Positions 1-64,000 of a stretch of 64,000 nt of DNA are shown piece by piece. Positions within the stretch are counted from its first letter, which is position 1. Each line of letters opens with the position of its first letter. The stretch covers positions 1 through 64,000 of the forward strand of contig PDUK01000023.1 in the NCBI GenBank assembly GCA_006212115.1, in the 5' to 3' direction. Origin of the DNA: Thalassolituus sp. (lineage in GTDB: Bacteria > Pseudomonadota > Gammaproteobacteria > Pseudomonadales > Oceanobacteraceae). The notes under the pieces are model-generated. The model was not told the DNA's origin. It worked only from the letters and a program-made list of their open reading frames with translations, and ran no database searches. Position numbers and translations under genes: made by a program.

Positions 1-1046
1 GCCCGGAAATCGTTGCAGAAGCCGTTAAGGTTCTGAACGTAGCGAACGAAAAATTCAATCTGGGTCTGGAGCTGGTGGACGGTCTGGTAGGTGGTTCTGC
101 CTACGACGTGCACGGTACGCCACTGCCAGAAGAAACTATGGACAAAGCCCGTGCAGCCGACGCAATTCTGCTGGGTGCGGTAGGTGGTCCTAAGTGGGAT
201 AACCTTGAAGATCGCGAACTGCGTCCTGAAAAAGGTCTGCTGGGTCTGCGTTCAGGTCTGGAGTTGTTCGGTAACCTACGTCCGGCAATCCTGTACCCGC
301 AACTGGCGGATGCGTCTTCACTGAAGCCTGAAGTGGTTTCTGGCCTGGATATTTTGATTGTGCGTGAACTGACTGGTGGCATTTACTTCGGTAAGCCTCG
401 CGGTATCCGTACTCTCGAAAACGGTGAACGTGAAGGCTACAACACTTACGTGTACAGCGAGTCTGAGATTAAGCGTATCGCTCATGTAGCGTTCCAGTCG
501 GCCATGAAGCGCAACAAGAAGCTGTGTTCAGTCGACAAAGCCAACGTTCTGGAAGTGACTGTGCTGTGGCGCGAGATTCTGGAAGAAGTGGGCAAAGAAT
601 ACCCAGAAGTTGAACTGTCTCACATGTACGTTGATAACGCGGCGATGCAGCTGGTGCGTGCGCCTAAGCAGTTCGACGTCATGGTTACCGGGAACATGTT
701 CGGTGACATCCTGTCAGATGCAGCTGCAATGCTGACCGGTTCTATTGGTATGTTGCCTTCAGCCTCTCTGGATAAAGACAACAAAGGTATGTACGAGCCA
801 TGTCATGGTTCGGCTCCAGATATCGCAGGTCAGGGCATTGCTAACCCATTGGCAACCATCCTTTCAGCTGCGATGATGTTGCGCTACTCACTGGGTGAAG
901 GTGCTGCGGCGGACGCAATCGAAAAAGCCGTCAGCAACGTACTCGATAAAGGTCTGCGTACCGGCGACATCTTCTCTGACGGTATGCAGAAAGTTTCTAC
1001 TGCCGAGATGGGCGAAGCAGTTGTGGCTGCTCTGCAGGAGGTTTAA
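1..1046 (+). CDS. leuB: 3-isopropylmalate dehydrogenase, 5' end cut by the window
   Basis: LeuB oxidatively decarboxylates 3-isopropylmalate in leucine synthesis, in the cytoplasm. The reading frame is open from base 3 and begins inside the conserved N-terminal GDGIGPE motif (PEIVAEAV is visible), so only about a dozen residues are missing. The family signature with YVDNAAM and the C-terminal [10 protein letters not shown] and HGSAPDIAG motifs, which bind metal and NAD, are intact. A GTG at position 75 is internal and is not the start. The stop is followed after 4 bases by asd, whose ribosome binding site lies in the last codons of leuB, so the two are probably cotranscribed. Confidence 0.97.
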
Positions 1047-1050
1047 TTCA

Positions 1051-2172
1051 ATGTCACAGATGAATGTTGGCCTGGTTGGCTGGCGCGGTATGGTTGGCTC
1101 TGTCCTGATGCAACGCATGCGGGAAGAGAAAGATTTCGACCTGATCAACCCGGTGTTTTTCACCACGTCTCAGAAGGGCCTTCCAGCCCCTGACTTTGCG
1201 GGTAAAGACTGCGGCACGCTGGAAGACGCGTTCGATATCGACGCGCTGAAAGCACAGGATGTCATCATTACCTGTCAGGGCGGTGATTACACTAAAGAAG
1301 TCTACGGCAAGCTGCGTGAAGCGGGCTGGAATGGTTACTGGATCGATGCAGCATCATCATTGCGCATGGATGACAGCGCTATCATCGTCCTTGATCCGGT
1401 GAACAAAGACGTTATCGAAAAAGGCATTGAGTCAGGTGTAAAAACCTACGTTGGCGGTAACTGTACCGTTAGCCTGATGCTGCTGGCACTGGGCGGTCTG
1501 TTCGAGAAAGATTTAGTTGAATGGGTAGCTCCGCAGACCTATCAGGCGGCGTCTGGCTCTGGTGCGCGTCACATGCGCGAACTGATTTCTCAGATGGGTG
1601 CTATCCGCGACGAAGTGAAAGATAAGCTTGATGATCCTGCTAGTGCGATTCTGGAAATCGACCGTCAGGTGGCTGATTTCATCCGTAGCGATGCATTGCC
1701 GACCGACCAGTTTGGTGTGCCTCTGGCGGGTAGCCTGATTCCATACATCGACTCTCAGCTGGAATCTGGTCAGAGCCGCGAAGAATGGAAAGCACAGGTT
1801 GAAGCTAACAAGATTATGGGTCGCAGCGATGATCAGGTGCCAGTCGATGGTCTCTGTGTTCGTGTCGGGGCGATGCGTTGTCACAGTCAGGCAATGACCA
1901 TCAAGCTGAAAAAAGATCTGCCAGTCAGTGAAATTGAAAGCATTCTGGCCGGTCACAATGACTGGGTGAAAGTGGTTCCGAATGATCGCGATGTGAGCAT
2001 GACCGAACTGACTCCAGCCAAAGTGACGGGCACATTAAGTATCCCGGTAGGCCGTATTCGTAAGTTGAATATGGGGCCGGAATATATTTCTGCCTTTACG
2101 GTGGGTGATCAGCTCCTTTGGGGCGCAGCTGAGCCACTTCGCCGAATGTTGCGCATTTTGTTGACTAAGTGA
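1051..2172 (+). CDS. asd: aspartate-semialdehyde dehydrogenase
   Basis: Asd reduces aspartyl phosphate to aspartate semialdehyde, feeding lysine, threonine, methionine and diaminopimelate synthesis. The product is 373 residues, the normal length. The N-terminal NADP fold shows [11 protein letters not shown], and the catalytic cysteine is Cys138 in GGNCTVS. The frame is open further upstream into leuB, but the ATG at 1051 has a strong AGGAGG site ten bases before it and gives the standard [11 protein letters not shown] start. It ends at a clear intrinsic terminator, so the leuB-asd unit stops here. Confidence 0.98.
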
Positions 2173-2174
2173 TT

Positions 2175-2203
2175 AAAAAGCGGGGCATTTGCCCCGCTTT
2201 TTT
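2175..2203 (+). terminator. intrinsic terminator after asd
   Basis: An A-run and GC-rich stem (AGCGGGGC pairing with GCCCCGCT), a four-base ATTT loop and a run of six T residues start three bases after the asd stop. The A-rich left flank would also let it act on the opposite strand, but no minus-strand gene ends here. Confidence 0.9.
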
Positions 2204-2277
2204 CATGGTGGCTGGTAAAAAAATGCTCTAAGTGTTTCATGCGTCACGCTTTTATCCCCCGTAAGCCGGGCAAAATA

Positions 2278-2306
2278 TTGCGTTAGCTGACTTTATATTT
2301 GATACT
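2278..2306 (+). promoter_or_regulatory. candidate sigma-70 promoter of fimV
   Basis: TTGCGT at 2278-2283 and GATACT at 2301-2306 are separated by 17 bases. They lie in the 218-base gap between the asd terminator and the fimV start, the only space where fimV could have its own promoter. The leader would be about 110 bases. This is a consensus match only. Confidence 0.45.
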
Positions 2307-2421
2307 ACGAAGCGCTTATGAACGGAATCTATAAGTAAGCTTGGTCAGGATCATCTAAAAAGAAAGCGGTTTCTCGATAAACCTGCGATACATCGTCGCG
2401 AACGACAACAAGGAAGCAATA

Positions 2422-5400
2422 ATGAAGCGCCTACTTGCTAAAAGCATTCTGTTGGCTGGGGGAATGTCCTTACTTATCTTCTCAAATTCTGGCACTTGGC
2501 CTGGGTGAGATGAAGTTGGATTCTGCATTGAATCAACCCCTGAATGCTAAGATAGAGCTTATTGATGCGCAGGGTCTGACAAACGCTGAAATAAAGCCGA
2601 AACTCGCAAGTGCAGCGGATTTTGAACGAGCGGGTATCGATCGCTATCAATTCCTGACGCAAATGAAATTTTCCGTGAATGGTGACCGCATTCTGATCAC
2701 CACTCGCGATCCGGTTAATGAACCTTTTCTGAACTTCCTCGTTGAGTTGAACTGGCCTGCCGGTCGAGTTTTACGTGAGTACACCGTACTGCTTGACCCA
2801 CCTGTCTTTGAAGAAGGTCGCGTTCAACCTTTGGTCGCTGTTCCCGCAGGCTCCGTACAATCGACCGCGACAGTGACGACTCAGCCAGCGCCTGCACCAA
2901 AGCCTGCGCCGACTCGCTCGAATACCTGGCAGGAGCCAGCCGCACCGGGTACTTATAAAGTACAGCCGAACGATACCTTGTGGGAAATTGCACTGGCTAC
3001 CCGTCCAGATTCATCAGTAAGTCCACAGCAGATGATGATCGCGCTTCAGGATGTAAACCCAGACGCATTCATTAACGGCAATATTAATCGCCTGAAAACG
3101 CACACTGTTCTCGATATTCCAGACGCCTCAATTATCGAAACCGTTAATAACCGTGAAGCGGTTGCTGAGGTAGTTCGCCAGAATCGGGAATTGAAAGCGG
3201 GTGTTGCACAAATTGATGCAACCGGTCGTAAGAACGATGCACCAGCCCCGCGTAAAAGCACTGGTAACGGTGAAGTACGTCTACTTGCCTCACAGGCTGA
3301 TGGCGACGCCAACCAGTCTGGAGGTTCAGTGTCGGGTGCAGCCGGTACTCGAGGTGCAGCGGATACTGATCTCGCTATTGCACTTGAAAACCTGGATAAG
3401 AGCCAACGTGAAAACCAGGAATTGGTTGATCGCCTGAGTGCACTTGAAGAACAGCTTGCGAAAATGGAGCGCCTGATTGCGCTTCAGAATGATCAATTGG
3501 CCAGTATGCAGGCCGAGTCCGCGAACAATGCTGCTAAGCCAGAAGAAGCGGCCGCCAATGCACGGCAGGATCAAAACGCAACTTCTGAAGCAGCCGTTGA
3601 AACGGGTGATGCCGTAGTAGCTAACCAAACTGCTGAAGAGGCTACAAAACAGGAACAGCTAACTACTGTTTCTGAATCGGCTGTAGAGACTGATGATACC
3701 GCACCTTCTGGAGCTGAAAATTCTGAAGTCAGTGAATCAGGAGCAGAGGTTGCAGGCGCCGAGGGTCAGGCTGCTGTAGCCGAGGGCGACTCTTCCTCTG
3801 ATGGTGGCAGCGCTGAGACAGATTACAACTACAGCGAGCAAACTGATGCAGCGTTGACTGCACCGGTTGCTTCAGAAACCGCTGAGCAGAAAGCGATGGC
3901 AGAGCGTGCCGCTGCAGAAGCGCGCAAAGCGGCATCACAGTCAAATCAGTCCATTGTCGATAAGATTCTGGCCGTTCCATACGAATATCTGGCAATCGCC
4001 GCAGGCCTGCTGCTGACGCTGATTGTTCTGGTGCTCCGTTTACGTGCACGCAAAGAAGAAGAGGCTGTTGCCGCTGCCGAGAAAGAGCTCGCTGCTGAAG
4101 ATGTAGCGGCTTCCGGTGCAGCACTGGATGATTTTGACCAGCTTGATGGTCTCAATGGGCCAGACGGCGATGATCTTCCTGATTTTGAAGAAAGTGCGCT
4201 AGCTGACAACAACGAAAGCGAGTTTGGCGACTTCGACCTTGGCAATGACGATCCAACCCAGAACATCGAGTCTGATCTGGCTGACATTGATCTTGATGCC
4301 TACGAAGACGCTGATGCTGAATACGAAACCGTAGGTCAGACCGAAGATGCACTCAGTGAGTCGGACATCTATATCGCATACGGTAAGTTTGATCAGGCGA
4401 TTGAACTGCTGAAAGGCGCCATTGCGGCTGAACCAGAGCGCACAGATTTGCGACTGAAACAGCTGGAAGTGTTGTCCTCACTTGACGACGCTCAGGCATT
4501 CGCAGAGTCAGAGTCAGACCTGATAGCTCTGGGCAATGCCGATGCCAATGCCGCAGCCGCTGAATTGCGTATGCAGCTGAGCAATCCTGTTGAACCCGAG
4601 ATTCGCGCGGATGACGCTTTGTCTCTTGATGGTGACTTGCCATCGCTGGATGACTCTGCGGAAGGTGAGTTCGATGACGGAATGGACTTTGGTGCGGCAC
4701 TCGATTTCGGTGACGATGTTAAGCCTGAAGATGACGGTATTGGCGCCAAGCTTGAAACCGTTCCGGAGCTGGAGTTGGGCGAGTCTTCTGACTTTGACGC
4801 TGAAGGCGAAGGTGTCAACATGTCCCTCGAAGATGAAGCGCCAGAGCTGGATGACGAGCTGCTTAATTTCGACATGGAAGACAGCGACCAGCTTGAGAAT
4901 GATGAATCGGATTCACTGGCCGAGCTGGACTCAGCCCCTGCGCTGGATATCGAAGCGGAAGATTCTGCTGAAGAAGGTGCGGGTAGCTTTGAGCTTGATG
5001 AAGAGCTGGTTGGTGACCTCGAAGAATTGCCAGCGGCAGACTTATCTGACGAGCCTGAGCTGGAAGCCGGTCTGGACTTCAGCACCGATGAGTTTGAACT
5101 GGACGAAGAAGGCCTGACAGCCGCGCTGGAAGAAAATGAGGCGCCGGTAACGGACGCTTCTGTGGAAGTGAAAGAGGAAGACGATCTTTCACTCGATTTC
5201 GAATTAGATGAGCCTGTTGCTGTATCTGATGAGTTGGATGACCTTCTCGACGAATCTGAGCCGGGTGTAGAGTCTCTTGACGCTTTGGTTGAGGACGGTA
5301 CTGAAGACGGTTCGAAAGTAGACGCCGTCGATAGCATCGAAAACGTCTCTGATGCGCTAGCAGCAGAAGAGTCAGATGATGACCTGCCAGAGCTGACCTT

Positions 5401-5923
5401 CGACGTCGATACGGATGATGCTGAGTCAGTCGATCTTGCTGATCTGAGCCTTGATCAAAATAGTGATCAGGACAGTGACCTGACAGAAGACCTGACTGCC
5501 GAAGCTGTACAGGACGAAGTTGCGCCGGATGATGCACCTCTGGCGTTGGAAGATCTTGAGCTTCCTAGTGACGACGCATTGGCAGAAGCTTCAGGCTCTC
5601 AGTCTGATGAGCCAGAGGCGTCAACCGATGAGGATTCTGATGCCTCTGACGAGCTGGAAGGTCTGATGTCCATGGACGCGGATGATCTTGCTGAGAACAG
5701 TGATCTTATCGGTGGTATTGATCTGGATGAACTGGCGGCAGCGGATGATGAGTTCGACTTCCTGGCTGGTACCGATGAGTGTGCTACCAAGCTGGATCTG
5801 GCTCAGGCCTATGTCGATATGGAAGATGTCGATGGCGCGAAAGAGCTGCTTCAGGAAGTGATTCAGGAAGGTAATGACGCCCAGAAACAAGAGGCAAAAG
5901 ACCTAATGGACAAACTATCCTGA
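2422..5923 (+). CDS. fimV: FimV-like polar LysM protein, with an apparent frameshift in the signal peptide
   Basis: FimV is an inner-membrane hub protein that binds peptidoglycan and organises type IV pili and cell-pole assembly. From residue 20 or so the 1162-codon frame has everything expected: the GLGE...SALNQPLNAKIEL N-terminal domain, a LysM domain near residue 171 (YKVQPNDTLWEIA), a coiled coil around 310-350, one membrane helix near 516-540, a long Asp/Glu-rich cytoplasmic part and a short C-terminal TPR-like domain (LDLAQAYVDMEDVDGAKELL). The only ATG with a good AAGGAAG site, at 2422, starts a convincing signal peptide (MKRLLAKSILLAGGMSLL) but in another frame, which stops at 2506. 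Dropping one base near 2476 joins the two. Without that shift, only a TTG at 2435 could start the main frame, without a proper signal sequence. Confidence 0.88.
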
Positions 5924-5927
5924 TTCT

Positions 5928-6755
5928 ATGAGTGATTTAGAAGCCGGCCATCGTCGCTATGCGGCGGTGGTTGAATACAACGGTGCCAGGTTTCATGGTT
6001 GGCAGCGTCAGAAACACCACAACGAACCTACGATTCAGGCCGCTCTCGAAGCGGCCATTTCTATTGTTGCGAACCATCCAGTCACAGTTTCCTGTGCAGG
6101 GAGAACCGATGCCGGTGTGCACGCGACACGTCAGGTCATTCATTTCGACACCACCGCCATTCGCAAAGATTACGGTTGGATGATGGGCGTCAATACCAAT
6201 CTCCCTGAGGGCGTTGCGCTGCAATGGGTTGGTGAGGTTGGTGGCGATTTTCATGCGCGCTACAAAGCGCAGGCCCGTCGCTATCGTTACCTGATCTACG
6301 ATAATCCCTCCCGCATGGCATTGATGCACGATCAGTTAACCTGGTGGAAATACCCGCTCGACGCCGAGCGAATGCACGAGGCTGCTCAGCATCTTATCGG
6401 GACGCATGATTTCACCTCGTTTCGCGCGAAAGATTGCCAGGCAAAATCGCCTGTTAAAGAGATGCATGCCATTTCGGTGAAACGTTATGGGCGTATTATC
6501 GTGGTGGATTTGGAATGCAGCGCTTTTCTTTATCACATGGTCAGGAATATTGTTGGTGTTCTGCTTCCTATCGGTGAGGGCAATCAACCGACTGACTGGA
6601 TGAAACAAGTATTGGAGCAATGCGACCGTTCGAAAGCAGGTGTGACTGCGCCCGGAGGTGGCTTGTATTTCATTGGGGTGAAATACCCGGAGGCGTTCAG
6701 TATTCCGTGCCAGCCTTGGGGGCCAGCGCTGTTTGAACCTCTTATCAGCAACTGA
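5928..6755 (+). CDS. truA: tRNA pseudouridine(38-40) synthase TruA
   Basis: TruA isomerises uridines 38-40 in the anticodon stem-loop of many tRNAs. The 275-residue product carries the TruA signature AGRTDAGVHA with the catalytic Asp61, the N-terminal YNGARFHGWQ motif, and the C-terminal FLYHMVRNIVG segment. It starts four bases after the fimV stop. The fimV-truA order is conserved in pseudomonads and relatives, so cotranscription is likely. Confidence 0.97.
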   Translation: MSDLEAGHRRYAAVVEYNGARFHGWQRQKHHNEPTIQAALEAAISIVANHPVTVSCAGRTDAGVHATRQVIHFDTTAIRKDYGWMMGVNTNLPEGVALQWVGEVGGDFHARYKAQARRYRYLIYDNPSRMALMHDQLTWWKYPLDAERMHEAAQHLIGTHDFTSFRAKDCQAKSPVKEMHAISVKRYGRIIVVDLECSAFLYHMVRNIVGVLLPIGEGNQPTDWMKQVLEQCDRSKAGVTAPGGGLYFIGVKYPEAFSIPCQPWGPALFEPLISN

Positions 6756-6770
6756 ATGGACGAGATTAAG

Positions 6771-7277
6771 ATGCGCTATACGCTTCTGTGGTTTTGCGGC
6801 CTGCTTGCCGCTTTGACGTTATCGGCCTGCGGTGGAGATTGGGGGCCGGAAGACGACGGAGATGGGTTTGGTGATACCGGAGGCAACACTCGCACTGACG
6901 TTGATTTCGAGGTTATTCATCAGGGCACCAGTAATAATTCCGGCGACAGTCAGGATAGGCGGGTCAGGTTTCTGACCGATCAGATTACTTACGAAGATGA
7001 GTTGGCAAAATATTCGTCTACATCTGCGCGTAATATTGAGTTTTCCGATGCTCAGCTGCTGCTCGTCGATATGGGAACGCAGCCTACGGGTGGATACTCG
7101 GTAGCCGTTTCGGATGTCTATGAAGAGAGTGATGTCGTCAATCTCATCATCAGCTACACGCATCCGGAGTCGGATTGTTCTGTCACTCAAGCGGAGACAG
7201 ATCCGTATCTTTTCATCCGTCTTGATTCCAGCCTTGATGTGATCCTCACTGAGGAAATCGCTTATACTGCCTGTTGA
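6771..7277 (+). CDS. lipoprotein with a PrcB-like C-terminal domain
   Basis: A lipoprotein signal peptide (LLAALTLSAC, lipobox cysteine about residue 20) precedes an acidic Gly/Asp-rich linker and a C-terminal domain with the TGGYSVAV ... VTQ ... YLFIRL pattern of the PrcB C-terminal family. PrcB of Treponema is part of a protease complex; here the function is unknown. An ATG at 6756 directly abuts the truA stop and is also in frame. I prefer 6771 because it places the positive residue right before the hydrophobic stretch. It sits between truA and trpF, where most relatives have nothing. Confidence 0.75.
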   Translation: MRYTLLWFCGLLAALTLSACGGDWGPEDDGDGFGDTGGNTRTDVDFEVIHQGTSNNSGDSQDRRVRFLTDQITYEDELAKYSSTSARNIEFSDAQLLLVDMGTQPTGGYSVAVSDVYEESDVVNLIISYTHPESDCSVTQAETDPYLFIRLDSSLDVILTEEIAYTAC

Positions 7278-7301
7278 TTTGACTACCGGTAGATAGCTTT
7301 G

Positions 7302-7949
7302 ATGTTGCGGACGCGGATTAAAATATGTGGAATTACCCGGCCTGAAGATGCGCGGGCGGCGGTGGAGTCGGGCGCGGATGCCCTGGGACTCGTGTTTTAC
7401 CCTCCAAGCCCTCGTGCGGTGGATGTTTCCCAGGCTAAGGCCGCAGTTGACGGCGTTCCTGCATTTGTTTCCGTAACTGCTCTCTTTGTAAATCCGACTG
7501 TGGAAGAGGTGCAAAGCGTTTTGGATAACGTTAGAATTGACCTTATCCAATTCCATGGTGATGAAGATGACGACTTTTGTCGACAGTTCAAACGCCCCTA
7601 CATTAAAGCCCTCCGTGTCCGGCAAGCGTCGGATGTGGTGGCGTCGTGCCTGCGCTTCCCTGGCGCACTGGCAATTCTCCTAGACAGCTACAAGCCCGGG
7701 GTGCCGGGAGGAACGGGAGAGACTTTCGATTGGTCACTTGTTCCTGAAACACCACCCAAACCTATTGTTCTTGCTGGCGGTCTTGAACCCAGTAACGTTG
7801 CCTCTGCAATAAAGCAAATACGGCCTTTCGCTGTTGATATCAGTGGAGGCGTCGAGGCCTCGAAGGGTATCAAGGATCACAGCAAAATTACCGATTTTGT
7901 TAATGAGGTGTATCGTGTCGATCAACTCTACAGAGAAAACCACAGCTGA
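7302..7949 (+). CDS. trpF: phosphoribosylanthranilate isomerase
   Basis: TrpF converts N-(5-phosphoribosyl)anthranilate to the carboxyphenylamino-deoxyribulose phosphate in tryptophan synthesis. The TIM-barrel product of 215 residues shows the KICGITR motif with catalytic Cys9, the QFHGDE strand, [14 protein letters not shown], and DISGGVE near the C-terminus. The ATG at 7302 is chosen over the in-frame TTG one codon earlier. Its 3' end overlaps the preferred trpB start by 35 bases, so translation is probably coupled. Confidence 0.97.
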
Positions 7950-9147
7950 TTTCAATGTCGACCTGCCAGATGCCAGTGGGCACTTTGGTATCTTCGGAGG
8001 GCGCTTTGTCTCCGAAACCCTGACTGCAGCATTGGATGAGCTGCAGTCAACTTACGAAAAACTGCGTAATGATCCTGATTTTCAGGCGGAGTTCGACAAG
8101 GAACTCGCGCATTACGTAGGTCGACCTTCTCCATTGTATTTTGCAGAACGCCTGACCGAAGTGTGCGGCGGTGCAAAAATCTTCCTTAAACGCGAAGACC
8201 TGAACCACACAGGTGCCCACAAGGTAAATAACACCATTGGTCAGGCGCTGCTGGCTAAGTACATGGGCAAGAAAAAGGTTATTGCCGAAACGGGTGCAGG
8301 CCAGCACGGTGTCGCATCTGCGACCGTAGCGGCTCGCTTTGGTCTCGAGTGTAAGGTCTTCATGGGGGCAACTGACGTTGAGCGCCAGAAGCTGAATGTA
8401 TATCGCATGAAGTTACTGGGTGCAGAAGTTGAATCCGTTACTTGTGGTACGAAAACCCTGAAGGACGCGATGAATGAAGCAATGCGTCACTGGGTTACCA
8501 ACGTCGAAGATACTTTCTACATTATTGGTACAGCGGCCGGGCCACACCCGTATCCAATGCTCGTACGTGATTTCCAGAGCATTATTGGTCGCGAGACCCA
8601 GCGCCAGTGCGATGCTCAGATTGGTCGCCAGCCGGACGCCGTCGTTGCGTGTGTAGGCGGTGGCTCTAATGCGATCGGTATGTTCCACCCATACATCAAA
8701 TACCCTGAGGTGCAGATGTACGGTGTTGAAGCCGGTGGACTTGGTCTGCACGGTGATGATCACGCCGCTCCGCTCAGTAAAGGTAAGCCAGGCGTTCTCC
8801 ATGGAAATCGTACATACCTGATGGAGGACGAGAACGGCCAGATTATGGGGACGCACTCAGTATCGGCCGGTCTGGATTATCCGGGAGTTGGCCCAGAGCA
8901 TAGTTGGTTGAAAGACGTAGGTCGTGCTCAGTATGTTGCGGCTACGGACGATGAAGCTATTGATGCTTTCCACAAGTTGACGCGCCTAGAAGGCATTATG
9001 CCAGCCTTGGAAACATCGCATGCAGTTGCATACGCCATGAAGTTGGCGGCAACCATGGATAAGGACCAGGTAATTGTCGTAAATCTGTCAGGTCGTGGTG
9101 ATAAAGATATACACACGATTGCAGAATTAGATGGTGTAACGGCGTAA
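7915..9147 (+). CDS. trpB: tryptophan synthase beta chain
   Basis: TrpB condenses indole with serine using pyridoxal phosphate, as the beta subunit of the alpha2-beta2 tryptophan synthase. The PLP lysine is Lys103 in [17 protein letters not shown] and the phosphate-binding [10 protein letters not shown] loop are present. The start is a GTG at 7915, preceded by GAGG at a normal distance and lying inside trpF, giving 410 residues. An ATG four codons upstream (7903) is possible but has no ribosome binding site. Confidence 0.96.
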
Positions 9148-9434
9148 GTGCAGAGGTTATTGTCAGCTTTATCAGCATATTGACCCGTTTGGTTAACTTA
9201 AAGCTGGCTTCTGGCCTCATTTCATCCATTTGTGCCTGTTTCTTGCAGTCGACTCAATACGCGACGGTTTCCGGGGGAGCCACCGGCTCTTCATACGGAA
9301 GCCGCAGGACGCGTTTCACTGCAGATGCAGACAACTCCGGTGGTGTTAATGGCCACGGTACATTTGGATGTTTTTGCTTATCCATGGATTGACGGCAGCC
9401 CGAGTGGATGCCGGTGAAGATTAGAGTGAAAGAT
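9148..9434 (+). other. 287-base gap between trpB and trpA without a convincing gene
   Basis: trpB and trpA are usually adjacent or overlapping, so a gap this long is unusual. Short frames on the plus strand (9180-9392 and 9232-9417) show no recognisable domain. A minus-strand frame of 72 codons (9472 to 9254) reads into the trpA start and ends in a Pro-rich tail. I could not identify any of them. No clear terminator or promoter is visible. Confidence 0.5.
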
Positions 9435-10256
9435 ATGAACCGTATCAGTAAAACATTTGACGCCCTGGCCACTCAGGGCAAGAAAGCCTTGATTCCATAC
9501 GTGACTGCGGGTGATCCCAATAAAGAAGCCACTGTGCCTATGATGCATGCACTGGTTGAAGCGGGTGCCGACGTAATCGAACTGGGAGTGCCATTTTCTG
9601 ATCCAATGGCGGATGGTCCGACCATTCAGCTTGCTTGTGAACGTTCTCTTGCGCACGGAACCTCACTGCGTGATGTTCTGGGTATGGTTACTGAATTCCG
9701 TCAGACCAACACGACCACGCCGATTGTACTGATGGGTTACCTGAATCCGGTTGAGGCGATGGGCTACCCAACGTTTGTGGAGCTGGCTTCGAAGGCGGGT
9801 GTAGATGGTGTTCTGGTTGTAGATATGCCCCCTGAGGAAGCGTGTGACGTCGATGCTATGTTTGAGCAGGCGGGGCTCGACTTTATCTACCTGCTGGCGC
9901 CTACCAGTACGGAAGAGCGCATCAAAACCATCGGTGAGGTTGGACGCGGTTATGTCTACTACGTATCGCTACGCGGTGTAACCGGTTCGGCTGCCATTGA
10001 TGTTGAAGATGTGGAGCGTAATCTGGATCGCATTCGCCAGCATGTTAAAGCGCCATTGTGTGTTGGCTTCGGTATCCAGAATGCGGAAGCAGCAGCTCGT
10101 GTTTCTGACGTCTGTGATGGTGTGATTGTGGGTAGTGCATTGGTCAGTCGGATCGCTGAGCAAGCTGATAACCCGCAACAAGCTATGAAAGATGTGTCTG
10201 AACTTGCACACAGCATGCGCGTCGCGATGGATGCACATGAAGCCTTAGAGGCATGA
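9435..10256 (+). CDS. trpA: tryptophan synthase alpha chain
   Basis: TrpA cleaves indole-3-glycerol phosphate and channels indole to TrpB. The catalytic residues fall at Glu49 (DVIELG) and Asp60 (DPMADG), the same numbers as in E. coli TrpA when translation starts at the ATG at 9435. That supports this start over the frame's extension to 9408. The length is 273 residues. The C-terminal phosphate-binding VGFGI and GVIVGSALV segments are intact. folC follows after 19 bases. Confidence 0.97.
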
Positions 10257-10275
10257 CACCCGGGAATACCCTTTA

Positions 10276-11526
10276 ATGCGTTTCGCTACTCCTGACGAAT
10301 GGCTTCGACATCTCGAAGCCATTCATCCTTCCGAAATTGATATGGGTTTAGAGCGAGTCAGCGAAGTGGCTGATTGGCTCAACTGCAAAAAGCCGGCACC
10401 CTTAGTTATTCTGGTGGGGGGCACCAACGGTAAAGGCACAACCTCCGCATTGATAGCAGCATTGTTGCGCGCACAGGGAAAGCGCGTCGGCATGTATAAC
10501 TCTCCTCATATTCACAAATACAATGAACGTGTGTCTGTGGACGGTTCTGATATTTCCGACTCTGACTTGTGCGCGTCATTTGACGCAGTTGAGCAGGGGC
10601 GAGGGGATGTCACTCTGACGTATTTTGAATTCGGCACGTTAGCTGCTCTATGGCATTTCAGTCGTCAGGAGTTGGATGCTGTTGTGTTGGAAATAGGACT
10701 TGGCGGGCGACTGGACGCAGTCAATGTCGCGGAACCAGATGTCTCTGTTGTCACCAGTATCGGGCTCGATCATCAGGATTGGTTGGGTGATACGGTCGAG
10801 CAGATTGCGTATGAGAAATGCAGTATTGCTCGCAAAGATAAATGGTTGGTTTGTGGTCAGGAGAATGCTCCAGAGACGGCGGCCCAAACAGTATCTGAAA
10901 TAGGTGGGCAGTTTGCAGTACGAGGCGATATGTTCTCGGCTGAGATTCACAGCGATGGGCTGACGGTTCAGTACATGGCGGCAGGTCAGTCGCACAGACT
11001 GACGTTTGCAAAGTATGGGATTCCTCATCATAACGTGGCGACTGCTGTGCAGGCGCTGGCTCTGATAGACCAGTTGCCTGATGATGATGTTGTGACGGCT
11101 GTGGTTGCTGACCTAAGAGTGGCGGGGCGTTGGCAATGTTGGCAGCGTGATGGCGCGACTCTGATACTTGATGTCGCCCATAATCCGCAAGCGGCAGGCT
11201 ACCTTCGGTACCACACGAAAGACTTGGATTGTCTTGTGTTGGGGATGCTCAAAGACAAAGATGTGGCGGGTGTGCTGAAGGCGTTACCACCGTTCAAAAC
11301 ACTCTACACGGTGACACTGACTGGCTGGCGTGGACAAACCTCAGACGAGTTGGCTGAAAAATGTGAATCAGCAGGATTTACAGTTAACCAATCCTTTGAA
11401 ACTATGTCTGATGCCCTGGGTCACATACCCGATCAGGGTGTAAGTCTTGCCGCGGGCTCGTTTCATACCGTAGAGGCGGCAGGGGACTGGATTGCAAACA
11501 GAGGACCTGAATGGAACTCCATCTGA
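10276..11526 (+). CDS. folC: bifunctional folylpolyglutamate/dihydrofolate synthase
   Basis: FolC adds glutamate to dihydropteroate and to reduced folates, using ATP. The 416-residue product has the ligase P-loop GTNGKGTT at about residues 49-56, the SPHIHKYNERV motif, the VLEIGLGGRLDAVN strand and the HNPQAA motif in the C-terminal domain. In most gammaproteobacteria accD lies directly upstream; here trpA does. The 3' end overlaps the next gene by 16 bases. Confidence 0.97.
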   Translation: MRFATPDEWLRHLEAIHPSEIDMGLERVSEVADWLNCKKPAPLVILVGGTNGKGTTSALIAALLRAQGKRVGMYNSPHIHKYNERVSVDGSDISDSDLCASFDAVEQGRGDVTLTYFEFGTLAALWHFSRQELDAVVLEIGLGGRLDAVNVAEPDVSVVTSIGLDHQDWLGDTVEQIAYEKCSIARKDKWLVCGQENAPETAAQTVSEIGGQFAVRGDMFSAEIHSDGLTVQYMAAGQSHRLTFAKYGIPHHNVATAVQALALIDQLPDDDVVTAVVADLRVAGRWQCWQRDGATLILDVAHNPQAAGYLRYHTKDLDCLVLGMLKDKDVAGVLKALPPFKTLYTVTLTGWRGQTSDELAEKCESAGFTVNQSFETMSDALGHIPDQGVSLAAGSFHTVEAAGDWIANRGPEWNSI

Positions 11527-12065
11527 AAAAACGTATTGTGGGCGCCTGGCTTACGGTCACTGCCGTTTTGGTGGTTGCGCCTATTGCTCTCGACGGTTCG
11601 CGAACTCAGGTTCTGCTTGAATCTGCCGCGCCGGTAAAGCCAGAGACGGAGGCGTGGGCAACGCAGGAATACGAACGACAGGTCCGTCGCGATGTAGAAG
11701 AGCTCGCCTCTGGCGCAGCGGCAGAAGAAATTGCGATGCCGCCAGTGAAAGTGGTGGATCGGGATGATGCTGCGCCTCAGGGCGTACCTGCAGACCGAAC
11801 CTCATTGGATGCTGATAAGGTTCCATATGCATGGACTCTTCAGGTCGGCGCCTTCAGTAAACGCGACAATGCACATCGATTCCGCGACCTGCTTCGCCAT
11901 GACGGGTTCAAAGCCTACGTACAGGAATTTCCCGATGAGGGGATAACGCGTGTTTATGTGGGTCCGGAATTACGCCGCGCCGATGCCGAAAAAGCCCAGC
12001 AGGCACTGATGCAACGTGACGATATTCAGGCAGCCTATCTTCGCAGGTACCTGGCAGAGAGCTGA
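11511..12065 (+). CDS. SPOR-domain membrane protein, DedD-like
   Basis: The protein has one N-terminal membrane helix (WLTVTAVLVVAPIAL), a charged periplasmic linker, and a C-terminal SPOR domain from about residue 110 (YAWTLQVGAFSKRDNAHRFRDLL). SPOR domains bind denuded glycan strands at the septum, and DedD helps constriction in E. coli. The place between folC and cvpA is the dedD position, and the start codon overlaps folC. The low sequence conservation of the linker is normal for this family, so I leave the symbol blank. Confidence 0.88.
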   Translation: MELHLKKRIVGAWLTVTAVLVVAPIALDGSRTQVLLESAAPVKPETEAWATQEYERQVRRDVEELASGAAAEEIAMPPVKVVDRDDAAPQGVPADRTSLDADKVPYAWTLQVGAFSKRDNAHRFRDLLRHDGFKAYVQEFPDEGITRVYVGPELRRADAEKAQQALMQRDDIQAAYLRRYLAES

Positions 12066-12100
12066 ATGCCTCTGTCAATTCTTTTATAGCGTTCAGGCTC

Positions 12101-12109
12101 TGGTATACT
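12101..12109 (+). promoter_or_regulatory. extended -10 promoter before cvpA-purF
   Basis: TGGTATACT at 12101-12109 is a TGn-extended -10 element. The -35 region 17 bases upstream is poor (CTTTTA), as is common with extended -10 promoters. It lies in the 74-base gap before cvpA. I see no PurR-type palindrome. Confidence 0.5.
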
Positions 12110-12139
12110 GCGCGCTTTCTCACTCTGCCGGGGCAGATC

Positions 12140-12631
12140 ATGACCATCATTGATTGGGTGATTCTTGGAATCATCGGCGTTTCAGGCCTGATCAGTCTGG
12201 TGCGCGGTTTCGTTAAAGAAGCTCTGTCGTTGGTTTCCTGGTTGATTGCTTTTCTTGTTGCCCGTTATTTCAGCGGAAACCTCGCTACTCTGCTACAGGA
12301 CAGTATTGCGACGAACAGCGTTCGTTGGATGGTGGCATTTGCGATACTTTTCGTTGCGACTCTCGTCGTATTGGCTATGGTGAATTTTCTGATCGCACAA
12401 TTGGTCAAGGCAACAGGACTGAGTGGCACAGACCGACTGTTTGGTATGGTGTTCGGTGTGCTCAGAGGGGTGATTGTCGTTGTTGCTCTGGTGTACGGTG
12501 CGCAATTGACGGGCATTCCCCAGCAGGATGCATGGTGGCAGGAATCAACAATAATCCCTTATCTTGAGACCCTGGCAGACTGGGCGCGTAAAACGCTACC
12601 TGCTGCGGTGGGCCAGGTAATGGGTGCTTAG
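12140..12631 (+). CDS. cvpA: CvpA family inner-membrane protein
   Basis: CvpA is a small inner-membrane protein needed for colicin V production in E. coli and linked to envelope stress tolerance. The 163-residue product starts with the typical MTIIDWVILGIIGVSGLISLVRGFVKEAL-type helix and has four predicted membrane helices, with LSGTDRLFGMVFGVLRG before the last. It lies 29 bases before purF, the usual order. Confidence 0.95.
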   Translation: MTIIDWVILGIIGVSGLISLVRGFVKEALSLVSWLIAFLVARYFSGNLATLLQDSIATNSVRWMVAFAILFVATLVVLAMVNFLIAQLVKATGLSGTDRLFGMVFGVLRGVIVVVALVYGAQLTGIPQQDAWWQESTIIPYLETLADWARKTLPAAVGQVMGA

Positions 12632-12660
12632 TAATAATCGTACTTTGAGGTAAAACGCGC

Positions 12661-14178
12661 ATGTGCGGAATAGTGGGTGTAGTTGGTAAATCCCATGTTA
12701 ACCAAGCCATTTATGATGCTTTGACGGTCTTGCAGCACCGCGGTCAGGACGCGGCGGGTATCGTCACCAGCTATGGCAACAAACTTTGCCTGCGCAAAGA
12801 CAATGGTCTGGTACGTGATGTCTTCCGTACCCGACACATGCAGCGTTTGTTGGGTAACATCGGCATCGGTCACGTTCGTTATCCAACCGCAGGCAGCTCA
12901 AGTTCTGCCGAAGCTCAGCCGTTTTATGTGAATTCACCTTACGGTATTACGCTGGCCCACAACGGTAACCTGACGAACACCGAGCAGTTGGCTGAGGATA
13001 TTTACCGCGAGGATTTGCGTCATATCAACACAACCTCAGACTCTGAAGTTCTGTTGAATATTTTCGCTCACGAGCTTCAGGAACAGCGTCAGTTGAAGCC
13101 GTCTCCGGAAGTTATTTTCAAGGCCGTTCGCAAAGTGCATGAGCGTATTCGTGGTGGATACGCTGTTGTTGCCATGATCACTGGCTATGGCATCGTCGCG
13201 TTTCGCGATCCTCACGGTATTCGCCCGGCGGTATTTGGCCACCGTGACACGGAGCATGGTCCAGAATATATGGTCGCGTCCGAGTCTGTTGCGCTGGACG
13301 CACAGGACTTCAAGCTGGACCGCGACATTGCACCCGGTGAATGTGTCATCTTTACCGAAGATGGTCAGCTGTTCACAGAGCAGTGTGCAGAGAATACTCA
13401 GTTGACTCCATGTATCTTCGAACACGTTTACTTTGCTCGTCCTGATTCCATCATTGATGGAATTGCCGTCTACAAAGCGCGTCTGCGCATGGGCGAAAAG
13501 CTGGCCGATAAGATCATGCGTGAGCACCCGGATCATGATATTGATGTAGTGATTCCTATCCCTGATACAAGCCGCTCGTCTGCACTTGAGCTGGCGAACC
13601 ATCTCGGTGTGAAGTATCGGGAAGGCTTCATGAAAAACCGCTATATCGGCCGGACATTTATCATGCCGGGTCAGCAGTTACGCAAGAAGTCTGTGAAGCA
13701 AAAGCTGAATGCACTGGATCTCGAGTTCCGTGGCAAAAACGTTCTACTGGTAGACGACTCGATCGTTCGTGGAACGACCTGTGAGCAGATCATTGAAATG
13801 GCTCGTGAAGCTGGTGCGAAGAACGTTTACTTCGCATCTGCCGCGCCTGCTGTGCGTTACCCGAATGTGTACGGCATCGACATGCCTGCCAAAGAAGAGT
13901 TTATTGCTCATGACCGCTCAACGGATGATATTGCCAAGGCAATCGGTGCGGACTGGCTGGTATATCAGGATATTGAAGATCTGGTTGATGCATGCCTTGA
14001 GGGAGCGACAACGGATGCCAAGTCGTTTGACTGCTCTGTATTCAATGGCGAATATGTTACTCAGGACATCAACGACGAATACTTCCGTCGTTTGTATGAG
14101 TTAAGAAACGACGCAAACAAAACACTGCAAGCAGTTGAATCTGAAGCGATTGATCTGCACAACCCTAAAGAGGCGTAA
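12661..14178 (+). CDS. purF: amidophosphoribosyltransferase
   Basis: PurF makes phosphoribosylamine from PRPP and glutamine, the first step of purine synthesis. Cys2 after the initiator Met (MCGIVGVVG) is the glutaminase nucleophile. The PRPP-binding loop [13 protein letters not shown] lies at about residues 361-373. The 505-residue length matches the gammaproteobacterial form, and no propeptide precedes the cysteine. metZ follows after 5 bases. Confidence 0.98.
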
Positions 14179-14183
14179 CAAGT

Positions 14184-15398
14184 ATGTCTGATCTGCCAGA
14201 GTGGCCAGCGCGATATCAAGCGGATCTGAGCGACGCGGAGTTTGATACTCTGGCAGTGCGTGCGGGCCAGTTGCGTTCTCCTGAGGGGGAGCATAGCGAG
14301 GCAATTTTCCCGACCAGTAGTTACGTGTTCGCTTCGGCTGCGGAAGCGGCGGCAACCTTCGGGGGGGATCGTGATGGAAATGTGTATTCACGGTACACCA
14401 ACCCGACGGTGCGAGCCTTTGAGGAGCGTCTGGCGGCTTTAGAAGGCGGAGAAGCCTGCGCAGCGACCGCATCTGGCATGGCGGCAATATACGCGCTGTG
14501 CATCGCACATCTCGAGGCTGGAGATCATATGATCTGCTCGCGGGCGGTGTTTGGTTCAACCACTGTGTTGCTGGAAAAATTCCTGCGCAAGTTCAACGTT
14601 GATATCACCTACGTTGATCTTCTGGATCTCGACCAGTGGCGAGGCAGTGTTCAAAGTAACACCAAGTTGTTGTTCCTCGAGTCGCCATCAAATCCTCTGA
14701 CTGAAGTGGCTGATCTCACCGCTATCGCGCAAATTTCGCGAGATGCCGGAGCTCTGTTCGTCGTCGACAACTGTTTCTGTACGCCTGCAGCGCAATTGCC
14801 ATTGGCGTTAGGTGCGGATCTGGTTGTCCACTCCGCAACGAAATACATTGATGGTCAAGGCCGTTGCCTTGGTGGTGCAGTGGTTGGCAGTCAGGAACTG
14901 ATCGAGCCTATCATTGGTGTGTTGCGGTCAGCCGGGCCGACAATGAGCCCCTTTAACGCTTGGGTGTTCCTCAAAGGGCTAGAGACGTTGTCTCTGCGTA
15001 TGAAAGCTCACAGCGATAATGCACTCGCTCTGGCTCAGTGGCTTGAACAGCACCCTAATGTCACTAAAGTGAATTATTGCGGGTTGCCTTCCCACCCACA
15101 GCACGAGCTTGCTCGCACGCAGCAGCGTTTATTCGGTGGTGTGTTGTCTTTCGAGGTCGCAGGTGGCCGCGAACAGGCGTGGAAGGTGGTTGATGCCACT
15201 CGGATGATCTCGATTACAGCAAACCTGGGTGACACCAAAACGACCATTACTCATCCGGGAACAACAACCCACGGACGGTTGACCAATGAACAGCGTGATC
15301 AGGCGGGCATCTCGCAAGCGCTGGTGCGGGTGTCGGTCGGTTTGGAGAGCGTGGATGACATCATCAAAGACCTCGCACGAGGGCTTGATTCGCTCTGA
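14184..15398 (+). CDS. metZ: O-succinylhomoserine sulfhydrylase
   Basis: MetZ makes homocysteine directly from O-succinylhomoserine and sulfide. It is a PLP enzyme of the Cys/Met metabolism family; the PLP lysine is Lys220 in HSATKYIDGQGR. GMAAIYAL and SPSNPLTEV are further family motifs. The call as MetZ rather than MetB or MetY rests on length (404 residues), the GQGRC sequence after the lysine and the purF-metZ neighbourhood known from Pseudomonas. Confidence 0.93.
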   Translation: MSDLPEWPARYQADLSDAEFDTLAVRAGQLRSPEGEHSEAIFPTSSYVFASAAEAAATFGGDRDGNVYSRYTNPTVRAFEERLAALEGGEACAATASGMAAIYALCIAHLEAGDHMICSRAVFGSTTVLLEKFLRKFNVDITYVDLLDLDQWRGSVQSNTKLLFLESPSNPLTEVADLTAIAQISRDAGALFVVDNCFCTPAAQLPLALGADLVVHSATKYIDGQGRCLGGAVVGSQELIEPIIGVLRSAGPTMSPFNAWVFLKGLETLSLRMKAHSDNALALAQWLEQHPNVTKVNYCGLPSHPQHELARTQQRLFGGVLSFEVAGGREQAWKVVDATRMISITANLGDTKTTITHPGTTTHGRLTNEQRDQAGISQALVRVSVGLESVDDIIKDLARGLDSL

Positions 15399-15467
15399 GT
15401 AGACTCAGTTTCTACGGGCGTCGCCGGTCTAGCGAAGTCGGTGATGCATAGCCGTGTTTTGATCCTT

Positions 15468-15494
15468 AAAAAGGCCGCAATAGCGGCCTTTTTT
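15468..15494 (+). terminator. intrinsic terminator after metZ
   Basis: The stem AAGGCCGC pairs with GCGGCCTT around an AATA loop, followed by a T-run and preceded by an A-run. It can serve metZ on the plus strand and, from its A-rich left arm, the minus-strand gene ending at 15601. Confidence 0.9.
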
Positions 15495-15535
15495 ATTCCT
15501 GCTTTATATCGTTCCGCCTTGAATCTTCTGACTTA

Positions 15536-15590
15536 TTCCGTCTGCAGCCGGCGGGTCACTCTTGTTCCGTCTGCAACCGGTGGGTCACTC
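15536..15590. repeat. two imperfect 26-base direct repeats
   Basis: Copies at 15536-15561 and 15565-15590 have a 29-base period and differ at two positions (G/A and C/T). A third partial GGGTCATTC follows and contains the stop codon of the minus-strand gene. No open frame or hairpin explains them. Confidence 0.8.
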
Positions 15591-15600
15591 AAACAGAGGG

Positions 15601-16764
15601 TCATTCAACAGGATTGATGCATTCAGACACATCGGGTGAGAAGCGGCAGCGGATTTTGCGCGCCAGCTTGAGCATGTGTCGGTCGTAGTAACCCTCATCT
15701 CTCAGGGCAAGACGGGTCTTCTGACTGAGTTTCTCCAACTGAGCTTCGTCCTGCTCACCGAAAGTGCGCCAGAAGGTGTCTGGAATATTGCTCAGCTCCC
15801 GATCGAGCACACGTGCGTAGCTTGAGAACTTGAACAGGAAGTCCTCTCTCAGAATCTGGGCAAGGCCCGGAGGAAAGCGATCAGTATGACCAATCAGCTG
15901 TAGGGTGGATTGGGAGATAGCTGAAGATGACGCCTGCGCCTCGTCGCTAAGACGACCATTACCCATTGCCAGGTAGGCGATATCGGGCGCAATCATTGCC
16001 TGTGTGAGGTCGTTAGCGAATGCATCAATGGTGGTGGCAAGATCAGCACTACGCACGCGCCCGTTCATGGCTTGTGCCAGTCGATCTGAGCCAGAGTCGT
16101 TGTCAGTTAAGCCAATCGACAGGCCACGCATATCGGTCAGGCTGGAGATCTCCGTCGAGCTAGTGTACAGCCTATTTGTGCCAATGGTGACAAGGCCTAG
16201 TGCCGTGTATTTGGGGTTGGCAAGTCGGCCCGCGATAGCCGGGTTTGCCAATACTTGTGTCAGTAGTTGGAGGTGCTCGCGTTCTGGAAAAGCACCGGGT
16301 GCTTCTGTGGTTGCCATAAAAGCATTAAACGCATGAGCTTTGCTGCCACGAATCAGGATGGCATCACACTTGGGCTCGTTCATAAACTGACTGATGAGCA
16401 CGTCTTCATTCTGGTAGACCTTGATAGTCAACTGCATTCCGTAGTGTAACGAGCGCAGTATCTGATCTCTTGCTGCTGCAGCAATCGGACCTGTTTTACC
16501 CAGTGGGTCCCAGACGCAGAATTGGCGAGGCAGTTTGCCGTCGACCATTTCATCGCCCATAAGCTGCTTGAGAGCCGAGATACGTTTCTCTAAGGGGAGG
16601 TTCTGATTCAGAACTGCCGACTCTAGCGTTTGATGAGAGCGCAAAGGCGCGTTGTCTTCCTGAGCGGCAGTCGGTAGTACCAGTGTCATTAAGCTAAGTA
16701 ATAGCAGGAACAGTGTGAGACTTTCCCTACTCGTACGCGCTTTCAGAATGGCGGCTTTTGACAT
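15601..16764 (-). CDS. AdeT-like putative periplasmic solute-binding protein
   Basis: The product begins with a clear signal peptide (SLTLFLLLLSLMTLVLPTAAQ) and continues as about 360 residues of the AdeT1/AdeT2 putative solute-binding family, with QFCVWDPLGKTGP near the mature start and DMRGLSIGLTDNDSGSDRLAQAM centrally. The fold is thought to resemble TRAP-type binding proteins (inference), but no TRAP permease lies nearby. The start at 16764 follows an AAGGA element; longer in-frame starts at 16776 and 16830 are possible. It is a single-gene unit, divergent from the MoxR gene. Confidence 0.75.
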   Translation of the reverse strand: MSKAAILKARTSRESLTLFLLLLSLMTLVLPTAAQEDNAPLRSHQTLESAVLNQNLPLEKRISALKQLMGDEMVDGKLPRQFCVWDPLGKTGPIAAAARDQILRSLHYGMQLTIKVYQNEDVLISQFMNEPKCDAILIRGSKAHAFNAFMATTEAPGAFPEREHLQLLTQVLANPAIAGRLANPKYTALGLVTIGTNRLYTSSTEISSLTDMRGLSIGLTDNDSGSDRLAQAMNGRVRSADLATTIDAFANDLTQAMIAPDIAYLAMGNGRLSDEAQASSSAISQSTLQLIGHTDRFPPGLAQILREDFLFKFSSYARVLDRELSNIPDTFWRTFGEQDEAQLEKLSQKTRLALRDEGYYDRHMLKLARKIRCRFSPDVSECINPVE

Positions 16765-17141
16765 AATTCTGAACATCCTTATTAAGGTTATATACCGAGC
16801 TGAATCACAGGGGCGAGAGTATATCGACACCTTGCCCGGTCTGTATCAGTCACGGCTTTGGATGGCCTGATATGCACCATGACTGGCTAAGCTCGATTCT
16901 GCTGTGACATGCGTCACGATCACACTGGCGTAACCTGTCTTAACTGACATAATGTAAACCAGTTCGCGTTTTGGCTATCAGGTTTACCTGATGGCGAGCG
17001 CACGTGTTACGTGGCCTTATAAATCGCATGAAGCTCGTATACTCTTTGGTTGTCTAGAAGGTGTCTGGGGCTGTTGACGTGCGCTTTGTCGATGCCGTAA
17101 CAGCATTGCCTGTCAGCCATTATCAAGTCAGAGATTACATT
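16765..17141. other. intergenic region between divergent genes
   Basis: These 377 bases hold the promoters of the AdeT-like gene (minus; a TATACT appears on that strand around 16819-16824) and of the MoxR gene (plus). They include a CRP-like palindrome listed separately. No RNA gene or additional reading frame is recognisable. Confidence 0.6.
16903..16918. promoter_or_regulatory. CRP/Vfr-like binding site
   Basis: TGTGACATGCGTCACG matches the TGTGA-N6-TCACA consensus at nine of ten core positions and is nearly symmetrical. It lies about 140 bases upstream of the AdeT-like start and 225 upstream of the moxR start, so either gene could be the target. Confidence 0.45.
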
Positions 17142-18056
17142 ATGTCGGTAGTGAACAAAGCGCTCGCCACGCTTGGTGAGGTTATCTTGGGAAAAGAGCC
17201 TCAGCTTAAACTGGCCGTTTGTTGCATGCTTGCTGAAGGACACCTGCTGGTTGAAGATCTGCCTGGCATGGGTAAGACGACCTTGTCCCATGCTTTAGCT
17301 AAAGTGTTCGGTCTTGGTTACAGCCGTATTCAGTTCACCAGCGACCTCCTGCCAGCGGATATTCTCGGTGTCAGTGTGTTTGAGAAAATTCCAGAAACCG
17401 CGGCCAAGAACGCGGGCAAGAGTGGCTTTCGTTTTCACCGTGGACCTATTTTTGCGCAGGTTGTACTAGCGGATGAGGTAAACCGAGCGACGGCGAAGTC
17501 ACAGAGTGCGTTGCTTGAGGCTATGGAAGAAAGGCAAGTCACGGTCGAAGGGCGGACGCGTCCATTACCAGAACCATTTTTCGTGATTGCGACGCAGAAC
17601 CCGACCACTCAAGCGGGGACGTTCCCGCTGCCAGAGTCTCAGCTGGATCGTTTTCTGATGCGGATCAGCCTCGGCTATCCTGATCAGCGCGCTGAGCGAG
17701 AGTTGCTGGAAGGGATAAGCAGGCGGGTGATTGTCGATTCGCTCGAGAGTGTGATTCAACCTGACGTCCTTGCGGCTCTACAGCAACAGGTTCGCGATGT
17801 GAAAGCGTCTGCGGCAGTGCTTGATTACGTACAACGTATTCTTGCTTTCAGTCGTAACGAAAGCGCGTTCCATTATGGTATTTCCCCCCGAGGTGGACTC
17901 GCACTATTGAAGGCTGCCAAAGCATGGGCTGTGGTGGAGGGGCGGAATTTCTTGATTCCAGAGGACGTTCAGGCGGTGATGACAGCAGTGATTGATCACC
18001 GAATTCAGCCGGGTGCTTCGCGGAAGATCATGGAGACTGTGGCTGCTCTTGCGTGA
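17142..18056 (+). CDS. MoxR-family AAA+ ATPase
   Basis: A MoxR ATPase of 304 residues: Walker A at PGMGKTT (about 41-47), Walker B at VVLADEVNRA, and the sensor segment FFVIATQNPTTQAGTFPLPESQLDRF. MoxR proteins act as chaperone-like ATPases with VWA or DUF58 partners, here presumably the next gene. The ATG at 17142 gives the usual family start; a GTG at 17061 would add a 27-residue tail unlike the family. It overlaps the DUF58 gene. Confidence 0.92.
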   Translation: MSVVNKALATLGEVILGKEPQLKLAVCCMLAEGHLLVEDLPGMGKTTLSHALAKVFGLGYSRIQFTSDLLPADILGVSVFEKIPETAAKNAGKSGFRFHRGPIFAQVVLADEVNRATAKSQSALLEAMEERQVTVEGRTRPLPEPFFVIATQNPTTQAGTFPLPESQLDRFLMRISLGYPDQRAERELLEGISRRVIVDSLESVIQPDVLAALQQQVRDVKASAAVLDYVQRILAFSRNESAFHYGISPRGGLALLKAAKAWAVVEGRNFLIPEDVQAVMTAVIDHRIQPGASRKIMETVAALA

Positions 18057-19017
18057 CAGTAAGGAGACTCACTCCGATAAGCACTGGCTGCGACGCCGTT
18101 GGGAACGCTGGCTGAGTCGTCGTATACCGCCCGCCGGGGAAATAACCCTGTCGCATCGTAACGTCTTTATCTTTCCTTCCCGAACAGGTTGGGCCTTCGG
18201 CATCTTGCTGATTGCACTGCTACTGACTGCCATCAACTACCAGAATTCACTGATCTATGGCCTGACATTCTGGTTGTTAAGTATTGGCCACGGCACGATC
18301 TGGCTGACCTTTCGCAATTTGTCGGGTAACACCTTGATCGCAGGTCGACCGGATGACTGTTTTGCTGGTGACCGTGTTGAATTGCCGGTGACCATAAAAG
18401 CAAATAAGAACTGGGCGGTTGCTATCGTGCTGGGGTATCCGAATGAGGGAGAGCACTATGTGACGCTTGCTCCGGGGGAGTCGCAGCGGGTGGATCTTGG
18501 TCGCCTCGCTCAACGTCGGGGCAAACTGACTGACGCGCGTTTTAAGGTAGAGACCCAGTATCCGTTTGGACTCCTGCGTGCGTGGAGTTGGGCTGCGTTG
18601 GATTTTGATGTCACGGTATATCCAAAACCTGAATACACGCCATTGCAGTTTTCAGAGGGCACCGACGGAGAGCATTCTGGTGATGCGGTTGTACAGATAC
18701 TGGGGGACGACATTGCCGGAATACGTGAATACGGTTATGGAGACGGCCTCAATCAGATCTCGTGGAAGCATTCGGCACGAACCGGTGCACTGAAAACGCG
18801 TGAACGCGAGCAGGAGCAAGGTGTCATGTGCTGGTTATCATGGGATGCGTTGCCGCCGGAAGATTCAGAACTGCGCTTGTCGCGTCTGACTTCCTGGGTA
18901 TTGCAGGCCGATGAAAAAGGTTGGCGCTACGGTTTGAAACTGCCGGGTGTCGAGATTGCACCGGATCAAGGTCCTTCTCATCGCGCGCGATGCCTCAAGG
19001 CGTTGGCGCTTTGGTAA
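18049..19017 (+). CDS. DUF58 membrane-anchored protein
   Basis: The protein has an Arg-rich cytoplasmic start (RRRWERWLSRRIPPA), two membrane helices (TGWAFGILLIALLLTAIN and the following LTFWLLS segment) and the DUF58 domain with GIREYGYGDGLNQISWKHSARTG. DUF58 proteins travel with MoxR and TgpA-type transglutaminases. There is no ATG: a TTG at 18049, overlapping the moxR stop by eight bases, gives the expected N-terminus. TTG 17992 and GTG 18013 are alternatives further inside moxR. Confidence 0.85.
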   Translation: MRDSKETHSDKHWLRRRWERWLSRRIPPAGEITLSHRNVFIFPSRTGWAFGILLIALLLTAINYQNSLIYGLTFWLLSIGHGTIWLTFRNLSGNTLIAGRPDDCFAGDRVELPVTIKANKNWAVAIVLGYPNEGEHYVTLAPGESQRVDLGRLAQRRGKLTDARFKVETQYPFGLLRAWSWAALDFDVTVYPKPEYTPLQFSEGTDGEHSGDAVVQILGDDIAGIREYGYGDGLNQISWKHSARTGALKTREREQEQGVMCWLSWDALPPEDSELRLSRLTSWVLQADEKGWRYGLKLPGVEIAPDQGPSHRARCLKALALW

Positions 19018-19038
19018 TGGATATGGCACGAGGGAAAT

Positions 19039-21096
19039 ATGGTAAGCAAGGTCACAAAGCCTGTGAATAATATCCCGTTGCATAGTCAGGCTCTGTTGCT
19101 ACTCGTGTTGTCCGTGCTCAGTGCCTTGGTTCCACACACGGGTTACCTGCCATTATGGATTTACCTGATGGTGTGCCTCGTTCTTGGTTGGCGTTGGCTT
19201 GTGTTTCGGGGATATCTGTCGTTTCCCGGGCGTCTTGCGAAAATCCTGACCGTGGCGCTGGCGACGGCCGGAGTGTATTCCCTCAGCGGGGGGCAGATAT
19301 CGCTAGAGGGCAGCAGTGCGTTTTTGATTTCTGCGGGCATGTTGAAGCTGCTGGAATTATCCAATCGGCGGGATGGTGTCTTCGTTGTATTCATCGCGGT
19401 ATTTATTCAGGCGACAGGGTTTCTGTTTCAGCAAGGCATCTTGTATAGCTTGCACGGTGTACTGACTCTCGTACTCGCCACAGCTGCCATGATCAGTACA
19501 CAGGCAGCTACGCCACATGGTAACGATCGCCGCGTTCCGGTGTTTGCCGTCAGCGGACGACTGTTGTTGCTGGCGTTGCCGTTTATGTTGATCGTTTATT
19601 TTCTGTTTCCGCGTATAGGCCCGCTGTGGAGTGTTGCGTTGCAGTCGGACAAGGCTATGACCGGCTTATCGGAGCGAATCCGGCCGGGCGGTATCACGGA
19701 GCTCAGCCAGTCCTCTGAGGTTGCATTTCGTGTCACATTTGATGGGGAACGCCCCGCGCAGAATCAGCTGTATTGGCGAGCAATGACGTTTGATCGTCAT
19801 GATGGAACGGGCTGGGAAGCTTCAACACTGGATGGCATCGAACTTCCAATCAATCCGGAGGCAGTAGCACGTTCTTATGAGTATGAGGTTATTCAGGAGC
19901 CGACCGGACAGCGTTATCTGTTCTCTTTGGCAGGATCTGTATCGACCGAGCCAGATGTCACACTGACGACAACCCGGCTGCTGCGATACGACCGGCCGCT
20001 GTACCAGCGCATGCGATATCGTGTTGCCAGCGCAGGGGGAAGTCAGGTTGGCCCGGCTTATGGGGCTGATCGCTACGCATCACAAGGCAGTTACCTCGGA
20101 CTGCCCGATGAAGTTAACCCTCAAACCCGACTCTGGGCGATGACGCTACCGCAAGAGGCCGGTGACTTTCAGCGCGCGTTTGTTAACTACATTCGTCGCG
20201 AGCCGTTTTTCTACACCTTACAGCCGCCGTCATACAATGGCGATGACATCGATCAGTTTCTGTTCTCGGGGCGGCGCGGATTTTGTGAGCACTATGCATC
20301 GGCCATGAGCTTTGCTGCTCGGGCGGCTGGGATTCCGGCGCGAGTCGTCGCAGGTTATCAAGGAGGAGAGTGGCATCCGGATGGATATTTAACAGTACGC
20401 CAGTACGATGCGCATGCCTGGGTAGAGCTGTGGGACGGGAATGCCTGGATCAGAGTAGACCCAACAGCGGCGATAGCACCGGATCGTATTGAATACGGTG
20501 TTCAGCGCGCCTTGCTGGAAGAAGACAGTTTTCTGGCTGATAACCCATTGTCTCTGCACCGATACAGAGACGTTAGCTGGATCAATAAGCTTCGCCAGCA
20601 AATGGACAACGTAAATTATCTGTGGAGCCGCTGGGTGCTGTCTTACGACAGTGATCGCCAGCAGGGCCTTCTATCCCGTTGGCTGGGACTGGAGCAACTC
20701 GCAGACGGGCTTTATGTTCTCGCAGGCGCCATTGCAGGATTGTTCGTATTTGGTTCTGTGTGGCAGTGGTGGCTGCAACGTTCACCGCGGCAGTCGCCGC
20801 TGATCAGAGCCCTGAGGGGACTGTCGGAGGAGGCTGGACGCAAGGGCCTCTTAATAGAGGCAGGCACCGCTCCGGTGACATTACTTGATGATATTAAGAC
20901 TGCATACCCTGACCTGACGCCTCAATGTGAGCGTTGCCGACAGGGCGTTATTGAGAGTTTGTACGCCCCAGAAGAGCCGGGAAGTGCGTCTAGCGCCGAC
21001 CACATAAAAACGCTGATCGGTAACCTTAAACGCTTACGGCGCGCTGTCCGTCGCAGTCGGCCAATCGCAGAAACACCCACTGCCCGCAATGTTTAA
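19039..21096 (+). CDS. TgpA-like membrane transglutaminase (DUF3488)
   Basis: This is a 685-residue protein with several N-terminal membrane helices (DUF3488 part), a periplasmic transglutaminase domain, another helix near 560 and a C-terminal DUF4129-like tail. The catalytic triad is complete: Cys416 (RRGFCEHYASA), His459 (DAHAWVE), Asp474 (VDPTAA). TgpA of Pseudomonas aeruginosa is essential, with unknown substrate. The MoxR-DUF58-TgpA order is conserved. The 3' end overlaps the convergent gene by 63 bases. Confidence 0.92.
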   Translation: MVSKVTKPVNNIPLHSQALLLLVLSVLSALVPHTGYLPLWIYLMVCLVLGWRWLVFRGYLSFPGRLAKILTVALATAGVYSLSGGQISLEGSSAFLISAGMLKLLELSNRRDGVFVVFIAVFIQATGFLFQQGILYSLHGVLTLVLATAAMISTQAATPHGNDRRVPVFAVSGRLLLLALPFMLIVYFLFPRIGPLWSVALQSDKAMTGLSERIRPGGITELSQSSEVAFRVTFDGERPAQNQLYWRAMTFDRHDGTGWEASTLDGIELPINPEAVARSYEYEVIQEPTGQRYLFSLAGSVSTEPDVTLTTTRLLRYDRPLYQRMRYRVASAGGSQVGPAYGADRYASQGSYLGLPDEVNPQTRLWAMTLPQEAGDFQRAFVNYIRREPFFYTLQPPSYNGDDIDQFLFSGRRGFCEHYASAMSFAARAAGIPARVVAGYQGGEWHPDGYLTVRQYDAHAWVELWDGNAWIRVDPTAAIAPDRIEYGVQRALLEEDSFLADNPLSLHRYRDVSWINKLRQQMDNVNYLWSRWVLSYDSDRQQGLLSRWLGLEQLADGLYVLAGAIAGLFVFGSVWQWWLQRSPRQSPLIRALRGLSEEAGRKGLLIEAGTAPVTLLDDIKTAYPDLTPQCERCRQGVIESLYAPEEPGSASSADHIKTLIGNLKRLRRAVRRSRPIAETPTARNV

Positions 21097-21687
21097 AAAG
21101 GGGCCGTAGTCTTTGCCGGAAAGTAGTTGTTTGATCATATTGGTAAACAAGGCTTCATCAGACAGCGTGCATAGGGCTCCAAAACCGTAAGCACCGAAGT
21201 AGGCCATATCACCAGTAGCCGACACGATGCCAAGTCCGGGACTGGCGGTCAGAGGTAGGGTGTCAGTCGGCAGCGCTTTCATTATCACCGCGTTGGGATA
21301 AACCTTGCGGGCTTCACTGAGGCTCTCGTCGGAGGTGCTGGTGGGCGTGAGTATTACGAAGCGGACATCTGGTGAGTCCGGCCACTCATTGATAATGGCG
21401 GATGTATGACGGGCACTGACGGAGTTGCATAGGCAGTCTGGATTCCATAGGTGCACGACCGTGACTTTATGGTCAGAGTGTTTTTCAGATTCAGGTAAAC
21501 GAAGAAGCAGTTCCCTCAGTCCTGCTTCCACGATAGCGGGGTCGCGGGCGGATGCAGGATCACTGGCCTCTACGAAAGGCCGCATTGACTGCTGCTGAAA
21601 CCAGTACAACCCAAATAACGATCCCAAAATCCATATCAGTACGACAAGAGCCATCAGCGTTACTTTGCGTTGACTGGGTGGTGACAT
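21034..21687 (-). CDS. membrane-anchored thioredoxin-fold protein, DUF6436-like
   Basis: A 217-residue protein with one N-terminal membrane helix (LMALVVLIWILGSLFGLYWF) and a periplasmic thioredoxin-like domain: VTVVHLWNPDCLCNSVSARH has a CLC arrangement where thioredoxins have CxxC. A second cysteine pair, GCFC, is near the C-terminus. It resembles proteins annotated DUF6436, though I assign this from memory of the motif. The end overlaps tgpA by 63 bases in convergent orientation. Confidence 0.7.
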   Translation of the reverse strand: MSPPSQRKVTLMALVVLIWILGSLFGLYWFQQQSMRPFVEASDPASARDPAIVEAGLRELLLRLPESEKHSDHKVTVVHLWNPDCLCNSVSARHTSAIINEWPDSPDVRFVILTPTSTSDESLSEARKVYPNAVIMKALPTDTLPLTASPGLGIVSATGDMAYFGAYGFGALCTLSDEALFTNMIKQLLSGKDYGPFLNIAGSGCFCDWPTATDSAP

Positions 21688-21772
21688 GACGAGCAGCCTT
21701 TATGTAAACGTCTAAACCTATCGCTGTTATCATAGCCCGCACCATTGATATCTCAACGTTGAGGGTTTTTCG

Positions 21773-22444
21773 TTGGCATTAACCAGTATCTCACCAGATC
21801 TTCTTTATGATGGTGTCCATGCGACCCATGACTGGTTTCTGGTGGATGTGTGGGCGCATCATTGCGCTCCATGCAAAGGGGTAGAGCAACTCCTTGAGTT
21901 GTTGGCGCCCGACCTTCCGTCATACTGTCGTGTGGTGAAGGTATGTGCGGACGATTTCCCTGACTGGAGCGGGGAGCTTGGGATCAGAGCGGTCCCATTG
22001 CTGTTGCTGTTCCGGGAGGGGCAGGAAATAGCTCGCCAACAGGGTGATATGTCAGCTACTGCGATACGCGCGTTTCTGGAGCAGCACTTGCCCGCTCAGC
22101 GTGACCCTGAGGTGCATGCAGAAATGCTGCTTGGAAAAGGGCAGCTTGATGAATTATCGGCCTATCTTCAAACCTTAAAAGACGAACAATCCCGTGGCCC
22201 CGGCGTGCAACGGGCACGCTCCTGGTTGTCTATGATGGCTTTGCCTCTCGATGCCCAAGAAAATGATCTGCGTATGGCCTTCTTTGAGATCGCTCGGTCT
22301 GGCCATTGGCAGCGGGTTTTGGAGATGCTCTCAGGGGCTATTCAGTCCAATCCTCAGCTTCGTCCTTTGGCTGTCGCTCTGGCAGATCTTATTCCTGACC
22401 GCGGTCGTGTTGCTGAGTGGCGTAGAGCGTTACGAAAGTTTTAA
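21773..22444 (+). CDS. thioredoxin-domain protein with a helical C-terminal extension
   Basis: The N-terminal 100 residues are a thioredoxin fold with the active site HHCAPCKG (Cys31, Cys34) and the cis-proline region IRAVPLLLLF. The C-terminal 110 residues are helical and resemble the TPR-like tail of YbbN/CnoX-type co-chaperones. The function is therefore probably redox or holdase activity in the cytoplasm, as no signal peptide is present. Translation starts at a TTG with GAGGG seven bases upstream. Confidence 0.8.
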   Translation: MALTSISPDLLYDGVHATHDWFLVDVWAHHCAPCKGVEQLLELLAPDLPSYCRVVKVCADDFPDWSGELGIRAVPLLLLFREGQEIARQQGDMSATAIRAFLEQHLPAQRDPEVHAEMLLGKGQLDELSAYLQTLKDEQSRGPGVQRARSWLSMMALPLDAQENDLRMAFFEIARSGHWQRVLEMLSGAIQSNPQLRPLAVALADLIPDRGRVAEWRRALRKF

Positions 22445-22612
22445 AAACACCCAGTAAGTTATACCGTTATCTATATGGTGTTCGTCGCTATCGGAACACT
22501 AATTCTTCTCAAATACAGTTAATTAGGCCTCAGTGGATAAGCCCTCTGGAAGGGCGCAAAAGTTTTTCTATAGTCAAAATTAATGACACATAGATCAATT
22601 ACCGGAGTCCTT

Positions 22613-24226
22613 ATGCAGGGTGTGAGTCTGAGTATTCGGCAGCGATTGTTGCTGATGCTATTTGCGGTATTCGCCGTTGGAGTGGCGTTCATGGCGGTCG
22701 ATTTCCGACAATTTCACAATCATCTCGTTGAGCAGAAAAAACTGCACCTCGCATCGCTGGTGGAGTCTCAGGCAACTCAGCTGGGACAATTCCTCGCAAA
22801 TGGTGGGACACAGCGGGAAGGTCTATCTGCGATAAGTGGGGCGCGATACCAGAGTAATGAGTATTTCTTTGTACTCAATACACAACTGGTTATGCAGTCT
22901 CACCCGTTTAAGCCGTCGTTGAACGGCACGTCTGTATCGAAAATCCGTGACCCTGATGGTGTGTATCTTTTTCGCGAGATGAAAAAAGCAGTCGAGGGCG
23001 GTGAAACAGGATTTGTTGAATATAAGTGGCCGAGGGGTAGTGACAGTGAGCCCGTCAGTAAACTTACTGCGGTGACTCCGGTACCCGGTACAGATCTGTT
23101 TCTGGGGACAGGGATTTATACCGATGATATAGCAGCAACTATGTTGTCCAGAGCGTTATGGACTGGGCTAGCCTTGCTGGTGTGGGGTGGATTTATGCTC
23201 GCGTGCGAGCGTTATATCAGCGGCGCGATTGCACGCCCTGTACGTCGTATCGAAGCGTGCATGGCTCGGCTTGCTGAAGGTGATCTGTCTGCCGAATGCG
23301 GACCTTCGAGCTCAATTGAGTTCAATCGTATCGCGATCGCGATTAATCAGATGCGCGGTCGCTTGGCTGAGATGATAGGGCGGATACGCGATGATAGCCG
23401 TCATCTCAATATCGAGGCCGATCGGGTTGCAGGTTCTACGCAAAAGGTCAGCGAAAGCTCAGACATGCAGTATGAAGAGCTGGATCAGCTTTCAGTTGCG
23501 ATGACAGAGATGGTTCAAACCATTCAGGAGATGGCCAAGAACGCGCGGGATGCTGCTGAACGAATGAGCGCCGTAACAGACTCAGCGTCGAGCGGCGCCA
23601 ACTCGGTATCGGCTGTCCGTAAGCGTGTTTATACCGTGTTGAATCAGCTCGAAGGTGCATCCGTTGCCATCACACAGATGAACGCATCGGCGGAGCAGAT
23701 TTCCAGTGTGGCGGAAGTTATCGCGAGTATTTCAGAGCAAACCAACTTGTTGGCTTTGAATGCGGCAATTGAAGCGGCGCGTGCGGGTGAATCTGGGCGT
23801 GGGTTCGCCGTGGTTGCGGATGAAGTGCGTACTTTGGCGCAGCGCACCGGTGTTGCGACAATGGAGATTAAAGAGGTGATTGAGACCATTACTCAGGTGG
23901 CGAACGATTCAGTGAAAGCAATGCAACTGAGTGCTAACGAAACCAAAGCCTGTGCGGATGAAGTCAACACCACTGAGGAGCAACTGGCGGGGATTTCGGC
24001 CAATATGACCTTAGTGAAGGACATCAACTTACAGGTCGCCGCGAGTATTACGCAGCAAGAGCAGGTGGCAGGTGAAATGGATAAGAACCTGTCCCGAGTC
24101 GCGCAGTCTGCAGACAGTCACAAGAACGTCGCCAATATGTTGAGTAAAACATCCGACAGCGTAGAGCGACTGGCTGAAGACCTGACTGATCAGTTAGCTT
24201 TTTTCCGTACCGAACAGATTAGCTAA
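22613..24226 (+). CDS. methyl-accepting chemotaxis protein with a Cache domain
   Basis: A chemoreceptor of 537 residues: a membrane helix at 10-30, a periplasmic single-Cache domain ([27 protein letters not shown]), a second helix ([15 protein letters not shown]), HAMP, and the signalling hairpin with [19 protein letters not shown]. The small-molecule ligand is not predictable. The ATG at 22613 has GGAG at good distance; the in-frame ATG at 22583 does not. The upstream 168 bases contain a GCCCT/AGGGC hairpin of unknown role. A strong terminator follows. Confidence 0.93.
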
Positions 24227-24252
24227 CGTCACATAAATATGAGCGGTCAAAC

Positions 24253-24286
24253 AAAAAGCGCCCTCGTTTCTGGAGGGCGCTTTTTG
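24253..24286. terminator. bidirectional intrinsic terminator
   Basis: A 13-base stem (AAAAAGCGCCCTC pairing with GAGGGCGCTTTTT) encloses a seven-base loop. It lies between the convergent chemoreceptor and aldehyde dehydrogenase genes and has A and T runs on the correct sides to terminate both. Confidence 0.92.
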
Positions 24287-24312
24287 TTAGTTTTAAGCGA
24301 TTTAACTGGAAA

Positions 24313-25911
24313 TCAGTCGTGGTCGACTTTCCAGCTGCTCAGCATTTTCTTCAGAACTTTTGGGATCACCAACAGGTTCAGACCAATCCATTCCAAGGCC
24401 GAACGCGGCTTCGCATAGGCGGTTAACTTCAGCATATTGCTGTAGCTTGCTTCATCAAATGGGAACCACCAGGCGTTGTTCTTGCTCAGGTTAGGCAGAA
24501 TGTCCCAGTTAACGATCTTAGATTCGGAGACTTCCAGCAGACCCAGCGCACCATGAGTACGGCCAATGCCAGACTCTTTCGGACCGCCCCATTCGGTGTT
24601 GCTCAGGCCATGGGTATAAAGGTGGTCATTGATGGTGACGGCACCTGCATGCAGCTTTTTCGCGACTTCTTTACCGCGTTTGTTGCTACCACTCCATACC
24701 GACGCCGTGAGGCCATATTGTGACGCATTGGCGAGTTCGATGGCTTCGGCTTCGGAAGACACTTTAACGATCGGCATAAACGGACCGAAGATTTCGTCCT
24801 GCATAAATTCCATGTCTGACGTGACGTCGGTCAGCAGAGTTGCAGGGAAGAAGTAACCTTTCTGCTCGCCGACAGGCTTGGACTGAGCAGCGATTGTCGC
24901 GCCGTTATCGAGTGCCATTTGCAGTTCTTTTTCCAACTGCTGGAATTGTTTCTCTGTCGTTACGGAACCGAGATCTGCGTCGTGTCCGTTGTCACCGTGG
25001 CGCAATGCTTTGGTCTTAGCGATGGCCATCGAAACAAACTCGTCATAAACCTTTTCATGCACGTAGACGCGTTTTACACCACCGCAGGACTGACCGGCGT
25101 TCTGGTATGCCGCCCACATGCCGCCGTTTACAGCACGTTCAATCGGCGCATCTTCCAATACCACCATGGCGTCGTTACCGCCCAGCTCCAGACTGCACGG
25201 CACCAGATATTCTGCACAGGATTTCATAACCTGCTTGCCGGCGTAGGTTGAGCCAGTGAAGAACATTTTGTCTGCACCGTTTTCAAGCATCGCAGACAGA
25301 ACTTTCGAGCCGGAACCCACGACGTGAGTGAACAGTCCGTCGGGTAAACCAGATGACTTAACTACACGCTCAATGGCTTCGCCGACCATAGGAGTTTGCG
25401 CAGCTACTTTAAGGACAACGGCGTTACCCGCCATCAGTGCCATCACAAGCTCGCCGAAGGGAATGCTGAAAGGGTAGTTCCATGGGCTGATGATGCCCAG
25501 AACACCAATCGGTTGGAACACACGCTTAGACCACTTGTTGAAGAACAGCAGTGATGCCGGTGGCAGTAGCTCGTCTTTCAGAACCTTGGGCGCTTGTTTC
25601 GCGTACCAGGTACAGCTCATGATGGACGGGATGATTTCGGTATTCAGGGCATCGACTTTCAGCTTGCCGTTGTCCTGGCTGATGATGCCGGCCAGCTCGT
25701 CGGCATTATCGCGAATGTAGTCGGCCATTTTGAGAACATAGCTTGCGCGCTCTTTGTAAGAGGTCTGTGCCCATTTTTTCTGAGCTTCACGCGCTTTGTT
25801 GAAAGTTTCGGCAAATTCTTCCTGAGTTGTCAGGGGCAGGCGACCGATTTCTTCCAGCGTGGCCGGGTTGATGCTGACCTCGTAAGCGACGTCTGGGTTA
25901 GCTACGTTCAT
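24313..25911 (-). CDS. aldehyde dehydrogenase
   Basis: An NAD(P)-dependent aldehyde dehydrogenase of 532 residues. The oxyanion Asn145 (SPWNYPF), general base Glu242 (LELGGN) and nucleophile Cys276 (GQSCGG) are in place. A C-terminal extension of about 60 residues beyond the core includes a hydrophobic stretch (ALEWIGLNLLVIP) that suggests membrane association, as in long-chain or fatty aldehyde dehydrogenases; the substrate is inference. It follows the MATE gene on the same strand by 30 bases and is probably cotranscribed. Confidence 0.88.
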   Translation of the reverse strand: MNVANPDVAYEVSINPATLEEIGRLPLTTQEEFAETFNKAREAQKKWAQTSYKERASYVLKMADYIRDNADELAGIISQDNGKLKVDALNTEIIPSIMSCTWYAKQAPKVLKDELLPPASLLFFNKWSKRVFQPIGVLGIISPWNYPFSIPFGELVMALMAGNAVVLKVAAQTPMVGEAIERVVKSSGLPDGLFTHVVGSGSKVLSAMLENGADKMFFTGSTYAGKQVMKSCAEYLVPCSLELGGNDAMVVLEDAPIERAVNGGMWAAYQNAGQSCGGVKRVYVHEKVYDEFVSMAIAKTKALRHGDNGHDADLGSVTTEKQFQQLEKELQMALDNGATIAAQSKPVGEQKGYFFPATLLTDVTSDMEFMQDEIFGPFMPIVKVSSEAEAIELANASQYGLTASVWSGSNKRGKEVAKKLHAGAVTINDHLYTHGLSNTEWGGPKESGIGRTHGALGLLEVSESKIVNWDILPNLSKNNAWWFPFDEASYSNMLKLTAYAKPRSALEWIGLNLLVIPKVLKKMLSSWKVDHD

Positions 25912-25941
25912 GTTTGAATTCCTGTCCGTTTCTTCGTGTTA

Positions 25942-27354
25942 TTACGGTAAGTCAGCGATGTTATCACAGGAATCACGCGACTGAACAAGTTGGTTCCGGC
26001 CTATTACCCGCAGACGCCAGGCCAAAATAATTGCCGCGCAACTCAGGCCTGCAATTAGCCCAATCCAGAAACCGGCAGCGCCCATTGGTTCTGCAAGTCC
26101 GTAGGCGAGATACCAACCTGTTGAGAAACCGATTAACCAATACGAGACAAATGTAATCAGCATGACGGCAAACGTATCCTCGTACGCGCGCAACGAGCCA
26201 GCGGCGGCAATCTGAATAGAATCCGGGATCTGGAATACGGCTGCGTATATCAACAGTGCAGAGCCGATTGCGACGACGGCAGGGTCTGGGGAGTACAGGC
26301 CGGCAATCAGGTCTGCGCCGAGTAAGATGATGGTGGCGTTAATCATCGCCAGCAGTAGATTGAGCTTAACCCCGAGCCATGCAGTCCTGCGTGCGGCCGA
26401 GAATCCCGAGCGACCAAGGTGGTGGCCGACTCTGACTGTTAGCGCCATCCCGAGGCTCAGAGGGAGCATAAAGGTAACCGATGAGACGTTCAGAGCAACC
26501 TGATGCCCGGCGACCACCACCGGCCCAAGGTCAGTCAGGAAGAGTGCTATCGCCGTGAACAGGCTGATCTCAAAGAAAATGGCGACGCCGATGGGCAGAC
26601 CAACCCGGCTCAGGTTGGCGAGCACAGAAAACTGGGTATGAGTATTTAATGTACGTATGCCGCCGAAATCCCGAGCACGATAGCGCCGACAGTCCCACAA
26701 TAGGGCGATGGTCATGGTGCAGACGACAATCGCGCTCCCGATACCGCAACCTATGCCACCGAGCTCTGGCAGGAACCCCCAACCATAGATCAGAGCCGCA
26801 TTGACAGGGATGTTGAGTAGCAAGCCCGCGAGCATGATGCGGGTAACGTGATGGGCCTGATCAACGGCTTCAGCATGGAAACGTAGGGCAAGGAAAATCC
26901 CCGAGACAGGCATGGCAATGGCAATGGCCAGTAAATAGTACTTTGCTGTGTGGGCGGTGTGCGCATCGTCGACCAGTGACGGAAGTAGTAGAGCAATGAC
27001 AGCGGTCAGTATGCCGAGCAAGGTGCCAGCGATGACGCCTAGCGACACACCCGAGCCAACGATGCTGCGCAAGGCATTGTTGTTCTTGTCTGCGGCTCTC
27101 GCTTTGGCAATGGCGGGGGACATCGCAACCAGTATGCCCGCCAGAAATAACCAGATCGGCGTCCAGATGGCGCTGCCAATCGCGACCGCTGCCAGATCTC
27201 GTGTACTGACGTAACCAGACATCAGAGTATCAATGGTTCCCATACCTACCTGTGCAAGTTGTGTCAGGAGAATAGGGCCGGTGAGTTTCAGAATCGCTTT
27301 AACTTCAGGAAGCGTCGACCAGTGATACTCAGTCGACGAATTAGCAGGATGCAT
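25942..27354 (-). CDS. MATE-family multidrug efflux protein, NorM-like
   Basis: A 470-residue protein with twelve predicted membrane helices in two MATE halves (ILKLTGPILLTQLAQVGMGTIDTLMSGYVS at the start; LSLGMALTVRVGHHLG in the middle). NorM-type proteins export cationic drugs in exchange for Na+ or H+. The frame is open 64 codons further upstream, but the ATG at 27354 gives the normal length and avoids overlap with the divergent epmC. Confidence 0.93.
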   Translation of the reverse strand: MHPANSSTEYHWSTLPEVKAILKLTGPILLTQLAQVGMGTIDTLMSGYVSTRDLAAVAIGSAIWTPIWLFLAGILVAMSPAIAKARAADKNNNALRSIVGSGVSLGVIAGTLLGILTAVIALLLPSLVDDAHTAHTAKYYLLAIAIAMPVSGIFLALRFHAEAVDQAHHVTRIMLAGLLLNIPVNAALIYGWGFLPELGGIGCGIGSAIVVCTMTIALLWDCRRYRARDFGGIRTLNTHTQFSVLANLSRVGLPIGVAIFFEISLFTAIALFLTDLGPVVVAGHQVALNVSSVTFMLPLSLGMALTVRVGHHLGRSGFSAARRTAWLGVKLNLLLAMINATIILLGADLIAGLYSPDPAVVAIGSALLIYAAVFQIPDSIQIAAAGSLRAYEDTFAVMLITFVSYWLIGFSTGWYLAYGLAEPMGAAGFWIGLIAGLSCAAIILAWRLRVIGRNQLVQSRDSCDNIADLP

Positions 27355-27418
27355 AGATGAACCGTATAATTGAACCGCGCCGATATTTTGCCTGCGTCCT
27401 GTTACGATTGATACTGAA

Positions 27419-27976
27419 ATGACGTCCCCTGACCTTAACCCCTCAGACCTTATTGCACTTTTTAATGATCTGTTCTCAGCAACAGAAAATACGAGGTTAG
27501 TGCCCGGTGGGCACGAGCCCGAATATGTGCCCGCTGGAAGTGCCACTTCTTATCATCAGATCATCTTCGCTCACGGGTTTTATGAGTCTGCTCTCCACGA
27601 AATTGCACATTGGTGCATTGCGGGTAAAGCGCGCAGGCAGTTGCACGATTACGGCTACTGGTATGAGCCTGATGGTCGTTCAGCAGAGCGTCAGCGCGAA
27701 TTTGAGTCCGTCGAGGTCAAACCTCAGGCGCTGGAGTGGATTCTGTCTGAGGCATGTGGTCGCCGGTTTCATATCAGTACTGATAACCTCGATGGTGACC
27801 CGGTTGAAGTTGAAGCCGGTCGCTCCCGATTTCGCGCCGCAGTGGTTGAACAAGTGCACAATTACCTTGAGAACGGGCTTCCGGAACGTGCCGAGATACT
27901 AAAACAGGCATTATTGCTTTATTATCGGCGGGTTAACCTATTTGGTGTGCACCTATTTGCACCCGAGAACATCTGA
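27419..27976 (+). CDS. epmC: elongation factor P hydroxylase
   Basis: EpmC (YfcM) hydroxylates the beta-lysylated lysine of elongation factor P. The 185-residue protein shows the metal-binding HEIAHWCIAG helix, YGYWYEPDGR, and SVEVKPQALEW, all typical. efp, epmA and epmB are not in this window. It is divergent from the MATE gene with 64 bases between the starts, and rhlB follows after 12 bases. Confidence 0.95.
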   Translation: MTSPDLNPSDLIALFNDLFSATENTRLVPGGHEPEYVPAGSATSYHQIIFAHGFYESALHEIAHWCIAGKARRQLHDYGYWYEPDGRSAERQREFESVEVKPQALEWILSEACGRRFHISTDNLDGDPVEVEAGRSRFRAAVVEQVHNYLENGLPERAEILKQALLLYYRRVNLFGVHLFAPENI

Positions 27977-27988
27977 ACGGAGACAGGT

Positions 27989-29362
27989 TTGTTAAAGAAA
28001 TTCTTTAAGTCAAAGGCTGAACAGGGCAAGCCGGCGTCGTCATCTCAGCAGCCCTCATCAGGCCAGCCTGCCGGTAAAGCACCAAAGCAGAGCAACAAGT
28101 CTCCGGCTCAGAAAAAAGCCCAGAACAAGAAGGCCCACGGCGCCAAACGTAATACGGGTAGTCAGAAAAAGCAGCCTGACACTAAGCCCTGGAAGATCGA
28201 AGATTTCCAAGTCGAGCCCGCCGAGGGCAAAACCCGTTTTCATGACCTGCAGCTTCCCGACAGTGTGATGCGCGGTGTCCATGAGTCCGGTTTTCAATAT
28301 TGCTCGCCGATTCAGGCTGAGAGCTTGCCAGCTGCGTTAACCGGTCGCGATATGATCGGCCAGGCGCAGACAGGTACGGGTAAAACAGCCGCCTTCCTGC
28401 TGACTATTTTTAACCGTCTGCTCACGGTAAAACCGGAAGAGCGTTTTGCCAGTGAGCCTCGCGCTTTGGTTATCGCCCCAACGCGGGAACTTGCGTTACA
28501 GATCGGTAAGGATGCCGAGGCACTGGGTAAATACACTGGTCTGAATACCGTTACCGTTGTAGGCGGTATGAATTACGACGCTCAGCGTAAGATGCTGCGG
28601 GATCATGAGGTCGATATTCTGGTCGCTACGCCAGGTCGCTTGATTGACTTTATGCGTAGCCAGGATGTGTTTCTGGATCAGGTTGAGGTGCTGGTGCTCG
28701 ATGAAGCCGATCGCATGCTGGACATGGGGTTCATCCCAGATGTGAAGCGCATTGTGCGCGGAACGCCACCAAAAGATCACCGTCAGACGCTACTGTATTC
28801 TGCAACTTTCAACTTTGACGTTCGTATTCTGATTGATCAGTGGACAACGAATCCGATGAAAGTTGAAATCGAGCCAGAGCAGGTCACAACGGATCGGGTA
28901 GATCAGAAACTGTATCTGTGTGCTGATTCCGATAAGTACACCTTGCTGGAGCGTGTATTGACTGAGGAAAAGCCAGAGCGTCTGATCATTTTTGCAAACC
29001 GCCGTGATCTAACGCGGAACTTGTGTGACAAGCTGAATAAGAATGGGCATGTTGCTGTGCTGTTGTCGGGCGAAGTCAGCCAGGAGAAACGTGTACGTAC
29101 GCTGGAGCGCTTCCGCAACGGACGAGTCAACATCATGGTTGCTACAGATGTCGCGGGTCGTGGGATTCACGTTGATGGCGTCAGCCATGTGATTAACTAC
29201 ACCTTGCCGGAAGACCCGGAAGACTACGTGCACCGTATTGGCCGTACTGGACGGGCTGGTGCGAAAGGGGTATCGGTCAGTTTTGTATCTGAAGATGATG
29301 CGTTCGTACTGCCTGATCTTGAGAAGTACCTTGGCACTAAGCTGGAATTGACTCAACCATAA
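27989..29362 (+). CDS. rhlB: DEAD-box RNA helicase RhlB
   Basis: RhlB is the ATP-dependent RNA helicase of the RNA degradosome. All helicase motifs are visible: Q motif near [29 protein letters not shown], and GRTGRAG. A Lys/Ser/Gln-rich disordered N-terminal stretch of about 65 residues precedes the [18 protein letters not shown] segment, as in pseudomonad RhlB. The start is TTG with GGAG six bases upstream. The C-terminus stops soon after the core, without the Arg-rich tail seen in enteric RhlB. Confidence 0.9.
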
Positions 29363-29377
29363 TAATTGCACGACTGG

Positions 29378-29893
29378 ATGTTGATGCTACGTAATTTAGT
29401 TTTACATTCTGGGATGCGGTTTCTGTGGACTGTGCTTCTGATTTCAGGGGCGCATGCTCACTTCGCGTCGGCGTTGGAACCGCAGGATGCAGCCAGTTAC
29501 TTCCATAGTGGCGGGGTGACACCTCAGCAAGCGGAAGCCTATCTCGAGTCCACATCATCTCCCCTTATTCGTGATAGCGAAGGGGATCATGTTAATTCTT
29601 ACTATTACTTCGGTACACGCGCTGGTCGCACGTTAATCGGCCTGGAGCGGGTTCGTGGTGATGATTACTCTCAGCACTTCAGTATGCTCGTGTTTGAAGG
29701 GGAAGTGCTGCTTGGGTACTACGCCAATATAGCCAGCTTACCCCTGTTTATTGGGGAGGATGGGCGATTACTCTTCCCGCGTGGCAGTGAGCTTGCCGAC
29801 GTGATATTTCTTGATCAGGATGCCTTCCCGCCCTTGTGCCTGAAGGGCACGCACTGCGTGGACTGGGTTGCGGTCAACGCAGTCGAACGCTAA
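29378..29893 (+). CDS. exported protein of unknown function
   Basis: I do not recognise this gene. It encodes about 171 residues with a signal peptide (FLWTVLLISGAHAHFASA) and a mature domain rich in beta strands (SYYYFGTRAGRTLIGLERV, FSMLVFEGEVLLGYY), with two cysteines close to the C-terminus that could form a disulfide (LCLKGTHC). It follows rhlB by 15 bases. The start is uncertain: a TTG at 29366 and ATGs at 29378 and 29384 are all in frame. Confidence 0.65.
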   Translation: MLMLRNLVLHSGMRFLWTVLLISGAHAHFASALEPQDAASYFHSGGVTPQQAEAYLESTSSPLIRDSEGDHVNSYYYFGTRAGRTLIGLERVRGDDYSQHFSMLVFEGEVLLGYYANIASLPLFIGEDGRLLFPRGSELADVIFLDQDAFPPLCLKGTHCVDWVAVNAVER

Positions 29894-29911
29894 TCCCTTA
29901 CACAGCGGAAA

Positions 29912-30652
29912 CTATTTCAAGTCGAGTAAATGCTGTTTCAGAGCATTTTCCAGCCATTCAGGCTCGTCAGCGGGTAAATCGTGCCCAGCGTTGGGGTGCG
30001 TAATAAGCGGTTTCTTCCAGTTGGTCGCAATGCGTGCTGTGCAGAGTGGGCGTACCAACCGATCTTGTGCTGCGTTGTAGAAAACTACGTGATCCACGGG
30101 TGCGGTTAATGGCCCCTTGTAGCGACTGGCTGCGATCAGCTGCCCAAAGACGTTGCGCCAACTTAAAGGATGTTGTTGCGCAAATGTCAGCCAGGGCTGA
30201 GTCTCGGTAGATGTCACTGGTCGATTAATCGTGAGTTCGAAGATAGTGCGTTCCAGTCGCGGACGGTTACCAAAGCATGCGAGTAACCGGAAAAACGACA
30301 GGGCTGTCATTCTTTCCCACGGCGAGGATATATTGGCGAGGCTGGTGTTGATCAGGTGTAGTTCTCTGACTTCCATCGGATAACAGCGAGCCCACTCTGA
30401 AGCAATCATTGCTCCCATCGACACTGCGACGATACTGATCGGCTGCTCTGTCTGGCTGCGTACCTGCCGGCGAACATCTTCCATCATCTCGCGAATACTG
30501 ACAGGGGTCGGTTCGTTGTAACGAAACCCGTTGCCAGCAAGCTCAGGAGTTAATACCCGGTAGCGATCACTGAAACGCTGGGGAAAGTCCAGCCAATGGA
30601 ATCGACTGCGTATCAGTCCGCGTAGAAATACCAGGACGGGCTGCTGTTCCAC
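29912..30652 (-). CDS. alpha/beta hydrolase
   Basis: A 246-residue alpha/beta-hydrolase-fold protein, with nucleophile Ser78 in VSMGAM and the catalytic histidine in NAGHDLP near the C-terminus. The oxyanion region is FLRGLIRSRFHW, and the usual HG is replaced by RG. The substrate is unknown. It starts at a GTG six bases after the stop of the upstream TorF-like gene, so it is the third gene of a minus-strand operon. Confidence 0.8.
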   Translation of the reverse strand: MEQQPVLVFLRGLIRSRFHWLDFPQRFSDRYRVLTPELAGNGFRYNEPTPVSIREMMEDVRRQVRSQTEQPISIVAVSMGAMIASEWARCYPMEVRELHLINTSLANISSPWERMTALSFFRLLACFGNRPRLERTIFELTINRPVTSTETQPWLTFAQQHPLSWRNVFGQLIAASRYKGPLTAPVDHVVFYNAAQDRLVRPLCTARIATNWKKPLITHPNAGHDLPADEPEWLENALKQHLLDLK

Positions 30653-30658
30653 CCAGAA

Positions 30659-31375
30659 TTACCAGAGACGGAAGTAACGGTGAGCACTGAACTGCATGAT
30701 GGTCCCTGCGTCGAAGTCAGCACCAAGATTAGTCCGTTCAACCGTCAGGCGATAATCCCAGTGATTCCAGCTGCGGGCAGCGCCTGCGCGGAAGTGCCAG
30801 TAGTCGTCGGCTGAATCGCTACCAAAATTGGTTGTTTCGTCGCTACCGTCGAGACGGTGATTGGCAGCGTATAATTCGATGGAGAAGGAGCCAGTCTGGA
30901 AGGTATATGCGGCTTCCAGGGTGTGCAGGTTATATTCGCTACCCAGATAACCGTCACCCGCCCGGTAGCCAAGGGTCAGATGGTTATCCCATAGAAGTCG
31001 TAACGCGCTTTCGTTGTACGCATCTGCCTTGCGATCGCGATCTCCGTGAAACGTAAAGCGAGTGATGCTGGCATCGAGGGACCATGCACGCCATAAAGGA
31101 AGATTCGCCCCAGCGTAGAGATCCCATTCGGAATGAATGCTGTCGTCACCACCGTGGTCGACGTTACTGCCCCAGATTCCACCGTAGAACCCCGCGTTGT
31201 GTGTCGCCGTCAGGCCTGCTTGCCAGGCAGCGTTACCGCCAGTCTGACTGATGCCATCCCGCACGAACTCGGACGTCACGCCCAAATCAGTCGTGATGTC
31301 GGCATGACTTACGGTTGCAGCGGCGATAAGGATGGAGGAGCAGGCAGCGGACAGCAGGTGTTGCAGGCGAGGCAT
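30659..31375 (-). CDS. TorF-family putative porin
   Basis: A 238-residue outer-membrane protein: signal peptide to about residue 26 (AAATVSHA), then the family pattern TTDLGVTSEFVRDGISQTGGNAAWQAG and alternating beta strands ending in the aromatic ...YFRLW. The Gcw_chp/TorF family is common in marine gammaproteobacteria and its substrate is unknown. It lies between the carboxypeptidase and hydrolase genes on the same strand. Confidence 0.88.
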   Translation of the reverse strand: MPRLQHLLSAACSSILIAAATVSHADITTDLGVTSEFVRDGISQTGGNAAWQAGLTATHNAGFYGGIWGSNVDHGGDDSIHSEWDLYAGANLPLWRAWSLDASITRFTFHGDRDRKADAYNESALRLLWDNHLTLGYRAGDGYLGSEYNLHTLEAAYTFQTGSFSIELYAANHRLDGSDETTNFGSDSADDYWHFRAGAARSWNHWDYRLTVERTNLGADFDAGTIMQFSAHRYFRLW

Positions 31376-31434
31376 AGATTCAGAAAACCCGTGAATTGTG
31401 TCAGGGGCTTAGTGTAACGGAAGCCGCGCTTGCT

Positions 31435-32517
31435 TCACACTGCTGTCGTGATATTTCCGTCAAGACCGGGATACCAACGAGACAGAGCGCCCTGCATAGC
31501 GCGTTGTTGGTCGCTGGCACTGGCGGGAGCCCACATTGGCATAGTGCGTGTTGCGGACATCAGGAAGTCAAAAAGTACCAGATGGCGGCGCAGGATTCGC
31601 TGGTGACGGTGGGGAAGAACCGGGTTGAAAAGTCCGTGATAGCGGAACAAATGTCGTGGGTTCTTTTTCACCCAGAGCCAGGAGCCCATCTCCAGAGTGA
31701 TGGGGATAAAGCAGCCATCTGGTTGCTGTCCTGCGTAGTCATCGTAGAGGTAATCCCACATGTCGCCATTGGTCGTGTAACTGTGCGCCTGAGGCTCAAA
31801 CAGATATTGTTCGTGGCTTGGGTAACTGTGTTCGAATAACTCTGTAAGTCGGTGTGCAGCACCTATGCCGGGCCAGGGGGCAGTACTTTTTGCATATGGA
31901 AACCAGAGGCGATCTCGGGTGCCGAAACCTGAGTGGCAATCGAGACTGATCGCATACTTCTGTTGCTTCAGACCGTGATGGATCGCATCGGCAAGCGCCT
32001 GATTTTCTGGTTCCAGTGGTGCGCCGTTTTCACCTCGGAACCATGGAAGAGAGCGGCTTAGTCGTTGTCCGCCCACCAGCCAGGGTGTCTTTCCTTCTGC
32101 TTCTACAGGCGCATTCCGCATCAGGTCGACACCATTCGGATTGCAGCGAGTGTTGTCTCTCATGCCGCCTGGGTTGACCATGGGGACGATTAACAAACGT
32201 AGATGATCTAATTGATCCTGAAGCAGGCTGTCCCAATGCAGGCGGCGAATCAGGCTTTTAAGAAAAGATAAAATGACCTGAGTGCCGATGCGTTCCACTC
32301 CGTGTACACCGCCGACGAGAGCCAGTACCGGGGCCTCGGGTGAGGTGCTGCCCATCTCCAGTACGTAAAAAGGAAGGTGGGTGTCCTGATGCTGGATATG
32401 AACCGGAACCCTGATTCGCATAAGATCTTTGCCTTCCTGAATCAGTGACTCGAGTTCCTGCAATTCGGGAAGGCCGTTGTATGCTTTATTGGACGTGCTG
32501 CGAGAGGTGTACGTCAC
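31435..32517 (-). CDS. M14-family zinc carboxypeptidase-like protein
   Basis: A 360-residue metallopeptidase of the M14 type. The zinc ligands His72 and Glu75 are in GGVHGVERIG, the third ligand His is in LDCHSGFGT, and the catalytic Glu is in TLEMGSW. VPMVNPGGM and RCNPNGVDLMRN are typical substrate-pocket motifs. No signal peptide is seen, which suggests a cytoplasmic enzyme acting on small peptides or peptidoglycan-derived amides (inference). It heads a three-gene minus-strand unit with the porin and the hydrolase. Confidence 0.85.
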   Translation of the reverse strand: MTYTSRSTSNKAYNGLPELQELESLIQEGKDLMRIRVPVHIQHQDTHLPFYVLEMGSTSPEAPVLALVGGVHGVERIGTQVILSFLKSLIRRLHWDSLLQDQLDHLRLLIVPMVNPGGMRDNTRCNPNGVDLMRNAPVEAEGKTPWLVGGQRLSRSLPWFRGENGAPLEPENQALADAIHHGLKQQKYAISLDCHSGFGTRDRLWFPYAKSTAPWPGIGAAHRLTELFEHSYPSHEQYLFEPQAHSYTTNGDMWDYLYDDYAGQQPDGCFIPITLEMGSWLWVKKNPRHLFRYHGLFNPVLPHRHQRILRRHLVLFDFLMSATRTMPMWAPASASDQQRAMQGALSRWYPGLDGNITTAV

Positions 32518-32615
32518 TGAGTTACCTGCTTTAGTCAGAGGTGTCTGGGTTAATGGTGTGAGTTATTGGTGTAAAGTGTCGTCGCTTGCTACCACATTAA
32601 AAGGTTATCGCATTA

Positions 32616-34430
32616 ATGAGAAGCTTCCAGTCAAGTCAAGTGGACATGCCTGACAAACTGAATGTTCGCCGCTGGTTACGCACCATCTGGCCTTTTTTGT
32701 TGGAATATCGTGGCCGGGTAGTCGGTGCCATGGCCTGTCTCCTTGCGGCCAAACTCGCCAGCGTGGTTATGCCGTTTCTGTTGAAATATCAGGTTGATCA
32801 CCTGGACCAACAGGGCGTGATTGGCGGGAGTGTCGATAGCGCGGAGTGGTGGGTGGCTTTTCCACTTCTTTTGTTGCTTGCTTATGGGGCTGTTCGATTT
32901 GTATCGGTATTTGCAGGCGAGCTGAGAGACCTGTTATTTGGACGCGTTGCCGAGCGAGTGATGCGTCGTATGTCGCTTACCTTGTTCAGACATCTGCACA
33001 GCCTGAGTCTGGCGTTCCACCTTGATCGCCAGACCGGAGCGCTGCAACGAGATATCGAAAGGGGAACGCAGGGCATTTCATTTTTGATGAGATTTCTCAT
33101 ATTCAACATCCTGCCTACCTTCCTTGAACTGGGGTTGGTTATCGTCCTGCTGTTGATTAACTATCCGCCTGTGTTTGCGCTGATTACTCTTATGGCTGTC
33201 GTGCTTTACGTGGGCTATTCAGTGAAAGTCACGGAGTGGCGCACCCGGTTTGTACGCGAGGCTAATCAGATGGACTCGAGCACCCATGCGCGCGCACTCG
33301 ATAGCCTGTTGAATTACGAAACGGTTAAGTACTTCACTGCAGAGGAGCGTGAGGCTAAAGATTATGATGACTCGCTAGCTAAATGGGAGCAGGCCCGTCG
33401 AATGAATCGCCTGTCTCTTTTTACCCTCAATAGCGGTCAGGCTCTGATTATCTCTGTTGCTATGGCGGCCATGCTAACCAGTGCCGCTTATTACGTATTA
33501 ATCGGTGAAATGACCCTGGGTGACTTTACCCTCGTCAACGCATTCATGTTTCAGCTCTTCTTGCCGTTGAATTTTCTCGGCTTTGTGTATCGCGAGATTA
33601 AGGCTTCTGTCGCTAATATTGAGCGGATGTTTACCTTGCTTGACGTGGAGAGTCAGGTCCCGGATAAGAGTGAGAACGCGCTGGAGTTGAAGGGCGGCTC
33701 CGTGGAATTTCGTGACGTCACTTATGCTTATGGGCGCGGTAAACCGATTTTGCGCGGGTTGAATTTTGAAGTGCCCGCTGGTCGGACCTTAGCCTTGGTT
33801 GGTGGTAGCGGAGCAGGCAAGTCGACCATTACGCGCTTGTTGTTCCGGTTCTACGACGTTGACTCAGGAAGTGTGCTGATAGACGGTCAATCCGTAGCAG
33901 ATGTCAGTCAGACTTCGTTGCGAGAGGCGCTTGGAATCGTCCCACAGGACACGGTGCTGTTTAACGATACGCTTCGCAACAATCTATTGTATGCATGCCC
34001 TGAGGCGACGGAAGAACAGCTTCTCGAGGCGGTGCGCATGGTCAGCCTCGACAGGTTGATAAAGGATAGTCCTGAAGGACTGGACGCAGTAGTCGGCGAG
34101 CGCGGCCTGAAACTCTCTGGCGGCGAAAAACAGCGCATTGCCATTGCCCGGATGCTGCTGAAGCGACCCGCTATCATGGTCTTCGATGAAGCGACGTCGT
34201 CGCTCGACTCGCAGACAGAACTCAGCATTATGCAGGAGATTCGTCGTGTGTCCGCAGGGCATACGGCGCTGATTATTGCCCACCGTCTGTCTACCGTGGT
34301 TGACGCAGATGAAATTGCTGTCGTGGAAGATGGCGTCATCATTGAGCGCGGGAAGCATGATGAGCTGTTGTCGTCAGGTGGTCGCTATGCCTCGCTATGG
34401 CACGCCCAGCAGAGAACCGAAACGGAGTGA
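32616..34430 (+). CDS. ABC exporter, Atm1-like (permease fused to ATPase)
   Basis: A half-transporter of 604 residues with six N-terminal membrane helices and a C-terminal ATPase: Walker A GGSGAGKST near 398, signature LSGGEKQR, Walker B IMVFDEATSSLD, and the switch histidine in IIAHRLST. The LHSLSLAFHLDRQTGALQRDIERG segment and the NYETVKYF motif match the Atm1/HMT subfamily that exports glutathione-bound species or Fe-S precursors. A second in-frame ATG is at 32646. Confidence 0.9.
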   Translation: MRSFQSSQVDMPDKLNVRRWLRTIWPFLLEYRGRVVGAMACLLAAKLASVVMPFLLKYQVDHLDQQGVIGGSVDSAEWWVAFPLLLLLAYGAVRFVSVFAGELRDLLFGRVAERVMRRMSLTLFRHLHSLSLAFHLDRQTGALQRDIERGTQGISFLMRFLIFNILPTFLELGLVIVLLLINYPPVFALITLMAVVLYVGYSVKVTEWRTRFVREANQMDSSTHARALDSLLNYETVKYFTAEEREAKDYDDSLAKWEQARRMNRLSLFTLNSGQALIISVAMAAMLTSAAYYVLIGEMTLGDFTLVNAFMFQLFLPLNFLGFVYREIKASVANIERMFTLLDVESQVPDKSENALELKGGSVEFRDVTYAYGRGKPILRGLNFEVPAGRTLALVGGSGAGKSTITRLLFRFYDVDSGSVLIDGQSVADVSQTSLREALGIVPQDTVLFNDTLRNNLLYACPEATEEQLLEAVRMVSLDRLIKDSPEGLDAVVGERGLKLSGGEKQRIAIARMLLKRPAIMVFDEATSSLDSQTELSIMQEIRRVSAGHTALIIAHRLSTVVDADEIAVVEDGVIIERGKHDELLSSGGRYASLWHAQQRTETE

Positions 34431-34456
34431 CTTTGTGCTGTATTGAGTGCTTGTTT

Positions 34457-34486
34457 TTGCATCGGTTGGGCCAGCGCAGGTAAACT
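34457..34486 (+). promoter_or_regulatory. candidate promoter of fadM-miaE
   Basis: TTGCAT at 34457-34462 and TAAACT at 34481-34486 are 18 bases apart, about 35 bases before the fadM start. Consensus match only. Confidence 0.35.
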
Positions 34487-34519
34487 GCGCGCACTTGAAA
34501 TGTAGATTCTGGTGTATGC

Positions 34520-34924
34520 ATGTCCACAAAAATTAAGGTTCGCGGTTTTCATATTGATGTCTATCAGCACGTAAATAACGGTAGATACATGGAGTTCCTG
34601 GAAGAAGCACGCTGGGAATTTATGGGCAGCAGCGGCTTTGCTCAGAAGATCGCTGACCTTGGATTGTCCATGGTCGTGGTCAATACCAATATCAATTATC
34701 GTCGTCCTGCTGTGCTGCACGATGTGTTGAATGTCAGTGTGAAGGTCATTCGTATTGGTGGGAAGAGTGCGATGTTCGAACAGGTTGTCACCCGCGAGAC
34801 AGACGGTGAGCCGGAAGTTGTCGTGGATGCCACAGTGACCTTTTGTGTGATGGACCCAGTGGCCGAAAAAGCGGTTCCGCTTGAAGGTGAAATCCGAGCC
34901 ATTCTTGAAGAGGTCGCACAATGA
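34520..34924 (+). CDS. fadM: FadM-like acyl-CoA thioesterase
   Basis: A hot-dog thioesterase of 134 residues, very close in sequence to E. coli FadM (YbaW): KVRGFHIDVYQHVNNGRYMEF and EEARWEF are nearly the same, and NINYRRPAVL is identical. FadM hydrolyses long-chain 3,5-dienoyl-CoA that blocks beta-oxidation. The active-site Asp is in HIDVYQH. The stop overlaps the miaE start by four bases (ATGA), so the two are coupled. Confidence 0.93.
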   Translation: MSTKIKVRGFHIDVYQHVNNGRYMEFLEEARWEFMGSSGFAQKIADLGLSMVVVNTNINYRRPAVLHDVLNVSVKVIRIGGKSAMFEQVVTRETDGEPEVVVDATVTFCVMDPVAEKAVPLEGEIRAILEEVAQ

Positions 34925-35550
34925 ATCTGGATGAGGTGCTCGTTGAGATTAACCAGTTTCTGATGTGTCCGACCCCCGAGAGCTGGATCAATGTGGCGTT
35001 GGAAAATCAGGAGACATTACTGATTGACCATGCCAACTGCGAGAAGAAAGCGGCCTCGACTGCGATGAATCTCCTTTATCGACACATCGACCGCGCAGAC
35101 CTGCTAAAGAAAATGAGCCAGCTGGCGCGTGAAGAACTCCTGCACTTTGAGCAGGTCGTGAACATAATGAAAGACCGCGGAATCAGCTATAAGCATGTTT
35201 CCTCATCGCGTTACGCGTCGGGTCTGCGTGATCTTGTGCGCAAAGGCGGGGAGGAAGAACTTGTCGATGTGCTTATCTGTGGCGCGCTGATTGAGGCACG
35301 ATCTTGTGAGCGTTTTGCGGCGCTGGTTCCGCATCTGGATGATGTGCTCGCGAAATTCTACCGCTCTTTGTTGCGTTCCGAAGGGCGTCACTATCAGGAC
35401 TATCTGGAACTTGCTCAGCAGTATGCGGGTTATGACATCCAATCAAGGGTGGATGAGTTTCGCGCACTTGAACGCGAGCTGATCATGAGCCCTGATCCGG
35501 AATTCCGATTCCATAGCGGAGTGCCGGACCTGGCGGCGATGTCAGCTTAA
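34921..35550 (+). CDS. miaE: tRNA 2-methylthio-N6-isopentenyladenosine hydroxylase
   Basis: MiaE hydroxylates ms2i6A37 in tRNA, using a di-iron site. The 209-residue helical-bundle product carries the ferritin-like ligands: the NCEKKAAS glutamate, EELLHFEQV, ARSCERF and the SEGRHYQDY histidine. The length is slightly short of the Salmonella enzyme. It is coupled to fadM and its stop touches the stop of a convergent small gene. Confidence 0.94.
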   Translation: MNLDEVLVEINQFLMCPTPESWINVALENQETLLIDHANCEKKAASTAMNLLYRHIDRADLLKKMSQLAREELLHFEQVVNIMKDRGISYKHVSSSRYASGLRDLVRKGGEEELVDVLICGALIEARSCERFAALVPHLDDVLAKFYRSLLRSEGRHYQDYLELAQQYAGYDIQSRVDEFRALERELIMSPDPEFRFHSGVPDLAAMSA

Positions 35551-35726
35551 TCCTGACAGGCCCGGATGATTTTCAGACAGATATCCGTTTCACGCTGATA
35601 AGCCGCATCGTCAATAACACCGGCCTTAAGATCGCGCCCGGCTTGTTCTAACCGGGCCTCAGCGTCTTTAAGGTCTGTGAACATGCGGTTTGCTTCCAAA
35701 GCTTTGAGGGTTGCTGCTGCAGTCAT
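35547..35726 (-). CDS. small hypothetical protein, 59 residues
   Basis: I do not recognise this protein. The minus-strand frame begins with ATG at 35726, preceded by GAGGAA at a six-base distance, and ends at 35547, sharing three bases with the miaE end. It encodes a charged soluble helical protein (MTAAATLKALEANRMFTDL..., with DLKAGVIDDAAYQRETDI near the middle), no signal peptide and one cysteine pair region at the C-terminus. The good ribosome site and clean frame support expression. Confidence 0.65.
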   Translation of the reverse strand: MTAAATLKALEANRMFTDLKDAEARLEQAGRDLKAGVIDDAAYQRETDICLKIIRACQD

Positions 35727-35885
35727 CTGGTATTCCTCGTCAATGGCTATGTGTGGTCTCTGTATAGCGCTCGGTTTAGTGCTCTAGTACAGATTCAAGC
35801 TAGACCGCTTATGGGAACCACACCAGTAGGCAGAGTTCCCCTTACCCTGCAATGATTACAATTTCTTGAAAGGACTGGTCGCAAA

Positions 35886-36812
35886 GTGAACAAACACCCG
35901 ATAGATGGCGCGAATTGCGCTGGCTTGATGTTGGCGGCCCGGACCACCGGCCCTTTGTTCGGATATGACCGCTCAGCGGGGGAGGGGCAGCCCGTCCACT
36001 TTCTGCATGGCAACGGTTTTTGTGGTTTGACGCTGGCGCCATTTGCCAGTCATATGACGAGCAGCGATCAGCCTCTCTTTTTCTCAGATCTGCCAGGTCA
36101 CGGTGGGACAGCCGGGCCCGGTGGGCCGGTTCAACCCGATTGGAATCGTATGGCTGATGAGGTGGCGGATTCCATTGCTGCCCTGAGTCAGGCGCCGGTT
36201 GTGGGAGTTGGTCATAGCATGGGAGGAGTAGTCTCTCTGTTGGCGGCTGCTCGATATCCTCAATTATTTGCGCGTATTGTTCTGTTAGACCCGGTCTTGT
36301 TTGGACGTGAAGTCATCTTCTATCAGCGCCTGATGAGAAAGACGGGTCTGTGGCAGAGGTCGGCGCTTGTTAAGTCTGTTACGGCCCGCAGGTCGCAGTG
36401 GCCGGATGAGGCAGCCATGCTGAAAGACCTTCGCAAAAAGAAACTGTATCGGGATTGGGAGTCAGAAGCGCTGGAAGCATTTGTGCGGTTTGCAACCCGA
36501 CCTGTCATGGCCAAGGATGATGCAAAGGAAGCAATCGAACTTGCGTGTGCGCCGGCTTGGGAAGCGTCTATTTTTGGTTCGTATCCACGCGGCCTGTGGA
36601 AGGCAGTCCGGCAGATTCAAGTGCCGGTGGATATCATTACAGCGACAGACTCTTATCCTTTTATTCGTCCGGCAGTTAAACGAGCAGTGGCCGTTAATCC
36701 GAATATTCATCACCATGTTTTCGATGGGGGCCACTGCTTTCCGATGGAAAATTCTGAGTTGGCTGCGGCTAGTGTGTCGGACATATTGGCCGATTCTCGC
36801 CAGGTGGTGTGA
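35886..36812 (+). CDS. alpha/beta hydrolase
   Basis: A 308-residue alpha/beta-hydrolase with oxyanion motif HFLHGNGFCG, nucleophile Ser111 in GHSMGG, and a C-terminal FDGGHCFPMENS with the catalytic histidine. It is unrelated in detail to the hydrolase at 29912. The substrate is unknown. The start is GTG, with AAAGGA 12 bases upstream; later in-frame ATG codons would trim the N-terminus without affecting the core. Confidence 0.85.
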   Translation: MNKHPIDGANCAGLMLAARTTGPLFGYDRSAGEGQPVHFLHGNGFCGLTLAPFASHMTSSDQPLFFSDLPGHGGTAGPGGPVQPDWNRMADEVADSIAALSQAPVVGVGHSMGGVVSLLAAARYPQLFARIVLLDPVLFGREVIFYQRLMRKTGLWQRSALVKSVTARRSQWPDEAAMLKDLRKKKLYRDWESEALEAFVRFATRPVMAKDDAKEAIELACAPAWEASIFGSYPRGLWKAVRQIQVPVDIITATDSYPFIRPAVKRAVAVNPNIHHHVFDGGHCFPMENSELAAASVSDILADSRQVV

Positions 36813-36889
36813 AAACCTTTGTCAATTTAAATTCACTGGGCTATGGTGGTTTGTACTTGGGCAATTAAGTGAGTTTCGAGTAGGACCCT

Positions 36890-37354
36890 ATGAACATGGA
36901 GATTCAGGCAGCCTTAGATGTTGCCGATGAGACTGATTCCTTCCTCCAGATCACTGATGTGATCTACGACAAAGAAGCCGATAACGGATTTGATTCGCTG
37001 AACGATGCGGAGAAAACGGTCTTCTGTCTCGACCAATTATTGCGAGAGATGGAGAACGGAGGCTTTGTTCAATTCATACACCACGAAGCGGGTGCAAAAG
37101 CTGAAGATACCCTTGAAGCGCTTGAGCGTATTAAGGCGCCTGTATCTGCTGGCTTGCTGGACCAGATCATAGCGCTATTCCCAGATCGCGCTGTTCCCGC
37201 TGATGAAGACGATCGCATTGATGCCTTCGATCAGATCGAGAGTGAACACGCAGATGAAATCGCTGCGCTGGATGATCGCTTCTACGACAGCGGCGAAAAC
37301 CTTGTCCTCCTGACTTTGCGATTTGTTCAGAAAAATCTTAAAGATTTTCACTGA
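36890..37354 (+). CDS. DMP19-like (DUF4375) protein
   Basis: A 154-residue acidic protein with the pattern of the DMP19/DUF4375 family: SLNDAEKTVFCLDQLLREMENGGFVQFIHHEAG, followed by ALERIKAP and an LFPDRAVPADEDDR segment. DMP19 of Neisseria is a DNA mimic that displaces a repressor, but the function here is not known. The strong negative charge agrees with such a role without proving it. Confidence 0.75.
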   Translation: MNMEIQAALDVADETDSFLQITDVIYDKEADNGFDSLNDAEKTVFCLDQLLREMENGGFVQFIHHEAGAKAEDTLEALERIKAPVSAGLLDQIIALFPDRAVPADEDDRIDAFDQIESEHADEIAALDDRFYDSGENLVLLTLRFVQKNLKDFH

Positions 37355-37362
37355 CCGCGAAC

Positions 37363-37399
37363 GAGTGTCACTCTTGCTATCCTGATTTAGAGTGACTCT
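37363..37399. repeat. two short palindromes
   Basis: GAGTGTCACTC (37363-37373) and AGAGTGACTCT (37389-37399) are each perfect inverted repeats, with centres 26 bases apart, just after the DMP19-like gene. Confidence 0.6.
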
Positions 37400-37405
37400 G
37401 GTCGC

Positions 37406-37433
37406 ACATCAGGCTGCACAGGCGGCCTGATGT
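37406..37433. terminator. nine-base hairpin without a T-run
   Basis: ACATCAGGC and GCCTGATGT form a perfect nine-base stem around a ten-base loop, 52 bases after the DMP19-like stop. No T-run follows, so it is either a weak or factor-assisted terminator or an RNA-stabilising stem. The region up to 37626 holds nothing else I recognise. Confidence 0.45.
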
Positions 37434-37626
37434 CGAATTCTGACCCGAATCAGACCCGACACTCTGGCTCGGATATTTGACTTGGGAATTCGAAGGAAGA
37501 GAGCAAAAGCGTAGAAGCGCAAAAATGTAGTTGAGCAGACAGGCCAGAATGGCGTTTGCGCGTAGCTTTTCTTGTAATCTGAACGCCGAACGCTGAAACT
37601 ATGACGTAGTTACAAAGGGATTGGCT

Positions 37627-38193
37627 ATGCTCATAAGAATAATTTCGGCGCTTGCTCTGTCTGTATTTCTCACACATTCCGCGGTTGCGGAAATGTCGCT
37701 GAAGGGTGTTTCTGTTCCCGATAAAGTGACATTCTCTGGCCACACTATGGTGCTCAATGGTGCGGGTGTTCGCTCCAGATTCTTCGTGGATGCGTATGTC
37801 GCAGCACTGTACCTTCCTGAACCATCGACCGATGCGCTGGGCATTTTGGGCTCTGGTAGTCCACTTGATATCCGCGTCACTATTATTTCCGACCTGGTGA
37901 CCGGTGAACGGTTTGCTGAGTCTGCGCTGGATGGTTTTGTGCGGTCTACGCACGGCGACCTGGGCCCGATCAGAGAGCAGGTTGATACCATGATTAAGAC
38001 ATTTCGTAGTGCTTTGAAAAAGGGTGATACCTTTGATCTGGTCTATAATCCGGACACGGGTACGGAAATATACCGAAACGGGGAACTTCAGGTGACGGTT
38101 GATGGTCTGGAGTTCAGGTCTGCCATGGCAGGAATCTGGCTATCAGACGACCCGGTTCAGTCCAGTCTGCGGGATGATATGCTCGGGCTGTGA
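37627..38193 (+). CDS. exported chalcone-isomerase-like protein
   Basis: A 188-residue protein with a signal peptide (ISALALSVFLTHSAVA) and the bacterial chalcone-isomerase-like fold: LNGAGVRSRFFVDAYVAALYLPEP at the start of the domain, then GDTFDLVYNPDTGTEIYRNGE. These bacterial homologues do not make flavonoids; their ligand may be a fatty acid (inference). It precedes the hybrid kinase by 27 bases, and a shared transcript is possible. Confidence 0.85.
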   Translation: MLIRIISALALSVFLTHSAVAEMSLKGVSVPDKVTFSGHTMVLNGAGVRSRFFVDAYVAALYLPEPSTDALGILGSGSPLDIRVTIISDLVTGERFAESALDGFVRSTHGDLGPIREQVDTMIKTFRSALKKGDTFDLVYNPDTGTEIYRNGELQVTVDGLEFRSAMAGIWLSDDPVQSSLRDDMLGL

Positions 38194-38220
38194 TAAAGAA
38201 TTTGCAAAGGATTGCTCACA

Positions 38221-39867
38221 ATGACCGAAACTGAATTTCAAGCGGCAATATCGGCACTGCTCCCCGATACCGTGCCCGTCCTTGTGGTCGACGATGACCC
38301 CTCTGTGATAGACGTTACTCGTCTTGTCTTATCTCGCTATCGTTTTGAACAACGACCAGTTGAAGTGTTGCAAGCTCGCTCGGCTAAGGAAGGTCAGCGA
38401 ATCCTTGCAGAGCGCCCCGATATTGCCGTGGCGTTTCTTGATGTTGTTATGGCAGAAGATGATGCCGGTTTGAAACTGGTTGAATTTATTCGTAATGAAC
38501 TGAGTAACCAAAAAATACGCATTATTCTGCGCACGGGTCAGGCTGGTTTCGCGCCGGAATACCGAGTTGTGCAGAATTACGACATCAATGATTACCTCGC
38601 CAAAAGTGAATCAACCCAGGAGAGGCTTTATGTCTCTCTGACGGCAGCATTGCGAGGTTATCGGGATATTCTGGCGTCTGAGTTTTTTGCTTCCCGGGTC
38701 GCTGCAGCAGAGCATCAGCGCCGTCTGACTGAACAGGCGCTGGAAGAAAAATCCCGGTTTCTTGCTCATCTGAGTCACGAGATTCGCAACCCGCTGACAG
38801 GTATGGTGGGGATCGTAGAGTTACTTGAAGATGCTGAATCCACGGAGCGGGCGGAGTTATTGGACAGTCTCGATTTTACCGTCCAGACGCTGCTGGGGGT
38901 GGTCGACGATGTATTGGATGTCGCTAAGATCGAAGCTGGGAAATTCCGTCTGCAGGAAGCCGCATTTAATATTCGCCATTGGTTAAAGCGTACCGCATCT
39001 ACCTATGCTGCAACGCTTCGCCAGAAGGGGATTCATCTTTCTTACGATGTTGCCGAAGATTTACCCGAATCCCTGATCGGAGATCAGACGAGACTCCGGC
39101 AGGTATTATCTAACTTTCTTAGCAATGCCGCTCGATTCACCCCGGTTGGCGGTCAGGTCACGATAAAGCTTACGGGCACTCAGACCGATGATCAGCTGAT
39201 GTTTTTTCTTGCTGTATCGGATACCGGTGTCGGCATTGCGTCGGATCGCCTGACCTCTGTGTTTAATCCTTATGAGCAGGAGGACGCGCAGACGTCGGAG
39301 GTTTATGGTGGGACTGGGCTTGGGTTAAGTCTATGCCGCAATCTGGCCGAGCTCATGAAGGGGTCGGTTGGTGTCACCAGTCGCCAGGGTAAGGGCTCCA
39401 CCTTTTGGCTGGAAGTGCCTCTGAAAGTTGATAATCCGATAGGAAGCGAGAGCGGCAGTCAGAATGGCAAACGTCCCGGGCAACCACTGACGATATTGGT
39501 ATGCGAAGATGACGCAACCAATCAACGCACATTGCGCGTGATTCTGGAAAAGAAGGGCGTTGCGGTTAAAGCTTTTGATCACGGCAGGGCGTTGGTAGAC
39601 AGCGAAGAGTGGCGCCGTGCTGATGCAGTCATTATGGATTGTCATATGCCAGAATTGGACGGTATGGCCGCAGCGCGGATCTTGCGAGACCAAGGGTGTG
39701 AATGTCCGATTCTTGCGCTCACTGCAGGCGTGACGGATTCCGAGCGCCATGAATGCCTGGAGGCCGGTATGGATTGTGTTATCAGTAAGCCTGTGGATTA
39801 CGCGATGCTATACGATCAGGTGCTCGCCCTGGTTCACAAGGGGAGGCACCCGGTTCGTATTGCCTGA
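38221..39867 (+). CDS. cytoplasmic hybrid histidine kinase (REC-HisKA-HATPase-REC)
   Basis: The 548-residue protein has, in order: a receiver domain with Asp74 (AFLDVVMAEDD), a coiled linker, a HisKA domain with His186 (FLAHLSHEIRNPL), a HATPase with DTGVGIASDRL and GGTGLGLSL, and a second receiver with Asp473 (VIMDCHMPELDG). There is no membrane helix or known sensor domain. The input is probably phosphotransfer to the first receiver, whose DxSx2D is the unusual DVVMAEDDAG form with a shifted acidic cluster. No DNA-binding output protein is adjacent. Confidence 0.9.
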   Translation: MTETEFQAAISALLPDTVPVLVVDDDPSVIDVTRLVLSRYRFEQRPVEVLQARSAKEGQRILAERPDIAVAFLDVVMAEDDAGLKLVEFIRNELSNQKIRIILRTGQAGFAPEYRVVQNYDINDYLAKSESTQERLYVSLTAALRGYRDILASEFFASRVAAAEHQRRLTEQALEEKSRFLAHLSHEIRNPLTGMVGIVELLEDAESTERAELLDSLDFTVQTLLGVVDDVLDVAKIEAGKFRLQEAAFNIRHWLKRTASTYAATLRQKGIHLSYDVAEDLPESLIGDQTRLRQVLSNFLSNAARFTPVGGQVTIKLTGTQTDDQLMFFLAVSDTGVGIASDRLTSVFNPYEQEDAQTSEVYGGTGLGLSLCRNLAELMKGSVGVTSRQGKGSTFWLEVPLKVDNPIGSESGSQNGKRPGQPLTILVCEDDATNQRTLRVILEKKGVAVKAFDHGRALVDSEEWRRADAVIMDCHMPELDGMAAARILRDQGCECPILALTAGVTDSERHECLEAGMDCVISKPVDYAMLYDQVLALVHKGRHPVRIA

Positions 39868-39901
39868 CTGAATTGTTCAGGGGGTTTTAGTTTTGCCCAT
39901 A

Positions 39902-42289
39902 TCAGTCTTTGTCGCTTTCGCCCATTTTTGCAATTTCTTCAAGGCGCTTAATGATTTCCCCGTTGACCGTGCCATCCGGGAATTGACCATTCTCATCCGC
40001 AATGCCCGGCTCCCTGCCAAGCAATAAATGCATGGCCTCGTCGACGTGCTTCACGCAATAGACGTGGAATTTACCGTCCTCAATTGCCTTCAGGACGTTA
40101 TCGTGCAGTACCAGGTTGCGTTGGTTGGCGGCCGGGATAATTACACCTTGCTTGCCGGTTAAGCCGCGCGCTTCACAGAGCCGGAAAAACCCCTCAATTT
40201 TCTCATTTACACCACCGATAGCCTGAGCCTCACCGTACTGGTTCACCGACCCGGTGATGGCAAAGCTCTGATCGATTGGTGTATGAATCAGTGCGGATAT
40301 CAAGCACACCAGCTCGGCCATGGAGGCGCTGTCGCCGTCCACGTATCCGTACGACTGCTCCATAGCGATGTGAGCAGAAATGGCCAGAGGGAAACGTTGC
40401 GCATAGCGGTTGCCAAGGAAACCGGTCAGGATCATCACACCCTTGGAGTGAATGGCCTGTCCTAGCGCGACTTCACGTTCGATATCAACGACACCTTTGG
40501 AGCCCGGGTAAACCGACGTTGTGATCCGTGCGGGAGAACCGAAGCTGGTATCGCCGAGTGACATCACTGTCAGGCCGTTGATTTTACCAATAGCGGTACC
40601 GGATGTTTCCAGAAGAACCGTACCATCGAGCATTTGCTCGAAAAGCTTGTCGTATACCCGGCCTGTTCGTTCCTGCTTCGATTTCAGGGCTCGATCAATA
40701 TGGGTTGTGGTGATCAACTCATCCTGAGCGAGCTTGCGAATAAAATCGGCTTCCGCGAGCAGGTCGAATTGATCGCCGATTAATGCGCTGAGTGTGTCCT
40801 GTTGTTCCGCGAGTCGCGCACTGTGGCGGATCATACGTTCAACTGCGGCTTTGTCGAGGTCAGCGTATTTCTGTTCGTCGACGCGGCTCTTCAGAAGCTG
40901 GGCATAGGCGTGGACGTGTTCATCCGTGAGGTCAATGTCACTGTCGAAGTCGACCAGTGTCCGGAACAGACGCTTGAAGTCCTCGTCATGCTCTTGCAGT
41001 AAGTAATAAATCTGGCGAGAGCCAATCAGTACCAGCTTAAAGTTAAGTGGGATGACATCCGGAACCAGAGACGTAGTGTTCAGTAGACCTACTTCTGAAT
41101 ACGGCGACTCCATCTTCAATTCATTTGATTGCAGTGCGCGTTTCAATGCATCCCAGACGAAAGGCTCTGAGAGAACCTTCTCCGCATCTAGTATCAGATA
41201 GCCGCCGTTTGCCTTGTGCAACGCGCCGGGTGCAATTTTCTGATAGTTGGTAACCAGAGCACCTTGTTCACTGACGTACTCGATTCGACCAACCAGATTG
41301 GCGTAGGAGGGGTGGGGTTCGTAAATCACAGGTGCGCCGCTATCAGGCGCGTGATGCGTGGCAATGTTGGGTAACAGCGAATCTTCCAGGCTACTGCGTT
41401 TGGCGTACTCTTCCCGCAGGTCCATCAAGCGTTCTTCGACCAGTTCTTCCAGTACCAATGACGGAAGGTGTTCTTCCATCTCGGTAATGTAGTCCATGAC
41501 GGGCTCGTGGTGGGAGAAGGCAGTGCGAATAGGAGAAAGAAGAGGGGTGATCGCTTCTCGAATGGTCTCTTGATTCAGGCGGCGCAATTCGTTGCTGCTT
41601 TCACGTTTCCATTGTGGCAGTTCGGCGAGTTGTTCGCTGAGCATGTGCTCTAATTCGCCGATGTCATTATGGAAGGTTTCACGCTCATCTTCAGAAAGCT
41701 GTGCAAACTCAGTCTCGTCGAGCGCCTTGCCATCGCGCATCGGGGTAAAGCTGATTGCATTTGAATCGCGATAAACCGCAACGCCTCTTTTGTGTGCTTC
41801 GCGTTCGACTGTCTCAATTGCACGGTCATAGCGGCGATTAAAGGTGTAATCGATGGCCGATTTTTTCTGCTGGTAAGTCGGGTGTTCGAGGACCGCGGGA
41901 AAGCTTGCGATCAGTTGGTCGATCAATTCGGTCATCAGGCCCTTGAAGTCACTGGCCTCTTGCGGGAGTAATGCCAGAACCTTTGGCTCGCGCGGATTGT
42001 TGAAGTTGTTGACGTAACACCAGATGTCCGGCGTTGCCTGGCGCTTGGCTTCACTTTTCAGATAATCACGCACATAGGAAGAGCGACCCGTTCCGGTATC
42101 TCCCATGACAAATATGTTGTAGCCGGGTCGCTCCATTGCGACACCGAACTGAATTGCGTTGACTGCGCGTTCCTGGCCAAGGACGCCGTGAAAAGGCTCG
42201 AGGTCGGCAGTGGTATTGAAGTTCAGTGAATCTGGGTGAATAGTTTGTGTGGCGAGAGAGTGGGGTAACGCTTGTGGCTGTTGGCTCAT
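39902..42289 (-). CDS. Lon-related ATP-dependent protease
   Basis: A 795-residue protein: N-terminal AAA domain with Walker A GDTGTGRSS (Lys of the usual GKS replaced by Arg) and a later ATPase region, and a C-terminal Lon protease domain. The catalytic pair is Ser654 (GDSASMAE) and Lys697 (GGVNEKIEG), 43 residues apart as in E. coli Lon. It is the AAA_32 type found with or instead of classical Lon in marine gammaproteobacteria. It starts divergent from the YbfE-like gene. Confidence 0.9.
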   Translation of the reverse strand: MSQQPQALPHSLATQTIHPDSLNFNTTADLEPFHGVLGQERAVNAIQFGVAMERPGYNIFVMGDTGTGRSSYVRDYLKSEAKRQATPDIWCYVNNFNNPREPKVLALLPQEASDFKGLMTELIDQLIASFPAVLEHPTYQQKKSAIDYTFNRRYDRAIETVEREAHKRGVAVYRDSNAISFTPMRDGKALDETEFAQLSEDERETFHNDIGELEHMLSEQLAELPQWKRESSNELRRLNQETIREAITPLLSPIRTAFSHHEPVMDYITEMEEHLPSLVLEELVEERLMDLREEYAKRSSLEDSLLPNIATHHAPDSGAPVIYEPHPSYANLVGRIEYVSEQGALVTNYQKIAPGALHKANGGYLILDAEKVLSEPFVWDALKRALQSNELKMESPYSEVGLLNTTSLVPDVIPLNFKLVLIGSRQIYYLLQEHDEDFKRLFRTLVDFDSDIDLTDEHVHAYAQLLKSRVDEQKYADLDKAAVERMIRHSARLAEQQDTLSALIGDQFDLLAEADFIRKLAQDELITTTHIDRALKSKQERTGRVYDKLFEQMLDGTVLLETSGTAIGKINGLTVMSLGDTSFGSPARITTSVYPGSKGVVDIEREVALGQAIHSKGVMILTGFLGNRYAQRFPLAISAHIAMEQSYGYVDGDSASMAELVCLISALIHTPIDQSFAITGSVNQYGEAQAIGGVNEKIEGFFRLCEARGLTGKQGVIIPAANQRNLVLHDNVLKAIEDGKFHVYCVKHVDEAMHLLLGREPGIADENGQFPDGTVNGEIIKRLEEIAKMGESDKD

Positions 42290-42384
42290 TGTCTGCTTAT
42301 TGTCGCTTCTGAAAATTACAGTTAACAGCGAGTCGACGGATAAGACAAGCCCGGTTGAGTCTTGCGTGCTTTGTCAGGCGCGTA

Positions 42385-42412
42385 TTGCTTTTGTTGCGAG
42401 GTCGGGGATAAT
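42385..42412 (+). promoter_or_regulatory. candidate promoter of the ybfE-like gene
   Basis: TTGCTT at 42385-42390 and GATAAT at 42407-42412 are 16 bases apart, in the 242-base gap between the divergent protease and ybfE-like genes. A CTGCT-N4-AGCAG palindrome lies between this promoter and the start codon. Confidence 0.35.
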
Positions 42413-42531
42413 TCGCCACGCAGCTATTGGTTTTCGTCTTCGAAGCAGTCTGCTAGAGCTTGCCTGGGCCTGTTCAGGGTTCAGGGGTAACATGATTGTC
42501 TGCTGTTTAGCAGAGTAGTTTAGGTGTGTGC

Positions 42532-42801
42532 ATGTCGGTCCAGCCGGAAGACAGAACAACAATCGATATGTTCAGTACGACCCGACCGGGTCGTCCGCGT
42601 AGTAATCCGTACGACCGAACCCAACAGTCGCGATTGAATAAACGCAGTCAGCGGTTGCGTGATAAGCACGCAGGCCTGCATCGTCTCGAGGTGAAGTTGC
42701 CGGCGGATGTCGTGGCCGCTCTGGACGACGCCGGAGAAGAGCTCGGAATGTCACGTGCAGAGGTCATTACCAAAGCACTGGAGCAATGGTTGCATCTCTG
42801 A
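42532..42801 (+). CDS. ybfE: YbfE-like ribbon-helix-helix protein
   Basis: An 89-residue basic protein matching E. coli YbfE: DRTTIDMF, RPGRPRSNPYDR and the ribbon-helix-helix part HRLEVKLPADVVAALDDAGEELGMSRAEVI. In E. coli ybfE is in the LexA regulon and its role is unknown. I looked upstream for a LexA box (CTG-N10-CAG) and found none of that spacing; the CTGCTGTTTAGCAG element has only eight bases between the triplets. Confidence 0.82.
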   Translation: MSVQPEDRTTIDMFSTTRPGRPRSNPYDRTQQSRLNKRSQRLRDKHAGLHRLEVKLPADVVAALDDAGEELGMSRAEVITKALEQWLHL

Positions 42802-42834
42802 TGCGTTGATTCGTCCAACTGGCCATCTAAGGTC

Positions 42835-42861
42835 TTGATTCTTAACTGGCTTTTGGATAAT
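42835..42861 (+). promoter_or_regulatory. candidate promoter of the 4.5S RNA gene
   Basis: GATAAT at 42856-42861 is a good -10, with TTGATT at 42835-42840 (15-base spacing). A start about seven bases downstream would leave a leader of about 25 bases before the predicted mature RNA, much like the leader removed by RNase P in E. coli. Confidence 0.5.
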
Positions 42862-42892
42862 GTACGCCTCCCTGCTGATCGCAGGTCGTTAT

Positions 42893-43006
42893 GGTGGCCC
42901 CTGCCGGTCCCCTCGCAACGATACACCGCGAACCCCGCCAGGTCCGGAAGGAAGCAACGGTAGTGGTCGACTCGTGTGCCGGGGTGTGGCTGGTATAGAG
43001 GTCATC
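42893..43006 (+). ncRNA. ffs: 4.5S RNA of the signal recognition particle
   Basis: The apical loop sequence CCAGGTCCGGAAGGAAGCA, which binds Ffh, lies at 42940-42958, and GTGTGCCGGGGTGTGGCTGG follows as in E. coli. The closing helix pairs GGTGGCCCCTG at the 5' end with the GTATAGAGGTCATC region at the 3' end, with several G-U pairs, giving a predicted length of 114 bases, the same as in E. coli. Position before dnaX is common in proteobacteria. The 3' boundary is an estimate from the helix. Confidence 0.95.
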
Positions 43007-43129
43007 TCCAATATCCCCTCTCTGTCTCATGTTTTCTCTCTTCGCAGTACTCCCAGATAGTCACTGACTTTCCCTGTGTATATGGTTATCATGCGCACAT
43101 ACTAAGTTTGGCCGGCCGATTAGAATTTA

Positions 43130-45247
43130 ATGAGTTATCAGGTACTTGCGCGGAAGTGGCGACCACGTTTCTTTGATGAAATGGTCGGCCAGGAACACGT
43201 CTTACGGGCGCTGATCAACGCACTCAACGAAGGGCGTCTCCATCACGCCTACCTGTTTACCGGTACTCGTGGTGTAGGTAAGACAACCATCGCCCGTATT
43301 CTGGCCAAATGCCTGAACTGCGAAGAGGGTGTCAGTGCGAGACCCTGTGGTACCTGCACCTCCTGCTGTGAAATTGCGGAAGGGCGCTTTGTCGACCTTA
43401 TCGAGGTGGATGCGGCTTCAAGAACCCGTGTAGAAGACACGCGAGAGTTGCTTGATAACGTTCAGTACGCGCCGACTCGCGGTCGCTTCAAGGTTTACCT
43501 GATTGACGAGGTGCACATGCTGTCAACGCACAGCTTTAACGCACTTTTGAAAACACTCGAAGAACCCCCAGAACATGTTAAGTTTTTGCTGGCGACAACA
43601 GACCCGCAGAAGCTTCCTGTCACCATTCTTTCCCGATGCCTGCAGTTCAGCCTGAAGAATATGACCCCTGAGCGTATTGTGGGGTATCTCGGCAAAGTTC
43701 TGGACGCTGAATCCGTTCCTTACGATGAACCCGCACTTTGGTCTCTTGGGCGCGCGGCGCAGGGCAGCATGCGTGATGCCCTGTCTCTGACTGATCAGGC
43801 GATCGCATTTGGTGAGGGTGAGGTTCATGACGCTCAGGTCAATGCCATGCTTGGCAGTATGGACCGCGGACGTCTGTTCCGCCTGGCAGAAGTGATGGCC
43901 AAAGCTGACGCGGCGGAAATACTTGCTGAAACGGCATCCATGGCTGAGCATTCACCGGATTACGACGAGATTTTGCAGGGGTTGCTGCACATCTGGCACC
44001 GGGCGTCGTTGGCGCAAGTGGTCCCGGATGCGATCGACAATGCAGAGGGCGACCGGGAAGCAATACTGCAGTTATCCATGGCGATGCCTGCCGAAGATCT
44101 GCAGCTCTGCTACCAGATCGCATTGCAAGGTCGACAGGATCTGGCAATTGCTCCCGATCCCCGTCAAGGCTTTGAAATGATTCTGCTGCGTATGCTGGCG
44201 TTCCGGCCTGCACCGGAATCTGTGCCGGAGCTGGATCTTGTTTCGGCGCTCGAAAAAAAAAAGGCAATAGCGCCTGACGAACGGCGTTCAGTCCAACCAG
44301 TTCAATCTGAAAGTGAAGTGAAACCGGCATCTGGCGCTAGTCCAGAGTGCGGTGAGTCTTCTGAAGCGCATGACGTTGCGCAGCCGTCGGTCGAAGAGTC
44401 CTCCCGGCCGGAAGCAGATAGCCTTGAGTCGGATGGCCCTGAATCGGAAAGTGCTGAGTCGAACAGTCTTTACGCCAGCGTAAACCAAGCCGAGCCTCAA
44501 AAAACTGAAGATGATTCCGCCCGGCCTGACGTCACCCAGTCAGAGGCCGCTCAAACCGATGTGGCTGAGCTTGAGGTAACTGGGTCTGAGGTAGCAGCGC
44601 CTGAGGTGACTGCCCCTGAAACCGAGAACAGCCCACAGCAACCGCCTGCATCAGATCAGTCTGCAGGTAAGCCTCTGAGTTCATTGATGGATGGCTCTGC
44701 CGGTGATAGCTCTGTCGGTGGTGGCTTTGCCAATGTAGCAGCGAACGTAGCAGCGGAAGACGCCGCATCTACGATAGAGAGCACGATAGAGACCACAGTA
44801 GAAACGCCATCTGAAAGTGCACCAGAGTCCCTGGATGCATCAGCATTGCCTGAGATTGCTGCACACACATGGCATCTTTGGGTCGATCATCTGACCCTGG
44901 CGGGTCTGCCGATGGCGATAGCCAGAAACAGTGCGCTGGTATCTGTCTCTGATTCTGCTGGTAGTCTGATCCTTGAGTTCGATGTCGATCCCGCGCAAGG
45001 TGCACTTTACAACGATACCCAGCGTCAGCGGATTGCGGCCGCATTGGCGGAGCATCTACCCGGGGTATCTTTAACGATGTCATTGACTCCTCCAAGAGGG
45101 GAAACGCCGGAGCAAAGGCGTCAGCGATTGCTGGCGGATGCTCTGTATTCTGCGCGTCAGGCAATCGACAGCGATCCAGTCGTAAATCAGATTGTTGCTG
45201 AGTTGGGCGGGCAGGTTATCGACGAGACCGTCCGACCTAACTCGTAG
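43130..45247 (+). CDS. dnaX: DNA polymerase III tau subunit (and frameshifted gamma)
   Basis: The clamp-loader ATPase of 705 residues: Walker A GTRGVGKT at 45-52, zinc ligands Cys64, 73, 76 and 79 (the same numbers as E. coli), and DEVHMLS. After residue 370 comes a disordered acidic linker of roughly 200 residues (Glu, Ser, Ala, Pro), then the tau-specific C-terminal domain that binds the polymerase alpha subunit. At 44253-44262 lies a run of ten A residues containing the A AAA AAG slip site; see the separate entry. It is first of an operon with ybaB, recR and rnd. Confidence 0.97.
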   Translation: MSYQVLARKWRPRFFDEMVGQEHVLRALINALNEGRLHHAYLFTGTRGVGKTTIARILAKCLNCEEGVSARPCGTCTSCCEIAEGRFVDLIEVDAASRTRVEDTRELLDNVQYAPTRGRFKVYLIDEVHMLSTHSFNALLKTLEEPPEHVKFLLATTDPQKLPVTILSRCLQFSLKNMTPERIVGYLGKVLDAESVPYDEPALWSLGRAAQGSMRDALSLTDQAIAFGEGEVHDAQVNAMLGSMDRGRLFRLAEVMAKADAAEILAETASMAEHSPDYDEILQGLLHIWHRASLAQVVPDAIDNAEGDREAILQLSMAMPAEDLQLCYQIALQGRQDLAIAPDPRQGFEMILLRMLAFRPAPESVPELDLVSALEKKKAIAPDERRSVQPVQSESEVKPASGASPECGESSEAHDVAQPSVEESSRPEADSLESDGPESESAESNSLYASVNQAEPQKTEDDSARPDVTQSEAAQTDVAELEVTGSEVAAPEVTAPETENSPQQPPASDQSAGKPLSSLMDGSAGDSSVGGGFANVAANVAAEDAASTIESTIETTVETPSESAPESLDASALPEIAAHTWHLWVDHLTLAGLPMAIARNSALVSVSDSAGSLILEFDVDPAQGALYNDTQRQRIAAALAEHLPGVSLTMSLTPPRGETPEQRRQRLLADALYSARQAIDSDPVVNQIVAELGGQVIDETVRPNS
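44253..44289 (+). promoter_or_regulatory. dnaX slip site and possible hairpin (gamma subunit frameshift)
   Basis: Ten A residues at 44253-44262 plus G44263 contain the heptamer A AAA AAG in the correct phase. A -1 shift adds Gly-Asn-Ser-Ala and stops at the TGA at 44275, giving a product of about 382 residues that ends after the ATPase and oligomerisation domains. A +1 change stops at TAG 44268. A small stem (GCGCC with GGCGT) starts about seven bases after the heptamer. Confidence 0.75.
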
Positions 45248-45344
45248 AGCGGTGAGACGAAAAATCAGAACGTCAAATAGAAAGACGTTAAACACAAGGG
45301 CTGGCGGGATTAACGCCGACAGCACCGACTGAAGAGAGGTACGT

Positions 45345-45671
45345 ATGATTAAAGGTGGAATGGGCAATCTGATGAAGCAGGCCCAAAAGATGCAGGAACA
45401 GATGGCCAAAGCTCAGGAAGAATTGGCGTCTGCAGAAGTAACCGGCGAAGCGGGTGCGGGTCTGGTGAAAGTCGTGATGACAGGGCGCCACGATGTGAAA
45501 CGCGTCGATCTTGACGACTCTATCATGGAAGAAGACAAGGAGCTGCTCGAAGATTTGCTCGCTGCCGCTGTTAACGATGCCGTACGAAAAATTGAACAGA
45601 ACAACCAAGAGCATATGTCTAAGCTGACGTCTGGCATGGGCTTGCCTGCGGGTATGAAGCTGCCGTTCTGA
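45345..45671 (+). CDS. ybaB: YbaB/EbfC nucleoid-associated protein
   Basis: A 108-residue DNA-binding dimer of the YbaB/EbfC family: [21 protein letters not shown] helix, then [21 protein letters not shown] and the C-terminal [18 protein letters not shown]. It lies between dnaX and recR as in most bacteria. The ATG has GAGAGG upstream at good distance. Confidence 0.96.
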
Positions 45672-45675
45672 TTGA

Positions 45676-46209
45676 ATGAAGACTTCTTCTGACTACACGC
45701 AGTTGTGTCGTTTACTGGGTGAGCTGCCGGGTGTTGGCAGCAATGCGGCCGAGAGAATGGCCGAATGGTTGATACATCATGGCCCGCGGACTGAGTTGGA
45801 AGTGGTTCTGAATGGTATTAACGATGCCGGAGTGTGTCCCGACTGCAATCGGTTAATGTCGCGCTCCGGGTGCTCCGGTTGTGGTCAGGCCGATCCAGAC
45901 TCTTCCGTCTTGCTGGTCTGTGCGACTGAGAAAGATCTGCGCGCGATTAACGATGCAACTGAGTTTGCTGGGCCGGTTTTTGTGCTGCATGGTGAGTTAT
46001 CGCCATCGCGTAATATTGGCCCCGCTCAGTTACAGCTCGATAAGCTGGCTATCCGAATAAACGAAATTGATCCCCCGTGTGTGGCGATCGCCGTTTCTGC
46101 CAGTGTAGAAGGCCGGGCAACAGCAGAGTTTATATTCAGGAAAACAGGGCGCTCAGGTCATTCTGGGTCTGTTGAGGAAGTCATTCAGTGGCTGAGAAGT
46201 AGAGATTGA
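45676..46209 (+). CDS. recR: RecR-like recombination protein, divergent and lacking the usual C-terminus
   Basis: RecR works with RecF and RecO to load RecA at gaps. This copy has 177 residues instead of about 200. The helix-hairpin-helix LPGVGSNAAERMA, the zinc finger (Cys54, 57, 66, 69) and the Toprim segment (LLVCATEKDLRAI ... VFVLHGELSPSRNIGP) are recognisable. The strand NPTVEGEAT is present as SASVEGRATAEFI. The conserved C-terminal motif with HGVP.GGELE..DG..L is absent, and the protein ends WLRSRD. The rnd start lies two bases beyond the stop, so no remnant is left. Confidence 0.85.
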   Translation: MKTSSDYTQLCRLLGELPGVGSNAAERMAEWLIHHGPRTELEVVLNGINDAGVCPDCNRLMSRSGCSGCGQADPDSSVLLVCATEKDLRAINDATEFAGPVFVLHGELSPSRNIGPAQLQLDKLAIRINEIDPPCVAIAVSASVEGRATAEFIFRKTGRSGHSGSVEEVIQWLRSRD

Positions 46210-46211
46210 AC

Positions 46212-47348
46212 ATGGTAAATGTCATTGCGCCGGTTCCTGCACCGCTCTGGATTGCGGACGATAAAACACTGCAAGAAGCTTGTCGTCGATGGTCTGAGGC
46301 GGATTTTCTTGCGGTCGATACCGAATTTGTCCGCACCAGCACCTTTTACCCTAAACCAGGGCTGATACAGGTTGCAGACGACCATGGGGCGGCGTTGATT
46401 GATCCCCTGGCTGTGTCCGATTGGTCTGATTTTCGCGCATTGATGGTGTCGTCAGATGTGGTAAAGGTTTTCCACTCATGCGCTGAGGATCTGGAAGTCT
46501 GTAAGCGTATCTTCGATGAAGTGCCTAGTCCTTTATTCGACACTCAGATAGCGATGGCGTTAACTGGATTCGGCAGTTCGGTTGGCTTCCAGAGAGCGGT
46601 AAATGAGCTGCTTGAACTCGACATTCCAAAGGAAGCGACGCGAACGGACTGGCTGCAGCGGCCTTTGACTGAAGTACAGATGGAATACGCCACTGCAGAT
46701 GTTCACTATCTGCATTACCTGTATCCAATGCTAGTCGCCAGGCTTGAGGAAAAAGACCGATTGGGCTGGCTGTATGAAGAGTGCGAACGATTGGTCGATT
46801 CGGCGCGTGAGCCCGAAGGTGATTATAGTTTGGCGTACCACCGGGTTAAATCTGGTTGGAAACTGCGCCCGCAGGAGCAATGTGTGTTGCAATACCTGGC
46901 TGAGTGGCGGGAACAGCAAGCGCGGCTAAAAGATGTGCCCCGTAACAAGGTGGCCGACGATCCGACACTTTGGAATATCGCGCGCTTTGAAGCCCGTAAT
47001 CGTGATCAGCTGATCAAGGCGGGGATGAGGCCGCATATTGTCCGCGATGCTGGAAAACAGGTTCTGGCATTGGTTCAGCGTGGGCTGGAACAAGATGCAG
47101 AAAATTGGCCACAACAGTTGCAGAAACCTCTCTCCATTGACGATGGGAATGTGCTTAAGTCGATGAAAAAAGTCGTTGTCCGCTGTGCTGAGGTACTGGA
47201 TATCCCTGCGGAGTTGCTGGCCAACAAAAAGACGCTCGAGGCGATGATTCGCTCAGAGCAAGATGACTTGCCACCTCACTTATCAGGCTGGCGTAAAGAA
47301 CAAATAGCAGATGCGCTTGTTGAGCATCTGAAAGAAATCAGGCAATAA
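46212..47348 (+). CDS. rnd: ribonuclease D
   Basis: RNase D trims tRNA 3' ends. The 378-residue product has the DEDD exonuclease motifs: Asp36 and Glu38 (AVDTEFVRT), the HSCAEDLE segment and YATADVHYL, followed by the HRDC domain from about 215 (LAEWREQQARLKDVPRNKVADDPTLWNIAR). The ATG at 46212 is preferred; an in-frame TTG at 46206 overlaps the recR stop. Confidence 0.95.
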   Translation: MVNVIAPVPAPLWIADDKTLQEACRRWSEADFLAVDTEFVRTSTFYPKPGLIQVADDHGAALIDPLAVSDWSDFRALMVSSDVVKVFHSCAEDLEVCKRIFDEVPSPLFDTQIAMALTGFGSSVGFQRAVNELLELDIPKEATRTDWLQRPLTEVQMEYATADVHYLHYLYPMLVARLEEKDRLGWLYEECERLVDSAREPEGDYSLAYHRVKSGWKLRPQEQCVLQYLAEWREQQARLKDVPRNKVADDPTLWNIARFEARNRDQLIKAGMRPHIVRDAGKQVLALVQRGLEQDAENWPQQLQKPLSIDDGNVLKSMKKVVVRCAEVLDIPAELLANKKTLEAMIRSEQDDLPPHLSGWRKEQIADALVEHLKEIRQ

Positions 47349-47351
47349 ATT

Positions 47352-47645
47352 ATGACCGAGAATAAGCGCATTCTTTGTGATGTGTTCAAAACACGAAAAA
47401 AAGACGAAATGTACCTATATGTAGAGAAAAAAGAGGGCTTTTCTCGTGTGCCTGACGAGTTGATGGATATGTTCGGCAAGCCTGAACTGGCTATGACTTT
47501 GCTTCTAACTCCAGACAAAAATCTTGGTCGTGCCGATGCGGAAAAGGTGCTGTCGGACCTTGATGAAAAGGGCTTTTATCTGCAGATGCCGCCAGCAAAA
47601 GAGCCCTACATGCTTGATCTGTTCTGTCGCAAGGACGATGAATGA
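47352..47645 (+). CDS. YcgL-domain protein
   Basis: A 97-residue soluble protein of the YcgL family: CDVFKTRKKDEMYLYV, FSRVPDELMDMFGKPELAMTLLLTPDKNL, GFYLQMPP. No biochemical function is known. It starts three bases after rnd and overlaps ycgN by four bases (ATGA). The rnd-ycgL-ycgN order is conserved in pseudomonads. Confidence 0.92.
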   Translation: MTENKRILCDVFKTRKKDEMYLYVEKKEGFSRVPDELMDMFGKPELAMTLLLTPDKNLGRADAEKVLSDLDEKGFYLQMPPAKEPYMLDLFCRKDDE

Positions 47646-48085
47646 GCGCAGCGCAGCCATTTTGGGAGACCACACCGCTTGCTGAGATGTCTCGCCAGCA
47701 ATGGGAGTCTTTGTGTGATGGATGTGCCTTATGCTGTCTGCACAAGCTTGAGGATGAAGATAGCGGCGAAGTGTTTTACACCGATGTTCATTGTCGGCAC
47801 ATGGATACGAATGACTGCTCGTGTACTGTTTATCAAAAGCGGCAGGAATACGTACCGCATTGCGTCTGGCTGACGCCTCAGCAGGCCCACGAATTTCATT
47901 GGTTGCCAGAAACCTGTGCTTATCGCCTGGTTGCGGAGGGTAAACCATTGCATGATTGGCACCCCTTAATCACAGGTAACGCCGAGAGTGTTCATGCCGC
48001 AGGCATATCCTTGCGAGGGAAAGGTGTGGCAGACAACCTTGTGAAAGAAGAAGACTGGGAAGATCACATTATATGGAAAGCGTAG
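47642..48085 (+). CDS. YcgN-family cysteine-cluster protein
   Basis: A 147-residue UPF0260 protein: WESLCDGCALCCLHKLEDEDSGE, DVHCRHMD, DCSCTVY and CVWLTP give a cysteine pattern likely to bind a metal or a Fe-S cluster (inference). The family's function is unknown. It overlaps its neighbours on both sides: four bases with ycgL and 13 bases with the next gene. Confidence 0.92.
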   Translation: MSAAQPFWETTPLAEMSRQQWESLCDGCALCCLHKLEDEDSGEVFYTDVHCRHMDTNDCSCTVYQKRQEYVPHCVWLTPQQAHEFHWLPETCAYRLVAEGKPLHDWHPLITGNAESVHAAGISLRGKGVADNLVKEEDWEDHIIWKA

Positions 48086-48471
48086 CGAGCTATTACACAT
48101 ACTGGGCTGTTTATATGGCCGCTGCATTGATCGGCTACTGGTGTTGGGGGCGGATGGCCTTTTGGGTGGCTGAGCGCGGGGTTGTTTATCACCTGTACAG
48201 TGCAGTGGGTGCGGTTCTTATCTTTACTCCTTTACCTGTAACAGGCCAGGAACAAACGCTTGCGCCGGGGTTTGTTGCGATCGCGTTTACCTTTATTTCA
48301 GAAGGGTTTTCTGGGTTGTATGAGTTTGCTGTGTGGTATCTCGCATCGACTGTTCTGGCAGGCATAGCCTTGATAGTCGGACTGATACTTATTAAACCGG
48401 AAGCAAAAGCCAAGGCCAGTGTTGTGAAGCGTGAGCAACCTTCATCGGTCCCCGATAATCCATTTCGCTGA
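48073..48471 (+). CDS. small membrane protein of unknown function
   Basis: I do not recognise this protein. It has 132 residues with three or four predicted membrane helices (YYTYWAVYMAAALIGYWCW, GVVYHLYSAVGAVLIF, YLASTVLAGIALIVGLILI) and a short charged cytoplasmic tail. The overlap with ycgN suggests coupled translation. Homologues commonly follow ycgN in related genomes (from memory). Confidence 0.75.
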   Translation: MESVASYYTYWAVYMAAALIGYWCWGRMAFWVAERGVVYHLYSAVGAVLIFTPLPVTGQEQTLAPGFVAIAFTFISEGFSGLYEFAVWYLASTVLAGIALIVGLILIKPEAKAKASVVKREQPSSVPDNPFR

Positions 48472-48813
48472 TTGGCAAAACAGTCCGTTTATTTCCCCCT
48501 CCTGATTCGTCCCACTGCGTGCAGAACTGTAGATCTCTGCAGGCAGTGTGTTTGCTTCATAATTTTTCCAAAGCCGCCATCGTGGCCTGATTATTCCGGG
48601 GTGCCTTAACCTCAGATACTGACTTTTCTGGCTAACTCACGAAACTTTGCTAGGTTTAAATCAGGGTGTGCCTCAAGTGTGGAACCCGGCTTCGGTCGGC
48701 TCCGGTCTGGGCAATAAACACTCTGACGTACGGCGCCCATAATGGGCGACCGATAAGATTGTTTTTACGCATAGTGACGTGTGCGCCGCCTGGCGCGATT
48801 GAGGGTTAAGATC
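48472..48813. other. 342-base intergenic region
   Basis: It separates the dnaX-ycgN operon from the YLATT-like gene. I find no terminator with a T-run. A 15-base palindrome is at 48734-48748. A GTG-led extension of the following gene begins at 48781 but lacks a ribosome site. Confidence 0.6.
48734..48748. repeat. 15-base perfect palindrome
   Basis: CGCCCAT-A-ATGGGCG, seven-base arms with a single central A, lies 65 bases upstream of the YLATT-like start. The short centre suits a dimeric regulator better than an RNA hairpin. Confidence 0.6.
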
Positions 48814-49482
48814 ATGGCAAACCATATATTCATTCTTGCTACCGTTATGCTACTCGCAGGTATCTTCGGCGGTCTGGTGAATTTCTACCTGTACGGCGAT
48901 AAAGACCCGGATTCAGCAAGTCTGCCGCGCTTTCTGGTGGTGGGTGTAGGTGCCTCGTTTCTGGTGCCTGTTGTCCTCGATATGGTGAACAGTGAACTGG
49001 TGCTTGAGAGTCAGGGTGATCCGTCGCAATTACTCATATTTACCGGTTTCTGTCTTGTTTCAGCTTTGTTGAGTCGTTTCGTTATCGACAATATGTCCGA
49101 CCGGATTCTCAACGAGGCGAATGTGGCGCGTCAGCGCTCTGAAGAAGTGGAGCAGGATCTTCGTATTATCCAGAATGAGTTGTTACCACTCATCGATACC
49201 GAAACGGAAAAGGACATGAGCGGATATGATCCGCAGATGGCCACTGTGTCTGAAGAGCTCGATACAACCTCCACGCAGATTCTGAAAGTTCTCTCGAATG
49301 GTCGCTACATTTTCCGGTCGCTGGCTGGTGTGTGCCGTGAGTGCAATCAGGAAGAGTCTACCGTTCTGAAAACACTGCATGTGCTGACCGTTCGTAGTCT
49401 TGCAGGCAAGGTGAGCGGTAAAAATGGTGTTCGCTGGCACATCACAGAAAAGGGTCGCCGGGTACTCGAAAACAGCCTTTGA
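48814..49482 (+). CDS. YLATT-like three-helix membrane protein with winged-helix C-terminus
   Basis: A 222-residue protein. The N-terminal 95 residues have three membrane helices and the pattern of the YEATS-like-associating three-TM (YLATT) domain: IFGGLVNFYLYG, FLVVGVGASFLVPVVLDMV, LLIFTGFCLVSALLSRFVID. A coiled segment (NVARQRSEEVEQDLRIIQNELLPLI) leads to a C-terminal winged helix (ILKVLSNGRYIFRSLAGVC ... VRWHITEKGRRVLE). Family assignment is from memory. The ATG at 48814 has GAGGG at good distance. It precedes a membrane-anchored VWA protein by 36 bases. Confidence 0.7.
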   Translation: MANHIFILATVMLLAGIFGGLVNFYLYGDKDPDSASLPRFLVVGVGASFLVPVVLDMVNSELVLESQGDPSQLLIFTGFCLVSALLSRFVIDNMSDRILNEANVARQRSEEVEQDLRIIQNELLPLIDTETEKDMSGYDPQMATVSEELDTTSTQILKVLSNGRYIFRSLAGVCRECNQEESTVLKTLHVLTVRSLAGKVSGKNGVRWHITEKGRRVLENSL

Positions 49483-49518
49483 ATTGATCGGCAACAGTAA
49501 CGGGAGCGCTGAGCCAGT

Positions 49519-51720
49519 ATGACGTTTCTACGCAGTATGATTGTCGCAGTGGCGGTGGCGTTCTTTGCAATGCCGTCGCTTGCTGACGAGAGCAATGTCC
49601 CTGACGTGCGGATTGTCATCGATATCTCCGGCAGCATGAAAGAGACGGACCCGCAGAATCTCCGCCGTCCGGCGCTTAACCTACTTACCGAATTATTGCC
49701 CGAGGGCTCCAGGGCGGGTGTCTGGACCTTCGGACGATACGTCAACATGTTAGTTCCTCTTGGGGATGTAGATGACCAATGGCGCAATGCCGCGCGAGAG
49801 TCATCTTCGAAGATCAGCTCTGTTGGTCTGAATACCAATCTTGTCGATGCTCTTGACAGGGCGCTGTACGAAACGTCGCTGGACAGCGGCTTTGATCAGA
49901 CCGTTATTCTGTTGACGGATGGTCGTATCGATATGGATGACAGTCAGGGAAATCCCCAATCCGCCGCAAATGCAGCGGCACGTGCACGTTTAATTGAAGC
50001 GGTGCTTCCTCAGTACATGTCCCGTAATGTACGGATTCATACCTTGGCTCTTTCAGACGGTGCAGATGCCGCTGTGCTCAGTCAGCTTGCAATGGAAACG
50101 GATGGGCTTGCCCTTAAAGCGCATACCTCTGATGAATTAATGCCCGCATTTCTCAAGGCCTTTGATCGTGCGGTGCCCAGTGAGCAAGTACCACTGGTAG
50201 GAAATACCTTCTCGATCGATCCCAGTGTTAACGAATTTACAGCATTGATCTTTCGCGCGGCGACGGATAAGTCTACAGAGTTGGTTGCTCCTTCGGGCCA
50301 GCGAATTTCGATGGCCAGCGCTGCGACATCACCGGATGTCCGCTGGCATCATGATCTTAACTTCGACCTCATTACGGTAAAAACGCCCGAAAGCGGTGAT
50401 TGGATTGCTGATGCGGATGTGGCGCCGGATAGTCGTGTGCAGATTTTGTCGGACCTCAAATTGAGCGTTGCAGGTCTGCCCGGGAGTCTGTTTTCAGGTG
50501 TTCCTGTGCAGTTGGAAATGGCGCTGGAGAATGAAGGGTCTGTGGTCACGGAGCCTACAATTTTGCAGCTGACTGATGTCAGTTTAAAAGTCACCGCGCC
50601 GGATGGCCGGGTCGGTAGTAAGTTACTGTCTGATCCTGAAGCTCTGCCTGCTGATGGAGTGTTCCGCGAGACACTGAGCAGGTTGTCGCAACCTGGTGAG
50701 TATCAGATTGAGGTTAATGCCGAGGGCAGGACATTCCAGCGCCGACAGGTGTTGACCGCAACGCTGGCCGAACCAATGCGTGTGGAGGTTGAGCCTGACC
50801 CAGAGCAGCAGGTGCTGAATGTACGCGTTTTTCCCGAAAGTGATCTTGTTGATACGAGTCTCTCCCGAGTTATATCCCGCATTGCCAGCCCTGATGGTAG
50901 CTCTGTAATAAATGCGATGGAATACGGTAGCGATTCCGGTGCGTGGGAGTTGGCCCTTGTTGCCGATAAGGGGCCGGGCGAGTACGAAATCATGCTCAAT
51001 ATTCGTGGTGTTTCAGCCAGCGGTAAGACATTTAAGAGTAAGCCTGAAAGCATTCAGGTGACTTTCCCCTTAGTGTCGGAATCAGAGCAAGAGTCGGCGA
51101 TGCAGCCTGACGACATGCTCTCTGAGCCTGCTGCACCCGAGGTATCAGAGCCAGAACCTGAATCAACTCCTGAACCAGAGCCAGAGATTCAGGAACCACC
51201 CGTTGAACCCATCGCTCCTGATCTCGCTGCACGCTTTAACGAGCAGGCTGAGGCTGCACAGCCGGAATCCTCGGAAACGGATGGTGCCGGCGAGCAGGGC
51301 GCTGAGAATGAGACCAGCGATGAGGCTGACGAAGAAGAGGGCGGTGTTGCCTGGTGGGTATATGTTCTCCTTGGTCTTGCTAATCTCTTGTTGCTTGGAG
51401 GGCTGGCATGGTGGTGGTTTATGCGCCGCAAGAAAAATACCGAGCCAGCCGAAGAGATTGCCGCAGCTGAAGCGCTTGATCTGGATACGGGTCCGCTTGA
51501 TGACGCGGATCTGGATTCGGCTGACTTCGATAATTTTGACGGGGTCGAAGAAGAGGAGATCCCGCAGGCTGAGGAAGATAGTCATATTCCTACGTCTATG
51601 GGGGGTGACACGGATATGGGCTCGCCAGAGCCGCCCACGGAGAGTGCGGCTCTCGACGATGAAGGGGATGATTGGGGCGAATTCGACCTTCCGGATGAAA
51701 ACCCGGAGGATAAAAAGTAG
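49519..51720 (+). CDS. membrane-anchored VWA-domain protein (TIGR03503-like)
   Basis: A 733-residue protein: signal peptide (AVAVAFFAMPSLA), VWA domain with an intact metal site (Asp35-x-Ser37-x-Ser39, DISGSM; TILLTDG-type strand), a large beta-rich periplasmic part with repeated Ig-like units to about residue 510, a Pro/Glu-rich linker, one membrane helix near 610-630 (WWVYVLLGLANLLLLGGLAWWWF) and an acidic cytoplasmic tail of 100 residues. It fits the gammaproteobacterial TIGR03503 group of unknown function. A terminator follows. Confidence 0.82.
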   Translation: MTFLRSMIVAVAVAFFAMPSLADESNVPDVRIVIDISGSMKETDPQNLRRPALNLLTELLPEGSRAGVWTFGRYVNMLVPLGDVDDQWRNAARESSSKISSVGLNTNLVDALDRALYETSLDSGFDQTVILLTDGRIDMDDSQGNPQSAANAAARARLIEAVLPQYMSRNVRIHTLALSDGADAAVLSQLAMETDGLALKAHTSDELMPAFLKAFDRAVPSEQVPLVGNTFSIDPSVNEFTALIFRAATDKSTELVAPSGQRISMASAATSPDVRWHHDLNFDLITVKTPESGDWIADADVAPDSRVQILSDLKLSVAGLPGSLFSGVPVQLEMALENEGSVVTEPTILQLTDVSLKVTAPDGRVGSKLLSDPEALPADGVFRETLSRLSQPGEYQIEVNAEGRTFQRRQVLTATLAEPMRVEVEPDPEQQVLNVRVFPESDLVDTSLSRVISRIASPDGSSVINAMEYGSDSGAWELALVADKGPGEYEIMLNIRGVSASGKTFKSKPESIQVTFPLVSESEQESAMQPDDMLSEPAAPEVSEPEPESTPEPEPEIQEPPVEPIAPDLAARFNEQAEAAQPESSETDGAGEQGAENETSDEADEEEGGVAWWVYVLLGLANLLLLGGLAWWWFMRRKKNTEPAEEIAAAEALDLDTGPLDDADLDSADFDNFDGVEEEEIPQAEEDSHIPTSMGGDTDMGSPEPPTESAALDDEGDDWGEFDLPDENPEDKK

Positions 51721-51751
51721 GGCGTATATTCCGTCATAATGAACAAAACGC

Positions 51752-51780
51752 GCTTTATGTCTGATTTTAAAGCCTTTTTT
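51752..51780 (+). terminator. intrinsic terminator after the VWA gene
   Basis: GCTTTA pairs with TAAAGC around a ten-base loop, followed by CTTTTTT. The stem is weak (six pairs, A/T rich), but the T-run and the position 31 bases after the stop support termination. Confidence 0.6.
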
Positions 51781-51790
51781 CTGTCCCGCC

Positions 51791-51819
51791 TTGCTGTACC
51801 AAACAGGCCTCCTTATACT
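51791..51819 (+). promoter_or_regulatory. sigma-70 promoter of the moxR-exbD gene run
   Basis: TTGCTG at 51791-51796 and TATACT at 51814-51819 have the ideal 17-base spacing. The promoter follows directly on the terminator and lies 41 bases before the moxR start, so the cluster from 51860 on is an independent transcription unit. Confidence 0.7.
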
Positions 51820-51859
51820 CTGGCTGGTCAAGAATCAGAGTTAATGAGGTCTATTCTCA

Positions 51860-52702
51860 ATGAAATTCCAGGGCACCAGTGATTACGTAGCGACGCCAGA
51901 GCTGCAGATGGCAGTGAACGCGGCGATTACACTTCAACGTCCATTGCTTCTGAAGGGTGAGCCAGGTACAGGTAAGACTATGCTGGCGGAGCAACTGGCG
52001 GCGTCACTGGGCACCGACCTCATTCAGTGGCACATCAAAAGCACCACCAAAGCCCACCAGGGTTTGTATGAATACGATGCGGTAAGCCGACTGCGCGACT
52101 CTCAGCTGGGCGTCGACGGTGTAAACGATATTTCGAACTACATCGTCAAAGGTAAGTTGTGGGAAGCCTTTGAGGCAGACAAGCCGGTCGTTCTGCTGAT
52201 CGACGAAATCGACAAAGCCGACATCGAGTTCCCGAATGACCTGTTGCTGGAAATCGATAAGATGGAATTCTTCGTCTATGAGACGCAAGAACGTATCGTT
52301 GCCAAGCACCGGCCTATCATCCTGATCACCAGTAATAACGAGAAAGAACTTCCTGATGCTTTTCTGCGTCGCTGCTTCTTCCACTACATCGACTTCCCAG
52401 ATCGTGAAACCATGCAAGCGATTGTCGATGTTCACTTTCCGGATATTCAGGCGCAGCTTGTCAACGATGCACTGGAAGTTTTCTTTGATGTACGCAAAGT
52501 GCCGGGTCTTAAGAAAAAGCCATCCACTTCAGAACTGGTTGATTGGTTGAAGCTGTTGATGGCGGATGAGCTTGGCGTCGAGCTGTTGCGCAGTCAGGAT
52601 ACGACTAAGGCCATCCCACCTATGGCAGGTGCGCTGGTTAAGAACGAACAGGATGTCCATCTGCTTGAGCGTCTGGCCTTTATGAGCCGTCGTCGGGGCT
52701 GA
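51860..52702 (+). CDS. MoxR-type AAA+ ATPase (CoxD-like)
   Basis: A 280-residue AAA+ ATPase: Walker A GEPGTGKT at 33-40, Walker B VVLLIDEIDKAD at about 110-121, and sensor 1 IILITSNNEKELPDAFLRRCFFHYIDFPD. It is the short MoxR type that pairs with CoxE-like VWA proteins; the pair loads metal or remodels a client complex in systems such as CO dehydrogenase maturation. Here the partner is the next gene, six bases downstream. It differs clearly from the MoxR protein at 17142. Confidence 0.92.
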   Translation: MKFQGTSDYVATPELQMAVNAAITLQRPLLLKGEPGTGKTMLAEQLAASLGTDLIQWHIKSTTKAHQGLYEYDAVSRLRDSQLGVDGVNDISNYIVKGKLWEAFEADKPVVLLIDEIDKADIEFPNDLLLEIDKMEFFVYETQERIVAKHRPIILITSNNEKELPDAFLRRCFFHYIDFPDRETMQAIVDVHFPDIQAQLVNDALEVFFDVRKVPGLKKKPSTSELVDWLKLLMADELGVELLRSQDTTKAIPPMAGALVKNEQDVHLLERLAFMSRRRG

Positions 52703-52708
52703 TAGATC

Positions 52709-53890
52709 ATGCTGATCGATTTTTTCGATACGGTTCGAAAGGCCAAGGTCCCTTGTTCTATTCGTGAGTATCTCGACCTGATTGAGGCGGTGCAGGCGCG
52801 CGTGGCGTTTGCAGATCTCGAAGAGTTTTACGCGCTCTCCAGGTTGGTCCTTGTAAAAGACGAGAAACACTACGATAAATTCGACAAGGCTTTCGCGGCC
52901 TACTTTGAAGGTATCGATGCGATGCCATCTTTGTTCGACGATGCCAATATACCGGCAGAGTGGATGCGCAAAGAGATGGAAAAACTCTTATCTGAAGAGG
53001 AAATGGCAAAGATTGAGTCGCTCGGCGGTTTTGACGAGTTGATGAAAACTTTGCAGGAACGTCTCGAAGAGCAGCATAAGCGTCACCAGGGCGGTAATAA
53101 AATGATCGGTACTGGAGGGACTTCTCCTTTCGGTGCGGAAGGTTACAACCCGGAAGGTGTTCGGATCTCTCAAAACCGCTCACGACATAAGAAAGCCGCC
53201 AAAGTCTGGGATCAGCGGAATTACCGCAATCTCGACGATAATGTGCAGTTGGGCATTCGTAATATCAAAGTTGCGTTGCGCCGTTTACGACGATTTGCCC
53301 GCCAAGGCGCAGCCGATGAGCTGGATATGAATGATACTATCCGCTCAACTGCCCGGAATGCTGGATTGCTTGATATCCGCATGGTGCCAGAGCGTCACAA
53401 TGCAGTTAAAGTACTGCTCTTCTTTGATGTGGGTGGTTCCATGGACCCACATGTCCGTATGTGTGAAGAGTTATTCTCGGCCGCGAAAACCGAATTCAAA
53501 CATATGGAAACCTTCTACTTTCACAACTGCCTGTATGAGTCAGTGTGGAAGAATAATGTTCGCCGTATGAACGAGCGCACAGAAACCTGGGACATTTTGC
53601 GCAAGTATGGTCAGGATTACCGGGTGATCTTCGTGGGAGACGCCATGATGGCGCCTTATGAAGTGACGCATCCGGGTGGCAGTGTTGAACACTGGAATGA
53701 AGAAGCTGGTGCAACCTGGATGCAGAGGATGGCAGATCACTTCGATAAGTTGGTCTGGTTAAATCCGGCGCCTGAGGATCATTGGGGAAATGGTGGCTCA
53801 CTAGGCGCAATACGGACACTGGTAAATAATAAAATGTATCCCATGACTCTATCGGGTCTGGAAGATGCAATGAGGTTTCTCAGTAAATAA
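52709..53890 (+). CDS. CoxE-like VWA protein
   Basis: A 393-residue cytoplasmic protein with a helical N-terminal half (CSIREYLDLIEAVQARVAFADLEEFYALSRLVLVKDEKHYDKFDKAF) and a C-terminal VWA domain whose metal site reads DVGGSM (Asp240), with Gly replacing the first Ser of DxSxS, as in other members of this group. FHNCLYESVW and VIFVGDAMMAPYE follow. It is expected to be the adaptor for the upstream MoxR ATPase. Confidence 0.88.
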   Translation: MLIDFFDTVRKAKVPCSIREYLDLIEAVQARVAFADLEEFYALSRLVLVKDEKHYDKFDKAFAAYFEGIDAMPSLFDDANIPAEWMRKEMEKLLSEEEMAKIESLGGFDELMKTLQERLEEQHKRHQGGNKMIGTGGTSPFGAEGYNPEGVRISQNRSRHKKAAKVWDQRNYRNLDDNVQLGIRNIKVALRRLRRFARQGAADELDMNDTIRSTARNAGLLDIRMVPERHNAVKVLLFFDVGGSMDPHVRMCEELFSAAKTEFKHMETFYFHNCLYESVWKNNVRRMNERTETWDILRKYGQDYRVIFVGDAMMAPYEVTHPGGSVEHWNEEAGATWMQRMADHFDKLVWLNPAPEDHWGNGGSLGAIRTLVNNKMYPMTLSGLEDAMRFLSK

Positions 53891-53915
53891 CTGAGGCCGG
53901 GTAATCTGACGTAGT

Positions 53916-53933
53916 AGGCTGCTCTTGCAGCCT
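53916..53933 (+). other. seven-base hairpin between cluster genes
   Basis: AGGCTGC pairs with GCAGCCT around a TCTT loop in the 83-base gap after the CoxE-like gene. No T-run follows, so it may only reduce read-through or stabilise the upstream mRNA. Confidence 0.45.
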
Positions 53934-53973
53934 GTGTCGCCCGGATAATAATAAAGAACGCAGGGCGTAAAAC

Positions 53974-54684
53974 ATGCAGGCGACTCGCTTGTTCTCACTG
54001 TTAGTCAAAGTTGTATTGGGATTGGGGCTGAATATGCTGGTCGTGGCGACTGCCACAGCCGAGCAGGTTTACATCGGCCTTCGTAATGGCCCATCCGACG
54101 CTTTCCCTGTGATATACGAGGTGACGCCTTACCGTCAGTTGGACGTAATCCTGCGTCGGGGTGACTGGGTCAAGGCGACAGATGGTCGCAGCAGTGGTTG
54201 GCTGCATGTCGATGATTTGCACCTGCTAGAAACCTTTCCTCGCGACAAACTCTGGAAACTGGTTAATGAAACCCGCCCGGGGCCATACCGTCTTGAATTC
54301 TCCACATCCTCGCTTCAGTCCTTTTCTGTCGGTGGACTTTTTCCAGTTTTCGATCAGACCCTGTTCGCGCGCTACAGCCGCGCTCCAAAAGGTGATACTT
54401 CTTGGTCGTTGGCTCAGGCTGGTTGGTTGAATGAATTCGCACGCCCGACTGATGAGTTGACCTTCTCGTGGAGCGGAGCCATTGGATATGCTCAGGACCA
54501 GCAGGGCAGTGAGTTCTGGTCGTCAGAGCAACAGCCTGTATGGACGGGCATTCTGGGTGTCGAGGCTATGTGGCAAGCGGATCGCTATTTTGAACTTGGT
54601 GCGCGCGGCGAGGCGGCGACAACTTTGAATAATGATATGACGACGCACCGATCTGTGTCGCTCATCTGGAGATTACGTTTATGA
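53974..54684 (+). CDS. exported protein with SH3-like and beta-rich domains
   Basis: A 236-residue protein with a signal peptide (VVLGLGLNMLVVATATA), a bacterial SH3-like domain (YIGLRNGPSDAFPVIYEVTPYRQLDVI ... WVKATDGRSSGWLHVDDL) at about 30-80, and a C-terminal part rich in alternating aromatic strands ending ...SLIWRLRL, like an outer-membrane barrel protein. SH3-like domains often bind peptidoglycan stems. I know no name for it. Its stop overlaps the next start by four bases. Confidence 0.7.
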   Translation: MQATRLFSLLVKVVLGLGLNMLVVATATAEQVYIGLRNGPSDAFPVIYEVTPYRQLDVILRRGDWVKATDGRSSGWLHVDDLHLLETFPRDKLWKLVNETRPGPYRLEFSTSSLQSFSVGGLFPVFDQTLFARYSRAPKGDTSWSLAQAGWLNEFARPTDELTFSWSGAIGYAQDQQGSEFWSSEQQPVWTGILGVEAMWQADRYFELGARGEAATTLNNDMTTHRSVSLIWRLRL

Positions 54685-55295
54685 CCGCTTTTCTGTTGCG
54701 CAACATTCCCGCTTTGTTGATGGGAGTGTGTTTGCCGTTCTCCGCTTCAGCAGAGGTGTACAGTCCGGGAAACCAGAATAATGGTTTGAATGAACTTGAG
54801 GACACCGACGTACAGCACGGTGTATTCAGTGTTGGTTACGTCAATACCCTTGCGTATAACAACGATTCGCAGCCCGGTATCCTGTTTGGTGGTCGTTACT
54901 TTGCAGGCGAACGTTGGTATTTACTCGGTGAATTGCAGGTTGGCAGTCATAGTACACGGGCTGTTGTAAGTAACGGCGAAGTACTGCGTGAAGATGATGA
55001 AGAGCTTCTTCGTTATTCAGCTGGGGCTGGTTATGCGATTTTACAGGGAACGGCCAGCACGTCTGGACTTCGGGCCGTTCCATGGTCAATCGCTGCAGAG
55101 TTTAACGCTGGCGAACAACAGTCAGGTGACACCAGTGGTCGATATGCGTCTTTGGGACTGAACGTTCAGTTTTACGGTGAGCGCGTTTGGACAAGCGTTG
55201 GGGTGCGTGAATTTTTGATTGATGATGAGCGCTTGCAGGCACTGGAATCAGACGGGGGTACTCAGTGGGATATCTCACTCGGCTTGTGGTTCTGA
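54681..55295 (+). CDS. putative outer-membrane beta-barrel protein
   Basis: A 204-residue exported protein (signal peptide ending FSASA) with alternating strands (HGVFSVGYVNTLAY, PGILFGGRYFAGERWYLLGELQVG, RYASLGLNVQFYG) and a C-terminal Trp-Phe (ISLGLWF), the usual recognition end for the Bam machinery. I do not recognise the family. It overlaps both neighbours, four bases upstream and 31 bases downstream. Confidence 0.7.
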   Translation: MTAFLLRNIPALLMGVCLPFSASAEVYSPGNQNNGLNELEDTDVQHGVFSVGYVNTLAYNNDSQPGILFGGRYFAGERWYLLGELQVGSHSTRAVVSNGEVLREDDEELLRYSAGAGYAILQGTASTSGLRAVPWSIAAEFNAGEQQSGDTSGRYASLGLNVQFYGERVWTSVGVREFLIDDERLQALESDGGTQWDISLGLWF

Positions 55296-55786
55296 CTCTT
55301 TTAGGTTGCAGTTTGTCCGCAGTAGCGGATGAGGAAGTGGCAAACGTTCAGACGAGTCTGAAGCCCGGTGATCTCGTGCCGGATTTTACTATGCCTGCAA
55401 CGAACGGTTTTGGTCAGCGACTGCAGGAAGCACGTGGATCGTACCTGATGTTGATATGGCTGGGTAATTGCGACGAGTGTTCGGAGCGATTGGTGCGTTA
55501 TCAACTGCTGGCGGAAAGCCTTGAAATTGAAGGGTTAAAAGGTTGGTTCGTATGGACGCCGAAAGGAAAACGGCAACCACCTAATATGCGTCTTCCTGTT
55601 CTGAAGTACGAAGAACAGTGGCGCCAGAGTTGGACGTTCAGTGATCGTCCGGCAGTGATGTTAATTAATGCAGATGGACGCCTTGATCATCTGCTGACGG
55701 GTGACTTGAGAGACAACTACCAGGAAACCGAACAAGTTGTTATGCGCTGGATGAGTAAAGGGCGCGATTATCAGAGACCGGAGTAA
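55265..55786 (+). CDS. periplasmic thioredoxin-fold protein
   Basis: A 173-residue exported protein (signal peptide to about residue 21) with a thioredoxin/TlpA-like fold: LKPGDLVPDFTMPATNGFGQRLQEARGSYLMLIWLGNCDEC, with Cys69 and Cys72 as a CxxC pair. Another cysteine at 15 could be lipidated, but the lipobox is imperfect. It starts at a GTG inside the previous gene. Its role may be disulfide exchange with cluster partners (inference). Confidence 0.75.
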   Translation: MGYLTRLVVLTLLGCSLSAVADEEVANVQTSLKPGDLVPDFTMPATNGFGQRLQEARGSYLMLIWLGNCDECSERLVRYQLLAESLEIEGLKGWFVWTPKGKRQPPNMRLPVLKYEEQWRQSWTFSDRPAVMLINADGRLDHLLTGDLRDNYQETEQVVMRWMSKGRDYQRPE

Positions 55787-56287
55787 ATGATGAAATATGT
55801 GTTAATGCTGGCCCTGTTCTTTGCTGGCTACGCAACTGCTGAAGATGCAGCTGTTCGCGAGCAGGTGATGACGGCGAAAGAGGCAGTGTTAGAACTGAAT
55901 CGTGATTTGTATGAGCTGGAGCGTGAGCTGCTCAGCCCGGCTACTACGCGTGCCGCATTCCACATTACGTTGAATCACGGTGAATATTTTGAGCCTCTCG
56001 CGGTCGAGTTGTCCGTAGACGGACAGCTGGAACTGCAGCATCTGTATACAGAGCGACAGGTTAAAGCCTTACGTATGGGAGCTGTGCAGCCTCTCGGTGA
56101 TTTGAATCTGGCACCGGGTAAACACGATATTTCTGTCACTATTCGTGGTGTCGATCATCAAGGGCAGGGACGTGAGCTGGCCATTACTGAAACGGTTAGC
56201 AAAACAGGCAAACCACTTATTGTTGAGCTTTTAATTGTCGATCGTGAAGAACTGCAAAGCGCACGACTGCAACTCAAATACTGGTAA
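55787..56287 (+). CDS. periplasmic protein of unknown function
   Basis: A 166-residue protein with a signal peptide (LMLALFFAGYATA), a helical segment (REQVMTAKEAVLELNRDLYELERELL) and a beta-sandwich-like part (FHITLNHGEYFEPLAVELSVDGQLELQHLY ... LAPGKHDISVTIRGV). I do not recognise it. Its ATG directly follows the previous stop and the next gene starts five bases on. Confidence 0.7.
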   Translation: MMKYVLMLALFFAGYATAEDAAVREQVMTAKEAVLELNRDLYELERELLSPATTRAAFHITLNHGEYFEPLAVELSVDGQLELQHLYTERQVKALRMGAVQPLGDLNLAPGKHDISVTIRGVDHQGQGRELAITETVSKTGKPLIVELLIVDREELQSARLQLKYW

Positions 56288-56291
56288 TTAA

Positions 56292-58283
56292 ATGCGGATT
56301 TTATTATCGCTGTTAGTGCTTATCCCTCTACTGCATGGAGGGAATGTCCTTGCTGAAGATGCTCTGGACGAAGCACTTGATATTGATCTCGACGAACTCG
56401 GCGTGAGTGATGACGCAGAGGAACGGCTGCTGCGTGGTAACTTTTATTTTAGCTACTTAACGGGTGATTACTACCGCACTCTCTACTACCTCCGCCAGTG
56501 GAAGCAGCTAATCGGTAGCGAAGGTACGCCAGAAACAGAAGCGGAAGTAATGCGTGCCGCTGTCTATCTGTCTCTGGGATTGGAAGATCAGGCTGAGGAC
56601 CTGTTTTATCAGGTGTTTAACCAAGGCGCTGGAGCTTCGGGCGATGCCTGGTACTTCCTCGCGCAACGTTTGTTTTCTGCAGGTTATTACGCACGGGCCG
56701 AACAAGCCGCGCGAAATGCGCTTGCGGCCACTCCTGTTATGTCATCGCGGTTTCAGCAAGAGCTGCGTTATCTCCTAGTAAGCAGTATCAGTGAACAGGA
56801 TCGCATTGAAGAAGCGGTCGCCGCGATGCAGGGAATGCGCGATGCGAGTATCTGGACGGGTTACGCGCGGTATAACCTGATACTGGCGATGCAGCGCCAG
56901 AATTATCGCAGTCGGGATATCGAATCGACAGTTGATGAAGCTATTTACTACCTGCCGGAGGATGAAGAGGGCACTGCACTTCGAGATCGCATTCTTTTGA
57001 TATCAGGTATTGCCGCCATGGAACGCGATAAGCTGGTCATGGCTAATCGCTATTTTTCAGATGTAACGCTGGAGTCGGTATTTACCCCTCCAGCTCTACT
57101 GCACTATGGCTGGAACCTGCTGGCGCAGTGGCGCTACGAAGACGCTATTCAGCCGTGGCGGATACTTCAACAACTCTACGATGAATATCATCCAGCGGTC
57201 GTTGAGTCATATTTAGCTGTTCCGCATACGCTCGAACTTGTCGACGCCGTTAATCAGTCTGTACTCGCTTATGAACGTGTCGAAGATCGACTGTCTGTCA
57301 TGGTGGACGAACTTAAGCAGCTTAACCAACGCGATTCCTTGGGCGCCTGGTTGGGTGAGTGGCGTGATGAAAATCAGCAGGAAGACTGGGGTTGGCAGCG
57401 TCAGAAGCTTACTGACTTACCGCAGAGTCAGGTGACTCGCTTTGCTCAGGGGCTACTGAAAGAAGAAACTTTTAACCAAGAGTTGGCGAGGCTGCATGAT
57501 CTAGACCGAATTCGGGCTGACCTGGCCAAAGCGCAGTATCAGTTAGGGCTTTGGCAGGACGTTCTTGAACAACGTCGCGCTAACCTCGAAGCATTAGGTG
57601 GTGAGGCTCTGTTGGATGAGCTTGAGGCCCGACAGATGGATGTGCTGCGAGATATTCTCGCCGTTCAGGACCGTTTGCTTGATGAAGACGAAACCGTTTT
57701 CTCGTTTGCATCGAAAGCAGATGAAGTGCGTATTAGCCGTTTGCGCAATGTCGTTCCTGCGGTAACAACACTGCAGAAGATTGGTACGCCGACGCGTGAT
57801 TTAGCACCCTATAAAGAACGCTGGCGCCGCATGAGAGGCTTGCAACTCTGGTCCATTTACGAAGCTCAACCTCAACGTAAATGGGATACCGAACGCGACC
57901 ACATGATTCTGCGCTCCGAGACAGATAAGCTTTTCCGTCAACTGGAAAATACCCGTACTTCTTTAATATGGGCTGATAGTTATTGGCAAGGGTTCCCTGA
58001 ACGTGTGCAGCAATTAAAAACTCGTATCGTTGAATTCGATGTGATTGTGGCTGACTTGCAGCAAGAGCAGGAATCAGTGCTCACCGATATGGCACGTGAC
58101 TACCTGACGGAACTCGATGAAAGACTCACCCTCTACCTGGCGCAGGCCCGGCTGGCACTTGCCCGTCTTTACGACGACTCTCTTCAGCAGGAATTTGGCT
58201 CCGAGCCCGTTACATCGTCGGCGGAGTCCACGCGTGATGTGAAGGCTTCAACGCCTGAGCAGACTGACAAGGAGGCTGAATAA
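56292..58283 (+). CDS. large periplasmic helical-repeat protein
   Basis: A 663-residue exported protein (signal peptide ending NVLA) of helical hairpins resembling TPRs in the N-terminal 300 residues (FYFSYLTGDYYRTLYYLRQW, YFLAQRLFSAGYYARAEQAARNAL), with coiled-coil segments in the C-terminal half (LARLHDLDRIRADLAKAQYQLGLWQDVLEQRRANLEAL). It is acidic overall and has no lipobox. It overlaps the next gene by one base. Likely a scaffold in the periplasm. Confidence 0.78.
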   Translation: MRILLSLLVLIPLLHGGNVLAEDALDEALDIDLDELGVSDDAEERLLRGNFYFSYLTGDYYRTLYYLRQWKQLIGSEGTPETEAEVMRAAVYLSLGLEDQAEDLFYQVFNQGAGASGDAWYFLAQRLFSAGYYARAEQAARNALAATPVMSSRFQQELRYLLVSSISEQDRIEEAVAAMQGMRDASIWTGYARYNLILAMQRQNYRSRDIESTVDEAIYYLPEDEEGTALRDRILLISGIAAMERDKLVMANRYFSDVTLESVFTPPALLHYGWNLLAQWRYEDAIQPWRILQQLYDEYHPAVVESYLAVPHTLELVDAVNQSVLAYERVEDRLSVMVDELKQLNQRDSLGAWLGEWRDENQQEDWGWQRQKLTDLPQSQVTRFAQGLLKEETFNQELARLHDLDRIRADLAKAQYQLGLWQDVLEQRRANLEALGGEALLDELEARQMDVLRDILAVQDRLLDEDETVFSFASKADEVRISRLRNVVPAVTTLQKIGTPTRDLAPYKERWRRMRGLQLWSIYEAQPQRKWDTERDHMILRSETDKLFRQLENTRTSLIWADSYWQGFPERVQQLKTRIVEFDVIVADLQQEQESVLTDMARDYLTELDERLTLYLAQARLALARLYDDSLQQEFGSEPVTSSAESTRDVKASTPEQTDKEAE

Positions 58284-61093
58284 TGAGCTTCCTTAAAACA
58301 GTCGTCCTGATCAGTGTTGTATTTACCCTGTCTGCCTGTAGTTGGCTGGGGAAAAAGGACGAGCGCCGATATCTTTCAGACATTGGTACTCTTACCGTTC
58401 GAACGGCCTCAAACGAGCCTCTGGGTGTTGATCATAAAGACGTTATCCGCAGCTACAAATCGTACCTTGAGGTCAGTACTGATCCAGAAATGCGAGTTCG
58501 TGTTGCTCATCGGATTGCTGGTCTGAAATTACAGTGGGATGAGATTCGCCTTGATGAATTTGACGATGATATCGACTCTATGGTTGCAGAAGACAGAGAA
58601 ATGGCCGAAGCCTCGATCGGCGATTACGAAGCGCTTTTGTCTCTCTATCCCGATCGCATTGATAACGACGCAATTTATTATCAGCTCGCAAAGGCGTATT
58701 CGTTAGCGGGCCGTACGAATCAGGCAATTGCGGTACTGGAAGAGTTAACCGCTCGTTATCCGGAATCCATTTACTATCTCGAGTCGCAATTCCGTCTTGG
58801 TCGCATGCTCTACAACGTCCGCGATTACGAAGCCTCAGAAATGCGTTTTGAGCAAGTGGTTGCGTTTGGTGATCAGGGAAATCCGTATTATCTGGATGCG
58901 CAATATTTTGGTGGTTGGGCACTGTTTAAGCAGAATCGTCTGGAAGACAGTCTTCTGGCTTTCACTGAAATGATTGAGGAACATTTCCCAGACGACGAAA
59001 CCTTAATGGCTGCGGAAGGCGCTGAACTCGAAGTGCTGAATGATAGTCTGCGAATTATGGCATTAATGTTCGATTACCTGGGTGACTGGACGGAAATTGC
59101 TCGCTTCTATGACGAACACGGCAGTCGGTATTTCGAATATCGCATCTACGCTGAGCTATCCAACCAGTATTACGAGAAAAAGTATTTCAAAAGCTCCGCG
59201 TCGACTTTGCGCGCTTTCGTTGATCGCTTCCCAGGCGATGACCGAGCGCCTTTGTATTATCGACGTCTTATTTCTGGTTATGAAAAGGCGGGATATCCGC
59301 AACTCCGACGTAAGCACAAAAAGATATTTATTGAGCGTTTCGGGGTGGGGTCGCCATATTGGAATTCTCATGGCGAGGACGTACGCACTCTGATTACAGT
59401 GGCACTTGGAGATTACATCTGGGATCTCGCTACATTTGCTCATGGTTGGGGGCAGCAATCGAGTTCGAAGTCGCAGAAAAGAGAGCGGCTCACTGAGGCG
59501 GCTGATTGGTATCGCGAATACATTCGAAGCTTCCCGAAGGCACCGGACGCGGTGAAGGCGCATTTCCTTCTGGCTGAAATTTCATATGAAATTGGTAATT
59601 TCGACGACGCAAGAAACAACTACGAAATCGTCGCCTACCAATACCCACTTTATGAAAATGCGGCAGAGGCGGGTTACGCTGCATTGCTGGCGTACAACAA
59701 GTACCGTCCGACGCCAGAGGACGCGTTGCGGTGGCGTCAGTTGACGGTTGCCAGTGCGAAACGCTTTGTTCTCGAGTTTCCAGAAGACGAGCGTCGCGAC
59801 ACTGTTTTGGTAAATACCGCAGAAATGTTGTTAGGCGATGAGTATTACGAGCAAGCGCTATCGACCGCTCGTCTGGCTCAGAAAAGTGGTATGGAATTGC
59901 CTCCACGATATTCTTACGGTGCCTCACTTGTTCAGGGCCACTCCGCGTTTGAATTGGGTGAGTTTGCAGAAGCCGAAGGAGCCTTGCTCGCTGCGTCTGA
60001 ATATACCGAGCTAACACGCAAAGAACGCGGTGAACTCCGACAGAAGGCTGCTGCCGCGATTTATAAACAGGGTGAAGCTGCGCAGGAATCCAATCCAGAA
60101 GAGGCGGTGGCTCAGTGGTTGCGATTGGCCGATGTAGTGCCAGAGAGCAATCTGCGCGAAAACGCCGAGTACGATGCGGCGACTTTGTTGATGCAGGTTG
60201 CGGATTATCCGCGCGCTCAGGAAGTTCTGTTGGCGTTTCGTGATACATACCCTAAGAGCGAATTCAGTGCTGATATTCGCAGTAAATTAATTATTGCTTA
60301 TGAAGAGCAGGGCGAGTGGCGTCAGGCAGCGTTTGAACTTCAGTCTGTATCTGATAGTGGCAGCAACGACGAAGAAAAACGCATTGCGGCTTTCCAGTCG
60401 GCAGAATATTTCGAGAAGGCCGAGGATTACGATAACGCTATCGTGATGTATCGACGCTATGCGCATACGTATAAACGTCCTTTTGATCCCGCTATTGAAG
60501 CGCATTACAAGTTGGATCAAATCTACGCGAAGTTGGAAGAAGAGGAAAAACGACGCTTCTGGTTGGATAAAATTATCAGTCTTCACTTGCGCGCGGGGGA
60601 GGATCAGACTGATCGATCCCGCTATCTGGCGTCTCAGGCTGCGTTTGAATTAGGGGAATTTGATCGGAATAAATTCGACAATATTTCGATCAGCTTGCCG
60701 CTCGCCAAGAGTATTGTGCGGAAAAATAACGCGATGCAGGGAGCGTTGAAGCGCTATACCCAGGCTGTGGAGATGGAGGTTCTCGAGTTTACGACACCAT
60801 CCACTTATCACATTGGCGAAATGTACGCTAAATTCAGTCGCGGTTTGTTGGAGTCTGAGCGTCCCGCTGGGATGGACGAACTCGAGGAGGAGGAATACAC
60901 CTTCCTGCTAGAAGACCAGGCATTCCCGTTAGAAGAAGCGGCCATTGATATTCATCAGACCAATATAGGGCGGACCTATGACGGGCTGTACGATGAATGG
61001 GTGAAGAAGAGCTTCGACTCAATGGCAGTATTAATGCCGGGGCAATACGACAAACAAGAACAGGCGGTGAGCTATGTTGATCAGATTCGCTAG
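58283..61093 (+). CDS. large TPR lipoprotein
   Basis: A 936-residue lipoprotein (lipobox LSAC, Cys19) made almost entirely of TPR-like helical repeats: AIYYQLAKAYSLAGRTNQAIAVLEELTARYPES, FRLGRMLYNVRDYEASEMRFEQVV, AHFLLAEISYEIGNFDDARNNYEIVAYQYP, and more up to residue 800. The architecture resembles large TPR lipoproteins of the Myxococcus Glt complex; sequence kinship is not claimed. Residue +2 is Ser, compatible with outer-membrane sorting. Confidence 0.85.
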   Translation: MSFLKTVVLISVVFTLSACSWLGKKDERRYLSDIGTLTVRTASNEPLGVDHKDVIRSYKSYLEVSTDPEMRVRVAHRIAGLKLQWDEIRLDEFDDDIDSMVAEDREMAEASIGDYEALLSLYPDRIDNDAIYYQLAKAYSLAGRTNQAIAVLEELTARYPESIYYLESQFRLGRMLYNVRDYEASEMRFEQVVAFGDQGNPYYLDAQYFGGWALFKQNRLEDSLLAFTEMIEEHFPDDETLMAAEGAELEVLNDSLRIMALMFDYLGDWTEIARFYDEHGSRYFEYRIYAELSNQYYEKKYFKSSASTLRAFVDRFPGDDRAPLYYRRLISGYEKAGYPQLRRKHKKIFIERFGVGSPYWNSHGEDVRTLITVALGDYIWDLATFAHGWGQQSSSKSQKRERLTEAADWYREYIRSFPKAPDAVKAHFLLAEISYEIGNFDDARNNYEIVAYQYPLYENAAEAGYAALLAYNKYRPTPEDALRWRQLTVASAKRFVLEFPEDERRDTVLVNTAEMLLGDEYYEQALSTARLAQKSGMELPPRYSYGASLVQGHSAFELGEFAEAEGALLAASEYTELTRKERGELRQKAAAAIYKQGEAAQESNPEEAVAQWLRLADVVPESNLRENAEYDAATLLMQVADYPRAQEVLLAFRDTYPKSEFSADIRSKLIIAYEEQGEWRQAAFELQSVSDSGSNDEEKRIAAFQSAEYFEKAEDYDNAIVMYRRYAHTYKRPFDPAIEAHYKLDQIYAKLEEEEKRRFWLDKIISLHLRAGEDQTDRSRYLASQAAFELGEFDRNKFDNISISLPLAKSIVRKNNAMQGALKRYTQAVEMEVLEFTTPSTYHIGEMYAKFSRGLLESERPAGMDELEEEEYTFLLEDQAFPLEEAAIDIHQTNIGRTYDGLYDEWVKKSFDSMAVLMPGQYDKQEQAVSYVDQIR

Positions 61094-61937
61094 TTTACTC
61101 GTCATCGCATTGATCGCAGGGTGTGCGGCTAATAAACCAGCCATGCAGGATAGTGCTCAGTTGGGGCCCGATGGTCAGCCTGTTGCAGAACCGCTCCCTG
61201 ATGGATTTGAGGATCAGTACCGCAACGGCTTGTCGTTGATGGAAGACAAAGAGTTTGATCAGGCTCAGCAACATTGGGCAGACATGTCGGTTATCTTTGG
61301 TCAGTACCCTGGTGTATGGACCAATCTTGGCCTGGCCAGGTTTTACGTCGGTGATTTTGAAGGTGCTGTAGCCGCGTACGAGCAGGTTGAGTCGATTGAT
61401 CCAACGTTTTGTCCGGTTCACGCGGTCAGTGGTATAGCCTACCGTGAGCTTGGTCAGTTTGATGACGCTCAGGCCAGCTATTACGCTGCTATTGATTGCA
61501 ACCCAACTGAGGGACGCCACTACTTCAATCTGGGTATCCTCCTTGATCTTTACCGCAATGATCTCGTCGGTGCGTTGGAAAACTACCGTAAAGCACGGCG
61601 GCTTATGCCTGACAACGAGAAACTCAATATCTGGGTGGTCGACCTGGCTCGACGAACAGGGGCAGATGAGGCGGACCCCGCTGAACTGGATGCTTGGGAG
61701 GCAAGCTTGCGCGCTCAGCCTCCTGAAACCGCTGCAGTTACACCTGTTGAAGAAGGTGTTGGCATAAACTCAACTGCGATTTCGACCGATGCGATAAATA
61801 CAGAGCAAGAGGCTGGCTCAGAGGATTTAGTTCAGGGTGAGACCTCTGCGACTGCAAATGATGAGCCTGAAGAGGATGTAGTCGAGCAGAATGTAGTCGA
61901 GCATGATGTGCCCGGCGACGTGGAGGATGGACAATGA
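61074..61937 (+). CDS. TPR lipoprotein
   Basis: A 287-residue lipoprotein (LIAGC, Cys17) with three or four TPRs between 48 and 190 (YRNGLSLMEDKEFDQAQQHW, VWTNLGLARFYVGDFEGAVAAYEQVESIDP, RHYFNLGILLDLYRNDLVGALENYRKAR) and an acidic tail with a repeated VVEQNVVEHDV. The start lies 20 bases inside the previous gene, and the stop overlaps the next start by four bases. Confidence 0.85.
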   Translation: MLIRFASLLVIALIAGCAANKPAMQDSAQLGPDGQPVAEPLPDGFEDQYRNGLSLMEDKEFDQAQQHWADMSVIFGQYPGVWTNLGLARFYVGDFEGAVAAYEQVESIDPTFCPVHAVSGIAYRELGQFDDAQASYYAAIDCNPTEGRHYFNLGILLDLYRNDLVGALENYRKARRLMPDNEKLNIWVVDLARRTGADEADPAELDAWEASLRAQPPETAAVTPVEEGVGINSTAISTDAINTEQEAGSEDLVQGETSATANDEPEEDVVEQNVVEHDVPGDVEDGQ

Positions 61938-62248
61938 AATTTCGTTTTATTCTTCTATTGATGCTTGGCTTGCTGGACAGTATGGCGGCAATGGCAGCTG
62001 ATGATGTGGTTCGTCTGCAGGGCATGACGATCCGGGGTAACAGTGAAAACCCGAATGTTCTTTATATCAACGCCTGGCAGCCACCGCCGGGCACGGGGCG
62101 CCTTTATGAGCCCGTTACCAGTTTTAATCGCCACTGGTTCAGACCGCTTACGCGAGATAGCCTGTTGCGGGAAATCCGCTATGGTAAACAGTACACAGAA
62201 AAAGAGGATCACGTCACACGCTTAAACGAAGTCCTTGAAATTCAGTGA
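61934..62248 (+). CDS. small periplasmic protein of unknown function
   Basis: A 104-residue exported protein: signal peptide (LLLMLGLLDSMAAMAA) and a short mature region with IRGNSENPNVLYINAWQPPPGTGRLYEPVTSFNRHWFRPLTR. I do not recognise it, but the same short protein is often seen before ExbB genes in such clusters (from memory). A 119-base gap follows, with a weak CCATTA/TAATGG hairpin. Confidence 0.75.
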   Translation: MKFRFILLLMLGLLDSMAAMAADDVVRLQGMTIRGNSENPNVLYINAWQPPPGTGRLYEPVTSFNRHWFRPLTRDSLLREIRYGKQYTEKEDHVTRLNEVLEIQ

Positions 62249-62367
62249 CCTGCTGTTTTTTCCATTAAAAAATAATGGTTAAATCACTCCCATGCATTGT
62301 CTGCCTACCCACTGATCAGACATCGCTCTAACAGAACAACAAAAGTATCAGAAACTGGAGATATCCA

Positions 62368-63024
62368 ATGGAATCCATCATTCGCTTCCTGCAGGAAGGT
62401 GGTGTTTTTATGTACCCGATTGCAATCATCATGGTAATCGGTCTCGCCGTCGCAATTGAACGCCTTCTCGTCCTGGCGAAAGAAAAATCAGGTAATCGTC
62501 GCGCCTTTGACGAAATGTACCCCATGCTGCAGAAACGTGACCTGCGTGCAGCACTGAACTACGCCAACAGTTCTGATACTCACATTGCTAACATTTTTGC
62601 TTCCGGTATTCAGCGCATTCCAACAGCGCAGCGCCGTGAAGAAGTCGAATATGCGCTGGAAGAAGGTCTGATGGAAGCCATTCCACAGCTTGAGAAACGT
62701 ACGCCGTACATCGCTACGCTGGCGAATATCGCCACGCTGATGGGACTTCTGGGTACCATTATGGGTCTGATCGCGGCGTTCACTGCCGTGGCCAGCGCGC
62801 CGGCCGCAGAGAAAGCAGAGCTTCTGTCTCAGAGTATTTCGGTTGCGATGAACACGACTGCATTTGGTCTGATTGCAGCGATTCCGCTGATTCTCCTTCA
62901 CAGCTACTTGCAAACCAAGACTTCTGAAATTGTCGATAGCATTGAGATGGCCGGCGTGAAGTTTCTGAATACCATCACTGATAAAAAGGCGGGACAAAAC
63001 GGCACTCCTTCCAATAACGGTTAA
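62368..63024 (+). CDS. ExbB/TolQ/MotA-type proton-channel protein
   Basis: A 218-residue inner-membrane protein with three helices: one at 13-35 (FMYPIAIIMVIGLAVAIERLLVL), and two in the conserved C-terminal half (TLANIATLMGLLGTIMGLIAAF, SISVAMNTTAFGLIAAIPLILLHS). The LLGTIMG and AMNTTAFGL motifs are characteristic of ExbB/TolQ. With an ExbD partner it forms a proton-driven motor. It has GGAG before the ATG. The two ExbD genes follow. Confidence 0.93.
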   Translation: MESIIRFLQEGGVFMYPIAIIMVIGLAVAIERLLVLAKEKSGNRRAFDEMYPMLQKRDLRAALNYANSSDTHIANIFASGIQRIPTAQRREEVEYALEEGLMEAIPQLEKRTPYIATLANIATLMGLLGTIMGLIAAFTAVASAPAAEKAELLSQSISVAMNTTAFGLIAAIPLILLHSYLQTKTSEIVDSIEMAGVKFLNTITDKKAGQNGTPSNNG

Positions 63025-63038
63025 TCAGGAGTCGTTCG

Positions 63039-63548
63039 ATGAGACGCCATAAGAAAATCAGAGAAGAGGCGGAGCTCAACGTAACATCCTTCATGAACCT
63101 GATGATCGTACTGGTTCCTGTGCTGTTGATGAACATGGTTTTCTCTCAGCTGGCCGTATTGGATCTCAGGTTACCTTCTGGCGATGAGCCAGGTGCCGTT
63201 AACCCGGAGGATGTCACGCTTGAAGTGACGATCAGGAAGTCAGGATTCACCCTGTCCCGTACCTATCAGGAAGAGACAGTAGAGTTGGCTTCTATCCCTG
63301 CGAATGCGGGAGAATTGGACTATGAAGGGCTCTCTGAGGCGCTTCAGAATGCCAAGAAGAATCCTGAATTTGCAGACAAGAAAGATATTACTTTGCTTGC
63401 TGAGCCGAACACCGATTACCAGACACTGGTGACGGTGATGGATACAGTTCGTATTTATCCGGCAGTTGTCGCAGCGTCGTTAGTGGATGCCGTGTTGTTC
63501 CCGGATATTTCACTGGGTGAGGCGGATGCGCAGGAGGTGACACCATGA
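63039..63548 (+). CDS. ExbD-type protein lacking the membrane aspartate
   Basis: A 169-residue ExbD/TolR-like protein: short cytoplasmic start, one helix, and a periplasmic domain ending with VMDTVRIYPAVVAASLVDAVLF. Where ExbD has its essential Asp at the helix start, this protein has Asn20 (NVTSFMNLMIVLVPVLLMN). It therefore may not conduct protons itself. It overlaps the second ExbD gene by four bases. Confidence 0.88.
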   Translation: MRRHKKIREEAELNVTSFMNLMIVLVPVLLMNMVFSQLAVLDLRLPSGDEPGAVNPEDVTLEVTIRKSGFTLSRTYQEETVELASIPANAGELDYEGLSEALQNAKKNPEFADKKDITLLAEPNTDYQTLVTVMDTVRIYPAVVAASLVDAVLFPDISLGEADAQEVTP

Positions 63549-64000
63549 AAATGTCACGTCGTGCTAAGCGCATGCAGCGCAACCACAAGCGTAATGCTAA
63601 TAAAAATGGCCTTAACCTGACGGCCCTGATGGATATTTTCACCATTCTGGTGTTCTTCCTGATGGTGAATCAGTCTGAGGTGGAGGTTCAGAATACCGAC
63701 AGCGTAGAGCTTCCGGTATCTGTGTCTGAGAATAAGCCGGAAGAACAGCTTACCGTATTGATTACCGGTAATGACCTGTTGGTTCAGGGGCGCTCTGTGG
63801 TGGCACTGTCGGTGCTCGAACAGGGTGAAGATGAAATTATCCCTGCGTTGTTGTCTGAGCTTGAGTATCAAGCCAGTCGTACACCCTTGCTTCCGGGTGA
63901 GGACAGCCGGCCTGTTACGATTGTCGGTGACAAAGGCACTGAGTATGCGGTTCTCAAAAAGATTATGAGTACCTGTGCTAAGTCTGGTTTTGCCAATATC
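63545..64000 (+). CDS. second ExbD-type protein, 3' end cut by the window
   Basis: The first 152 residues are visible. A basic start (MKMSRRAKRMQRNHKRN) leads to the helix NLTALMDIFTILVFFLMVNQ, with the proton-binding Asp30 in place, and a periplasmic domain (LTVLITGNDLLVQGRSVVAL ... VTIVGDKGTEYAVLKKIMSTC). It should form the working channel with the ExbB-type protein at 62368. The frame is open to the window edge. Confidence 0.9.
   Translation, partial: MKMSRRAKRMQRNHKRNANKNGLNLTALMDIFTILVFFLMVNQSEVEVQNTDSVELPVSVSENKPEEQLTVLITGNDLLVQGRSVVALSVLEQGEDEIIPALLSELEYQASRTPLLPGEDSRPVTIVGDKGTEYAVLKKIMSTCAKSGFANI

Follow-up and report, generated by a model that had tools for sequence, protein, structure and literature searches.

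The fimV gene of a draft Thalassolituus sp. genome is assembled with its signal peptide and its body in different reading frames. The split is very probably an assembly artefact at a strain-branch point, and not silencing of the gene or programmed frameshifting. It most likely exists in the assembled sequence but not in the organism.

The window, which is the whole 64,000-base stretch analysed, is contig C7 (64,058 bases). The draft genome to which C7 belongs totals 3.28 Mb in 224 contigs and has 84.5% completeness and 4.86% contamination. Its left edge carries leuB, asd, fimV and truA, in that order. The nearest relatives compared were Thalassolituus maritimus DSM 24913 (A), the Oceanospirillaceae MAG RS342 from the Red Sea (B), and an Oleibacter marinus MAG (O). 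Coordinates of the features at the fimV locus are reported in Table 1.

Table 1. Features at the left edge of the window, in window positions.
Feature	Position	Strand	Remarks
Tract resembling the T. maritimus clade: leuB, asd, fimV promoter and signal peptide	1–2472	+	Signal strongest up to ~1500
Stretch of 94 bases identical to three sister genomes	2379–2472	+	Exact-match comparison; base 2378 differs
Shine-Dalgarno-like AAGGAAG of fimV	2410–2416	+	Read directly; same bases in T. maritimus, O. marinus MAG and RS342
fimV start and signal-peptide frame	2422–2508	+	Read directly; ends at out-of-frame TGA 2506–2508
fimV body frame	2426–5923	+	Single open frame; FimV_N, FimV core (LysM-like) and FimV C-terminal domains
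Tandem 4-bp duplication CTTA, CTTA	2469–2476	+	Inferred assembly seam between 2472 and 2473

Split reading frame of fimV

An earlier note, made from the sequence alone, placed the signal peptide and the body of fimV in different frames, and this was confirmed. The frame opened by ATG 2422 encodes MKRLLAKSILLAGGMSLLIFSNSGTWPG and runs into its stop at TGA 2506–2508. The body ORF lies one frame over and counts 1162 aa from TTG 2435. It scores 115.3 bits against the FimV N-terminal Ig-like domain (PF25800, cut-off 27), 95.2 bits against the FimV core model (TIGR03505, cut-off 43.45) and 66 bits against the FimV C-terminal model (TIGR03504, cut-off 30.65). With three FimV models above their cut-offs, the body ORF is a true FimV, and its domain architecture agrees with the FimV architecture described in the abstract of PMC12918733. 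Likeness to the FimV/HubP polar landmark protein extends to the same three domains and to the position between asd and truA; the difference is that this assembly puts signal peptide and body in separate frames. As assembled, fimV has no in-frame N-terminal signal peptide, and this is attributed to an assembly seam.

Signal peptide and body share one frame in all 80 relatives compared (the best 80 of 114 loci found, many of the 80 being Pseudomonas). Signal peptides in these relatives were judged by a simple criterion, an in-frame start followed by a basic, hydrophobic N-terminus (hydropathy). Titles and abstracts reached by a limited literature search contained no mention of a fimV frameshift in Thalassolituus.

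Programmed +1 frameshifting would deliberately join the two frames, and such use of a frameshift by the cell had been offered as one reading of the locus. Both frames are open across the overlap at 2426–2505, and GGG TGA at 2503–2508 could in principle slip to GGT. Against this, the split frame occurs in 0 of the 80 best relatives, so that the arrangement is not conserved and the single frame of the relatives counts against a frameshift used by the cell. The sole run of five G in the overlap (2458–2462) lies ~40 bases from the TGA, and a slip near the TGA would leave a signal-peptide end unlike those of the relatives. Programmed frameshifting is barely credible here.

A four-base duplication at a 94-base edge

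The distance from the ATG to a conserved G-E motif is 27 codons (81 bases) in the ten nearest relatives, versus 85 bases in the window. In alignments, the four surplus bases form a perfect tandem CTTA (2469–2472 and 2473–2476). At this position CTTA is present in two copies in the window, in one copy in T. maritimus, RS342 and the O. marinus MAG, and in none in NORP38. A one-base indel was rejected on this four-base difference. The single extra base that the earlier note proposed near 2476, its repair by skipping one base, and its proposed refutation by a corrected read lacking one base are all of the wrong size. The indel looked like one base because one and four bases give the same frame shift. 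The note had also argued against a slip site at the junction, wrongly, as the junction is itself the tandem CTTA duplication. A phase-variable repeat tract was rejected on copy number, with two copies only here and one or none in the relatives. The duplicated sequence CTTACTTA occurs 2 times in the window versus 0.73 expected and is not rare by chance; it is notable through its absence in the aligned relatives and its coincidence with the seam signature described below.

On the right, the 94-base match takes in the whole first CTTA copy and goes no further. Exact matches were scored against the compared stretches of A, B and O, on both strands. The sequence scored was 189.9 kb, made up of C63, C162, C7, C129 and 60 kb from the start of C69. 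The exact-match ceiling in these 189.9 kb was 94 bases. Five matches reach exactly 94; four are at contig ends (C63 start, C162 far end, C129 end and C69 start), and one is internal, the match that closes at the fimV junction. Five of the 14 contig ends tested close with exactly 94 sister-identical bases followed by a different base, the fifth being the C142 start, and the other nine are without an exact 94-base match. A control comparison of A with B gave 64 matches of at least 95 bases and one of exactly 94. Matches at least this long touch only 0.28% of background positions. The edge at 2472 is like that of contig ends of the same assembly, and the fimV junction thus bears the mark of a former contig end.

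One exception to the ceiling was found in C168, with five exact matches of 101–173 bases within the first 1.6 kb. These long matches (C168 1–1600) are to T. maritimus and the O. marinus MAG, and reflect either very conserved genes or DNA from another strain.

Contig C142 (1–3336) is 94% identical to RS342 along all 3,336 bases. C69 carries the genome's own version of part of C142, and this version is 76% identical to C142. These identities indicate that the bin also contains second-strain DNA. Because C142 resembles RS342 while the C69 version differs, the strain mixture needed by the seam explanation is present.

De Bruijn assembly of metagenomes with co-occurring strains produces artefacts at contig ends and branch nodes. 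At fimV, the assembled reads would also have held a close Thalassolituus strain. Where the strains shared at least 94 bases, the assembly graph would have branched and pieces would have ended. One piece would have ended at 2472 after 94 sister-identical bases, and the next would have begun at 2473. Joining these pieces end to end would have written their four-base overlap, CTTA, twice and put signal peptide and body out of frame. We infer that the assembly used a de Bruijn graph with 94-base nodes, that the pieces were joined in this way, and that real cells carry an ordinary single-frame fimV. The locus resembles known strain-mixture artefacts in that pieces end at a fixed-length stretch exactly shared with a sister strain, short overlaps are left uncollapsed, and a second-strain contig is in the bin; it differs in that the exact software step is deduced here.

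Of the readings first offered, a sequence error holds up strongly in the form of an assembly join, given the 94-base edge and its recurrence, rather than of a base-call error. Both a recent silencing mutation and a frameshift used by the cell are disfavoured by the single frame in the 80 best relatives of 114 together with the 94-base signature of a contig end. A false call of fimV as a pseudogene or as a programmed frameshift is thereby cleared. For draft and metagenome-derived genomes, we suggest a simple check of whether an exact match to a sister strain, of one fixed length, stops at the indel and turns up again at contig ends. A frame break showing such an edge should not be taken as biology until the reads are checked.

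Duplications elsewhere in the genome

Tandem duplications of 4–20 bases that are present here and single in both A and B were scanned for in 129.9 kb of the Thalassolituus sp. genome. Three were found, in fimV (4 bp), at the 3′ end of sucA (7 bp), and in an aspartate aminotransferase-like gene, towards its 5′ end (8 bp), and none of these lengths is a multiple of three. The same scan of control genomes found none in 135 kb of A (~118 kb facing the contigs) and none in 189 kb of B (~117 kb facing). In a second sample of 79.9 kb, there was one 6-bp tandem duplication and zero frame-shifting ones; controls for this sample, scored against the Thalassolituus sp. genome only, were free of such duplications over 80 kb of A and 120 kb of O (~60 and ~66 kb facing contigs, respectively). 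The 6-bp duplication lies at C168 13254–13267 and has no counterpart in either T. maritimus or the O. marinus MAG.

The sucA duplication is at C162 12242–12255, read on the minus strand (approximately window positions −12232 to −12219). It makes the frame run past the stop, which gives a sucA-sucB fused ORF of 1384 codons. The right-hand piece starts with copy two of the repeat, and base 95, counted from the seam, is the first at which A, B and O all disagree with it, which is the edge seen at fimV. This duplication is probably the same kind of seam as that in fimV. The aminotransferase duplication (C63 8146–8161) shifts the frame near the gene start. On both sides of it mismatches fall at position 94 but also at others, leaving no clean 94-base edge, and no exact match there is longer than 16 bases.

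A real, simple 4-bp slippage in the lineage, recently silencing FimV, was also weighed. Spontaneous mutation commonly produces tandem duplications of this size, and the body is one open frame with FimV domain matches. After such a slippage, restart at ATG 2510, beside the stop (TGAGATG), could yield FimV without a signal peptide. However, it would then be accidental that the duplication falls both on the 94-base edge and at the jump in divergence described below, and two more frame-changing duplications are found in the core metabolic genes sucA and the aminotransferase. Slippage is therefore very unlikely, and the assembly seam remains the preferred explanation.

A codon-frame scan by nucleotide alignment covered 101 alignments and 34,297 codons, and found 11 genes with long or terminal out-of-frame runs. 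The out-of-frame run at the 5′ end of sucA is an over-long ORF start. Ten of the listed genes were viewed by eye: one has a real duplication (the aminotransferase), eight look like over-long starts or intergenic indels, and the tenth, near C7 32466, was aligned away from its proper place. The remaining runs, of 17 to 32 bases, were taken for gap-placement noise. fimV was not listed by the frame scans, which shows that such scans can miss short N-terminal shifts.

Divergence jump and the leuCDB-asd tract

The window has zero differences from A, B and O at 2379–2468, versus a difference from the unanimous clade at about one in six bases from 2479. The clade-like tract to the left of the junction extends ~2.56 kb into the upstream contig C162 (leuC and leuD, C162 1–2580), for ~5 kb in total. 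The overlap between C162 and C7 is exactly 22 bases. In the first two kb, the window is roughly as near to A and B as they are to one another: identity to A is 92.2 and 88.9%, versus 90.8 and 89.0% between A and B. Each of the remaining 62 one-kb bins, starting with the one across the junction, shows a more distant window, with a gap of 2.8 to 16 points.

Bins of 500 bases were compared across four contigs (251 of 263 with data). Eight of the nine most clade-like bins fall in the leuCDB-asd tract (C162 14501–17000 and C7 1–1500), and one is in C129 (501). The bins covering 1501–2472 have weaker clade likeness and are absent from the 30 most clade-like. Because the bins at 1501–2500 are less extreme, this measure leaves the position of the tract's right boundary imprecise. 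Neither end of C63, neither the start nor the end of C129, nor the far end of C7 is clade-like, and on these bins similarity switching as a general contig-end effect was rejected.

At four-fold sites, the match to A is 67% for leuC, 82% for leuD, 71% for leuB and 65% for asd. Among 96 other ORFs compared at such sites, only two are above 59% (70 and 64), at the sdhA end of C162. Scaled to A-B identity, the four genes of the tract come 3rd, 4th, 5th and 10th of 100. In the tree for the right side of the junction, the window falls outside the clade, and a position sister to T. maritimus is rejected (AU p 2.9e-6). The left-side tree fits equally well with the window outside the clade and with the window as sister to T. 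maritimus (AU p 0.53 and 0.47, respectively). The similarity switch is thus seen in distances and is not proven by the left-hand topology.

Identity between A and O is 84–94% within the tract, 97–100% at 2001–3500, and mostly 94–100% left of the tract; it falls again to 85–94% from 3751 on. These changes in A and O similarity around the tract are a weak hint of recurrent exchange. A second copy of leuC, leuD or asd was not found in the bin, with most of leuB outside the query.

These data bear on a further explanation, in which the cell received ~5 kb of leuCDB-asd from a donor of the T. maritimus clade and an imprecise right crossover in fimV added four bases, silencing the gene. The clade-like tract runs over two contigs with synteny kept (~−2560 to 2472) and stops close to the duplication, the shifts in similarity between T. 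maritimus and the O. marinus MAG would fit recurrent exchange, and the bin yielded no second copy of leuC, leuD or asd. If this were so, the cell would have gained amino-acid genes at the price of its polar organiser. Against such a scar, crossovers between homologous sequences are normally exact. A 94-base contig-end signature at precisely 2472 would also be unexpected, and similar duplications occur elsewhere than in the tract (sucA and the aminotransferase). A real recombination scar in fimV is therefore unlikely. The tract itself may be a natural allele replacement by recombination or a chimeric scaffold made by strain mixing, and either origin leaves the verdict on the frameshift, an assembly seam, unchanged.

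Elsewhere in the window, two 29-bp direct repeats, 90% alike, are found at 15532–15590.
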